A DNA stretch of 38,250 nt, from positions 1-38,250 of the forward strand of contig AYNO01000014.1 in assembly GCA_000500915.1 (NCBI GenBank). Direction: 5' to 3'. A model generated the notes under the pieces. That model was not told where the DNA came from. It searched no databases and saw only the letters and a program-made list of their open reading frames with translations. Of this stretch, positions 1 through 38,250 are shown piece after piece (positions within the stretch are counted from its first letter, which is position 1; each line of letters opens with the position of its first letter). A program made the position numbers and the translations under genes. The DNA is from Rhodobacter sp. CACIA14H1 (GTDB lineage: Bacteria > Pseudomonadota > Alphaproteobacteria > Rhodobacterales > Rhodobacteraceae).

Positions 1-470
1 TGGGCCACGGCTTCGGGATGCATGGGGCGGATGCGGCCTTCGGCCACCAGTCCGCGCAGGTCGGCCACCATGGTGGCGAAGCCCGAGGACATGAGGATGT
101 CCATGGCGCGGGTTCCAAGGACGGCGGGCGCGTCATGGAACAGGATGCGACGCCGGTCGGGGCGCAGGGCAAGGTCGAGATAGGCATGGAAGCAGGCGCG
201 GAAGGCCTGCCATTTGTCCGGTTCGGCATCGTGGATGCGGTCGAGTTCGGCACCGATTTCGGCATCGACGGCACGCAGGACGGCTTCGAACAGGCCGGCC
301 TTGTTGGTGAAATGGTGGTGCAAGGCGCCACGGGTCACGCCCGCCTCGGCCGCGAGCGCGTCGAGCGAGACTTGCGCGAAACCCTGAGCCGCAAAGGCGG
401 CGCGGGCGGTCGCCACAAGGCGGGCGGCGGTGCGTTCGGCGGTTTCGGCGCGGGTAGGGCGAGTTGACAT
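1..470 (-). CDS. TetR/AcrR family transcriptional regulator (3' end outside window)
   Basis: The minus-strand frame stays open from the ATG at 470 to the window edge (about 156 residues), so the C-terminus is missing. The first 55 residues form a typical TetR helix-turn-helix (RGALHHHFTNKAGLFEAV), followed by the start of a helical ligand-binding domain. It is divergent from the MATE efflux gene. Two palindromes lie between them (467-483 and 498-514), one of which contains its own start codon, so it most likely represses both itself and the pump. There is no Shine-Dalgarno sequence before the ATG, and the mRNA may be leaderless. The inducer is unknown. Family assignment is secure; the regulatory role is inferred from layout. 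Confidence 0.9.
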   Translation of the reverse strand, partial: MSTRPTRAETAERTAARLVATARAAFAAQGFAQVSLDALAAEAGVTRGALHHHFTNKAGLFEAVLRAVDAEIGAELDRIHDAEPDKWQAFRACFHAYLDLALRPDRRRILFHDAPAVLGTRAMDILMSSGFATMVADLRGLVAEGRIRPMHPEAVA

Positions 471-483
471 ACGGTCCGTATGT
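467..483. promoter_or_regulatory. TetR operator O1 (perfect 17-bp palindrome)
   Basis: ACATACGG-T-CCGTATGT is a perfect palindrome with 8-bp arms. It overlaps the start codon of the minus-strand tetR (ATG at 470-468), so repressor bound here would block the gene's own expression. A near-identical copy lies at 498-514, 31 bp away (about three helical turns). Confidence 0.8.
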
Positions 484-497
484 GAGCTAGGGATTTC

Positions 498-514
498 ACA
501 TACGGACGGTATGT
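498..514. promoter_or_regulatory. TetR operator O2
   Basis: ACATACGG-A-CGGTATGT is the same palindrome as O1 with one arm mismatch. It overlaps the ATG at 511, the upstream start candidate of the MATE gene. The in-frame GTG at 535 has a better ribosome site (GGGGAG at 522-527). If that is the real start, this operator lies wholly upstream of the coding region. Confidence 0.78.
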
Positions 515-1902
515 CAATTGCGGGGAGTCGGCAAGTGCCGGGGGGAGCGGACGTCGGGGGTGGCATCGGGGCCGTGTGGCGGCAGGTGCCGGGAATCGTG
601 GGTCTGGCGCTGCCCATCGTGATGGGGCTGGCCGCGTCCACGCTGATCGGGGTCACGGATTCGGTGATGCTGGCGCCTTTGGGTCCGGTGCCGCTGGCGG
701 CGGTGGGCCTGACGGGGGCGGTGGCGGTGCTGTTCTATGCCGCGATCTATGGCCTGCTGTCCGCGCTGTCGGTCCGGATCGGCGCGGCCTGGGGCGCGGG
801 CGAGGGGCGGCGGATTTCCACGATCCTGCGGTCGGGACTGGCGCTGGGGCTGGTCGTGGGGGTGGGCGGGGCGGTCCTGATGGGGGCGATCTGGCCGCTG
901 CTGCCGCTGCTGGGCCAGCCGGACGAGGTGATTGCGGCGATGCCGGCCTACTGGTTCTGGATCTGCGCCTATCTGGTGCCGTTTTCGGTGCTGACGGCGT
1001 TCAAATCCGCCTTCGAGGCGGTGGACAGGCCATGGCTGGGCACGGGATTCGCCTTTCTGGCAGTGGGGATCAACGTGCCGCTGAACTATGTGCTGATCTG
1101 GGGGATCGGGCCCTTTCCGGAACTGGGGCTGACGGGGGCGGGGCTGGCCTCGTTCCTGGCAGAGGCGCTGGCCCTTGTGGCGGCGTTCCTGTGGTGGCTT
1201 TACGCGCCCTCCCTGCGGCGGCTGCGCCTGCGCCGCGTGGTGGAGCGGCGCGAGATGGGGGCCACGCTGCGCGAAGGGGCGCCGCTGGGGGTGATGTATG
1301 TCATCGAGACGGCGTCGGTCAGCGTGGCGACGCTGATGATCGGCGGGTTCGGGACGGTGGCGCTGGCGGGAAACCAGGTGGCGCAGTCGGTGGGCGGGGT
1401 GCTGTACATGCTGCCCCTTGGCGTGGCGGGGGCGGTGGCCATCCGCGTGGCGCAGGAGCGGGGGGCGGGCAATGTGACGGCGCTGCGGCCCATCGCCCTG
1501 GCCGCGGTGGCGGTGGCGATGGTCTGGCTGGTGGGGGCGGCGCTGATGCTGGCTTTCCGGGGCGCGTGGATCGCGGGGCTGGTGACGGACGATCCGGAGG
1601 TGGTGGCGGTCGCGGCGGCGATCTTCCTTGTCTTTGCGCCGATGCAGATTTCGGATGCGGTGCAGTCTTCGATGCTGGGGGCGCTGCGGGGCCTGTCGGA
1701 TACCGCATGGCCTGCGGTGGTGTCGGCCATCGCCTATTGGCCGGTCGCGCTGCCGCTGGGCTGGATGCTGGCGCATGGGGGTGGCATGGGGCCGGCGGGC
1801 ATCTGGGCGGGGTTCATCCTTGCGCTGGCGGGCGCGGGGCTGGCGCTGGCGCTGCGGTTCTGGCGCAGAACGGCCTTGTTGGGGGAAAGCCCGTCGGTCT
1901 AG
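511..1902 (+). CDS. MATE family multidrug efflux transporter
   Basis: Inner-membrane antiporter of the MATE (NorM/DinF) family, which exports cationic drugs using Na+ or H+ gradients. About 460 residues with roughly 12 hydrophobic helices. The first helix carries the family's GLALPIVMGLAAS-type start and a conserved VTDSVMLAPLG segment. The two halves are related, as usual for the family. Start is ambiguous: ATG 511 lies inside an operator and has no ribosome site, while GTG 535 is preceded by GGGGAG at good spacing. It is divergent from the tetR gene and 32 bp upstream of the lyxose isomerase gene, so these two may be cotranscribed. Substrate cannot be told from the sequence. Confidence 0.9.
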   Translation: MSIAGSRQVPGGADVGGGIGAVWRQVPGIVGLALPIVMGLAASTLIGVTDSVMLAPLGPVPLAAVGLTGAVAVLFYAAIYGLLSALSVRIGAAWGAGEGRRISTILRSGLALGLVVGVGGAVLMGAIWPLLPLLGQPDEVIAAMPAYWFWICAYLVPFSVLTAFKSAFEAVDRPWLGTGFAFLAVGINVPLNYVLIWGIGPFPELGLTGAGLASFLAEALALVAAFLWWLYAPSLRRLRLRRVVERREMGATLREGAPLGVMYVIETASVSVATLMIGGFGTVALAGNQVAQSVGGVLYMLPLGVAGAVAIRVAQERGAGNVTALRPIALAAVAVAMVWLVGAALMLAFRGAWIAGLVTDDPEVVAVAAAIFLVFAPMQISDAVQSSMLGALRGLSDTAWPAVVSAIAYWPVALPLGWMLAHGGGMGPAGIWAGFILALAGAGLALALRFWRRTALLGESPSV

Positions 1903-1934
1903 ATGGTGGAAACGGTTTCACGGGGGAGGTTCGG

Positions 1935-2624
1935 ATGAAACGGTCGCGCATCAACGACATCATGGCGGCGGCGGATGACATGATCCGCCATTACGGCTTT
2001 GTCCTGCCGCCCTTCGCCTATTGGACGCCGGACGAATTCAGGTCGCGCAAGGCCGGGGCGCAGGCGATCATCGGGGCGCGGATGGGCTGGGACATCACGG
2101 ATTACGGGCAGGGGGCGTTCGACGAGCTGGGCCTGTTCCTGTTCACGCTGCGCAACGGGCGGCTGGCGGACCTGCAGCGGGGCGGGGGCATGTGCTATGC
2201 CGAGAAGCTGCTGATCTCGCGCAAGGACCAGCATTCGCCCTGCCATACCCATGTGATCAAGGCCGAGGACATCATCAACCGCGGCGGCGCGAAGCTGGCC
2301 GTGCGGCTGAACGGGTCCAATCCGGACGGGTCCTTTTCCGAGACGGCGGGCGGCGTGGTCTATTGCGATGGCGTGGCGCGGCCCTTCACCGGGGGCGAGG
2401 TGATCCTGCTGTCGCCGGGCGAGAGCGTGACGCTGCTGCCGGGGGACTGGCACGCCTTCTGGGGCGAGGGGGGCGACGTGCTGATCGGCGAGGTGTCCAC
2501 GGTCAATGACGACGTGACGGACAACGTCTTCGTGTCGAAGAAGATCGGGCGGTTCTCGGCGATCGAGGAGGATGTCGCGCCGACGCATCTGCTGGTGAGC
2601 GATTACGACCGCTGGCTGGCCTGA
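1935..2624 (+). CDS. D-lyxose ketol-isomerase family protein
   Basis: A cupin-fold sugar isomerase of 229 residues, the usual size for the D-lyxose isomerase family (interconverts D-lyxose and D-xylulose, and often D-mannose and D-fructose). Visible family motifs are YAEKLLISRKDQ, the metal-binding HTH segment followed by KAEDIINRGG, the cupin turn SPGESVTLLPGDWHAFWGEG, and GEVSTVNDD near the end. Start ATG 1935 has GGGGAGG at 1923-1929. No sugar transporter or kinase is adjacent; it follows the MATE gene by 32 bp. Family is secure; the physiological substrate is not known. Confidence 0.85.
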   Translation: MKRSRINDIMAAADDMIRHYGFVLPPFAYWTPDEFRSRKAGAQAIIGARMGWDITDYGQGAFDELGLFLFTLRNGRLADLQRGGGMCYAEKLLISRKDQHSPCHTHVIKAEDIINRGGAKLAVRLNGSNPDGSFSETAGGVVYCDGVARPFTGGEVILLSPGESVTLLPGDWHAFWGEGGDVLIGEVSTVNDDVTDNVFVSKKIGRFSAIEEDVAPTHLLVSDYDRWLA

Positions 2625-2627
2625 ATG

Positions 2628-2653
2628 GTAGGGTGCGCCATGGCGCACCCTAC
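2628..2653. repeat. Palindromic intergenic repeat, copy 1
   Basis: A perfect 26-bp palindrome with arms GTAGGGTGCGCCA / TGGCGCACCCTAC. It sits 3 bp after the lyxose isomerase stop and 13 bp before the stop of the opposing L,D-transpeptidase gene. Two more copies occur at 32426-32451 and 32498-32521. As RNA it would fold into a 13-bp hairpin from either strand and could act as a bidirectional terminator, but no U-tract follows. Confidence 0.85.
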
Positions 2654-2666
2654 GTTTCCGTTCCGG

Positions 2667-3470
2667 TCAGACCTGTTTCGGCGCGATCAGTTCGGGGTCC
2701 AGGGGGACCGGCGCGGGCAGCGGGGGCATCACCGGTTCCGGCACTGCCGCAGGGGTCGCAGCCTTCGGCTTCGGGGCCGGGGGCGGCAGGGACAGGCGGG
2801 TGGGATACTGGCCATCGCGGGTCAGGACCACGACCTTCTCGCCGCCCTTGAGCCGGCTGTAGAGGTCGATCACGTCCTGATTGATCATGCGGATGCAGCC
2901 GGACGAGGCATTCCGCCCGATGGACCGCCATTCCGGCGTGCCGTGGATGCGGTAGCCGTAATCCACGCCATTCGTCGTCAGGTAGATCGCGCGGGCGCCG
3001 AGCGGGTTGGTCGGGCCGCCGGGCTGGCCGTCCTTCCACTTCGCCAGTTTCGGGTCGCGGGCGATCATTTCCGGCGGCGGGGTCCATGTGGGCCAGGGCT
3101 TGCGTTCGTTGACGATGGCCGTGCCCGACCATTCGAAGCCCGCACGGCCCACCGAGATTCCGTAGCGGATCGCCTGGTTCTTGCCGGTGACGTAGTGCAG
3201 CACGCGCTGCGACGGGTTCACGATGATGGTTCCCGGCGCCTCGTCCGTGGGGAAATAGACGGTCTGGCGGCGGAACTGCTGCGGGATCTCCTCCACCGGG
3301 AGGGCGGGGATGTCGATGTTGGCATCCTTGGTCGCCAGATAGGCGTCGGGCACCTCTTTCGGGGCGGGGGCCTTGGCGAGACCGGATTCGACCATGGAAG
3401 GGTCCGGCATACAGGCGGAGAGGGCGGCGAGAAGGGCCGTGGCAATGGCGGTTCTGAGAAGGGCGCGCAT
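2667..3470 (-). CDS. L,D-transpeptidase (YkuD) lipoprotein
   Basis: A 267-residue exported cell-wall enzyme. The N-terminus is a lipoprotein signal with lipobox LSAC at about residues 17-20, so it is probably anchored to a periplasmic membrane face. The YkuD domain spans roughly residues 70-225 and has the catalytic signature YRIHGTPEWRSIG...SSGCIRM (catalytic Cys and His). Such enzymes make 3-3 peptidoglycan cross-links or attach proteins to peptidoglycan using an active-site cysteine. The C-terminal 40 residues are proline/alanine-rich and look disordered. Convergent with the lyxose isomerase gene across the palindromic repeat; divergent from ribBA. Confidence 0.92.
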   Translation of the reverse strand: MRALLRTAIATALLAALSACMPDPSMVESGLAKAPAPKEVPDAYLATKDANIDIPALPVEEIPQQFRRQTVYFPTDEAPGTIIVNPSQRVLHYVTGKNQAIRYGISVGRAGFEWSGTAIVNERKPWPTWTPPPEMIARDPKLAKWKDGQPGGPTNPLGARAIYLTTNGVDYGYRIHGTPEWRSIGRNASSGCIRMINQDVIDLYSRLKGGEKVVVLTRDGQYPTRLSLPPPAPKPKAATPAAVPEPVMPPLPAPVPLDPELIAPKQV

Positions 3471-3745
3471 GAATTGTCGATCCGTCGAATGGCACCGCTG
3501 GCAGCGGATGGGGCTGGCACTTGCCCGAAGGATTATCCAGAGGGACGGGAGGCGTCAAAGAATCAAAGCGGTGCGGTCGGGGCGAGGGGCACCGATGGCC
3601 GTCCGCGAGTCGCAGAATGGCCACAGTGGCAGGGCATCGCGGCGCCCTGTCCGTCGCTGCACAGCGGTTGTGCGTCGGCTCTCCTCTGGCCTTCGGACGC
3701 GCTGCGCGTTAGGACGGCGGGCGAGAGCTGCCGGAGCCTGCTGCC

Positions 3746-4843
3746 ATGAGCGATACCAAGACCGACTTTTCGGATGCCATCTCCTCGGTCGAGGAGATCA
3801 TCGAGGATGCCCGCAACGGGCGGATGTTCATCCTTGTCGATCACGAGGACCGCGAGAACGAGGGGGATCTGGTGATCCCCGCGCAGATGTGCACGCCCAA
3901 TGCCATCAATTTCATGGCCACCCACGGGCGCGGGCTTATCTGTCTGGCGCTGACGGCGGAGCGGGTGGACCAGCTGGGCCTGCAGCTGATGGACCGCAAG
4001 AATTCGTCGCGCCATTCGTCGGCCTTCACCCTGTCGATCGAGGCGGTGGAGGGGATCGCCACGGGCATTTCCGCCGCCGACCGGGCGCGGACGGTGGCGG
4101 TGGCGACCGACCCGACGAAGGGGGCGGCGGACATCGCCTCTCCGGGGCATATCTTCCCGCTGCGGGCGCGGGACGGGGGCGTGCTGGTGCGGGCGGGGCA
4201 TACGGAGGCTGCCGTGGATGTCAGCCGGCTGGCGGGGCTGAACCCGTCGGGCGTGATCTGCGAGGTGATGAACGACGACGGCACCATGGCGCGGCTGCCG
4301 GACCTGATTTCCTTCGCGCAGAAGCACGGGCTGAAGATCGGGACGATTTCCGACCTGATCGCCTATCGCCGGCGGCATGACAGTCTGGTGAAGGAAAAGG
4401 CCGTGCGGGCCGTGACCTCGGTCCATGGCGGGGACTGGCTGATGCGGGTCTATGCCGACGAGATGCAGGGGGCCGAGCATGTGGTCCTGACCAAGGGCGA
4501 CCTGACGGGGGATGCGCCGGTGCTGGTGCGGGTCCACAGCCTGAACCCGCTGGAGGATGTGCTGGGCATCGGCGGGGGCGGCGACCTGCCCGCCGCGATG
4601 CGGACCATCGCCGCCGAGGGGCGGGGCGTGGTCGTCCTGCTGCGCGACATTTCGATGAAGATGGTCGAGGATGGCGAGCATTCGCCGCAGACGCTGCGGC
4701 AATACGGGATCGGGGCGCAGATCCTGTCGGCGCTGGGGCTGCACACGATCACGCTGGTCACCAATTCGGCGCAGCCGAAGGTGGTGGGGCTGGAAGGCTA
4801 TGGCCTGTCCATCGCGGGCACGCGTTCCATGCGGGGGGAGTGA
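3746..4843 (+). CDS. ribB: RibBA-type 3,4-dihydroxy-2-butanone 4-phosphate synthase with degenerate GTP cyclohydrolase II domain
   Basis: First enzyme of the ribulose-5-phosphate branch of riboflavin synthesis, 365 residues. The N-terminal RibB domain (about 1-205) is complete: DHEDRENEGD acidic loop at 33-41 and GHTEAAVDVSRLAG near 151. The C-terminal half aligns with RibA, but at about 251-270 GDLTGD is followed by APVLVRVHS instead of the C-x10-C-x-C zinc cluster. GTP cyclohydrolase II activity is therefore unlikely, and a separate RibA is expected elsewhere. ribH follows after 3 bp and nusB overlaps that. The 275-bp upstream region shows no FMN-riboswitch core. GGAG at 3733-3736 supports the start. 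Confidence 0.93.
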   Translation: MSDTKTDFSDAISSVEEIIEDARNGRMFILVDHEDRENEGDLVIPAQMCTPNAINFMATHGRGLICLALTAERVDQLGLQLMDRKNSSRHSSAFTLSIEAVEGIATGISAADRARTVAVATDPTKGAADIASPGHIFPLRARDGGVLVRAGHTEAAVDVSRLAGLNPSGVICEVMNDDGTMARLPDLISFAQKHGLKIGTISDLIAYRRRHDSLVKEKAVRAVTSVHGGDWLMRVYADEMQGAEHVVLTKGDLTGDAPVLVRVHSLNPLEDVLGIGGGGDLPAAMRTIAAEGRGVVVLLRDISMKMVEDGEHSPQTLRQYGIGAQILSALGLHTITLVTNSAQPKVVGLEGYGLSIAGTRSMRGE

Positions 4844-4846
4844 GTC

Positions 4847-5347
4847 ATGGCGGGTTCGGAACAGCATTACATCCTGCCTTTGCCGGCCTTCGACCGGCCG
4901 GTGAAGCTGCTGGTCGTGGTGGCGCCCTATTACAGGGACATCGCGGATAACCTGATCGCCGGGGCCAAGGCCAAGGCTGCGGCCTGCGGGGCCGAGGTCG
5001 ATGTGGTCGAGGTGCCCGGTGCGCTGGAAGTGCCGACGGCCATCGCCATGGCCGAGCGGATGGCCAAATATGACGGCTATGTCGCGCTGGGCTGCGTGAT
5101 CCGGGGCGAGACGACGCATTACGACACGGTCTGCAATGATTCCAGCCGCGGACTTACCCTGCTGGGCCTGCAGGGGGCCTGTATCGGCAACGGCATCCTG
5201 ACGGTGGAGAACCGCGCACAGGCCGAGGTGCGGGCGGACCCGCACGGGCAGGACAAGGGCGGCGGGGCTGCGGCTGCGGCCTTGCATCTGGTCGCGCTTT
5301 CGCGCAAGTGGGCCGGCCAGACCAAGGGGATCGGATTCCGCGCATGA
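4847..5347 (+). CDS. ribH: 6,7-dimethyl-8-ribityllumazine synthase
   Basis: Condenses 5-amino-6-ribitylaminouracil with dihydroxybutanone phosphate, the penultimate step of riboflavin synthesis. 166 residues, normal family length. Family motifs: VPGALEVP at about 56-63 (substrate loop), GCVIRGETTHYD at 82-93 with the catalytic histidine at 91, and GILTVEN near 120. It starts 3 bp after ribBA, which makes its substrate, and its stop overlaps the nusB start (ATGA), so the three genes form one transcription unit. A NusB partner after RibH is a common order in alphaproteobacteria. Confidence 0.96.
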   Translation: MAGSEQHYILPLPAFDRPVKLLVVVAPYYRDIADNLIAGAKAKAAACGAEVDVVEVPGALEVPTAIAMAERMAKYDGYVALGCVIRGETTHYDTVCNDSSRGLTLLGLQGACIGNGILTVENRAQAEVRADPHGQDKGGGAAAAALHLVALSRKWAGQTKGIGFRA

Positions 5348-5808
5348 CCACCGCGCCAGACACCAAGCAGATGAGATCGGCCGCCCGGCTGTTTGCCGTG
5401 CAGGCGCTGTTCCAGATGGAGACCAGCGGCCAGACGGTCGAATCCGTGGTGCGCGAGTTCGAGACGCACCGTTTCGGCGAGGTGCTGGAAGAAGGCGAGA
5501 TGGCGGAAGGCGATCCGAAGCATTTCCGCAAGGTGGTGGATGGCGCGGTCAACTGGCAGGCGAAGATCGACCAGATGACCGACCGGGCGCTGGTGGCGAA
5601 ATGGCCCATCGACCGGATCGACCCGGTGATCCGCGCCCTGTTCCGGGCCGCGGGCGCCGAGCTGGTGGACATGGACACCCCGCCCAAGGTGGTGATCAAC
5701 GAATATGTGGATGTGGCGAAGGCCTTCTTCCCGGACAGGAAGGAGTCGAAGTTCGTCAATGCCGTGCTGGACCACATGGCACGCGAGGCGAAGCCTGCGG
5801 CATTCTGA
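5344..5808 (+). CDS. nusB: Transcription antitermination factor NusB
   Basis: An all-helical RNA-binding protein that, with NusE (ribosomal protein S10), binds boxA RNA in rRNA operons and prevents premature termination. 154 residues. The N-terminal RSAARLFAVQALFQME and the C-terminal PPKVVINEYVDVAKAF...KFVNAVLDHM segments are the family hallmarks. Start ATG 5344 overlaps the ribH stop in an ATGA arrangement; a longer in-frame start at 5308 would run 40 bp into ribH and is not preferred. Last gene of the riboflavin unit. Confidence 0.95.
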   Translation: MTTAPDTKQMRSAARLFAVQALFQMETSGQTVESVVREFETHRFGEVLEEGEMAEGDPKHFRKVVDGAVNWQAKIDQMTDRALVAKWPIDRIDPVIRALFRAAGAELVDMDTPPKVVINEYVDVAKAFFPDRKESKFVNAVLDHMAREAKPAAF

Positions 5809-5813
5809 TGCGG

Positions 5814-5837
5814 TTTCCCGCCACGATGGGCGGGAAA
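5814..5837 (+). terminator. Stem-loop after nusB
   Basis: TTTCCCGCC and GGCGGGAAA form a perfect 9-bp stem with a 6-nt loop, 5 bp after the nusB stop. No run of T follows, so it is either a weak terminator or a 3'-end stabiliser. Confidence 0.5.
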
Positions 5838-5927
5838 GGGCGCATTTGCCGGGCCTGCGGCAAAAAGGGACTGGCGGGGCGGTGAACAGGGGCTAGGCTT
5901 GACCTGTAGCCGAGAGGAGTCGCCGCC

Positions 5928-6245
5928 ATGCCGAAGCTTGTCCGTCTGTACATCAACAGCATCGCCATCGGCTTTGCGCTGTCCTGCGGGTTCGTCGTGG
6001 CGCTGGTCGTGATGGATGTCGCGGGCCTGCGCGGGCTGATCCTCGGGTCCGAGATCGGCTGGGTCGCGGCGGCGATGATGGTCGTGTTCAACGGCGTGAT
6101 CTTTTCCGGTGCGCAATTCGGTTTCGCCGTGATGCGCATGGCCGACGAAGACGAGGGGCCGCGTGGCGGTCGTCCCATCCGGATGGAGGCCGTGCCGGTT
6201 CCCGTGACCGTGCGGCAGCCTGCGCAGGTCCTGAAGCGGCGCTGA
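5928..6245 (+). CDS. Small two-helix membrane protein, function unknown
   Basis: 105 residues. Two hydrophobic segments (about 10-33 and 43-66) are followed by a charged, proline- and arginine-rich tail of about 35 residues. Start ATG 5928 has GAGAGGAG about 8 bp upstream, supporting real translation. It stands alone between nusB and mmcB, in the same direction. I do not recognise a named family and assign no function; the tail may face the cytoplasm given its positive charge. Confidence 0.7.
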   Translation: MPKLVRLYINSIAIGFALSCGFVVALVVMDVAGLRGLILGSEIGWVAAAMMVVFNGVIFSGAQFGFAVMRMADEDEGPRGGRPIRMEAVPVPVTVRQPAQVLKRR

Positions 6246-6578
6246 GGGATATCTTCCGCATAGGAATATCATGCCCGGCGATCGTCGCGGCCGGTTCGGG
6301 GTTCCGGACGGCAGCGCGACCGGCGGCAGCGTTGCGGAAGGAAAGTGGCGGGCCCGCAGCGACCGTGGATGGCGTGATTTCCCGAGAGCCAGAGGTCTCA
6401 GGTGGGAACCAGGTAGCAGGACCAGGATCCTGCCAGAGCCAGCCCCCGTTCGCTTGCTTATCGGCCACTGGAAAAGAGCCTCGCACGCGAAGAGCAGCAC
6501 CCGCCGTTTCCTGAGATAGGCCGCAAGCCGCCCCGATGCAAGCGCGGCGGGGCGGTCAACCCGGGGGGCTTGCGCGAT
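6246..6578. other. About 330-bp intergenic gap with inverted repeats, no gene seen
   Basis: No convincing coding frame is present. GCAGGA (6416-6421) and TCCTGC (6428-6433) can form a hairpin. TCTCAGG (6396-6402) is complementary to CCTGAGA (6510-6516), which could close a structure of about 120 nt. These matches are short enough to arise by chance. I looked for 6S, SRP and tmRNA cores and could not confirm any. Confidence 0.35.
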
Positions 6579-6593
6579 GTTCACGATTGGTTC
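6579..6593 (+). promoter_or_regulatory. LexA (SOS) box upstream of mmcB
   Basis: GTTC-ACGATTG-GTTC matches exactly the alphaproteobacterial LexA direct repeat GTTC-N7-GTTC. It ends directly before the ATG at 6594 and 12 bp before the ATG at 6606, where bound LexA would block mmcB transcription until DNA damage. Confidence 0.85.
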
Positions 6594-6605
6594 ATGTTTG
6601 CGGGC

Positions 6606-7076
6606 ATGGACCAGACCGTTGACGCCCTTCCCGTGATGCCCGGCCAGCGCCTTGCGCGCGGGGTCTGCCGTGCGCTGCGGGCGATGGATTTCGTGACGGT
6701 GGAAGAGTTGGTGCCGACACCCGGTCTGCGGGTGGATGTGATGGGGCTGGGTCCGAAGGGCGAGGTCTGGGTGGTAGAGTGCAAATCCGGCCGTGCGGAC
6801 TTCGCGGCGGACCGGAAGTGGCAGGGCTATCTGGAATGGTGCGACCGGTTCTTCTGGGCTGTGGACGGGGAGTTTCCGGTAGATCTGCTGCCGCAGGGGA
6901 CGGGGCTGATCCTTGCCGATGCCTATGATGCGGAAATCCTGCGGATGGGTCCGGAAACGCCACTGGCCGCGGCACGGCGCAAGGTGATGGTGCAGAAATT
7001 CGCGCGTCATGCCGCGACACGCCTGCAGGCGTTGCGCGATCCGGCGGGGTTCGGGCAGGGGTCCGGCTGGGTCTAG
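6606..7076 (+). CDS. mmcB: MmcB family DNA repair protein (SOS-controlled)
   Basis: A putative PD-(D/E)xK-type nuclease; in Caulobacter MmcB is an SOS-induced protein involved in mitomycin C and alkylation damage repair. 156 residues from ATG 6606; ATG 6594 in the same frame is an alternative. The catalytic core is visible as D44 (LRVDVMGL) and E58-x-K60 (VVECKSGRADF), followed by KWQGYLEWCDRFFWAVDGEFP, a hallmark of this family. A perfect LexA box lies just upstream. The stop overlaps the stop of the small convergent gene by 4 bp (shared CTAG). Confidence 0.88.
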   Translation: MDQTVDALPVMPGQRLARGVCRALRAMDFVTVEELVPTPGLRVDVMGLGPKGEVWVVECKSGRADFAADRKWQGYLEWCDRFFWAVDGEFPVDLLPQGTGLILADAYDAEILRMGPETPLAAARRKVMVQKFARHAATRLQALRDPAGFGQGSGWV

Positions 7077-7300
7077 CGGCGTTTGGGCTTGGCGTTACCC
7101 GGGTTGCCCCCTTTGCCGATGGCACGGGCGGCTTCGGCGGCGGCGCGGAGTTCCTCGGCGATTTCCTCGGCCTCGTCGGGGTCGAAGTCGAGGGGCAGTT
7201 CGATGCCGCCTTCCGCCTCGACATAGATGCGGACCATGCCGTGATCGGTCGGCCCGATCTGGAGGTTGGCGGCGATGTCGCTTTGCTTGTCGATGCCCAT
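7073..7300 (-). CDS. Small acidic conserved protein (DUF6324-like)
   Basis: 75 residues. Start ATG 7300 is preceded by AGGAGG at good spacing, so it is preferred over a start at 7327. The sequence GIDKQSDIAANLQIGPTDHGMVRIYVEAEGG is followed by an acidic helical stretch (DPDEAEEIAEELRAAAEAARA) and a basic tail ending in KPKRR. I believe this matches a short DUF6324-type family common in Rhodobacterales, recalled rather than searched. Convergent with mmcB; the stop codons overlap by 4 bp. Function unknown. Confidence 0.75.
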   Translation of the reverse strand: MGIDKQSDIAANLQIGPTDHGMVRIYVEAEGGIELPLDFDPDEAEEIAEELRAAAEAARAIGKGGNPGNAKPKRR

Positions 7301-7418
7301 GGCGGCCTCCTGTTGCCTTGTGCCCATGGCCTATCGCGGGTGCGGGGCAGAGGCAAGCGGCGGCCGTGCAATCGCCCCCTTGCAATCGCCCGAGGGCAGG
7401 GGTAAATGGCGCCCCAGT

Positions 7419-7495
7419 GCCGCCTTAGCTCAGTTGGTTAGAGCACCAGATTGTGGATCTGGGGGTCCCCCGTTCGAGCCGGGGAGGCGGTACCA
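7419..7495 (+). tRNA. tRNA-His (GTG)
   Basis: Complete cloverleaf: acceptor GCCGCCT / AGGCGGT, D arm GCTC...GAGC, anticodon stem CCAGA / TCTGG with loop TTGTGGA (anticodon GTG), T arm CCCCG-TTCGAGC-CGGGG, discriminator A73 at 7492 and an encoded CCA at 7493-7495. Position 1 pairs as G1.U72, and the base before it is T, not the usual G-1. Loss of G-1 with U72 and A73 is the known alphaproteobacterial pattern, read by a matching histidyl-tRNA synthetase. Confidence 0.97.
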
Positions 7496-7796
7496 TCGAG
7501 ATCCCTTGTTTTGTTGGATGTGACACAGGCCCTCGGGGGCCTCTTTTGCCGTGGTTCGCAATTTGGTTCGCAGTTTTTCGCGAACCGAGCGCCGGGACAG
7601 GGGTCTGAGTGCTACCTTCCGGCCTGATCGATCGGGCGACCGACGAGAGAGAAAAGATATCAAGGCGGCGCGGGCGGGGAAGCCCGGCGCGTCCGTAAAG
7701 ACCTGCCGTCGCGCGGCGGCGGCCGTGTCCCCTCAAGCCATGCAGCGTCGCGGGCTTCCCTTGTCGATGCATAGCCAAGGACGTGGGCGGGTCCGG
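7496..7796. other. Non-coding stretch downstream of tRNA-His with short repeats
   Basis: About 300 bp with no credible gene. Contains the tRNA terminator and a direct repeat, GGTTCGCAATTT (7553-7564) then GGTTCGCAGTTT (7565-7576). The second unit also starts an inverted repeat GGTTCGC / GCGAACC (7565-7571, 7580-7586). Clustered short repeats just after a tRNA 3' end recall recombinase arm sites, but no second copy of the tRNA 3' end was found in the window. Confidence 0.4.
7527..7547 (+). terminator. Rho-independent terminator after tRNA-His
   Basis: AGGCCC (7527-7532) and GGGCCT (7537-7542) form a 6-bp GC-rich stem with a TCGG loop, followed by CTTTT. It lies about 30 bp after the tRNA. Confidence 0.75.
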
Positions 7797-8267
7797 TCAC
7801 TCCCGGTCCTGTTCCGTCCCGTCGGGTTCGTCGATCAGCCGTACGCCGTGTTGGCGGGTCACGTAGCGGCTGATCCACTGGACCGAGACGAGGAGTTTCT
7901 TTTCGAAATTGAATGGCAGGGCCAAATGCACGAGGGCCCGGAGATACCATGCGAGCGGTCCCGTCAGCCACCAACGCCCGAAGTCGAAGATCGCGACGTT
8001 GCGAGCCGGTCGCGATCACCGGTTTGCCGAAGGCGATGCTGCGCAGGTCGGCCAGACGGACTGTGCGGTCGGCGACGCCCGTCACCTCGGCCAGCAGGAC
8101 GCGGATGCTGCGGTGGTGGCCCAGCGTCTTGCGGATTGGTTCGGCGACGTCGGCGGGGGACAGGGTAGCGGTGGCGACCTGATAGAGCAGGGTTGGAAGA
8201 GGTTGTGGTTGCGCCGGTCGATGACCATGGGTTCCTTGGCGTCGGGACCGGCGCCGTCCCGGTCCAT
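7797..8267 (-). pseudogene. Remnant of type II NADH dehydrogenase (NDH-2)
   Basis: Three pieces of NDH-2, a single-subunit membrane-bound NADH:quinone oxidoreductase normally of about 430 residues. Piece 1, from about 8228, reads VIDRRNHNLFQP, the FAD-domain motif. A missing C in the run at 8190-8192 shifts the frame to piece 2, LLYQVATATLSPADVAEPIRKTL... ending VIATGSQ near 8005. There the middle (roughly 250 residues including the NADH-binding fold) is gone, and piece 3 in another frame is the C-terminus, FDFGRWWLTGPLAWYLRALVHL to RLIDEPDGTEQDRE-stop at 7797. The N-terminal GxGxxG is also lost. Clearly non-functional. Confidence 0.85.
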
Positions 8268-8298
8268 CGCGGGCCGAGCCTTCACTCACGCGGGGCCT

Positions 8299-8922
8299 TC
8301 ACTGCCCGAAGCGTGCGCGGAACCTTGCGATTTCGCGCGGTGCAGGGGGGTGGCCGGTGTAGATTTCCACGTAGTTCGGGATACGGGTCAGGCGCGTTTC
8401 CAGAGTTTCGTCCGACTGCATCGCGATGTATCCGATCTGGACGAGGTAGATGGTCCGCGCACGCACATCGGCGTCCAACGGGTCGTGGCCCCAGCGTTCC
8501 AGCATGTCCGCGAGCGCTGCAAGGCGGCGGGTGTCGGCCTCGGCGATGCGGGAAAGGATGGCAGGGTCCTTCAGGCCCCAGCCGCGCATGGCGAATTCCA
8601 GCTTTGCGTCGAAGGTTTCGGGACGAAGGAAACAGGCGATCACGTTCAGCATCGCCTCGGTCCGGGTTTCCGCGTAGTCGGTCGTGGCGGCCACCAGCGG
8701 CGTGGTGGTGCGTGCCTCCCACATCTGCGCGAGGGCGGAGAGCAGGGCCTCGCGGTCCTTGAAGAACCAGTAGAAGCTTGTGCGCGAAAGCTTCAGCCGC
8801 TCGGCCAGAGGCATGATCTTCACCGAATCCACGCCTTCGCTGACCAGCGCGCCATAGGCCGCTTCGAGCCAGCCCTCGCGGGACCCCCGCCAGCCGGTTT
8901 CGGTCTTTTCTGCCCGTCCCAT
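8299..8922 (-). CDS. TetR family transcriptional regulator
   Basis: 207 residues from ATG 8922 (a longer frame upstream reads across the intergenic region and lacks support). N-terminal HTH about 15-65 with PLAERLKLSRTSFYWFFKDREALLSAL. The C-terminal domain, about 80-200, is helical and variable. It is divergent from the TMADH-like flavoprotein gene with a 116-bp spacer, so it most likely controls it. An ATGTTC / GAACAT inverted repeat in that spacer is a candidate operator. Ligand unknown. Confidence 0.88.
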   Translation of the reverse strand: MGRAEKTETGWRGSREGWLEAAYGALVSEGVDSVKIMPLAERLKLSRTSFYWFFKDREALLSALAQMWEARTTTPLVAATTDYAETRTEAMLNVIACFLRPETFDAKLEFAMRGWGLKDPAILSRIAEADTRRLAALADMLERWGHDPLDADVRARTIYLVQIGYIAMQSDETLETRLTRIPNYVEIYTGHPPAPREIARFRARFGQ

Positions 8923-8963
8923 GGGGACCGAAGCTAGGAGGAAAGCGGGCCGCCTGCAAGGGA

Positions 8964-9002
8964 ATGTTCGCAGGTGGCGATATACTTGACATGGGTGAAC
9001 AT
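8964..9002. promoter_or_regulatory. Candidate operator between tetR and the flavoprotein gene
   Basis: ATGTTC (8964-8969) and GAACAT (8997-9002) are inverted copies 27 bp apart in the divergent spacer. A TTGACA hexamer lies at 8987-8992. The arms are short, so this is only a suggestion. Confidence 0.35.
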
Positions 9003-9038
9003 ACCGTTCCACTGTCGCCCGAACGACAGGAGGCCCCG

Positions 9039-11075
9039 ATGTCCAACGACCCTCTGCTACAGCCCTATAAGCTGAAGCACCTCACGCTGCGCAACCGCAT
9101 CATGATCACCAGCCACGAGCCGGCCTATCCCGAGGACGGGATGCCCAAGGGGCGGTATCGGGCCTATCATGTCGAACGGGCGAAGGCCGGCGTGGCGCTT
9201 ACGATGACGGCGGGGTCGGCGGCGGTTTCCCGCGACAGCCCGCCGGTTTTCAACAACATCCTTGCCTGGAAGGACGAGGTTGTCGGCTGGATGAAGCAGA
9301 TGGTGGACGAGTGCCACGATCACGGCGCGGCGGTGATGATCCAGCTCACGCATCTGGGCCGCCGCACGCGGTGGGACAAGGGCGACTGGCTGCCGATCCT
9401 CGCCCCCAGCCATGAACGGGAAGCCGCGCACCGGGCCTTTCCAAAGCGGATCGAGGATTGGGATATCGCCCGCATCATCGGGGATTTCGCCGATGCGGCA
9501 GAGCGGATGAAGGCGGCAGGAGTCGACGGGATCGAGCTGGAAGCCTATGGCCATCTGATCGAACAGTTCTGGTCACCGCTGACGAACGATCTGGACAATG
9601 CGTATGGCGGCAGTCTCGACAACAGGCTGCGCTTCACCTTTGACGTCCTGCGCGCCATCCGCGACCGGTGCGGGCCAGAGTTCATCGTCGGATTGCGCTA
9701 TACGGCCGATCCCGCACAGGTGGGCGGGATGACCAAGGAGGAGGGGCTGGAGGTCAGCCGCAAACTGCGCGACAGCGGCATGGTGGATTTCCTGAACGTG
9801 ATCCGCGGGCATATCGACACGGACCCCGCCCTGACCGACCTGATACCGATACAGGGGATGAAAAGTGCGCCCCATCTCGATTTCGCGGGCGAGGTCCGGG
9901 CCGCGACGAATTTTCCGACCTTCCATGCCGCCCGGATCCCAGATGTCGCCACGGCGCGTCATGCCATCGCGTCCGGCAAGCTTGACATGGTGGGGATGAC
10001 GCGGGCGCACATGGCCGACCCGCATATCGTGCGCAAGATCATCGAGAAGCGCGAGGACGACATCCGGCCCTGTGTGGGGGCGAATTACTGCCTTGACCGT
10101 ATCTACCAGGGCGGGCTGGCCTTCTGCCTGCACAACCCCGCCACGGGGCGCGAGGAGACGATGCCGCATGTGATCCCTGCGGCATCCGAAAGGAAGCGCA
10201 TCACCATCGTCGGTGCAGGCCCTGCGGGGGTAGAGGCGGCGCGGGTCGCGGCCGAGCGCGGGCACGAGGTCACGGTCTTCGAAGCCGCCGATCAGGCGGG
10301 CGGCCAGATCCGGCTGACCGCGCAGGACGAACGGCGGCGCGAGATGATTTCCGTCATCGCGTGGCGGATGGCGCAATGCGAGAAGAAGGGGGTAACCTTC
10401 CACTTCAACACCTTTGCCGATGCCGAGACGGTTCTGGCGACGCAGCCGGACGAGATCATCATCGCGACCGGCGGCCTGCCGCATGTCGAAGTGCTGGCTG
10501 CCGGAAACGACCTTGTCCATTCGGCATGGGACATCCTGTCGGGCGATGTGAAGCCGGGATCGAACGTGCTGGTCTTCGACGATGCGGGGGACCATGCGGC
10601 GTTGCAGGCGGCTGACCTGATATCCGCAACGGGCGCGGCGGTCGAGATCGTGACGCCGGATCGCAGCTTCTCGCCCGAGGTGATGGCGATGAATCTGGTG
10701 CCCTACATGCGCAACCTGCAGAAGCGGAACACGACCTTCACCGTCACGTGGCGGCTGATGTCGGTGGCGCGGGAGGGGAACCAGTTGCGGGCCACGCTCG
10801 GCAGCGATTACGGGGATTTCACGCGCGAACGGCTGGTCGATCAGGTGATCGTCAACCATGGCACGCGGCCCCTGGACGCGCTTTACTTCGAGCTGAAGCC
10901 GAAATCGCGCAACCTTGGCGAGGTCGATTACGAGGCCTTGTCCACCGGTGGTTTGCAACAGGTCGTCCGCAACCCCGAGAGCCGTTTCCGCGTCTTCCGC
11001 ATCGGTGATGCGGTGGCGGCACGCAATACCCATGCGGCCATCTATGACGCGCTGCGGCTGGTAAAGGAGCTGTGA
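9039..11075 (+). CDS. TMADH/dimethylglycine-type NADH:flavin oxidoreductase (N-demethylase-like)
   Basis: 678 residues with an N-terminal old-yellow-enzyme FMN barrel (about 1-365), an iron-sulfur segment, and a C-terminal NAD/FAD module (GAGPAG at 392-397). This is the layout of trimethylamine dehydrogenase and of amine or betaine N-demethylases such as DgcA and stachydrine demethylase. Cluster positions read C345-VGA-NY-C351-x11-C363. The middle ligand, C348 in trimethylamine dehydrogenase, is alanine here. Start ATG 9039 has AGGAGG 7 bp upstream. It is controlled, by inference, by the divergent TetR. No electron-transfer flavoprotein gene is nearby. Substrate is probably an N-methylated compound. 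Confidence 0.85.
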   Translation: MSNDPLLQPYKLKHLTLRNRIMITSHEPAYPEDGMPKGRYRAYHVERAKAGVALTMTAGSAAVSRDSPPVFNNILAWKDEVVGWMKQMVDECHDHGAAVMIQLTHLGRRTRWDKGDWLPILAPSHEREAAHRAFPKRIEDWDIARIIGDFADAAERMKAAGVDGIELEAYGHLIEQFWSPLTNDLDNAYGGSLDNRLRFTFDVLRAIRDRCGPEFIVGLRYTADPAQVGGMTKEEGLEVSRKLRDSGMVDFLNVIRGHIDTDPALTDLIPIQGMKSAPHLDFAGEVRAATNFPTFHAARIPDVATARHAIASGKLDMVGMTRAHMADPHIVRKIIEKREDDIRPCVGANYCLDRIYQGGLAFCLHNPATGREETMPHVIPAASERKRITIVGAGPAGVEAARVAAERGHEVTVFEAADQAGGQIRLTAQDERRREMISVIAWRMAQCEKKGVTFHFNTFADAETVLATQPDEIIIATGGLPHVEVLAAGNDLVHSAWDILSGDVKPGSNVLVFDDAGDHAALQAADLISATGAAVEIVTPDRSFSPEVMAMNLVPYMRNLQKRNTTFTVTWRLMSVAREGNQLRATLGSDYGDFTRERLVDQVIVNHGTRPLDALYFELKPKSRNLGEVDYEALSTGGLQQVVRNPESRFRVFRIGDAVAARNTHAAIYDALRLVKEL

Positions 11076-11083
11076 AGCAGCGG

Positions 11084-11103
11084 CCCGCCCGTTGCGGGGC
11101 GGG
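11084..11103 (+). terminator. GC-rich hairpin after the flavoprotein gene
   Basis: CCCGCCC (11084-11090) and GGGCGGG (11097-11103) form a 7-bp stem, 8 bp after the stop codon. No T-run follows. Confidence 0.5.
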
Positions 11104-11218
11104 TCGGCAATGATACGGCAGACCGCCGGGCCTGTGCGCCTGTGCGGCAGCAGGCGCGTTTGCGCCGATGCTTCCGGCAGCCGCGCGGTGCGGCGCGGGT
11201 CACGAAAACGCGAGTGCT

Positions 11219-11245
11219 GTAACGTCCCCTGACCTTCCTGCGAAC
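11219..11245 (+). promoter_or_regulatory. SigF-type ECF promoter of the bufferin operon
   Basis: GTAACG (11219-11224), 16 bp, then CGAAC (11241-11245). This matches, with one change, the Caulobacter SigF promoter pattern GTAACC-N16-CGAA as I recall it. It lies 50 bp before the bufA start. The operon encodes a SigF-like sigma factor and NrsF-like anti-sigma factor, so positive autoregulation is expected. Confidence 0.75.
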
Positions 11246-11294
11246 TGAACCGTGAAGGGCGGCTGGCCCTTCCGGTTTTGACAGGGAGATTGAC

Positions 11295-11603
11295 ATGACT
11301 ACGATGACGTCCCGTTTCGTTCTCGGTGCATCCTTGGCCTGTGCGCTTGGCGCCATGGCCGTGACGCCGGTGATGGCCGAAGAGATGGAGAAGTGCTTCG
11401 GTGTGGCGCTGGCGGGGCAGAACGACTGTGCTGCCGGCCCCGGTACGACCTGTGCCGGTACGTCCAAGGTCGATTACCAGGGCAATGCATGGAAGCTGGT
11501 TCCGGCGGGCACCTGCCTGACCATGGAGCTTCCGGCTGCCGAGGATGGCATGGCGCGGAGCGGGTCGCTCGAGGCGCTGGAGCGGGATGTTCCCAAGGCC
11601 TGA
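11295..11603 (+). CDS. bufA: Bufferin precursor peptide BufA (DUF2282)
   Basis: 102 residues. Type I signal peptide with the predicted cut after VMA (residue 28). The mature peptide has four cysteines at 34, 45, 53 and 74 in [38 protein letters not shown], the DUF2282 signature. In Caulobacter such precursors are exported ribosomal peptides; some of their cysteines are converted to 5-thiooxazoles by BufB/BufC, and the product binds copper in the periplasm. It is the first gene of an eight-gene operon, with AGGGAG at 11283-11288 and a SigF-type promoter upstream. A strong stem-loop follows the stop and probably raises its dose over the enzymes. Metal specificity is inferred, not shown. Confidence 0.92.
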
Positions 11604-11609
11604 TCCAAG

Positions 11610-11634
11610 GGGTGCGCGGGTCTTCCGCGCACCC
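11610..11634 (+). terminator. Perfect 10-bp stem-loop between bufA and bufB
   Basis: GGGTGCGCGG (11610-11619) and CCGCGCACCC (11625-11634) pair perfectly around a 5-nt loop, followed by a T-rich GTTTCCATCTTTT. It lies between the precursor and the enzyme genes. It could partly terminate transcription or protect the bufA 3' end, giving many precursors per enzyme. Confidence 0.7.
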
Positions 11635-11657
11635 GTTTCCATCTTTTCGGACGCGCC

Positions 11658-12515
11658 ATGACCATAGCCCCGCTTCCCCCTCTGCCCGGTGTCGGCTTCA
11701 AGCCGGAACATTTTGCCGCGATCCGTGCCGATGCCGCCGGTATCGGGTTCTTCGAGGTCCACGCCGAAAACTATATGGGCGCGGGCGGCCTGCCCCATGC
11801 GCAGCTTGCCGCGATACGGGCGGATCACGCGCTGTCGATCCACGGGGTGGGACTGTCCATCGGCGGGGCGCGGGGGTTGGACCGTGACCATCTGGCGCGG
11901 CTGAGGCTGCTGTGCGACCGCTATGAACCGGAAAGCTTTTCCGAACATCTGGCCTGGTCCAGCCACGGGGCGGAGTATCTGAACGACCTGCTGCCGCTGC
12001 CCTACACCCCCGAGACGCTGCAACTGGTCTGCGACCATGTCGATCAGGTCCAGACGGCGCTGCGACGCCCGATGCTGCTGGAGAACCCCGCGACCTATCT
12101 GCGTTTCGCGCAATCCACGATACCGGAGACCGAATTCCTGACCGAAGTGGCGCGACGGACCGGCTGCGGGCTCCTTCTCGACGTGAACAACGTGTTCGTC
12201 TCCTGCACCAATGACGGCACGGACCCCCGCCTGTGGCTGGAAAGGCTGCCGCTGCATCTGGTCGGGGAAATCCATCTCGGCGGGCATGACGTGGAGGCGC
12301 TGCCCTCTGGTCCGCTGCTGATCGACAGCCACGGTGCGGCTGTGGCCGATCCTGTCTGGGCGCTCTTCGCCGCGGTTGTTGCGCGGGCAGGGCCGCTGCC
12401 GACACTGGTCGAATGGGACAATGACCTTCCCGAATGGTCCGTGCTGGCCGCCGAGGCCGCGCGGGCGGGGGAGATCCTTGCGGCGGGGAGGGCCGGCCTT
12501 GCCCGCGCATCCTGA
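11658..12515 (+). CDS. bufB: BufB, multinuclear iron-dependent oxidase (MNIO, DUF692)
   Basis: 285 residues with a TIM-barrel fold. It modifies precursor cysteines using a multi-iron site. The conserved ligand and active-site segments are visible in order: EVHAENYMG (H35, E37), [11 protein letters not shown] (H62), [34 protein letters not shown] and [10 protein letters not shown]. It belongs to the same enzyme family as MbnB (methanobactin) and TglH. It needs a partner protein to present the precursor, here BufC, whose start overlaps its end. Product and target cysteines are inferred from studied bufferin systems. Confidence 0.94.
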
Positions 12516-13248
12516 CTTCGTCGCCAGCTTCGGAACGGCCTTGCGGGGAGGCGACCTTCCGGCCGGACTTGTAGCCCGTCACCCGGACGAGGTCGGCCGC
12601 CGTTTCGCCGTCTATCGCAACAACGTGGCGGTCAGCCTGTCCGCAGCACTGGCGTCACGGTTTCCCGTGATCCGGCAACTGGTCGGCGAGGCGTTCTTTG
12701 CTGCTCTGGCCCGTCTCCATGCGGAACAGGACCGCCCGAAATCGCCGGTTCTGGCAGAATGGGGCGCGGGGTTTGCGGCCTTTCTCGAAGGCTTTCCGCC
12801 GCTGGAGGCCTATCCCTATCTGGGGGATGTCGCACGCATCGAATATGCACGCGGGCGGGCCTTCCATGCGGCCGATGTCCGCCCTGTCGATCCCCGTGCG
12901 CTGCGGTCCGCCGATCCCGAAAGGACGCGTCTGGTCCTGCATCCTTCGGTCACACTGCTGGAACTCGCACATCCCGCCGTATCGATCTGGGCACGCCACC
13001 AGCCGGGCGGGGCGGGCCTCCGGATTCCGGCGGGGCCTGAAACCGCGCTGATCCTGCGGGATGCCGCCTTTGCCGTGCCTGTCCGGCCGGTCAGTCGCGC
13101 CGAGACTGTCTTTCTGCGGGCCGTGCTGAAGGGCGAGCGGCTGTCGCAGGCGGTGGCTGCGGCGCAGATGGTCGAGGAAGGCTACGACCCGCAACCGGTG
13201 CTCGTGTCGCTGATGCAGGCGGGCGCGATCGTCGATGCCACGGAGTGA
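12499..13248 (+). CDS. bufC: BufC, MNIO partner protein (DUF2063)
   Basis: 249 residues. The N-terminal DUF2063 domain (about 5-100) carries the family's [38 protein letters not shown] segment. The C-terminal domain resembles the recognition domain that binds precursor peptides. No ATG is available in frame near the start. The TTG at 12499 has GGGGAGGG at 12485-12492 and gives a start just before the conserved domain, overlapping bufB by 17 bp. Such overlap suggests coupled translation of the two subunits, which are expected to act as a complex in the cytoplasm. Confidence 0.9.
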
Positions 13249-13254
13249 GGGACC

Positions 13255-13686
13255 ATGATTGCACGATTGAACCTGATGCTTGGCGCCATCCCTGACGCGC
13301 CGGTCGCGCTTTTCCTCCGGCTATTCCCGGCGCTTGTCTTCTGGCAGTCGGGGCGGACGAAGGTGGAGGGTTTCTCGATCAAGGACTCCACATGGTTCCT
13401 GTTCGAGCACGAATATGCCCTGCCGCTGGTCCCCTACGAGGCGGCGGCTGTGATGGCGACCGTGGCAGAGCATGTCCTGCCGGTGCTTCTGGTCCTTGGC
13501 CTGTTCACGCGGATCTCTGCGCTCGGCCTGCTGGGGATGACGGCGGTCATCCAGGCCTTCGTCTATCCCGATGCGTGGATGACCCATGGCCTCTGGGCTG
13601 CGGCTTTGCTGGCCGTGGTGTCGCGGGGGCCGGGGGACTGGTCTGTCGATCACCTTGCCGGGCTGGATCGCGGGGGGCGGGGCTAG
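13255..13686 (+). CDS. bufD: BufD, DoxX family membrane protein
   Basis: 143 residues with about four membrane helices and the DoxX-type features [21 protein letters not shown] and [24 protein letters not shown]. DoxX-like proteins accompany many bufferin and other MNIO operons as the fourth gene. Their task is not settled; a redox or export role has been proposed. It starts 6 bp after bufC, and its stop codon TAG directly abuts the ATG of the next gene, so it belongs to the same unit. Confidence 0.88.
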
Positions 13687-14397
13687 ATGGAGTTTGCCCT
13701 TGTCTATCTTGCGGGGCTTCTGACGCTGCTGAACCCCTGCGTCCTGCCCGTTCTGCCGATCGTGCTGGCCAGCAGTCTCCAGGCCGATCCGCGTGCACCG
13801 CTGGCCCTTGCGGCGGGGATGGCACTGTCCTTCGTCGCGGTGGGCGTGGCCGTGGCAGCAATCGGCCCCTCCTTGGGCATCTATCCCGAGGATGTGACGC
13901 GCTTCGCGGCGGTGGCGATGGCCGGTTTCGGGATGGTCCTCGTCCTGCCGGCCCTCGGACAGCGGTTCTCCATGGCAGCGGCCGGATTTGCTGCGGCCGC
14001 CGATGCCCGGATCCGGGCCGCGCCGCCCGGCGTCGGTGCCGGATTCGGCGGGGGTGCCCTGCTGGGTGCCGTCTGGAGTCCCTGCATCGGTCCGACCTTG
14101 GGCGCGGCCATCGCGCTTGCCAGTGCGGGACGGGACGTCGGTCACGCCGCGACGGTGATGGCGGCCTTCGCTGCGGGGGTGGCCACTCTGATCGTCGCGG
14201 CGGCCTATGTCCTGCGGGGGTGGCTGCGACGGAACATGGCACGGATGGTGGCCCTGTCGGACCGCGCCCGATCCATCATGGGCTGGGCCTTCATCGCCGT
14301 CGGCACGGCGCTGTTCCTTGGCCTGAACCATGTCATCGAAGGGCTGGCCCTGCGCTTCCTGCCTGTCTGGCTTGTCGATCTTTCCGTCAGCATCTGA
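13687..14397 (+). CDS. CcdA/DsbD-type thiol-disulfide transporter
   Basis: 236 residues with six hydrophobic segments. Two conserved cysteine motifs typical of CcdA proteins, NPCVLPVLP (C18) and WSPCIGPTLG (C133), form the membrane-embedded redox pair that passes electrons from cytoplasmic thioredoxin to periplasmic partners. It has no gap to bufD and is followed 11 bp later by an exported thioredoxin, its obvious acceptor. In this operon it probably keeps the bufferin cysteines or a copper-damaged protein reduced in the periplasm. That role is inferred from context. Confidence 0.88.
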   Translation: MEFALVYLAGLLTLLNPCVLPVLPIVLASSLQADPRAPLALAAGMALSFVAVGVAVAAIGPSLGIYPEDVTRFAAVAMAGFGMVLVLPALGQRFSMAAAGFAAAADARIRAAPPGVGAGFGGGALLGAVWSPCIGPTLGAAIALASAGRDVGHAATVMAAFAAGVATLIVAAAYVLRGWLRRNMARMVALSDRARSIMGWAFIAVGTALFLGLNHVIEGLALRFLPVWLVDLSVSI

Positions 14398-14408
14398 AGA
14401 GGTCACCG

Positions 14409-14816
14409 ATGAACCGCCGATCCCTGCTTGCCGCCTCTGCCGCCCTTCTGCTGGCGGGTCCGCTGCGTGCCGATGAGCGCTCCTTCTACACGCCCGGTCT
14501 GGCCGAGGCGGCAATGGAGTCCGGCGAGGTGGTGATCCTAGATTTCTGGGCCAGCTGGTGCAGCACATGCAGGGCACAGGAGCGGGTGATCGCCCGCCTC
14601 ATGGCTGAAAACGCGGACTATGGCCGCAAGATCCGCTTCATCGTCGTGGACTGGGACCAGCACGGCGACGGCGAATTGTCCCGGGCGCTGAAGATTCCGC
14701 GCCGGTCCACGCTTGTCGCGCTGAAGGGGCGGCAAGAGATCGGGCGGATCGTCGCCGGAACCGGTGCCGCCGAGATCAAGGCGCTTTTCGATGCGGCACT
14801 GGCGGCGGCGGGATGA
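14409..14816 (+). CDS. Exported thioredoxin-fold protein (WCSTC)
   Basis: 135 residues. Signal peptide (MNRRSLLAASAALLLAGPLRA), then a thioredoxin domain with DFWASWCSTCRAQE; active-site cysteines C51 and C54. IRFIVVDWD and a cis-proline segment (KIPRRSTLVALKG) follow, as in DsbD gamma-like domains. The order CcdA then thioredoxin rebuilds the two parts of DsbD as separate proteins. It probably receives electrons from the upstream CcdA and reduces a periplasmic substrate, plausibly the BufA peptide. Stop overlaps the sigma factor start (ATGA). Confidence 0.88.
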   Translation: MNRRSLLAASAALLLAGPLRADERSFYTPGLAEAAMESGEVVILDFWASWCSTCRAQERVIARLMAENADYGRKIRFIVVDWDQHGDGELSRALKIPRRSTLVALKGRQEIGRIVAGTGAAEIKALFDAALAAAG

Positions 14817-15445
14817 CTGCGGCATTTGCCCTTTCACCGAGGCGTGACTGTGCCGGGCGCGGCGGCTCGGTTAGGATGGCGCTGTCGGGGGTGGAGGCGC
14901 GGTTGCAGCAGGACGAGGTCTGGGAGGTGCTGCTGGCCCGCGCCAATGACGGGGACGGGGCCGCATTCGCCCGCTTCCTTCATGCCGTGACGCCGACGCT
15001 GCGCGGCGTGATCCGTCGGCGGGGCGGGGCCTTGCCTGCCGACCAGCACGAGGATGTCCTTCAGGAGGTGCTGCTGGCGATCCATCTGAAACGCCACACC
15101 TGGCGTCAGGATACGCCGGTCAGGCCGTGGCTCTATGCCTTGGCCCGCTACAAGGTCGTGGATGCCTTCCGACGGCGCGGGGCGTCGGTTAATCTGCCCA
15201 TCGAGGATTTTGCCGACATTCTGCCCGAAGAGAATGGTGGCGCCCCGATGTCCGGACGGGATGCCGAGGTGATGCTGGCCATGATCGACACGCGGTCTGC
15301 CATGCTGGTCAGGGCGGTGGCGCTGGACGGCAAGACCGCCGAGGAAGCGGGCGAAACGGTGGGGCTCACTGCCGGTGCCGCCCGGGTCGCGCTGCACAGG
15401 GCGATGCGGCGGCTATCGGGCCTGGCCGAGAGGATGATGAAATGA
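14813..15445 (+). CDS. sigF: ECF sigma factor, SigF-like
   Basis: 210 residues from ATG 14813, which overlaps the previous stop. An internal ATG at 14876 gives 189 residues starting MALSGVEARL and may be the true start, since the extra 21 residues look unlike sigma factors. Region 2 is seen in DQHEDVLQEVLLAIHLKRHTW and PWLYALARYKVVDAFRRR, region 4 in KTAEEAGETVGLTAGAARVALHRAMRRL. The following gene encodes the NrsF/DUF1109 anti-sigma factor that pairs with Caulobacter SigF. It is expected to drive the GTAACG-N16-CGAAC promoter before bufA and so its own operon. Confidence 0.88.
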   Translation: MTAAFALSPRRDCAGRGGSVRMALSGVEARLQQDEVWEVLLARANDGDGAAFARFLHAVTPTLRGVIRRRGGALPADQHEDVLQEVLLAIHLKRHTWRQDTPVRPWLYALARYKVVDAFRRRGASVNLPIEDFADILPEENGGAPMSGRDAEVMLAMIDTRSAMLVRAVALDGKTAEEAGETVGLTAGAARVALHRAMRRLSGLAERMMK

Positions 15446-16080
15446 CGGACAGACGCAGCACGGAAGACCTGATCCGCGATATGGCGTCCTTCCCCCCGCC
15501 TGCCCGGTTCGACGCCGCTGCGGCGCTGGGGGGAATGGCGGTTCTGATGCTGGCAGGGCTGGGCCTGTACTTTGCGGGCTTCGGTTTGCGGGCCGATCTG
15601 GTTTCTGCCTGGAACCATCTGCCGGTGCAGGCCAAGACAGTCCTGCCGGTCCTGCTGTCGGGGTCGGCCCTCTGGATTGCGCTGCAATCGGCGCGGCCCG
15701 GGGGGCGGCTGGTCCTTTGGCCCATTGCGGTTCCGGTCCTGCTGGCCCTTGCGATGGTGCTTCAACGCTTTGCCATTGCCGAAGGCGACCTGCTTGCCGA
15801 GGCCATGGGCCGGACGGCGCTTGCCTGTCTGGGCTCCATCGCCCTGATCTCGGCGCTTCCGCTTGCCGCCGGCATCCATTTCTTCCGCCGGACGGCGCCG
15901 ACACGCCCGGTCCTGACGGGTGCCTTGCTGGGTCTTGGGGTCGGGGCGGGTGTCGCGGCGGGGTATGCCCTGCATTGCAGCGAGGATTCGCCGCTTTTCT
16001 TCGTGGCGTGGTACGGGCTGGCGATCACCGGCGTCGCGGGGGCGGGTGCTTGGCTGGGGCATCGCTACCTGCGTTGGTGA
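15442..16080 (+). CDS. nrsF: NrsF-type membrane anti-sigma factor (DUF1109)
   Basis: 212 residues with a short cytoplasmic N-terminus (STEDLIRDMASFPPP) and six membrane helices, the layout of DUF1109 proteins. Caulobacter NrsF holds SigF at the inner membrane and releases it on heavy-metal or oxidative stress, depending on two conserved cysteines (131 and 181). Here the only two cysteines are C129 (TALACLG) and C179 (ALHCSED), nearly the same positions. Start overlaps the sigma stop (ATGA). It is the last gene of the operon and should act as its metal or redox sensor. Confidence 0.92.
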   Translation: MTDRRSTEDLIRDMASFPPPARFDAAAALGGMAVLMLAGLGLYFAGFGLRADLVSAWNHLPVQAKTVLPVLLSGSALWIALQSARPGGRLVLWPIAVPVLLALAMVLQRFAIAEGDLLAEAMGRTALACLGSIALISALPLAAGIHFFRRTAPTRPVLTGALLGLGVGAGVAAGYALHCSEDSPLFFVAWYGLAITGVAGAGAWLGHRYLRW

Positions 16081-16119
16081 AACCACGGCCTGCGCGGATG
16101 CGGCCTGTGCAGCGGCGGA

Positions 16120-16728
16120 TCAATGTCCGCCGAGGATCGAGGCACTGACCTGCATGAGGAAGGCCCATTCGTCCTGCAGTTCGAATTTCCCTTTGGTCTT
16201 CCGGTCGATCGTCAGGAAGGAATGCCCGTGGACGAAGGTCCAGAGCGCGTAGGCCCTGATCCTGACGATCGGATCATCGGGGGATCTTTCCAGAACGGCC
16301 GCCACGGCACGCAGCACCACCCCGAAACAGGCAGCGCCCTTTCCTTCCAGATGCGGGTCCCCGTCGTGCCCTTCGGTCAGACCGAAGACGAGGCGGAAGA
16401 CGCCCGGACCCGCGCGGGCGAAATCGACATAGGCCTGTCCGATCGCCGCGACGGATTCATAGGAACCTGCCCTGTGCCGTGCGGCTGCGGTCTCCATCGC
16501 GTCGCGTAGCCGGTCCATCCCCGCGCTTGCCACGGCCCGCAGGAGTTCGGGGCGGTCCTTGAAATGCTTGTACGGCGCGGCGGAACTCACTCCGGCGCGG
16601 CGCGCGGCCTCGGCGACGGAAAAACCGTCCGGGCCGTGGGTTTCCACCAGTTCCGCCACGGCGGCGATCAACTGCGCACGCAGATCGCCGTGGTGATAGC
16701 TGCTGCGCGGGGTGGTCCGTTCCGGCAT
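16120..16728 (-). CDS. TetR family regulator of the RND efflux genes
   Basis: 202 residues from ATG 16728 (in-frame starts at 16764 and 16797 lie in the intergenic side and add non-family sequence). HTH at about 15-60: SVAEAARRAGVSSAAPYKHFKDRPELLRAV. The C-terminal domain contains WTFVHGHSFL, resembling the WHG-type TetR effector domain. Divergent from the membrane-fusion and RND pump genes; two related operator-like sequences lie in the spacer. It convergently faces the end of the bufferin operon. Confidence 0.9.
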   Translation of the reverse strand: MPERTTPRSSYHHGDLRAQLIAAVAELVETHGPDGFSVAEAARRAGVSSAAPYKHFKDRPELLRAVASAGMDRLRDAMETAAARHRAGSYESVAAIGQAYVDFARAGPGVFRLVFGLTEGHDGDPHLEGKGAACFGVVLRAVAAVLERSPDDPIVRIRAYALWTFVHGHSFLTIDRKTKGKFELQDEWAFLMQVSASILGGH

Positions 16729-16796
16729 CGGTCGTTCCAAGGAGTGCTGCGGCACGTCGGGCATAAGGGGGCAATCGGCGGGCGGATGCAATGGCA

Positions 16797-16846
16797 CTTG
16801 CCAAGTAAGTGATCCTTACATAAGTTAGCGACACTTACTTTGCAAG
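16797..16846. promoter_or_regulatory. Tandem TetR operators between regulator and RND pump
   Basis: Outer arms CTTGCCAAGTAAGTG (16797-16811) and CACTTACTTTGCAAG (16832-16846) are inverted with one mismatch. Each half also holds its own inverted repeat: GTAAG-TGATC-CTTAC on the left and TAAGT-N7-ACTTA on the right. This suggests two adjacent dimer sites covering both divergent promoters. Confidence 0.75.
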
Positions 16847-16863
16847 AATCATATGGGGTCGCC

Positions 16864-17988
16864 ATGGCGCGTATCTGGGGACGGCGGGTTTGGGCCATCG
16901 TGGCGCTGGGGGTGCTTCCCCTTGGTGCCTTTGCGGTGGCGAGTGCGGTGTTGCTGCCCGGCGCGGGCGACGCTTCCGCCCCGGCGGAGCGTCTGCCCCA
17001 GCCGGTACGGGTTACCGCCATCTCCTTCGGGTCCGCAGAGCGGATCGCCACCTATACGGGCACGATCCGCCCGCGCCACGAGGTGGCGATGGGTTTCCGC
17101 GTCCCGGGAAAGATCGTCTCGCGCGAGGTCGATATCGGCGACCCGGTCCTGCGGGGGCAGGTTCTTGCACGGCTCGATGACACGGATGCGCGGTTGCAGG
17201 AGGAGCTTGCCGCTGCCGAGGACGAGGCGGCCCGTGTCGATCACCGGCGTGCTTTGGCAGAGGTCGAGCGGAGCAGAAAGCTCTTCGGCGAAGGCCACAT
17301 CGCGCAAGCCGCCCTAGACCGCGCGGTGAGCGGCGAAGCGGAAGCCGCGTCGCGGGCCGAAAGGGCGGGGCGTGCGCTTGCGCTGGCGCGGAACGCTCTG
17401 GCCTATACTCGGCTTGTCGCGGATGCGGACGGCGTCGTGACATCGGCACCGGGCGAGGTGGGGCAGGTCGTCGCGGCCGGAACGCCCGTGATATCCGTGG
17501 CGCGGTCGGGTGCCTTGGATGTCGTCTTCGCCCTGCCCGAAACGGACCGCACCCTGCTGCAGGGTGCGGCCGCACGCGGTGCGATCTGGGATGACAGCCG
17601 GACGGACTTTCCGCTGAGCCTGCGCGACATCTCGCCCGACGTCGATCCGGCCGGGCGGACCTACAAGGTCCGGATGGCTATGGATGCCGCCGTTGCGGGC
17701 GCCGATCTGGGGCGGACGGTCACCGTGACCGTTGCGAAGGCCGCGGGAGCGCCGGTCGCAACCGTGCCGCTGGCTGCTGTCATCGACGACGGGGCAGGGC
17801 CGGGCGTCTGGCGCGTCACGGGCAACAGGGTCGATCGCGTGCCGGTCGAGATCGTTTCCGCTTCGGGCCAGACGGCGGCGATCCGCGGGGCCCTGGCCGA
17901 GGGGGAGTTGGTCGTCAGTCTCGGTGCCCACAAGGTCGATCCGGCGCGTCCGGTGCGGGTCGTCGAACACCGTTCGGCAGGAGAGTGA
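16864..17988 (+). CDS. RND efflux periplasmic adaptor (membrane fusion protein, HlyD/AcrA family)
   Basis: 374 residues. N-terminal membrane anchor or signal (about 8-32), then a lipoyl-like half (TGTIRPRHEVAMGFRVPGKIVSREVDIGDPVLRGQVLARLDDTD), a helical hairpin (about 110-170), the second lipoyl half (ALAYTRLVADADGVVTSAPGEVGQVVAAG), and beta-barrel and membrane-proximal domains. It links the inner-membrane RND pump to an outer-membrane channel, which is not encoded here. Start ATG 16864 is preferred over the upstream TTG at 16840, which lies in the operator. The pump gene follows 4 bp later. Confidence 0.93.
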   Translation: MARIWGRRVWAIVALGVLPLGAFAVASAVLLPGAGDASAPAERLPQPVRVTAISFGSAERIATYTGTIRPRHEVAMGFRVPGKIVSREVDIGDPVLRGQVLARLDDTDARLQEELAAAEDEAARVDHRRALAEVERSRKLFGEGHIAQAALDRAVSGEAEAASRAERAGRALALARNALAYTRLVADADGVVTSAPGEVGQVVAAGTPVISVARSGALDVVFALPETDRTLLQGAAARGAIWDDSRTDFPLSLRDISPDVDPAGRTYKVRMAMDAAVAGADLGRTVTVTVAKAAGAPVATVPLAAVIDDGAGPGVWRVTGNRVDRVPVEIVSASGQTAAIRGALAEGELVVSLGAHKVDPARPVRVVEHRSAGE

Positions 17989-17992
17989 CCGG

Positions 17993-20900
17993 ATGCGCAA
18001 TCTGAACCTCTCGCTCCTGTCGGTCACCAATCCGGCAGTCACGCTTTTCGCCATCCTCGTCGCCTTGGCTGCAGGGGCCATGGCCTATGTGAACCTCGGT
18101 CGCGCCGAGGACCCGACGTTCACGATCAAGACGATGGTCGTCACGGCGGTCTGGCCGGGCGCGACGGCGGAAGAGATCCAGAACCTCGTGGCAGAGCCGA
18201 TGGAGAAGCGGATCCAGGAACTTCCCGAACTGGACCATATCCGGACCTTTTCGCGCCCCGGGGCGGCCGTGCTGCAGGTGCAGCTGAAGGACTCGGTCCG
18301 CGAGGCGCAACCCGTCTGGTATCAGGTCCGCAAGAGACTGGGCGACCTGCGTCCCACATTGCCGCAGGGTGTGATCGGCCCCTTCTTCAACGACGAGTAC
18401 GGCGACGTGTTCTCGGCCATTTACATGGTGACGGGCGAGGGGCTCGGGCGCGCGGAGCTCAGGTCCTATGCCGAGCGGTTGCGGACACGGCTTCTTGCGG
18501 TCGAGGATGCGGCCAAGGTCGCGTTGATCGGCGAGGTGGAGCAGCGGGTCTGGGTGGAAATCAGCCATCGTCGACTGGCGACGCTCGGGATCGTGCCGCA
18601 GACCATCTTCGATGCCATCGGCCGGCAGAATGCCATCACGGGGGCGGGGGCGATCCAGACAGTGGCAGACGAGGTGCAGGTGCGCGTGACGGGCGGTCTG
18701 GACAGTCTGGACGCCTTGCGCGACCTGCCGGTTCCGGCCGGCGGAACGGTGATCCGGCTGGGCGACATCGCCGAGGTGAAGCGGGGCTACGAGGAACCGC
18801 CCGGCTATCTGGCCTTTTTCGAAGGGCAGCCGGCCGTGGGTGTGGGCGTCGCGATGGCCGACGGGGCGAATGTCGTCGCACTGGGCGGGCGACTGGAGAC
18901 CGAGGTTGCGGCATTCCGCGCCGACCTGCCGCTTGGCGTGGAGGTGACGCAGGTGTCGGATCAGGCGGACATCGTGACCCATGCCTTCGACGAGTTCATC
19001 AAGACCTTCATCGAGGCGCTGGTCATCGTCCTTGTCGTGTCCTTCGTCACGCTGGGCTGGCGGACTGGGATTGTCGTGGCCCTGTCCGTGCCGATCGTTC
19101 TGGCGGTCATGTTTGTCGTGATGCAGGCTTTGGGAATGAATTTCGATCGGATCACGCTGGGCGCTCTGATCATCGCTCTGGGGCTGCTGGTCGATGATGC
19201 CATCATCGCGGTGGAGATGATGGTGGTGAAGATCGAGCAGGGCTATGACCGCATCGCGGCGGCCTCGGCCGCGTGGTCCTCGACGGCTTTCCCCATGCTG
19301 ACCGGCACCTTGGTGACCGCTGCGGGCTTCCTGCCCGTGGGGCTGGCGAAATCGACGAGTGGCGAATATGCGGGCAACATCTTCTGGGTGGTCGGCATCG
19401 CGTTCGTCGTGTCGTGGTTCGTGGCGGTGATCGTGACGCCCTATCTGGGCCTGAAACTTCTGCCCCAACCGAAACCCGGCAGGCGGCACGGATATGACGG
19501 CCGCCTCTACCGTGCTTTGCGCGTGGGCGTGACGGCATCGCTGCGGGCCCGTTGGTGGGTGATCGGGGCAACCGTCGCCGCCCTTCTGGCGACCGGCGTC
19601 GGTATGGGTTTCGTGCAGCAGCAGTTCTTCCCCACCTCGGCCCGCGCGGAACTGTTCATCGAGACACGGATGCCCGAAGGGTCTTCCATAGATGCGACCA
19701 CCCGGGCGGCGCTGGCTGCCGAGGCAATCGTCAAGGGCGACCCGGACGTGCGTTTCAGTTCCACCTATGTCGGCGCCGGTGCGCCGCGATTCTTCTTTGC
19801 CTTGAACCCGGCGCTGCCGAATCCTTCGTTCGCGCTGACCGTGATCATGGCGACGGACTCTGCCGCACGGGATCGCCTGAGGGCCAGGATCGAGGCGGCG
19901 GTTGCGGCAGGTGCGGTGCCGCAAGCGCGGATACGGGTCGATCAGATCGTCTTCGGTCCGCCGGTCGGTTTTCCGGTGCAGTTCCGCGTGATCGGCCCTG
20001 ACCCGGCAGAGGTCAGGCGGATCGCAACCGATGTGCGGGCCGCCATGGTTGCCAACCCGAATACGGTGGAACCGCAGTTCGACTGGAACGAACAGGCGAA
20101 GACGCTGGATGTCCGGCTGGATCAGGACCGCATCCGTGCGCTGGGGCTGAACACGGCGGACGTCTCGAACACGCTGCAGACGCTGTTGTCCGGCGTGAAG
20201 GTCAGCGAGTTCCGCGAGGGGACGGACCTGATCGACATCGTCGTCCGCGCCCCGCAGGAGGAGCGTGCCGATCCCTCGCGACTGTCCGACCTGACGATCC
20301 TGCTGCCGAACGGGGCGGCGGTGCCGCTGTCGCAGCTTGCCAGGGTGTCCTACGGATTCGAAGAGCCGATCCTGTGGCGCCGCAACAGGGACATGGTCCT
20401 GACCGTCCGCGCCGATGTCGTGCCGGGCATCCAGGCGCCGACGGTGACGGCGCAATTGCTGCCTGCACTGCAACCCGTCATCGATGCCTTGCCGGCCGGA
20501 TACCGGATCGAGATGGGCGGGGCGGTCGAGGAAAGCGCCAAGGCCAACGCGGCCCTGTTCAAGGTGTTTCCGCTGATGTTCCTTGTCATGCTGTCGCTGC
20601 TGATGCTGCAGTTGCGAAGCTTTCCGAAGCTGTTCCTCGTCTTCCTGACGGCCCCGCTGGGCGCCATCGGGGCGGTGGCGGCGCTTCTGGCTTTTGATGC
20701 GCCCTTCGGCTTCGTCGCTTTGCTGGGCGTGATCGCCCTGGCGGGAATGATCATGCGGAACACCGTCATCCTTGTGGACCAGATCGACCATGATCTGGCA
20801 GCAGGTGCGACGCCATGGGATGCCATCGTCGAAAGCACGGTGCGTCGCGCACGACCTGTCGTCCTGACGGCAATGGCGGCAATCCTGGCGATGATCCCGC

Positions 20901-21091
20901 TCGTGCGGTCGGTTTTCTGGGGGCCGATGGCCATGGCCATCATGGGCGGGCTGATCGTCGCGACGGTGCTGACGCTTTTCTTCCTGCCGGCGCTCTATGC
21001 GGCGTGGTTCCGTGTCCGGCAGGACAGCCCGCCCGACAGGGTGTCCGCCACACCCGCACCCGTCCCGGCGCTGCGCCTTGCAGGTGAATGA
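17993..21091 (+). CDS. RND efflux transporter permease (AcrB/MexK-like)
   Basis: 1032 residues, the full length for the hydrophobe/amphiphile efflux family, with 12 membrane helices and two large periplasmic loops. The start motif AEDPTFTIKTMVVTAVWPGATAEEIQNLVAEPMEK is conserved. The proton-relay aspartates are visible in GLLVDDAIIAVEMMV (about 400). It forms a proton-driven drug exporter with the upstream adaptor. AGGAG at 17979-17983 supports ATG 17993. Substrate unknown. A hairpin GGCAGGGC / GCCCTGCC follows at 21122-21143. Confidence 0.95.
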   Translation: MRNLNLSLLSVTNPAVTLFAILVALAAGAMAYVNLGRAEDPTFTIKTMVVTAVWPGATAEEIQNLVAEPMEKRIQELPELDHIRTFSRPGAAVLQVQLKDSVREAQPVWYQVRKRLGDLRPTLPQGVIGPFFNDEYGDVFSAIYMVTGEGLGRAELRSYAERLRTRLLAVEDAAKVALIGEVEQRVWVEISHRRLATLGIVPQTIFDAIGRQNAITGAGAIQTVADEVQVRVTGGLDSLDALRDLPVPAGGTVIRLGDIAEVKRGYEEPPGYLAFFEGQPAVGVGVAMADGANVVALGGRLETEVAAFRADLPLGVEVTQVSDQADIVTHAFDEFIKTFIEALVIVLVVSFVTLGWRTGIVVALSVPIVLAVMFVVMQALGMNFDRITLGALIIALGLLVDDAIIAVEMMVVKIEQGYDRIAAASAAWSSTAFPMLTGTLVTAAGFLPVGLAKSTSGEYAGNIFWVVGIAFVVSWFVAVIVTPYLGLKLLPQPKPGRRHGYDGRLYRALRVGVTASLRARWWVIGATVAALLATGVGMGFVQQQFFPTSARAELFIETRMPEGSSIDATTRAALAAEAIVKGDPDVRFSSTYVGAGAPRFFFALNPALPNPSFALTVIMATDSAARDRLRARIEAAVAAGAVPQARIRVDQIVFGPPVGFPVQFRVIGPDPAEVRRIATDVRAAMVANPNTVEPQFDWNEQAKTLDVRLDQDRIRALGLNTADVSNTLQTLLSGVKVSEFREGTDLIDIVVRAPQEERADPSRLSDLTILLPNGAAVPLSQLARVSYGFEEPILWRRNRDMVLTVRADVVPGIQAPTVTAQLLPALQPVIDALPAGYRIEMGGAVEESAKANAALFKVFPLMFLVMLSLLMLQLRSFPKLFLVFLTAPLGAIGAVAALLAFDAPFGFVALLGVIALAGMIMRNTVILVDQIDHDLAAGATPWDAIVESTVRRARPVVLTAMAAILAMIPLVRSVFWGPMAMAIMGGLIVATVLTLFFLPALYAAWFRVRQDSPPDRVSATPAPVPALRLAGE

Positions 21092-21121
21092 TCCGGCCGG
21101 CGGTGTCCCCGGCGGCCTGCG

Positions 21122-21143
21122 GGCAGGGCCATCCCGCCCTGCC
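21122..21143 (+). terminator. Hairpin after the RND pump gene
   Basis: GGCAGGGC (21122-21129) and GCCCTGCC (21136-21143) form a perfect 8-bp stem with a 6-nt loop, 30 bp after the stop. No T-run follows. Confidence 0.5.
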
Positions 21144-21268
21144 TGACGGTCCCTGACGAAGCTTCGACAGTGCGGCCCGTGCAGGCATTGCGCGGCGGCC
21201 GGAAGCAGGGGAGAGTGGCGGCACAGGCCATCAAGGGCGACAGTCGCCGCCTGCATATCGGGGGAATC

Positions 21269-22735
21269 ATGACCAGCATCATCCGCCGCCGGATCAGTCT
21301 GGGTGTCGTCATCGGGTCGCGGGCCTTCTTCAGCCCCACCCCCTGCAAGGCGGCGCGGGACGATGTCCTTGCGCAACTGGCGCGGTTGGGGATCGATGCG
21401 GTGATCCTGCCTTTCGAGGCGACGCCCAACGGTGCGGTGCAATCCATCGCGGATGCCGATCTCTATGCCGCGCATTTCCGCGCCAATGCCGACCGGATCG
21501 ACGGTCTGGTCATCTGCCTGCCCAATTTCGGGGACGAGATCGCGGTGGCCGAACTGGTCAACCGTGCGCGGCTGGGCGTGCCCGTCCTGCTGCAGGCCAG
21601 CAATGACGAGGTGGCGAAGGTTTCCGTCCACGAACGCCGCGACGCCTTTTGCGGCAAGATCAGCGTGACCAACAATTTCTGGCAATACGGCGTGCCCTTC
21701 ACAGAAACCACGCAGCACACCTGCGACACCTGGGGCGAGGAGTTCGGGCGCGATCTGGACCGCTTTGCCCGTGTCTGCCGGACGGTGAAGGGGCTGCGCT
21801 CGGCGCGTCTGGGATCGATCGGGGCGCGGACGGGGGCCTTCCAGACCATGCGCTATTCGGAAAAGCTGCTGCAGGCAGCGGGTATCACCGTCGTCACGGT
21901 GGACCTGTCCGAGATGATGGGCGCGGCATCCGCCATATCTCCGGATGACCCCGCGCTGATCGCCACGCTGGAGAAGGTGAAGGGCTACGGGCGCATTCCG
22001 GCCCATATCCAGCCCGCCCAGATCGAGAAGCAGGCGCGCTGGACGCTGGCCGTCAACCGCTGGATCGAGGAGAACGGCTGCGACGCCTCGGCCATCCAGT
22101 GCTGGCGGTCGCTGCAGGACAATTTCGGCTGCGCGACCTGTCTGACCATGAGCATGATGGGCGAGGAGCTGATGCCGTCGGCCTGCGAGGTGGACATCAT
22201 GGGCGCGGTGTCCATGTATGCGCTGGCGCTGGCCAGCGGGGCGCCGCCCGCCATACTCGACTGGAACAACAATTACGCCTACGAGGAGGATCTCTGCGTC
22301 TGCACGCATTGCGGCAACTATCCCAAGTCCTTCATCGGCGATACGCCCGAGGTGGGCGAACTGGACGTGCTGGGCGAGACGATCGGACGGTCGAAATGCT
22401 TTGGTGCCGTGAAGGGGAAGGTGAAGGCGGGGCCGATGACCTTTTTCCGGCTGTCCACCGATGACCGAACGGGAACGGTGAAATGCTATCTGGGCGAGGG
22501 GGAGTTCACCGATCATCCCTTCGGCATGGATGGCGGGATCGCGGTGACACGGGTGCGCGATCTGCGCCGCCTGATGCGCTTTGTCACGCAGAACGGGTTT
22601 GAACACCATGTCGCCATGGTGCGCGGCCATCATGCGGGGGTGGTGGAAGAGGCGGTGAACCGCTATCTCGGCTGGCCCTTCTACCACCACGGCGCCGAGC
22701 CGGAGCCGCAGCTTTTCCGCCCGCATCGGTTCTGA
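21269..22735 (+). CDS. L-fucose/L-arabinose isomerase family protein
   Basis: 488 residues from ATG 21269 (GGGGAA just upstream; the earlier in-frame start at 21170 adds unrelated sequence). It resembles fucose isomerase-like proteins (COG2407), which use a metal ion to interconvert aldoses and ketoses. Visible features: GSRAFFSPTPCKAARDDVL near the start, TVKGLRSARLGSIGARTGAF, SACEVDIMGAVSMYAL and DWNNNYAYEEDLCVCTHCGNYPKSF with three closely spaced cysteines. No transporter or kinase for a sugar adjoins it. It is convergent with arsJ. Substrate not determined. Confidence 0.8.
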   Translation: MTSIIRRRISLGVVIGSRAFFSPTPCKAARDDVLAQLARLGIDAVILPFEATPNGAVQSIADADLYAAHFRANADRIDGLVICLPNFGDEIAVAELVNRARLGVPVLLQASNDEVAKVSVHERRDAFCGKISVTNNFWQYGVPFTETTQHTCDTWGEEFGRDLDRFARVCRTVKGLRSARLGSIGARTGAFQTMRYSEKLLQAAGITVVTVDLSEMMGAASAISPDDPALIATLEKVKGYGRIPAHIQPAQIEKQARWTLAVNRWIEENGCDASAIQCWRSLQDNFGCATCLTMSMMGEELMPSACEVDIMGAVSMYALALASGAPPAILDWNNNYAYEEDLCVCTHCGNYPKSFIGDTPEVGELDVLGETIGRSKCFGAVKGKVKAGPMTFFRLSTDDRTGTVKCYLGEGEFTDHPFGMDGGIAVTRVRDLRRLMRFVTQNGFEHHVAMVRGHHAGVVEEAVNRYLGWPFYHHGAEPEPQLFRPHRF

Positions 22736-22758
22736 ACTGCGTCTGCCGCCCTGCGCCG

Positions 22759-24009
22759 TCAGTCCTGCGGCAGCAGCCTGCGGGCGGCAAGCCAGCTTGC
22801 CCCCGCCATCGCGCCTGCCGTGGCGAGGCAGAGCGGCAAGCCGCCCCACTGGTAGCTGAGCCCAGACAAGAGCGTGCCCGCCAGCCGCCCTGCGGCATTG
22901 GCCATGTAGTAGAAGCCCACGTCGCGGGTGATGCGGTCCGCCGATCCGAAGGCGAGGATCAGGTAGGAATGGACCGAGGAATTCACCGCGAAAACGAAGC
23001 CGAAGAGCAGCAGCCCCGCCACCAGAACCGCCGTCAGCCAGGGGGAGGGTTCCCCTGCCAGAAGGGCCGCCAGCGCCAGCGCCAGCGGGATGGGGGGCAG
23101 CAGGCCGGCCCAGAGGACGGCGCTGCGCCGGATGCCGGCCTCGGGGCGGGTGCGGGCGCCGAGGAGGCGGGGGGCGGCGGCCTGCACCGCGCCATAGGCG
23201 ATGATCCACAGCGCCATGAACCCGCCGACGAGGAAGAACGCCTCGCGCCGGCCTTCGGCGGTGCCGTCGGACAGGACGGACTGGAAATAGACCGGGATGC
23301 CGACGACGAACCAGACATCCCGCGCCCCGAAGAGGAAGAGGCGGGCAAGGGAAAGGCGGTTCACGCGCGGGTCGCGGGAGCGCCAGCCTGACCATGTCTC
23401 GGCCGCCTTCATCCGTCCCGGCAGACCGGCGGGCAGGAACAGCAGGACAGCCGTCAGGATCAGCGCAAGGATCGCGGCCATGGTCCAGACGGCGGCGGTG
23501 AATCCCGCCAGTGCCAGAAGCGCCGCGCCGAGGAAGAAGCCCGCGCCCTTGACCGCGTTCTTCGATCCGGTCAGCAGCGCGACCCAGCGGAACAGCCCGC
23601 CCTCCGCAGCGGGGGCCAGCAGTTTGACCGCCGATTTCGAGGACATCTTGGCCAGATCCTTGGCCACGCCCGACACCCCCTGCACCGCCATGACGAAGGC
23701 GACGGAGGCGGGGATGGTCCATGCCGGATCAAGCTGCGCCAGCGCCCCCAGCGCGGCAATCTGGAGCGCGAGCCCGGCATGGAGCGTGGCGGCAAGGCCG
23801 AAGCGGGCGGCAAGCCAGCCCGCGCCGAGGTTCGTCACGATCCCCGCCAGTTCATAGAGCAGGAACAGCCATGCAAGCTGGAGCGGGCTGAAGCCCAGCC
23901 CGTTGAAATGCAGCAGCACCAGCATCCGCAGCGCCCCGTCGGACAGCATGAAGGCCCAATAGGCGGCGGTGACGGCGGCATAGGCGCGGATCGGATCGGG
24001 CGTCGCCAT
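22759..24009 (-). CDS. arsJ: ArsJ, organoarsenical efflux MFS transporter
   Basis: 416 residues with about 12 membrane helices. The MFS core and the SGVAKDLAKMSSKSAVKLL segment are typical of ArsJ. ArsJ exports 1-arseno-3-phosphoglycerate, the unstable product made when glyceraldehyde-3-phosphate dehydrogenase uses arsenate instead of phosphate. The gene directly follows that dehydrogenase (3 bp apart), the pairing that defines this resistance pathway. Last gene of the arsRC-gap-arsJ unit and convergent with the fucose isomerase-like gene. Confidence 0.92.
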   Translation of the reverse strand: MATPDPIRAYAAVTAAYWAFMLSDGALRMLVLLHFNGLGFSPLQLAWLFLLYELAGIVTNLGAGWLAARFGLAATLHAGLALQIAALGALAQLDPAWTIPASVAFVMAVQGVSGVAKDLAKMSSKSAVKLLAPAAEGGLFRWVALLTGSKNAVKGAGFFLGAALLALAGFTAAVWTMAAILALILTAVLLFLPAGLPGRMKAAETWSGWRSRDPRVNRLSLARLFLFGARDVWFVVGIPVYFQSVLSDGTAEGRREAFFLVGGFMALWIIAYGAVQAAAPRLLGARTRPEAGIRRSAVLWAGLLPPIPLALALAALLAGEPSPWLTAVLVAGLLLFGFVFAVNSSVHSYLILAFGSADRITRDVGFYYMANAAGRLAGTLLSGLSYQWGGLPLCLATAGAMAGASWLAARRLLPQD

Positions 24010-24012
24010 CGG

Positions 24013-25020
24013 TCAGAGCGACCCTGCCACCATGCGGGTGATGTCGGCCAGACGGCAGGCATAGCCCCATTCGTTGTCATACCACGCATAGACCTTCACC
24101 TGCGTCCTGCCCACGACCATAGTGGAGGGCGCATCGATGATCGAGGAGCGCGGGTCGTTCGTGAAATCCGACGAGACGAGGGGCCGCGTCTCGTAGCCGA
24201 GGATGCCTTTCAGCGGCCCTTCGGCGGCGGTGGCGAACAGGGCGTTGACGGCGTCGGCGGTGGTGGGCGTCTCCACCTCGAACACGCAGTCGGTGAGCGA
24301 GGCGTTGAGCAGCGGCACGCGGATCGCGTGGCCGTTCAGGCGGCCCGCGAGTTCCGGATAGATCAGGGCGATGGCGGTGGCGCTGCCTGTGGTGGTGGGG
24401 ATCAGGTTCGTCAGCGCCGACCGGGCGCGGCGCATGTCCTTGGCGGGGCGGTCCACGATGGTCTGGGTGTTGGTGACATCGTGGATCGTGGTGATGGACC
24501 CGTGCCGGATGCGCAGCGCATCATGGATCACCTTCACCACGGGGGCGAGGCAGTTGGTCGTGCAGGAGGCGGCGGTCAGGATGGACTGGCTGCCGTCATA
24601 GAGATGGTGGTTGACGCCATAGACGATGTTCAAGGCGCCGCCATCCTTGACCGGTGCGCTGACCACGACCTTGCGGATGCCGGCGGCACGGTAGGGGGCG
24701 ATCCTTGCGGCGGTCTTGAACACGCCCGTGCAGTCGATCACCAGATCGACGCCCATGGCCTGCAGGGGCAGCGCCTCGATCGTCCTTTCATGGGTCAGGC
24801 GGATGCGGCGTCCGCCCAGCACCAGTGCGTCGCCATCGGCGGCGACGGGGGTCTTCCAGCGGCCATGGACGGAGTCGAATTCCATCAGAAGGGCGTGCTG
24901 TGCCGCATCGCCTGCCGGATCGTTCAGCAGGACGATGTCGCCGCCCGCGCCGCTGTCGATCAGGTCGCGCAGGACGAGTTTTCCGATACGGCCAAGGCCG
25001 TTGAGGGCGATGCGGGGCAT
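24013..25020 (-). CDS. ArsJ-associated glyceraldehyde-3-phosphate dehydrogenase
   Basis: 335 residues. NAD-binding start [18 protein letters not shown], catalytic [10 protein letters not shown] with the active-site cysteine, and the C-terminal [15 protein letters not shown]. Enzymes of this ars-linked subgroup oxidise glyceraldehyde-3-phosphate in the presence of arsenate to 1-arseno-3-phosphoglycerate for export by ArsJ. It lies between the arsR-arsC fusion (5 bp) and arsJ (3 bp), so its job is arsenate detoxification rather than glycolysis. Confidence 0.93.
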
Positions 25021-25025
25021 TTGGA

Positions 25026-25886
25026 TCAGCCTTTCTGTCCGGTCTGGGTGTCGGCGCCGATGGCATCGACGCGGGCTTGCAGGGAGAGGCGGTTGAGGTC
25101 CGCGAAGGGCAATTCCACGAAGGCCGCGATGCGGCGGCGCAGCGCGGCATAGGTCTGGGCGAAGACGAGTCCCTTTTCGGCATCGGTCCCGGTGGCCTTG
25201 ACCGGATCGGGCAGGCCCCAGTGGCCGGTGATCGGCTGGCCCGGCCAGGGGGGGCATTCCTCGGCGGCGGCGGTGTCGCAGACGGTGAAGACGAAGTCCA
25301 TCGCGGGGGAGCCGGGCTGCTGGAATTCGGTCACGTGCTTGGACCGCAGGCCCTGCACGGCATGGCCGTTGCGGCCCAGCACATCGAGCGCGAAGGGATT
25401 GAGGGCGGTGCCGGGGCGGGTTCCGGCGGAGAAGGCGGTGAACCTCCCCTTGCCCAGATCGCGCAGCAGCGCCTCGGCAAAGATGGAGCGGGCGGAATTG
25501 CCCGAGCAGAGGAAGAGAACGTTGAAGCCTGTGTCCTGCATGGGAGCGTCCTGCGGGGAGGGAAGGAGGTCGGGTCGCCCACGGCCCACATCCAGCGCGA
25601 GGTAGGCGACCAGCATTTCGGCGGCGTGGAGATCGGCGGAGTAGTAGAGCGACCGCCCCTGCCGTTCGACGCGGGCCAGTCCGGTGGCGACGAGGTCCGA
25701 CAGGTGGTGCGACAGGGTGTTCTGCTTCATCGCCAGTGCCCCGGCCATTTCGGTGGGGCGGACACCGTGCGGGGCGAAGCGCATCAGCAGCCGGAACACC
25801 GAAAGGCGTCCGGGATGGCCCAGCGTGGTGAAGGCCCGGGTCGCGGAGGCCAGCGACGTTGCTGATTGGGGGCTGTGGTTGTCCAT
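25026..25886 (-). CDS. ArsR-ArsC fusion: arsenic repressor plus arsenate-reductase-like phosphatase domain
   Basis: 286 residues. Residues 1-110 are an ArsR winged helix ([21 protein letters not shown] and [30 protein letters not shown]). Residues about 120-286 are a low-molecular-weight phosphatase-type ArsC with the loop C127-SGNSA-R133, then [29 protein letters not shown]. The ArsR half has no cysteine, so the usual As(III) Cys site is missing. Start ATG 25886 lies inside an operator-like palindrome; an upstream ATG at 25934 would read through it. First gene of the arsenate unit. Confidence 0.9.
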
Positions 25887-25908
25887 ATTTCCTGAATAGT
25901 GGAAATAT
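25885..25908. promoter_or_regulatory. Candidate ArsR operator
   Basis: ATATTTCC (25885-25892) and GGAAATAT (25901-25908) are perfect inverted arms 8 bp apart, in the divergent spacer between the arsR-arsC fusion and the OsmC-like gene. The site covers the fusion gene's start codon. Confidence 0.75.
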
Positions 25909-26006
25909 CTGGTCGGGTAAAATGAAGGTTTCATGACAGGTTGATGCAGGTCAGGGCGCGGGGGGGCGGTCGCGTCCAGTCTGGCGGGCAGGGAAAGGGG
26001 GTGGCG

Positions 26007-26405
26007 ATGGAGTACAGGGTGACGGCGCGCAGGGTGGATGCGCATGGCAGTCTGGCACGGGCCAAGGCGGCAGAGGTGGTTCTGGATACCGACCTTGCGG
26101 GCCGGAGCGATGCGATGAATCCGGTGGAACTGCTGCTGGCGGCGCTGGCGGCCTGCATGTTGAAGGGGATCGGGCGGGTCACGCCGATGCTGGATTTCCG
26201 CATCGACGGGGCCGAGGTCACGCTGGAGGCGGTGCGGCAGGACGCGCCGCCCAAGCTGGTGCTGATCCGCTACGAGATCGTGGTGGACAGTCCCGAAAGC
26301 GACCGGCGTCTGGACCTTCTGCACCGCAACGTGTTGAAATACGGGACGATTTCCAACACGCTGGGTGCTGCGGTGCCGATTGAGGGGCGGCTGGTGCGGC
26401 GCTGA
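26007..26405 (+). CDS. OsmC family protein
   Basis: 132 residues. OsmC-fold proteins reduce organic hydroperoxides with two cysteines. The first is seen here in ELLLAALAACMLKGIG (C50), but no second cysteine exists in the protein, so ordinary peroxidase chemistry is doubtful. Start ATG 26007; a GTG at 26001 in frame is also possible. Divergent from the arsenate unit and sharing its operator region, so it may be part of the arsenic response, though that is only positional evidence. Confidence 0.8.
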   Translation: MEYRVTARRVDAHGSLARAKAAEVVLDTDLAGRSDAMNPVELLLAALAACMLKGIGRVTPMLDFRIDGAEVTLEAVRQDAPPKLVLIRYEIVVDSPESDRRLDLLHRNVLKYGTISNTLGAAVPIEGRLVRR

Positions 26406-26414
26406 TCGCCGCTG

Positions 26415-27881
26415 TCAGCGCATGACGAAGGGGTCAGGGATCGGGTCGTCCGAGGTGCGGAGCCAGACGGTTTTCGTCGTGGTGTAATCCAGCGCGGCGG
26501 CAAGCCCGCCTTCGCGGCCATGGCCCGACAGCCCGTGCCCGCCGAAGGGTGCGATGGGGGATACGGCGCGGTAGGTGTTCACCCAGACGACGCCGGCGCG
26601 GATGCCGCGGATCATGCGATGGGCGCGGGTCAGAGATTTCGTAAATACCCCGGACGCGAGGCCATAGGCTGTGTCATTGGCCCTGGCCAGCGCCTCTGCC
26701 TCGGTGCCGAAGGTGGTGACGGCGAGGACGGGGCCGAAGAATTCGTCCGACAGGGCGGGGGCATCGGGGGCGGTGGAGCAGTCGAGGATGGTGGGCGGAA
26801 AGTAGAAGCCCGGTCCTTCGACGGGCTGGCCGCCGGTGACGACCCGTGCACCCTTGGCGATGGAGGCCGCGATGGTTGCGGTGATGTGGTCGCGCTGGCG
26901 TGCGGTGCAGAGCGGGCCGACTTCGGTGGCCATGTCGTCGGGGGCGGCGATGCGGATCGCCTCGGCCTTGGTTTTCAGGCGCGACAGGAAGGCATCCTTG
27001 ACCGTATCCTGCACCAGAAGGCGGGAGCCTGCGACGCAGCTTTGCCCCGTGGCGGCGAAGATGCCCGACACCTGCGCGTTGGCAGCAGAGTCGAGGTCGG
27101 CGTCATCGAAGACGATGAAGGGCGATTTCCCCCCCAGTTCCAGCGAGGTGGAGGCGAGGTTTTCGGCAGAGTTGCGGACCACCGCGCGGGCCGTCGCAGG
27201 GCCGCCGGTGAAGGCGATATGGGCGACCTTCGGATGCGTGGTCAGGATGTGGCCGCAGGCGGGGCCGAAGCCGGTGATGATGTTCACCACACCGGCGGGG
27301 AAGCCTGCCTGATGGACAAGGCGGGCGAAATGGAGGAGGGGGGCGGGGCCGTCCTCGGACGCTTTCAGCACCACGGTGCAGCCGGCGGCAAGGGCGGGGC
27401 CGAGTTTGACGGCGGACAGGAAGAGTTGCGAGTTCCACGGGACGATGGCGGCCACGACACCCACGGGTTCGCGGCGCAGCCACACCTCCATGTCGGGTTT
27501 GTCGATGGGCAGGTGCGCACCTTCGATCTTGTCGGCCAAGCCTGCGTAATAGCGGTAATATTCCGCCACATAGGCGATCTGGGCCGATGTTTCGCGGATG
27601 ATCTTGCCCGTGTCGCGGGTTTCCAGACGGGCGAGGTCTGCCGCGTTTTCCTGCACGAGGTCGGCGAGTTTCAGCAGCAGCTTGCCGCGCTGGCTGGCCG
27701 TCAGTTTCGGCCAGGCGCCGGAGGTGAAGGCGCGGTGGGCGGCGGTGACGGCGCGGTCCACCTCGGCCTCGCGGGCTTCGGGCATGTCGGCCCATGCGGT
27801 CCCCGTGGCGGGATCGAGGCTGGGGAAGCGGGCGGCGCCGTCCTCGAACGTGCCGTCGATATAGAGCTGGAAGCGGTCCAT
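26415..27881 (-). CDS. Aldehyde dehydrogenase family protein
   Basis: 488 residues. NAD(P)-dependent oxidation of an aldehyde to an acid. Motifs: VPWNSQLFLSAVKLGPALAAGCTVVLKASE, SLELGGKSPFIVFDDAD (catalytic Glu), TGQSCVAGSRLLV (catalytic Cys) and EFFGPVLAV. Start ATG 27881 has AGGGGAA upstream; a GTG at 27905 overlapping the previous stop is an alternative. Last gene of a minus-strand operon with a flavin monooxygenase, flavin reductase and hydrolase. It probably oxidises an aldehyde made by those enzymes. Substrate unknown. Confidence 0.93.
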   Translation of the reverse strand: MDRFQLYIDGTFEDGAARFPSLDPATGTAWADMPEAREAEVDRAVTAAHRAFTSGAWPKLTASQRGKLLLKLADLVQENAADLARLETRDTGKIIRETSAQIAYVAEYYRYYAGLADKIEGAHLPIDKPDMEVWLRREPVGVVAAIVPWNSQLFLSAVKLGPALAAGCTVVLKASEDGPAPLLHFARLVHQAGFPAGVVNIITGFGPACGHILTTHPKVAHIAFTGGPATARAVVRNSAENLASTSLELGGKSPFIVFDDADLDSAANAQVSGIFAATGQSCVAGSRLLVQDTVKDAFLSRLKTKAEAIRIAAPDDMATEVGPLCTARQRDHITATIAASIAKGARVVTGGQPVEGPGFYFPPTILDCSTAPDAPALSDEFFGPVLAVTTFGTEAEALARANDTAYGLASGVFTKSLTRAHRMIRGIRAGVVWVNTYRAVSPIAPFGGHGLSGHGREGGLAAALDYTTTKTVWLRTSDDPIPDPFVMR

Positions 27882-27901
27882 CCTGTTCCCCTGCTGGCCC
27901 G

Positions 27902-28939
27902 TCACTGGAAGGCGGGCATGACGTCTTCGATGAAGCGTTTCAGGCTGTCGCGCTTGCGTTCGAAGGACTGGCCGCTGTCGATCCAGAGCGAGAATTCGTC
28001 ATAACCCAGATCCTTGATGCGGTGGAGCCTGTCGATGACTTCGTGCTTGTCCCCGATCATCAGGTTGTCGCGCATGACCTGCGGGGAATAGAAGGGGTGG
28101 GCGGCGATTTCCTCGTCGGTCAGCGGTTCGATCAGGCCCTTGGTGATGGGCCGCTTGTTCAGGAACCACGCGCCGAAATAGTTGTAGAAGCGGTTGAGTT
28201 CGTCGGCGGCAAGGTCGGCATCGGCGCGGTCCTTCGCGACATAGCCGTGTTGCAGGACCATGATCTTCGGGCGCGGGATGTCGGGCGATTTGGCGCAGGC
28301 GTCGTTGAACCGCTGCATCAGGCTTTCGATTTCGGAAAACGGGTTGTGCAGGGGCGTGCATTGCACGTTGCAGCCGTTCGCCACGGCGAATTCATGGCTG
28401 TTGGGGTCGCGGGCGGCGACCCAGATGGGCGGGTGGGGCTGTTGCAGGGGCAGGGGGGCCGATGTGGTGGCCGGGAATTGCCAGTATTGCCCGTCCAGCG
28501 CGTAATCGCCCGCCCAGAGCCCCTTGATCGCGGGGATCAGTTCGCGCATCCGTCCGCCCGCGTTCCACGCGTCCAGCCCCGGCATGATACGTTCGTATTC
28601 AAAGCTGTAGGCGCCGCGGGCGATGCCCAGTTCAAGGCGGCCGTCGGTGATGATGTCGGTCATCGCGGCTTCGCCTGCCAGACGGATGGGATGCCAGAAG
28701 GGGGCGATGACGGTGCCGGTGCCAAGGCGGACATGTTTCGTCCGCCGCGCGATGTCGATCAGGTTCAGGAAGGGGTTGGGCGCGATGGTGAAGGACATCC
28801 CGTGATGTTCGCCCGTCCAGATTGCGTCCATGCCGCCTTCGTCGGCCATGTGGCAGAGTTCCAGCATCTCGTTATAGAGCCGGACTTCGGGATCGGCGGG
28901 GCTGACGCGCTCCATATGCACGAAGAGCGAGAATTTCAT
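27902..28939 (-). CDS. LLM class (luciferase-like) flavin-dependent monooxygenase
   Basis: 345 residues. TIM-barrel oxygenase that uses reduced FMN delivered by a separate reductase. Visible: MKFSLFVHMERVSP, GGMDAIWTGEHHGMSFTIAPNPF, TKHVRLGTGTVIAPFWHPIRLAGEAAMTDIITDGRLELGIARGAY, all typical of group C oxygenases. The flavin reductase gene ends 5 bp upstream, giving a two-component system. Likely role is an oxygenation, such as ring cleavage or Baeyer-Villiger type chemistry, followed by the hydrolase and aldehyde dehydrogenase. Substrate not identifiable. Confidence 0.92.
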   Translation of the reverse strand: MKFSLFVHMERVSPADPEVRLYNEMLELCHMADEGGMDAIWTGEHHGMSFTIAPNPFLNLIDIARRTKHVRLGTGTVIAPFWHPIRLAGEAAMTDIITDGRLELGIARGAYSFEYERIMPGLDAWNAGGRMRELIPAIKGLWAGDYALDGQYWQFPATTSAPLPLQQPHPPIWVAARDPNSHEFAVANGCNVQCTPLHNPFSEIESLMQRFNDACAKSPDIPRPKIMVLQHGYVAKDRADADLAADELNRFYNYFGAWFLNKRPITKGLIEPLTDEEIAAHPFYSPQVMRDNLMIGDKHEVIDRLHRIKDLGYDEFSLWIDSGQSFERKRDSLKRFIEDVMPAFQ

Positions 28940-28944
28940 CGGGG

Positions 28945-29865
28945 TTACTCCTGCGAGACGGGGGTGACGCGGCCCGCGTTCTGGTTGCCGAAATAGATGC
29001 CGTAATTGCCCATCCGCGATTCATCGGCCAGACGGTCCAGCATGGTGCGCAGCGCCTGGTCGGTGACATCGGTGAAGGAGGCGGGGGAAAGGTCCACGAA
29101 GGCGCCTTTCGCCGGTTGCCCGCCGGTGGCGGGGCAGCGGAAGGCGATGTGCTGCTGGCCACGGGCCACGTCTTCGAAGACCGAGTAGAGCGGGCCGGGC
29201 GCGGCGTCGAGGCCGCTTTGCGCGATGAGCGATGCCAGCGCGGCGCTGGTGCCGTCGCGGCCCACGCGGGCGGTGGGCAGGGTCAGGCCGCCGAAGCCGT
29301 CATCCACCAGCAGAACCTGCCCCTGCCGTTCGAGAATGGCCGAGACGATGATATCGGGGCCCGTCGGCAGGGTGGCCTGCGTCGCGACGGGGGTGAAGTA
29401 GGTGCCGCGGTAGTAGCCGAGGCCCGGGGCGGAGGTGGCGTTGAAGGCTTCGACCCGCCCGATCAGGATGGCGTGGTCGCCTGCATCCACGATCCGGTGG
29501 GTGGCGCAGTCGAACCAGGCCGAGACATCGGGCAGGATGGGCGATCCGTGGGGGCCCTTCTGCCAGTCGATGCCTGCAAAACGGTCGGGGACCGGGCGGG
29601 CGAAGGTGGAGGAGACGGATTTCTGCCCTTCGGACAGGATGTTGACGGCGAAACCCGATGCGGCGGCGAAAGCGGGGTAGTTTGCGGATGTCCGCGCGAT
29701 CTGCACCAGCAGGAGGGGCGGGTCGAGCGAGACGGAGGCAAAGCTGTTGGCGGTGAAGCCCAGCGGTCTGCCCTGCGCGTCCATGGTTGTGACGACCGTC
29801 ACGCCGGTCATGAAGGTGCCGAAGGCATCGCGCAGGGCGCGGCGGGGATCGGGTGTATCGGTCAT
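28945..29865 (-). CDS. Flavin reductase fused to a degenerate Nudix-like domain
   Basis: 306 residues from ATG 29865, which overlaps the hydrolase stop (ATGA). Residues about 1-165 are an HpaC-type flavin reductase (AFGTFMTGVTVVTTMDAQGRPLGFTANSFASVSLDPPLLLVQI, FDCATHRIVDAGDHAILIGRVE) supplying reduced flavin to the LLM oxygenase next to it. Residues about 175-306 look like a Nudix fold (AILERQGQVLLVDDGFGGLTLPTARV), but the Nudix box GX5EX7REUXEE is not kept, so hydrolase activity is unlikely. The extra domain may bind a nucleotide or the substrate for control. Confidence 0.88.
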   Translation of the reverse strand: MTDTPDPRRALRDAFGTFMTGVTVVTTMDAQGRPLGFTANSFASVSLDPPLLLVQIARTSANYPAFAAASGFAVNILSEGQKSVSSTFARPVPDRFAGIDWQKGPHGSPILPDVSAWFDCATHRIVDAGDHAILIGRVEAFNATSAPGLGYYRGTYFTPVATQATLPTGPDIIVSAILERQGQVLLVDDGFGGLTLPTARVGRDGTSAALASLIAQSGLDAAPGPLYSVFEDVARGQQHIAFRCPATGGQPAKGAFVDLSPASFTDVTDQALRTMLDRLADESRMGNYGIYFGNQNAGRVTPVSQE

Positions 29866-30692
29866 GCGCGCATCCCTTCGCAATCGGCCAGCAGAGGCGT
29901 GGCCAGCCAGTCCCGCAGCGCCTGCGTGACGCGGTCGGGGGCGGTGAGGTTGACCATGTGGCGGTGCCCGTCGATCACCACGGCGCGGCCCCGCGGGGCG
30001 GTTGCGGCCATGAGGCGCGTCATGTCGGGGGTGGAATTGGGGTCGCCGTCGGCGGTCAGGACCAGCGCGGGGCAGGTGATGGCGTCCCAGCGGTCGGCAT
30101 AGGTTTCGTCACCCGTGGCGAAGGCGCGGTAGGCGGCGGCGTAGCCCTTGGGGTCCACCTCTGCCAGCCATCGGGCGACCTGTGCGCGGGGCGCGGCATC
30201 GGTGGCGCCGCGGGTGAACCAGCGGTCGAGCGGGGCGGTCGGGTCGAAGACGCCTTCCGCCATGGCCTGTGCGCGGGCCATGACGGCGGCGCGGGCCTCA
30301 GCCGTGCGGCGGTGGACGGCGTTCAGGACCGCGACGCGGCGGACGAGTTCGGGGTAATCGGCGGCCAGCCCCGTGGCGATCAGCGCGCCCATGGAATGGC
30401 CCGCCACGTTCACCGTGCCGGTGTTCAAGGCAAGGATCACGCGGGCGGCCCAGTCCACGTAACCGGGCAGCGCCGCGCCTTCGGGCAGGGGGGAGGATGA
30501 CCCGTGCCCCGGCATGTCCACCGCAAGGACGCGGTGGGTCTGTGCCAGCGCCGCGATCTGGGGCGCCCAGGCGCGGGCGTTCAGGCCGACGCCGTGGATC
30601 AGCAGCAGAGGTTCGCCCGCGCGGTCCTGCGGGCCGGCCTCGATCAGCCCGACGCTGGCGCCGTCAGACAGCCGCAGGATTCTTGACGTCAT
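29862..30692 (-). CDS. Alpha/beta fold hydrolase
   Basis: 276 residues from ATG 30692. Catalytic triad positions are visible: nucleophile in AGHSMGALIA, acid in LTADGDPNSTPDM, base in DGHRHMVNLT; the oxyanion region is LLIHGVGLNARAW. It hydrolyses an ester, lactone or C-C bond. Its start overlaps the broken DUF1185 gene by 29 bp, and its end overlaps the flavin reductase start by 4 bp, so all are one operon. In the inferred pathway it would open the product of the flavin monooxygenase. Confidence 0.92.
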   Translation of the reverse strand: MTSRILRLSDGASVGLIEAGPQDRAGEPLLLIHGVGLNARAWAPQIAALAQTHRVLAVDMPGHGSSSPLPEGAALPGYVDWAARVILALNTGTVNVAGHSMGALIATGLAADYPELVRRVAVLNAVHRRTAEARAAVMARAQAMAEGVFDPTAPLDRWFTRGATDAAPRAQVARWLAEVDPKGYAAAYRAFATGDETYADRWDAITCPALVLTADGDPNSTPDMTRLMAATAPRGRAVVIDGHRHMVNLTAPDRVTQALRDWLATPLLADCEGMRA

Positions 30693-31265
30693 GGCCGAGG
30701 TCCTTGAGATCCTGATAGCGGTCCCCGATCCGGTGATGCGGACGCCCGCCGATGGAGGCGCCCAGCGCAACCACGATCTCGTCCGCCGCAGGCGCGTCGG
30801 GGATGGCGAAATGGACGGTCAGGTAGTGGGAACGGCGGCCTTCGTCGTTCTTGTCCATCAAGGGGATCATGACCGGCGTGTTGGCCCCGCCCCGGATGTT
30901 GGTGAAGGCGAGATAGGTCTTGGCCCCCACCGCCTGCCGGTAATGGTTGCCGAAGCGCAGGGTGTGGATCAGGGCCGAGGCGTGTTCCACCTCGCCATCC
31001 AGCCCGACGATGGCGGCCTTGCCATAGCCTTCGACCGCGTCACCGCCGCCCGTGGCGTCAAGGATCATCCCCGTGAGCAAGGCGCCCAGTTCGGGGGCGA
31101 TGTCGTGGATGGCGGGTTTAAGATCCTCGACGAAGCCCTTGCCCGCCCAAGGGTTCTTCAGGACCGCCGCCGCGCCGACCAGTTTCAGCGGCGGGGGGCG
31201 GTGCGGCCGCCCTCGATCAGCGTGGTTTCGACATGAAGGAGCGTCTTGCGGATTTCGGCGGGCAT
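30664..31265 (-). pseudogene. DUF1185 (amino acid synthesis family) gene with a 1-nt frameshift
   Basis: Starts at ATG 31265 (MPAEIRKTLLHVETTLIEGGRTA) and stops early because the C6 run at 31193-31198 is one C short. In the next frame the protein continues perfectly: PLKLVGAAAVLKNPWAGKGFVEDLKPAIHDIAPELGALLTGMILDATGGG... to the stop at 30664, about 200 residues in all, full DUF1185 length. No other lesion is visible. It is either a fresh mutation, a slippage switch or a base-calling error. First gene of the operon driven away from the GntR gene. DUF1185 has no firm function. Confidence 0.85.
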
Positions 31266-31304
31266 CGGGGGCCTATGGGGCTGGTGTCTGTGTTGCAGTT
31301 AACT

Positions 31305-31314
31305 TGGTATACCA
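31305..31314. promoter_or_regulatory. Candidate GntR/FadR-type operator
   Basis: TGGTATACCA is a perfect 10-bp palindrome in the 107-bp spacer between the GntR gene and the divergent DUF1185 operon, of the TGGTnnACCA form bound by FadR-type GntR proteins. Confidence 0.7.
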
Positions 31315-31372
31315 TCATACGGAATGTCAACGAGTCGTTGCGGCAGGGCGGTCTGCGGTGTAGGGTCGCGGC

Positions 31373-32038
31373 ATGGAACAGATGCCGCCGCCCGACCTGA
31401 GGATACACCGCCCGCCGCAGATGTTGCGCGAACTGGCAGTGGAGCGTTTGCGCGGGGCGATCATAGCGGGGCGTTTCCCTTCGGGGGCGCGGCTGGTGGA
31501 GCGGGCGCTGTGCGACCAGCTGGGTGTCAGCCGGTCGGTGGTGCGCGAGGCGATCCGTATCCTGGAGACCGAGGGGCTGGTGGAAAGCCTGCCCAATCGC
31601 GGGCCGGTGGTGGCGCGGCTGGACTGGGGGCAGGCGCGGCAGATCTACGACATAAGGCGGCTGCTGGAGGGAAGCGCGGCGGCGGGCTGTGCGGCGGTCG
31701 CAGACGGGGCGGTGAAGGCGGAACTGGCGGCGGCGCTGGCCGCGATGCGGGGCGGGTCCGACGCGGTTTTCGCTGCCACGACAAGGTTTTACGAGGTGAT
31801 CTTCCGTTCGGCGGGGCAGGATATCGCCTGGGAGATCGTGCAGCGCCTGAACGGGCGGATCAGCCGGTTGCGGGCGCTGACGCTGGCGGCGACGGACCGG
31901 GCGGTGCCGGGGCACGAGCGGATGGCGCGGATCGCGGCGGCGATTGCGGCGAATGATCCGGATGCCGCGCGGGCGGCGGTGGAGGCGCATCTGGACGAGG
32001 CGGCGGGGATTGCGCGGCGGATGCTGGAGGGGGTGTGA
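31373..32038 (+). CDS. GntR family regulator (FCD/FadR subgroup)
   Basis: 221 residues. N-terminal winged helix (about 15-80: LRELAVERLRGAIIAGRFPSGARLVERALCDQLGVSRSVVREAIRILETEGLV), then an all-helical FCD effector domain with RRLLEGSAAAGCA and a final HLDEAAGIARRML. FCD domains usually bind organic acids with a metal ion. It is divergent from the monooxygenase operon with a TGGTATACCA palindrome between, so it probably represses that pathway until its substrate or an intermediate binds. Stop overlaps the start of the next gene (TGATG). Confidence 0.92.
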   Translation: MEQMPPPDLRIHRPPQMLRELAVERLRGAIIAGRFPSGARLVERALCDQLGVSRSVVREAIRILETEGLVESLPNRGPVVARLDWGQARQIYDIRRLLEGSAAAGCAAVADGAVKAELAAALAAMRGGSDAVFAATTRFYEVIFRSAGQDIAWEIVQRLNGRISRLRALTLAATDRAVPGHERMARIAAAIAANDPDAARAAVEAHLDEAAGIARRMLEGV

Positions 32039-32331
32039 TGGCGGCCTACTGGATTGCCCATGTGACGGTGACGGACCCTGAAAGATACAAGGACTATCAG
32101 GCGCTTGCCCCGGCGGCCTTTGCCCGTTTCGGGGCGCGGTTCCTGGCCCGCGGCGGCGAGGCGGAGGTGTTCGAGGGGCCGGTCCATGCCCGCCATGTGG
32201 TGATCGAATTCCCCGATCTGGCATCGGCACGGGCCTGCTATGCCTCGGAGGAATACAGGGCCGCGCGGGCGGCGCGGGCGGGGGCGGCGGAGGTGTCGGT
32301 CGTCATCGTGGATGGGGTTCCGGTCGCGTGA
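32038..32331 (+). CDS. DUF1330 family small protein
   Basis: 97 residues with the compact ferredoxin-like DUF1330 fold: YWIAHVTVTDPERYKDYQALAPAAFARFGARFLARGGEAEVFEGP and VVIEFPDLASARACYASEEYRAAR. Start ATG 32038 overlaps the GntR stop, so it is cotranscribed with the regulator. DUF1330 proteins are small dimers of unclear function, often found with catabolic genes. The following 212 bp are non-coding and hold two copies of the palindromic repeat. Confidence 0.88.
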   Translation: MAAYWIAHVTVTDPERYKDYQALAPAAFARFGARFLARGGEAEVFEGPVHARHVVIEFPDLASARACYASEEYRAARAARAGAAEVSVVIVDGVPVA

Positions 32332-32425
32332 CGGCCGTGCCGCGGGCTGTGCCGCAGGATGTACCGCAAACTGTCAGCACGCAGCGGGCGGCGGGTAGGT
32401 TTTCGCTTAACGTCTGTCAGGGTGC

Positions 32426-32451
32426 GTAGGGTGCGCCATGGCGCACCCTAC
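32426..32451. repeat. Palindromic intergenic repeat, copy 2
   Basis: Same 26-bp palindrome as at 2628-2653 (arms GTAGGGTGCGCCA / TGGCGCACCCTAC), followed by CCGG. It lies between the convergent DUF1330 and thiolase genes. Confidence 0.85.
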
Positions 32452-32497
32452 CCGGGTGGACCGGGACTGCGGACGGGGCATATGGGGGCTGGAGGCT

Positions 32498-32521
32498 TAG
32501 GGTGCGCCATGGCGCACCCTA
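32498..32521. repeat. Palindromic intergenic repeat, copy 3
   Basis: 24 bp of the same palindrome (TAGGGTGCGCCA / TGGCGCACCCTA) followed by CCCGG, which is also shared with copy 2. It is 71 bp downstream of copy 2, forming a tandem pair in the same gap. Confidence 0.85.
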
Positions 32522-32543
32522 CCCGGCACGGGCAGGGCGCGGG

Positions 32544-33620
32544 TCACGCCCCGAGGAGCAGCGCCGTCCCGATCCCGCCGGCCGAGGCGATGGCGGCGAG
32601 TCCGTGGCCTGCGGTCAGGTCATGGAACAGCCGCGTGGCAAGGATCGCCCCCGACGCGCCGATGGGATGGCCCCGCGCCAGTGCGCCGCCCTTGGGATTG
32701 GTGATCTGCGGGTCAAGCCTCGCGCCCTGCACGCAGGCGATGGCCTGCACGGCATAGGCTTCCATGATTTCGGCCTGTGCAGGACGGCGGGCGTGAGGCC
32801 GGCATCGGCCAGCACCTTGGCGATGGCGGCGACGGGGGCGAGTCCGGGTTCCCAGGGGATGCCGCCAAGCGTCGCGCCGCCGAGGATGCGCAGGGCGCGG
32901 GGGGCACGGGCGGCGATGCGGCCGGAGACCACCAGCGTCAGGGCGGCGGCATCGGCGGCGACGGCGGTGTTGGCGGCGGTGATGTCTCCGGCCACCGGTC
33001 TGGCGCGGGCGGCGAGTTGCGGGGTCAGGTGGCGGGGGAAGGCGTCGGCGGCCAGCCCCGCGACGGGGGTGATTTCGGCGGACAGGTCGGCGGCCAGTGC
33101 CTTGGCGTGGCTGCGGGCGGCCCATGCGTCGGCCTCGGCCCGCGTGATGCCAAGGCGGGTGGCGAGGCGTGCTGCCGCCTCGGCCATGGGCGGGTCGCGG
33201 TCGGGCCAGGGGGTGAAGGGGGCCTGATCGTAGGGCTCCGCCTCGCCCGGTCTGCGGCGGTCGGGGCGGTGGAATAGCTTTCCGCGCCGCCTGCGACGAC
33301 GACCTCGGCAAGGCCCGACAGGATCAGGGCGCGGGCCAGAAGGAGGGCGTCCAGCCCGCCCGCGCATTGGCGGTCGATGGTCAGGCCCGCGACGCGGTCG
33401 GGCAGGCCTGCCGCAAGGGCAAGGCGGCGGGCGGGATTGCCGCCTTCGCCGATGGCGTTGGACAGGATGACCTCGTCCACCTGATCGGGAGCGATGCCGG
33501 CGCTGGCCAGAAGGTCGTTCAGGACGGGGCGGCGATGTCCACCGCCGACAGGGCGCGGAACGCCCCGCCACGGGGGGCGACGGCGCTGCGGCGGGCGGCG
33601 ATGACATGGGCTGTGGTCAT
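32544..33620 (-). pseudogene. Thiolase family gene broken by three 1-nt losses
   Basis: Pieces in three frames join into one thiolase of about 360 residues. Frame 1 from ATG 33620 (MTTAHVIAARRSAVAPRGGAF) shifts at a G4 run at 33526-33529. Frame 2 holds the nucleophile region LTIDRQCAGGLDALLLARAL and shifts at the G4 run 33265-33268. Frame 3 runs to about 32780, where another single-base loss leads to the end with GHPIGASGAILATRLF. The usual NEAF is MEAY, and the last catalytic Cys is replaced near ASAGGIG, so it was already atypical. Overlaps the ligase stop (ATGA). Confidence 0.85.
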
Positions 33621-34857
33621 GGCAGTTCCGCCGCGAGTCGGGTCAGGTCGGGTTTGCCCGAGGCGGTGACGGGCCAGTCACCGCGCCAGTGGAGGTGGCG
33701 GGGCGCCTTGAGCGGGCCGAGGCGGGCGCGGGCGGCGCGGAGGATGGCGTCTTCCTGCGCGGGGTCGCCCGTGCAGACGGCAATCAGGACATGGCCGCGC
33801 ATCAGGTCGGGGCGGGGCAGCACGGCGCAGCGGGTGATGCCGGGCAGGGTGGCGAGGAAGGTTTCGATTTCCTCTGGAAAGACGTTCTGGTCGGCCACCG
33901 TGACCATGCGCCCCGCGCGTCCGGCGAGGAACAGGTATCCGGCGCGGTCCTGCCAGCCCATTTCGCCCACGGACAGCCAGCCCTGGCGCTTCAGCGCGGG
34001 AAGGTGGCGGCGGTCGGCGTAGCGGTCGCAGAGATAGGGGGATCTGACCCAGACCTCGCCCAGGGCATCGGGGGGAGGGGGGTGCCGCCCGCATCGCGGA
34101 TCTCCAGCGTCACGCCGGGATAGGGGCGACCGACGGAGCCTTCGGGTGTGTCGCGGTCGGTCAGGGTGACGAAGGAGGCTTCCGCCGCACCGTAGAATTC
34201 GCGGATCTCGGCGCGGGGGGCGAGGGCGGCGAGGGCGGCGCGGAGGGTGGCGTCGAGTTTCGACCCGCCTACGAGGATCAGGCGGAGGGCCGGCAGGGGC
34301 GTGCCTGCCGTTTCGGCCAGAAGGCGGAGCTGGGCGGGCGTGGCGTAGAGGATTTCGACGGCGCGGTCGGCAAGGGCGCGGTGCTGCGCGTCGGGGCGCA
34401 GCGCGGCGAGGAGGTGGGTTTCCGCGCCGAGGCAGGCCCCTTCCAGTGCGCCGTAGAGGGAAAGGGAATGGACCATCCGGCCAAGGACGGCGGTTCTGGT
34501 GCCGGGGGTGATGGAGAAGAGGCGGGCATTGACGGCGAAGGAGGCGCACCAGCTGCGCTGGCTGCGGCGGATGCGGCGGGGTGTGCCGGTGGAGCCGGAG
34601 GTGAGCGTCTCGAAGGCGGGTCGCCTGCCGGGGCCGGGCGGAGGCAGGTCGGGCGCGCCGATGCGGAAGGGCAGGCCGAGCGCCGCGCGGTGGAGGGCGG
34701 CGGTGATGGCTGCGGTGCAGGGGGTATCGGCGATGGTGGCGGGGGTGTCGGTGGCCAAGTCGGGGGCCGCCTCGGCGGGGTGGCCGTCGGGGCCGATCAG
34801 CCGCGCCTGCGGGTGCGGGGTGAAGCGGTCGGGCAGGCTGCGGCGCGGGCGGGGCAT
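33617..34857 (-). pseudogene. Short AMP-dependent acyl-CoA ligase gene with a 1-nt frameshift
   Basis: From ATG 34857 (MPRPRRSLPDRF) the frame holds the adenylation motif LTSGSTGTPRRIRR, a VEILYATPAQLRLLAE segment and the FYGAAEASFVT core. It then leaves frame at a C run (34070-34075, one C short) after DAGGTPLPP. The next frame continues with ALGEVWVRSPYLCDRYADRR, QGWLSVGEMGWQDRAGYLFLAGRAGRMV and the C-terminal lysine region TASGKPDLTRLAAELP. Rejoined it is about 413 residues, shorter than usual acyl-CoA synthetases because the N-terminus is trimmed. Starts 1 bp after the aldolase stop and overlaps the thiolase. Confidence 0.85.
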
Positions 34858-34858
34858 G

Positions 34859-35626
34859 TCAGCCCTCGCGGAAGGCCGAGGCAAGGCCGCGGGCGGATTG
34901 CGCCAGAAGCGCGATGTCCATGCCGACGGCGGTGAAGGTGGTGCCCCATTCCATGCAGCGCCGCGCGAAGGCGGGGTCCAGCGTCAGGATGCCCGCAGGC
35001 TTGCCCGCCGCCGTGATGGCGCGGATGGCGGTTTCGATGGCGGCGACCACCTCGGGGTGGCCGGAATTGCCCGGATGGCCCATGCTGGCGGCAAGGTCGG
35101 CGGGGCCGATGAACAGCCCGTCCACCCCGTCCACGGCGGCGATTTCGGGGATGCGGGACAGGGCTTCGGCGGTTTCCACCTGCAGGATGAGGCACAGCTC
35201 CTCTTCGGCGCGGAGATGGTAGCCCGCGACCTGACCGAAGACCGAGGCGCGGGTCATGCCCGCCACGCCGCGGATGCCGCGGGGCGCGTAGCGGATGGCG
35301 GCGACGGCGGCGCGGGCCTCCTCGGCCGTTTGGACATAGGGGATCACCAGCGTCTGCGCGCCGAGGTCGAGCAGGCGCTTGATCAGGACGGGGTCGTTGG
35401 CGGCGGGGCGGACGACGGCCTGCGTGCGGTAGGGTGCCATCGCCTGCATCATGGCCAGCGTGTCGGGGATGTCCGTCACGGCATGTTCGGTGTCGATCAC
35501 CACCCAGTCGAAGCCGCAGGTCGCCAGAAGTTCGGCCACCAGCGGGCCGGGGATGGAATTCCACAGCCCGATCTGCTGCCGCCCGTCCTTCAGCGCCCGC
35601 TTGAATCGGTTCTGCGGGAGCATCAT
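34859..35626 (-). CDS. HpcH/HpaI aldolase family protein
   Basis: 255 residues. Class II pyruvate-type aldolase (2,4-dihydroxyhept-2-ene-1,7-dioate aldolase group). Features: [30 protein letters not shown] (catalytic His), [19 protein letters not shown] (metal Glu) and [14 protein letters not shown] (metal Asp). Start overlaps the aroQ stop (ATGA). It cleaves or forms a 2-keto-acid adduct; the true substrate is not known. Its position between aroQ and the broken ligase suggests one operon. Confidence 0.9.
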
Positions 35627-36063
35627 TTTGCCACCAGCGTCTTCATCCGGCGGAGCGCCAGACGGTAGCCTTCGGTCCCGAAGCCCGCGATCACCCCTTC
35701 GGCGCGGAGCGATACGTAGGAATGGTGGCGGAAGGCCTCGCGCTTGTGGACGTTGGAAATATGCACCTCCAGCACCGGGCCGTCGAAGGCGTTGAGCGCG
35801 TCGAGGATGGCGACCGAGGTGTGGGTATAGGCGGCTGGGTTGATGATGATGCCCGCGCCGTTGCCCCGCGCCTCGTGGATCCAGTCCACGAGCTGGCCTT
35901 CGTGGTTGGATTGCAGGAAGCGGATGGTCAGGCCCAGTTCCTCGGCCAGGGCGGCGCAGTCCTGTGCGACATCTTCCAGCGTCTCGCGCCCGTAGATGTC
36001 GGGCTGGCGCAGGCCGAGCAGGTTCAGGTTCGGGCCGTTCAGGATGTAGATGGGCTTGGGCAC
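35623..36063 (-). CDS. aroQ: Type II 3-dehydroquinate dehydratase
   Basis: 146 residues, normal length. Converts 3-dehydroquinate to 3-dehydroshikimate. Motifs: [19 protein letters not shown] with the catalytic tyrosine, [35 protein letters not shown], and [20 protein letters not shown] with the catalytic histidine. GGAGG precedes the start. Here it heads a small catabolic-looking operon rather than accBC, its more usual alphaproteobacterial neighbour, so it could be a second copy used in quinate or aromatic use. Confidence 0.95.
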
Positions 36064-36112
36064 GGGCGGGCCTCCTGTTGGTCAGGACGGTTTACCCCCG
36101 CAGCGGGGCCGG

Positions 36113-36610
36113 TCACAAGTGTTGCGGGGCGCATTCGCCCCGCTGCGGATGCCGCTGCGGGCGCGGCGTTGCCGAAATGCCCCTGCCGCCGGCCGTCAGC
36201 GGGCGACCATGACCCGAGCAATGGGCGCGGCCCGCCACATCGGCGGCGACGGAGCCCAGCATCAGCCGCGACAGGCCGCGCTTGTCGCCGGTGCCCATGA
36301 CGATGCAGTCATAATCGCCGTTCTCGGCATATTGCACGATGGAGGGCCCGACCTCGCGGGCGACGAGCTGCACGGTGGCGGGGTCGGCATGGCCGTGCTG
36401 TTTCGCCAGCGTTTCGGCATCGCCCAGGATGCGGGCGATCTGGTCGTCGGTCCAGTGGTTGATGCGCGGGCTGCGGCCGGTTCCATGGGCCACGTTGATG
36501 GTGCAGATGGTCAGCGCCGCGCCGTATTTCGCGGCCAGTTCCACCGCCCGTTCGAGGGCGAGCGTGGAATGGTCGGTGCCGTCCACGGGGCAGAGGATCT
36601 TGCGGAACAT
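36113..36610 (-). CDS. Universal stress protein (UspA family), C-terminus altered by a frameshift
   Basis: 165 residues. The Usp fold is clear: FRKILCPVDGTDHSTLALERAVELAAKYGAAL and the ATP-loop VMGTGDKRGLSRLMLGSVAADVAGRAHC. Family members normally end with PVMVAR shortly after this. Here a 1-nt gain near 36211-36219 shifts the frame, adding about 35 unrelated residues; in the other frame VMVAR-stop is intact, ending at 36196. The core should still fold. An FnrL-like site lies 60 bp upstream, suggesting expression at low oxygen. Confidence 0.85.
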   Translation of the reverse strand: MFRKILCPVDGTDHSTLALERAVELAAKYGAALTICTINVAHGTGRSPRINHWTDDQIARILGDAETLAKQHGHADPATVQLVAREVGPSIVQYAENGDYDCIVMGTGDKRGLSRLMLGSVAADVAGRAHCSGHGRPLTAGGRGISATPRPQRHPQRGECAPQHL

Positions 36611-36669
36611 GGGTCGTCTCCTCGGTTCTTGCTGCGGGGACAGGATGGCATGGCGGGCCGTGGCCTGCC

Positions 36670-36683
36670 TTGACGCAGGTCAG
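36670..36683 (-). promoter_or_regulatory. FnrL/FNR-like site upstream of the universal stress gene
   Basis: TTGAC-GCAG-GTCAG matches TTGAY-N4-RTCAA at nine of ten positions. It is about 60 bp upstream of the stress gene start at 36610, a suitable place for activation when oxygen is low. Confidence 0.6.
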
Positions 36684-36719
36684 GCGGTTCCGGCGGAAAC
36701 CGACATGGCCGGAAACGCG

Positions 36720-36750
36720 GAAGGGCGCGGGAGGGGTTCCCGCGCCCTTC
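36720..36750 (-). terminator. Strong hairpin downstream of bioY
   Basis: GAAGGGCGCGGG (36720-36731) and CCCGCGCCCTTC (36739-36750) form a perfect 12-bp stem with a 7-nt loop, 40 bp after the bioY stop. There is no T-run, but the stem is very stable. Confidence 0.65.
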
Positions 36751-36789
36751 GGGGGCCGTGATCCGGGGGCGGGCAGAAGCCGCGCGGGG

Positions 36790-37332
36790 TCAGCTGCGCG
36801 ACAGCAGCACGCCGGGGCGCATCCGGGCGAGGCTGTGGGTGACGAGGCCCGCCAGCACCACCTTGATCATGTCGCCCGGCAGGAAGGCCGTGACCATCAG
36901 CGCGGCCTCGGCCATGGTCTTGTCCAGCATGACGGAGAGGCCGGTGATCCCGAAGGCATAGAGGACGACCACACCGCCCACCAATGCGCCGAGGCCCGCC
37001 GCCCAGCCCACGGGGGCGGGCAGGCGTTCCGTCACCAGACCCGCGACGAAGGCCGCGACGGGGAAGCCCACAAGGAAGCCCACGGTGGGCGAGGCGAAGA
37101 CGCCCAGACCGCCGCGTCCGCCGGACAGCAGCGGCAGGCCGATGGCGACCAGCAGCAGGAACAGCAGCACGGCCAGCGCCCCGCGCCTGGCGCCAAGGAC
37201 GGTGCCGCAGAGCATGATGCCAAGGCTCTGCGCCGTGATCGGCACGCCGAAGGGCAGCATGATCTGCGGCACGAAGCCCAGAACCGCGATCAGCGCGGCG
37301 AAGAGGGCGATGTGGGAAAGGCTGCGTTCCAT
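36790..37332 (-). CDS. bioY: Biotin transporter BioY (ECF S component)
   Basis: 180 residues with six hydrophobic helices. Binds biotin in the membrane. The family segments GVPITAQSLGIMLCGTVLGARRGALAVLLFLLLVAIGLPLLSGGRGG and SPTVGFLVGFPVAAFVAG are clear. It pairs with the EcfT-like BioN encoded 30 bp upstream. In Rhodobacter, BioY alone can take up biotin at lower affinity, and BioMN raises it. No BioM ATPase gene is next to it here. Confidence 0.95.
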   Translation of the reverse strand: MERSLSHIALFAALIAVLGFVPQIMLPFGVPITAQSLGIMLCGTVLGARRGALAVLLFLLLVAIGLPLLSGGRGGLGVFASPTVGFLVGFPVAAFVAGLVTERLPAPVGWAAGLGALVGGVVVLYAFGITGLSVMLDKTMAEAALMVTAFLPGDMIKVVLAGLVTHSLARMRPGVLLSRS

Positions 37333-37362
37333 GCTCTGACTCCTTTGGCGTGGCGGGCGCGT

Positions 37363-37962
37363 TTAACCCGCGCCGCCGCGTGCACGCAAGGCCTCTGCCA
37401 CGTGATCCGCATCGTCCAGCGTGGCAAGGGCGGCCGGGGTGACGATCCGCCAGCCGGGGCGGCGGGGGGACCGTGCGCGCCATGCGTCGGACAGCAGGGC
37501 AAGGCGGTCCGACAGCACGGGCACGAAACGGATGGCCAGCGCAATGGCCAGCGCCAGCCTGCGCGGCGGCAGGCCGATGCGGGCGAAGGGCGCGGCGAGG
37601 CGTTCGAGGATGGCGATCATGTCAGACAGCCGCGTCGTCATGGTGACAAGGTTCGCGGCGGCAAGGGCCGCGGTCAGGCGCAGCAGGATCGTCAGCCCGC
37701 CGCCGATGTCGCGGGTCCAGAGGTGCCAGAGCGCGATCACCAGCGCGAAGGGCCAGAGCGGGCGCAGCAGGCGCAGCGCATGGGCGGCGAAGGGCCACCC
37801 GCCGGGGATGTGCAGCAGGGCGATGGCGGCCAGCGCCACCGCAAGGGGCGCGGGGCTGTCCAGCCGGAACAGGACTACCGTCACCCCCGCCAGCGCCGCC
37901 AGTTTCGCCCCGGCGGGCAGGCGGTGGTAGGGCGTCTGCACGGGCGAGGTGAGGGCGAGCAT
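37363..37962 (-). CDS. bioN: BioN, EcfT-type transmembrane component of the biotin ECF transporter
   Basis: 199 residues. Start ATG 37962 has GGAAGGA upstream; a longer in-frame start at 38190 lies across the hypothetical gene and is not preferred. About four hydrophobic segments lie in the first 150 residues. The EcfT cytoplasmic coupling motifs are visible as SDAWRARSPRR and EALRARG, which dock on the ATPases. It passes ATP energy to BioY. The usual first gene, bioM, is absent immediately upstream. Confidence 0.88.
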   Translation of the reverse strand: MLALTSPVQTPYHRLPAGAKLAALAGVTVVLFRLDSPAPLAVALAAIALLHIPGGWPFAAHALRLLRPLWPFALVIALWHLWTRDIGGGLTILLRLTAALAAANLVTMTTRLSDMIAILERLAAPFARIGLPPRRLALAIALAIRFVPVLSDRLALLSDAWRARSPRRPGWRIVTPAALATLDDADHVAEALRARGGAG

Positions 37963-38002
37963 CGGCGTCCTTCCGGATGGGTGCTGCCTGAATAACCCCT
38001 GA

Positions 38003-38030
38003 TGGCGACGAGGGGGAGTCCCCCCGTCAC
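38003..38030. terminator. Imperfect GC-rich hairpin between the small gene and bioN
   Basis: GACG-A-GGGGG and CCCCC-C-GTC can pair around AGT, giving a hairpin with one mismatch, between the hypothetical gene and bioN. No T-run. Confidence 0.35.
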
Positions 38031-38054
38031 CGCCTGCCGCCCTTTGGGATGCCC

Positions 38055-38246
38055 TCAGACGTGCGGAGGACGGGGCGTCCGGCGCAGAAGGCTGCGCAAC
38101 CGGTCGCGCAGCCCGGCCCAAAGTCCGGTGGCGGGCGCGGCGGCGATCTGGCGGCGGGACAGGCCGGCGGCCTGGATATGGATGTGGCACATGGCGCGGT
38201 CCAGCATCAGGGGGGACAGCCGCCCTGCGGGGAAACAGGGCGGCAT
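38055..38246 (-). CDS. Possible small protein, function unknown
   Basis: 63 residues, start ATG 38246, close to the window edge. Contains MLDRAMCHIHIQAAGLSRRQIAAAP and a basic helical end GLRDRLRSLLRRTPRPPHV. I do not recognise a family, and no ribosome site can be judged because the window ends just upstream. It occupies the place where bioM would be expected. Could be a real short gene or chance. Confidence 0.4.
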   Translation of the reverse strand: MPPCFPAGRLSPLMLDRAMCHIHIQAAGLSRRQIAAAPATGLWAGLRDRLRSLLRRTPRPPHV

Positions 38247-38250
38247 GGGG

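Follow-up and report, generated by a model that had tools for sequence, protein, structure and literature searches.

Bufferin operons with SigF/NrsF regulators are already known, and the new part reported here is a ccdA-trx pair, encoding a CcdA-like membrane protein and a thioredoxin-like protein (Trx), inside one of them. The operon occupies positions 11219-16080 of the window, the 38,250-nucleotide stretch analysed, and its eight genes all lie on the + strand in the order bufA-bufB-bufC-doxX-ccdA-trx-sigF-nrsF. Judging from gene neighbourhoods, SigF/NrsF is a more widespread partner of such pairs than bufferin is, and the occurrence of similar pairs next to this stress switch in other bacteria suggests that the pair serves the SigF switch or stress response rather than the bufferin peptide. 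The reading that we favour, tentatively and with slightly less than even confidence, is that the eight genes form a SigF-autoregulated metal-stress operon in which CcdA-Trx is an arm of the SigF response, with NrsF as its likeliest single target. A pair under SigF and beside sigF-nrsF, across several gene orders and families, would be a concrete and deletable candidate for an off-switch. It also means that some bufferin operons bear a redox arm that goes unmentioned in the main text of the published survey (PMC12452194).

Operon layout and the SigF box

The eight genes had been proposed in this order by a first-pass annotation made from the letters alone and are borne out, with eight Pfam families above their curated cut-offs. 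The features are:

11219..11244, +, SigF-type promoter box GTAACG-N16-CGAA, 50 bases 5' of the bufA ATG
11295..11603, +, bufA, Buf1 (DUF2282) bufferin precursor, 102 aa (PF10048, 90.5 bits)
11658..12515, +, bufB, MNIO bufferin maturase, 285 aa (PF05114, 342.9 bits)
12499..13248, +, bufC, DUF2063 partner protein, 249 aa (PF09836, 80.3 bits, obtained with a longer frame; cut-off 27.2)
13255..13686, +, doxX (bufD), 143 aa (PF07681, 62.7 bits; cut-off 23.6)
13687..14397, +, ccdA-like gene for a membrane thiol-electron carrier, 236 aa (PF02683, 36.9 bits; cut-off 27.1)
14409..14816, +, trx, thioredoxin-like, 135 aa (PF00085, 34.3 bits; cut-off 23.5)
14876..15445, +, sigF, ECF sigma factor, 189 aa (sigma region 2, PF04542, 32.3 bits)
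15442..16080, +, nrsF (DUF1109), membrane anti-sigma factor, 212 aa (PF06532, 137 bits)

Read off the sequence, the successive intergenic gaps are 54 bases, an overlap, 6, 0, 11 and 59 bases and a 4-base overlap. The overlap with bufB comes with a probable TTG start of bufC, and the 59-base gap between trx and sigF becomes an overlap with the alternative in-frame sigF ATG upstream, at 14813. The last overlap joins nrsF to sigF and sets an NrsF anti-sigma gene beside an ECF sigma gene. Among the NCBIfam equivalogs, BufB passes NF050167 ('MNIO family bufferin maturase'; 374 bits, cut-off 310). BufC is below HvfC (53 vs a cut-off of 142 bits), DoxX below HvfX (56 vs 80 bits), the sigF product below its nearest equivalog, NF009165 (185 bits, cut-off 198), and NrsF below NF042994 ('anti-sigma-F factor NrsF'; 58.5 bits, cut-off 300). 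By these scores, the window NrsF is related to NCBI's narrow NF042994 equivalog and lies outside it. BufA has four cysteines in its mature part (K-C, D-C, T-C and T-C; signal peptide judged by eye), and the window genome (88% complete) has one MNIO match and one NrsF match, both in this operon.

The SigF-type box is the only one in the window, and its first base is where the first-pass annotation began the operon; the consensus reported for Caulobacter SigF is GTAACC-N16-CGAA (PMC3511200). As the bare pattern shows no genome-wide enrichment (9 matches vs 8 for the reversed control), the significance of the box rests on its conservation upstream of bufA, where a strict match lies within 200 bases in 37 of 51 bufA loci. 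Three of the 14 loci without a strict box are eight-gene loci with GTAAT for GTAAC at the same spot. A sigma-70-like match at 11278-11305 overlaps the bufA start (1 found vs 0.3 expected). No SigF box precedes sigF in any of the 12 eight-gene loci, nor in any of the 17 colinear loci (these 12, four six-gene loci and G154, where only the wider query set brought out the sigF-like match), whereas one is present in 30 of 31 divergent sigF loci. Likewise, none precedes ccdA in the 11 eight-gene loci checked. This argues that the eight-gene set depends on the bufA promoter, and supports the single autoregulated unit that had been proposed at the outset. With a box before bufA and none of their own for sigF-nrsF, levels of bufferin and thiol reductase should go up and down in step with those of the sensor and the sigma factor.

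Distribution of the operon and of ccdA-trx pairs

The gene-order comparison suggested by the first-pass annotation returned the eight-gene order in 12 loci, from the window's genus, other Rhodobacter-like genera and Paracoccus, with one locus on a plasmid. None of the 12 has an interrupted ccdA frame, and in P. liaowanqingii ccdA is fused to doxX. The CcdAs of these loci form one clade (support 100/99), so the bufferin operon probably captured ccdA-trx once. In the SigF and BufB trees, the six-gene loci from P. aestuarii and G026 branch from within the eight-gene group, and G299 retains a decayed ccdA; trees and remnant indicate that the pair has been lost again in some lineages. The operon trees disagree with that of rpoB and the flanks differ between loci, which argues that the eight-gene unit moves between genera and, together with the plasmid copy, upholds the earlier proposal of a transferable unit. 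Being compact, autoregulated and mobile, the unit should be transferable to a laboratory strain, with its parts removable singly.

The CcdA belongs to the DsbD_TM family, with one Cys each in NPCVLP and SPCIGP, and Cys18 and Cys133 are invariant in the seven eight-gene CcdAs aligned. The Trx has a CSTC active site and a signal sequence judged by eye, and its AlphaFold2 model (pLDDT 87.7) has a thioredoxin fold, closest among solved folds to the thioredoxin-like protein 5zf2 (E 9e-8). The usual cis-proline is absent from the window Trx, which has Ser100 at that position; across 116 family members the column holds Ser in 113, Gly in 2 and Ala in 1, and Pro in the control, a TrxA-like protein of G297. 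The two genes keep close company, with trx 9-59 bases downstream of ccdA in 117 of 120 ccdA-trx loci.

Most CcdA-thioredoxin pairs have no SigF box: outside the CcdA clade it occurs in 2 of 96 rows, and among named-genome loci having neither sigF nor buf genes in 4 of 63. Among the best 80 CcdA loci, ccdA-trx is divergent from sigF-nrsF in nine, with a box before ccdA in eight of these. A box precedes 6 of the 22 pairs taken from other families and plasmids, compared with 0.36 expected from base shuffling, and is missing from 16. One genome of another family (G370, locus L353) has trx-ccdA-sigF-nrsF in a row with a box before trx, in a stretch free of buf genes. G397 (L349) and a Sphingomonas plasmid (L343) have trx-ccdA divergent from sigF-nrsF, again with a box before trx, and the plasmid stretch has no bufferin gene. 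The CcdAs of these other-family loci are 37-45% identical and the gene order is reversed, trx first. In G247 (L366), a SelR/MsrB gene and, behind it, a gene for a CcdA-redoxin fusion lie divergent from sigF-nrsF and have a SigF box.

Possible roles of the CcdA-Trx arm

From what is known of the families, BufBC would turn the central BufA cysteines into copper-binding thiooxazoles, and CcdA would link cytoplasmic thioredoxin to the exported Trx by moving electrons through the membrane. Trx may then reduce periplasmic disulphides and metal-oxidised thiols, as part of the SigF stress response and not of bufferin maturation. Its likeliest single target would be the periplasmic cysteine pair of NrsF, reduction of which would reset the anti-sigma factor and turn the SigF response off once stress passes. 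The window NrsF has Cys129, at a column with Cys in 25 of 25 rows, and Cys179, where 22 of 25 rows have Cys, and the three NrsF proteins without Cys179 each carry a Cys near position 110 instead; in this alignment, NrsF retains two cysteines even where one has shifted place. In Caulobacter, substitution of either conserved NrsF cysteine is reported to derepress SigF (PMC3511200). The same paper describes single Cys-to-Ser mutants that remained inducible and reactive-oxygen-generating agents that did not induce SigF-dependent genes, so NrsF may sense metal binding, not a disulphide. The tables of the Caulobacter SigF regulon that were consulted list no thioredoxin or CcdA (PMC3511200; PMC8224329), so NrsF can function without one.

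A more ambitious version, possible but on balance unlikely, is a homeostatic loop facing the periplasm: metal or thiol stress would alter the NrsF cysteine pair, SigF would be freed, bufferin as a copper buffer and CcdA-fed Trx would be made and NrsF re-reduced, the unit travelling between genera as one piece. Such a loop would be a membrane/periplasm counterpart of the SigR-RsrA-thioredoxin loop, seemingly assembled more than once, as ccdA-trx in Rhodobacterales, as trx-ccdA in other alphaproteobacterial families and as MsrB plus a CcdA-redoxin fusion in G247.

General periplasmic thiol repair has a modest chance of being the true role. The pair would reduce a broad range of periplasmic proteins oxidised by metal, Msr-type repair enzymes among them, and would be in the SigF regulon only because copper oxidises thiols, with NrsF no special target. 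MsrPQ methionine-sulfoxide repair is already under Caulobacter SigF (PMC8224329), cytochrome b and molybdopterin oxidoreductase genes lie downstream of the Sphingomonas trx-ccdA, and SelR/MsrB precedes the fusion in G247. Most family members of the pair also stand alone, and for three of the six boxed pairs of other families and plasmids (L351, L355 and L361) the wider stretch contains no sigF. However, repair leaves unexplained the direct adjacency of the pair to sigF-nrsF in several arrangements, once four in a row (L353).

The first-pass annotation had the pair keep BufA cysteines reduced for metal binding; this reading, or one in which the pair shuffles or opens the BufA disulphide for copper binding or release, now appears improbable. 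The pair does share an operon with bufA in 12 loci, and in two loci whose stretch lacks sigF (G300a and L264) ccdA-trx lies downstream of bufABCD and a DUF3179 gene; a VKOR gene follows doxX in the G315 bufferin cluster, and an MNIO gene stands directly upstream of ccdA-trx in G213. Against this, published Buf1 has its two central cysteines modified and its first and last joined in a disulphide (PMC12452194), which leaves no free thiol to guard. BufAs with and without the pair, among those compared, have the same four mature cysteines, and trx-ccdA accompanies sigF-nrsF where a bufferin gene is absent from the stretch (L343 and L353).

A slim chance falls to Trx as a metal carrier, with a CxxC that binds copper for want of a cis-proline and is kept reduced by CcdA. 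The Ser in 113 of 116 family members would suit this, as a cis-proline may keep CxxC from binding metal (PMC2757866, citing a 2007 paper), but that Ser is typical of the whole ccdA-trx family and not of bufferin-linked members alone, and the nearest solved fold, 5zf2, is a thioredoxin-like protein. That a stand-alone pair landed by chance between doxX and sigF and was carried along would fit the single capture (CcdA clade 100/99), the later losses and the one decayed copy, but is very hard to credit given a ccdA frame open in all 12 loci and an association that recurs, with SigF boxes, in further families and gene arrangements.

Comparison with known systems

The Caulobacter SigF/NrsF bufferin operons (CC3252-CC3257) share with the window operon bufABC-doxX under SigF, a two-cysteine NrsF, the box (GTAACC-N16-CGAA) and, by locus number, adjoining sigF-nrsF (PMC3511200, PMC8224329). 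The consecutive numbers of sigF-nrsF (CC3253-CC3252) and the bufferin operon (CC3254-CC3257) show that the first-pass annotation was wrong to place the regulator genes apart in Caulobacter (PMC3511200). There, a separate SigF-dependent promoter is reported for sigF-nrsF and the regulon tables consulted hold no thiol-reductase pair, whereas the window operon has one promoter and ccdA-trx inside (PMC3511200, PMC8224329). The known Buf1 biosynthetic gene clusters share all core genes (DUF2282/MNIO/DUF2063/DoxX) with the window operon, and also its regulators: a 2025 survey includes sigma factor and NrsF genes among cluster members, although some clusters lack them (PMC12452194).

Stand-alone ccdA-trx pairs of Rhodobacteraceae consist of the same two genes as in the bufferin operon; they sit elsewhere, mostly without a SigF box, and the bufferin-linked pairs form their own clade. 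SoxV-SoxW is also a CcdA-like protein with a periplasmic thioredoxin. The present pair differs in its location, as a sox cluster with SoxY did not surround it in the 15 genomes tested: four (G000, 88% complete; G274; G275; G013) gave no SoxY match, and the matches in the other 11 are not beside the ccdA. The ScsB-ScsC copper-tolerance reductase system links periplasmic thiol reduction to copper; here, in contrast, CcdA (236 residues) is TM-only, and Trx has 135 residues and no cis-proline. In Streptomyces, RsrA is a cytoplasmic, zinc-binding anti-sigma factor. The SigR-RsrA-thioredoxin loop to which it belongs shares with the present system a thiol-based anti-sigma factor and a sigma factor that drives a thioredoxin system (PMC3961337). 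Here, however, the anti-sigma factor is a membrane protein with cysteines reported to be probably periplasmic, and the thioredoxin is CcdA-fed and carries a signal sequence.

The operon in the window

The window (contig C14; genome G000, 3.87 Mb in 236 contigs, 88% complete) carries eight genes in the order bufA-bufB-bufC-doxX-ccdA-trx-sigF-nrsF, in which doxX is bufD, ccdA encodes a membrane thiol-electron carrier, trx an exported thioredoxin-like protein, sigF an ECF sigma factor and nrsF its membrane anti-sigma factor (DUF1109). G and L numbers below denote comparison genomes and fetched loci, the latter with their own coordinates.

11219-11244, SigF-type box GTAACG-N16-CGAA
11295-16080, bufA, bufB, bufC, doxX, ccdA, trx, sigF and nrsF

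The box, a short motif judged from position and conservation, differs by one base from the Caulobacter SigF consensus GTAACC-N16-CGAA (PMC3511200). A strict box lies within 200 bases upstream of bufA in 37 of 51 loci, and GTAAT occupies the same position in three eight-gene loci. A separate box precedes sigF in 30 of the 31 loci (all but L275) in which this gene is transcribed divergently from bufA or ccdA, compared with none of 17 loci with a colinear sigF, and no box precedes ccdA in the 11 eight-gene loci checked. Consensus scans of 11050-16200 returned four terminator-like sites, against 3.6 in shuffled sequences, and a single sigma-70-like match, at the start of bufA. The only MNIO match and the only NrsF match in this 88% complete genome both fall inside the operon. 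The arrangement supports a reading of the eight genes as one unit, on sequence grounds. Genome-wide, the box pattern gave nine matches versus eight for the reversed pattern, which makes it uninformative about the regulon. Directly after the operon (16120-21091) come a TetR-family gene and, in divergent orientation to it, efflux genes of the HlyD and AcrB types; no link to the operon was seen.

Spread, probable movement and possible loss of the eight-gene order

The gene-order comparison across Rhodobacterales proposed in the first-pass annotation shows that the eight-gene order recurs, at 12 loci in total. A family-wide set of 295 genomes, with about one per genus, has BufB in 210 and CcdA in 108 of them, and the two are neighbours in at least four: G000, G274, G275 and G216, the last with sigF and nrsF incomplete at a contig end. 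Within the genus (19 genomes), three further genomes have the eight-gene order (G295, G307 and G308). A named-genome scan with a CcdA alignment gave seven eight-gene loci among the best 80 of 558, of which those of a Gemmobacter nectariphilus MAG, a Tabrizicola MAG, Paracoccus gahaiensis and P. saliphilus were new; the contigs of the other three are equal in length to those of G274, G295 and G216. All eight genes also lie on a P. liaowanqingii plasmid, where doxX and ccdA form a single frame; this DoxX-CcdA fusion (L337 7521-8687) was rejected as functional evidence because a frameshift at the doxX 3' end creates it, and it may be a sequencing error. In a class-wide sample of 289 genomes, BufB was found in 108 and CcdA in 43, and among the matches listed the two lie less than 5 kb apart in G000 and G315. 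Checking from the ccdA side of the family added one neighbouring case, G213, in which a distant MNIO-family gene (PF05114, 134 bits) directly precedes the ccdA-trx pair (L365 8619-11315); no SigF box and no further bufferin gene were found in that stretch. G213 is a second link between an MNIO protein and a thiol reductase.

Relative to G000, rpoB DNA identity within the genus is 92.0% for G295, 91.6% for G297 and 90.2% for G104 and falls to 86.6% for G296; genomes outside the genus reach 86.9% (G274), 86.9% (G216) and 85.5% (G275). No rpoB was found in G307, and the gene was recovered only in part from G308 and G299. BufB protein identity to G000 follows another pattern: it is 87% in G274 and 86% in G275, the same range as in G295, G307, G308 and G299 (85–87%), and only 69%, 71% and 68% in G104, G298 and G302 of the same genus. 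The rpoB tree unites the genus in one clade (97/98) and places G275 with G205 (99/99); the trees of CcdA and BufB put G274 and G275 within the group formed by G000, G295 and G307. Six-gene bufABCD-sigF-nrsF loci, which have the same order without ccdA-trx, lie on plasmids of P. aestuarii, P. marcusii and Paracoccus sp. Arc7-R13 (sigF annotated as two pieces in the last). The regions beside 12 eight-gene and two six-gene colinear loci (14 in all) have little in common: they gave four cross-locus matches, none involving the window, and the sole strong one was between P. gahaiensis and P. liaowanqingii (82%). Comparison of trees and identities supports the eight-gene set as a putative travelling unit. 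In G275, bufA is preceded at about 0.2 kb by a phage-integrase-family gene (PF00589; L072 11174-11857).

All 12 eight-gene CcdAs form one clade (100/99), which makes a single capture of ccdA-trx probable. In the SigF tree (two of 32 SigFs omitted) and the BufB tree, P. aestuarii and G026, both with six-gene loci, nest among the eight-gene ones, which suggests that these two loci lost the pair later. In G299 a decayed ccdA remnant follows bufABCD/doxX (L136 13211-13657). An intact ccdA-trx, in divergent orientation to sigF-nrsF, lies on another contig of G299 (L137).

The ccdA-trx pair and its tie to SigF

The pair is an old two-gene pair in the family, mostly away from bufB: trx lies 9–59 bases downstream of ccdA in 117 of 120 loci, a set drawn from 122 CcdA matches with G065 and the decayed G299 copy omitted. 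The bufferin-linked CcdAs fall in one clade (99/99) holding 21 of 117 rows, in a tree whose bootstrap is unsettled and which omits G022 (partial), G247 (long) and G271 (stop). A SigF-type box precedes ccdA in six of the 14 clade rows outside the eight-gene operon, compared with two of 96 rows outside the clade (Fisher value 3e-5; this and the other counts ignore kinship and are inflated by it); in two of the six (G301, G310) the box is of the CGT type and lies within low-complexity sequence. At its cis-proline column the thioredoxin carries Ser, as do 113 of 116 family members. Its model has a thioredoxin fold (pLDDT 87.7), and the closest solved structure, 5zf2, also has Ser at that column in the alignment shown. 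An assignment to SoxVW was rejected because SoxY does not neighbour the pair and has no match at all in G000, G274, G275 and G013.

De novo searching for dyads in the ccdA upstream regions produced no clear motif other than GWAACG-N15/16-CGTA, a related box that occurs in nine of 113 such regions (eight genus members and G040) and perhaps belongs to a sister sigma factor. This ECF-like box is conserved before stand-alone ccdA-trx in the eight genus members aligned (for example, L149, L150 and L146).

Among the best 80 of the 558 named-genome loci, ccdA-trx is divergent from sigF-nrsF in nine (in L268 the sigF match is partial only), with a box before ccdA in eight of the nine; in the same 80, a box precedes four of the 63 loci that have neither sigF nor buf genes. 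The CcdAs of the colinear and divergent Rhodobacterales arrangements share one wider clade, so the two may or may not be independent recruitments. From the CcdA matches of the 289-genome class sample, 20 loci of other alphaproteobacterial families were compared. Three of them carry sigF-nrsF a few kb away at most and have the order trx-ccdA: the G370 locus reads trx-ccdA-sigF-nrsF, that of G397 is divergent, and that of G315 adjoins a bufferin cluster; a fourth (L357) has a weak sigF match and lacks nrsF. The divergent arrangement is repeated on a Sphingomonas plasmid. A GTAACC-type box precedes the pair in six of 22 loci (the 20 plus two plasmid loci) versus 0.36 by base shuffling, and sigF is absent from the wider stretch in half of the six. 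In G247 (L366 7404-9241), a SigF-type box accompanies a SelR/MsrB gene and a DsbD_TM-redoxin (CcdA-redoxin) fusion that run divergently from sigF-nrsF. On Burkholderia glumae plasmid p79s4p (L342 4555-6544), trx-ccdA stands before another ECF sigma factor and a zf-HC2 anti-sigma factor, without a GTAACC-type box. The SigF link is absent from most pairs.

The L342 genes adjoin arsenosugar genes, and their CcdA matches 47 Burkholderia plasmid records. DUF3179 genes recur beside SigF- or bufferin-linked ccdA-trx (L138 5584-6549, L137 845-2227, L264 5116-5997).

Candidate thiol clients and comparison with known systems

The first-pass annotation had CcdA-Trx keep the BufA cysteines reduced; published Buf1 chemistry argues against BufA as a thiol client (PMC12452194). 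A special BufA was also rejected, as the four mature cysteines are identical with and without the pair in 23 BufAs compared. A VKOR-family gene follows doxX in the G315 bufferin cluster, from another alphaproteobacterial family (L363 4117-4575).

In NrsF, Cys129 is present in 25 of 25 aligned proteins and Cys179 in 22; the three without Cys179 (G370, G397 and G315) each have a Cys near position 110, so a cysteine pair is kept. Substituting either cysteine of Caulobacter NrsF lifts repression of the regulon, and the two residues are probably on the periplasmic side (PMC3511200). NrsF could therefore be reset by a periplasmic reductase that would itself be produced under SigF.

Among the papers listed by full-text searches of an open-licence library, and in three papers searched by term, we recognised no description of a link between the pair and bufferins or SigF; thioredoxin, DsbD and CcdA do not occur in the main text of the Buf1 survey (PMC12452194). 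Buf1 clusters including sigma and NrsF genes have already been described there. In Caulobacter the locus numbers of sigF-nrsF and the bufferin operon are consecutive (PMC3511200), which corrects the first-pass statement that the regulator genes are separate. A bufferin operon with a sigma/anti-sigma pair is therefore by itself not new. The Caulobacter SigF regulon is triggered by chromate, cadmium and copper, as reported in PMC3511200 and PMC8224329, and Caulobacter seems to manage without the pair.
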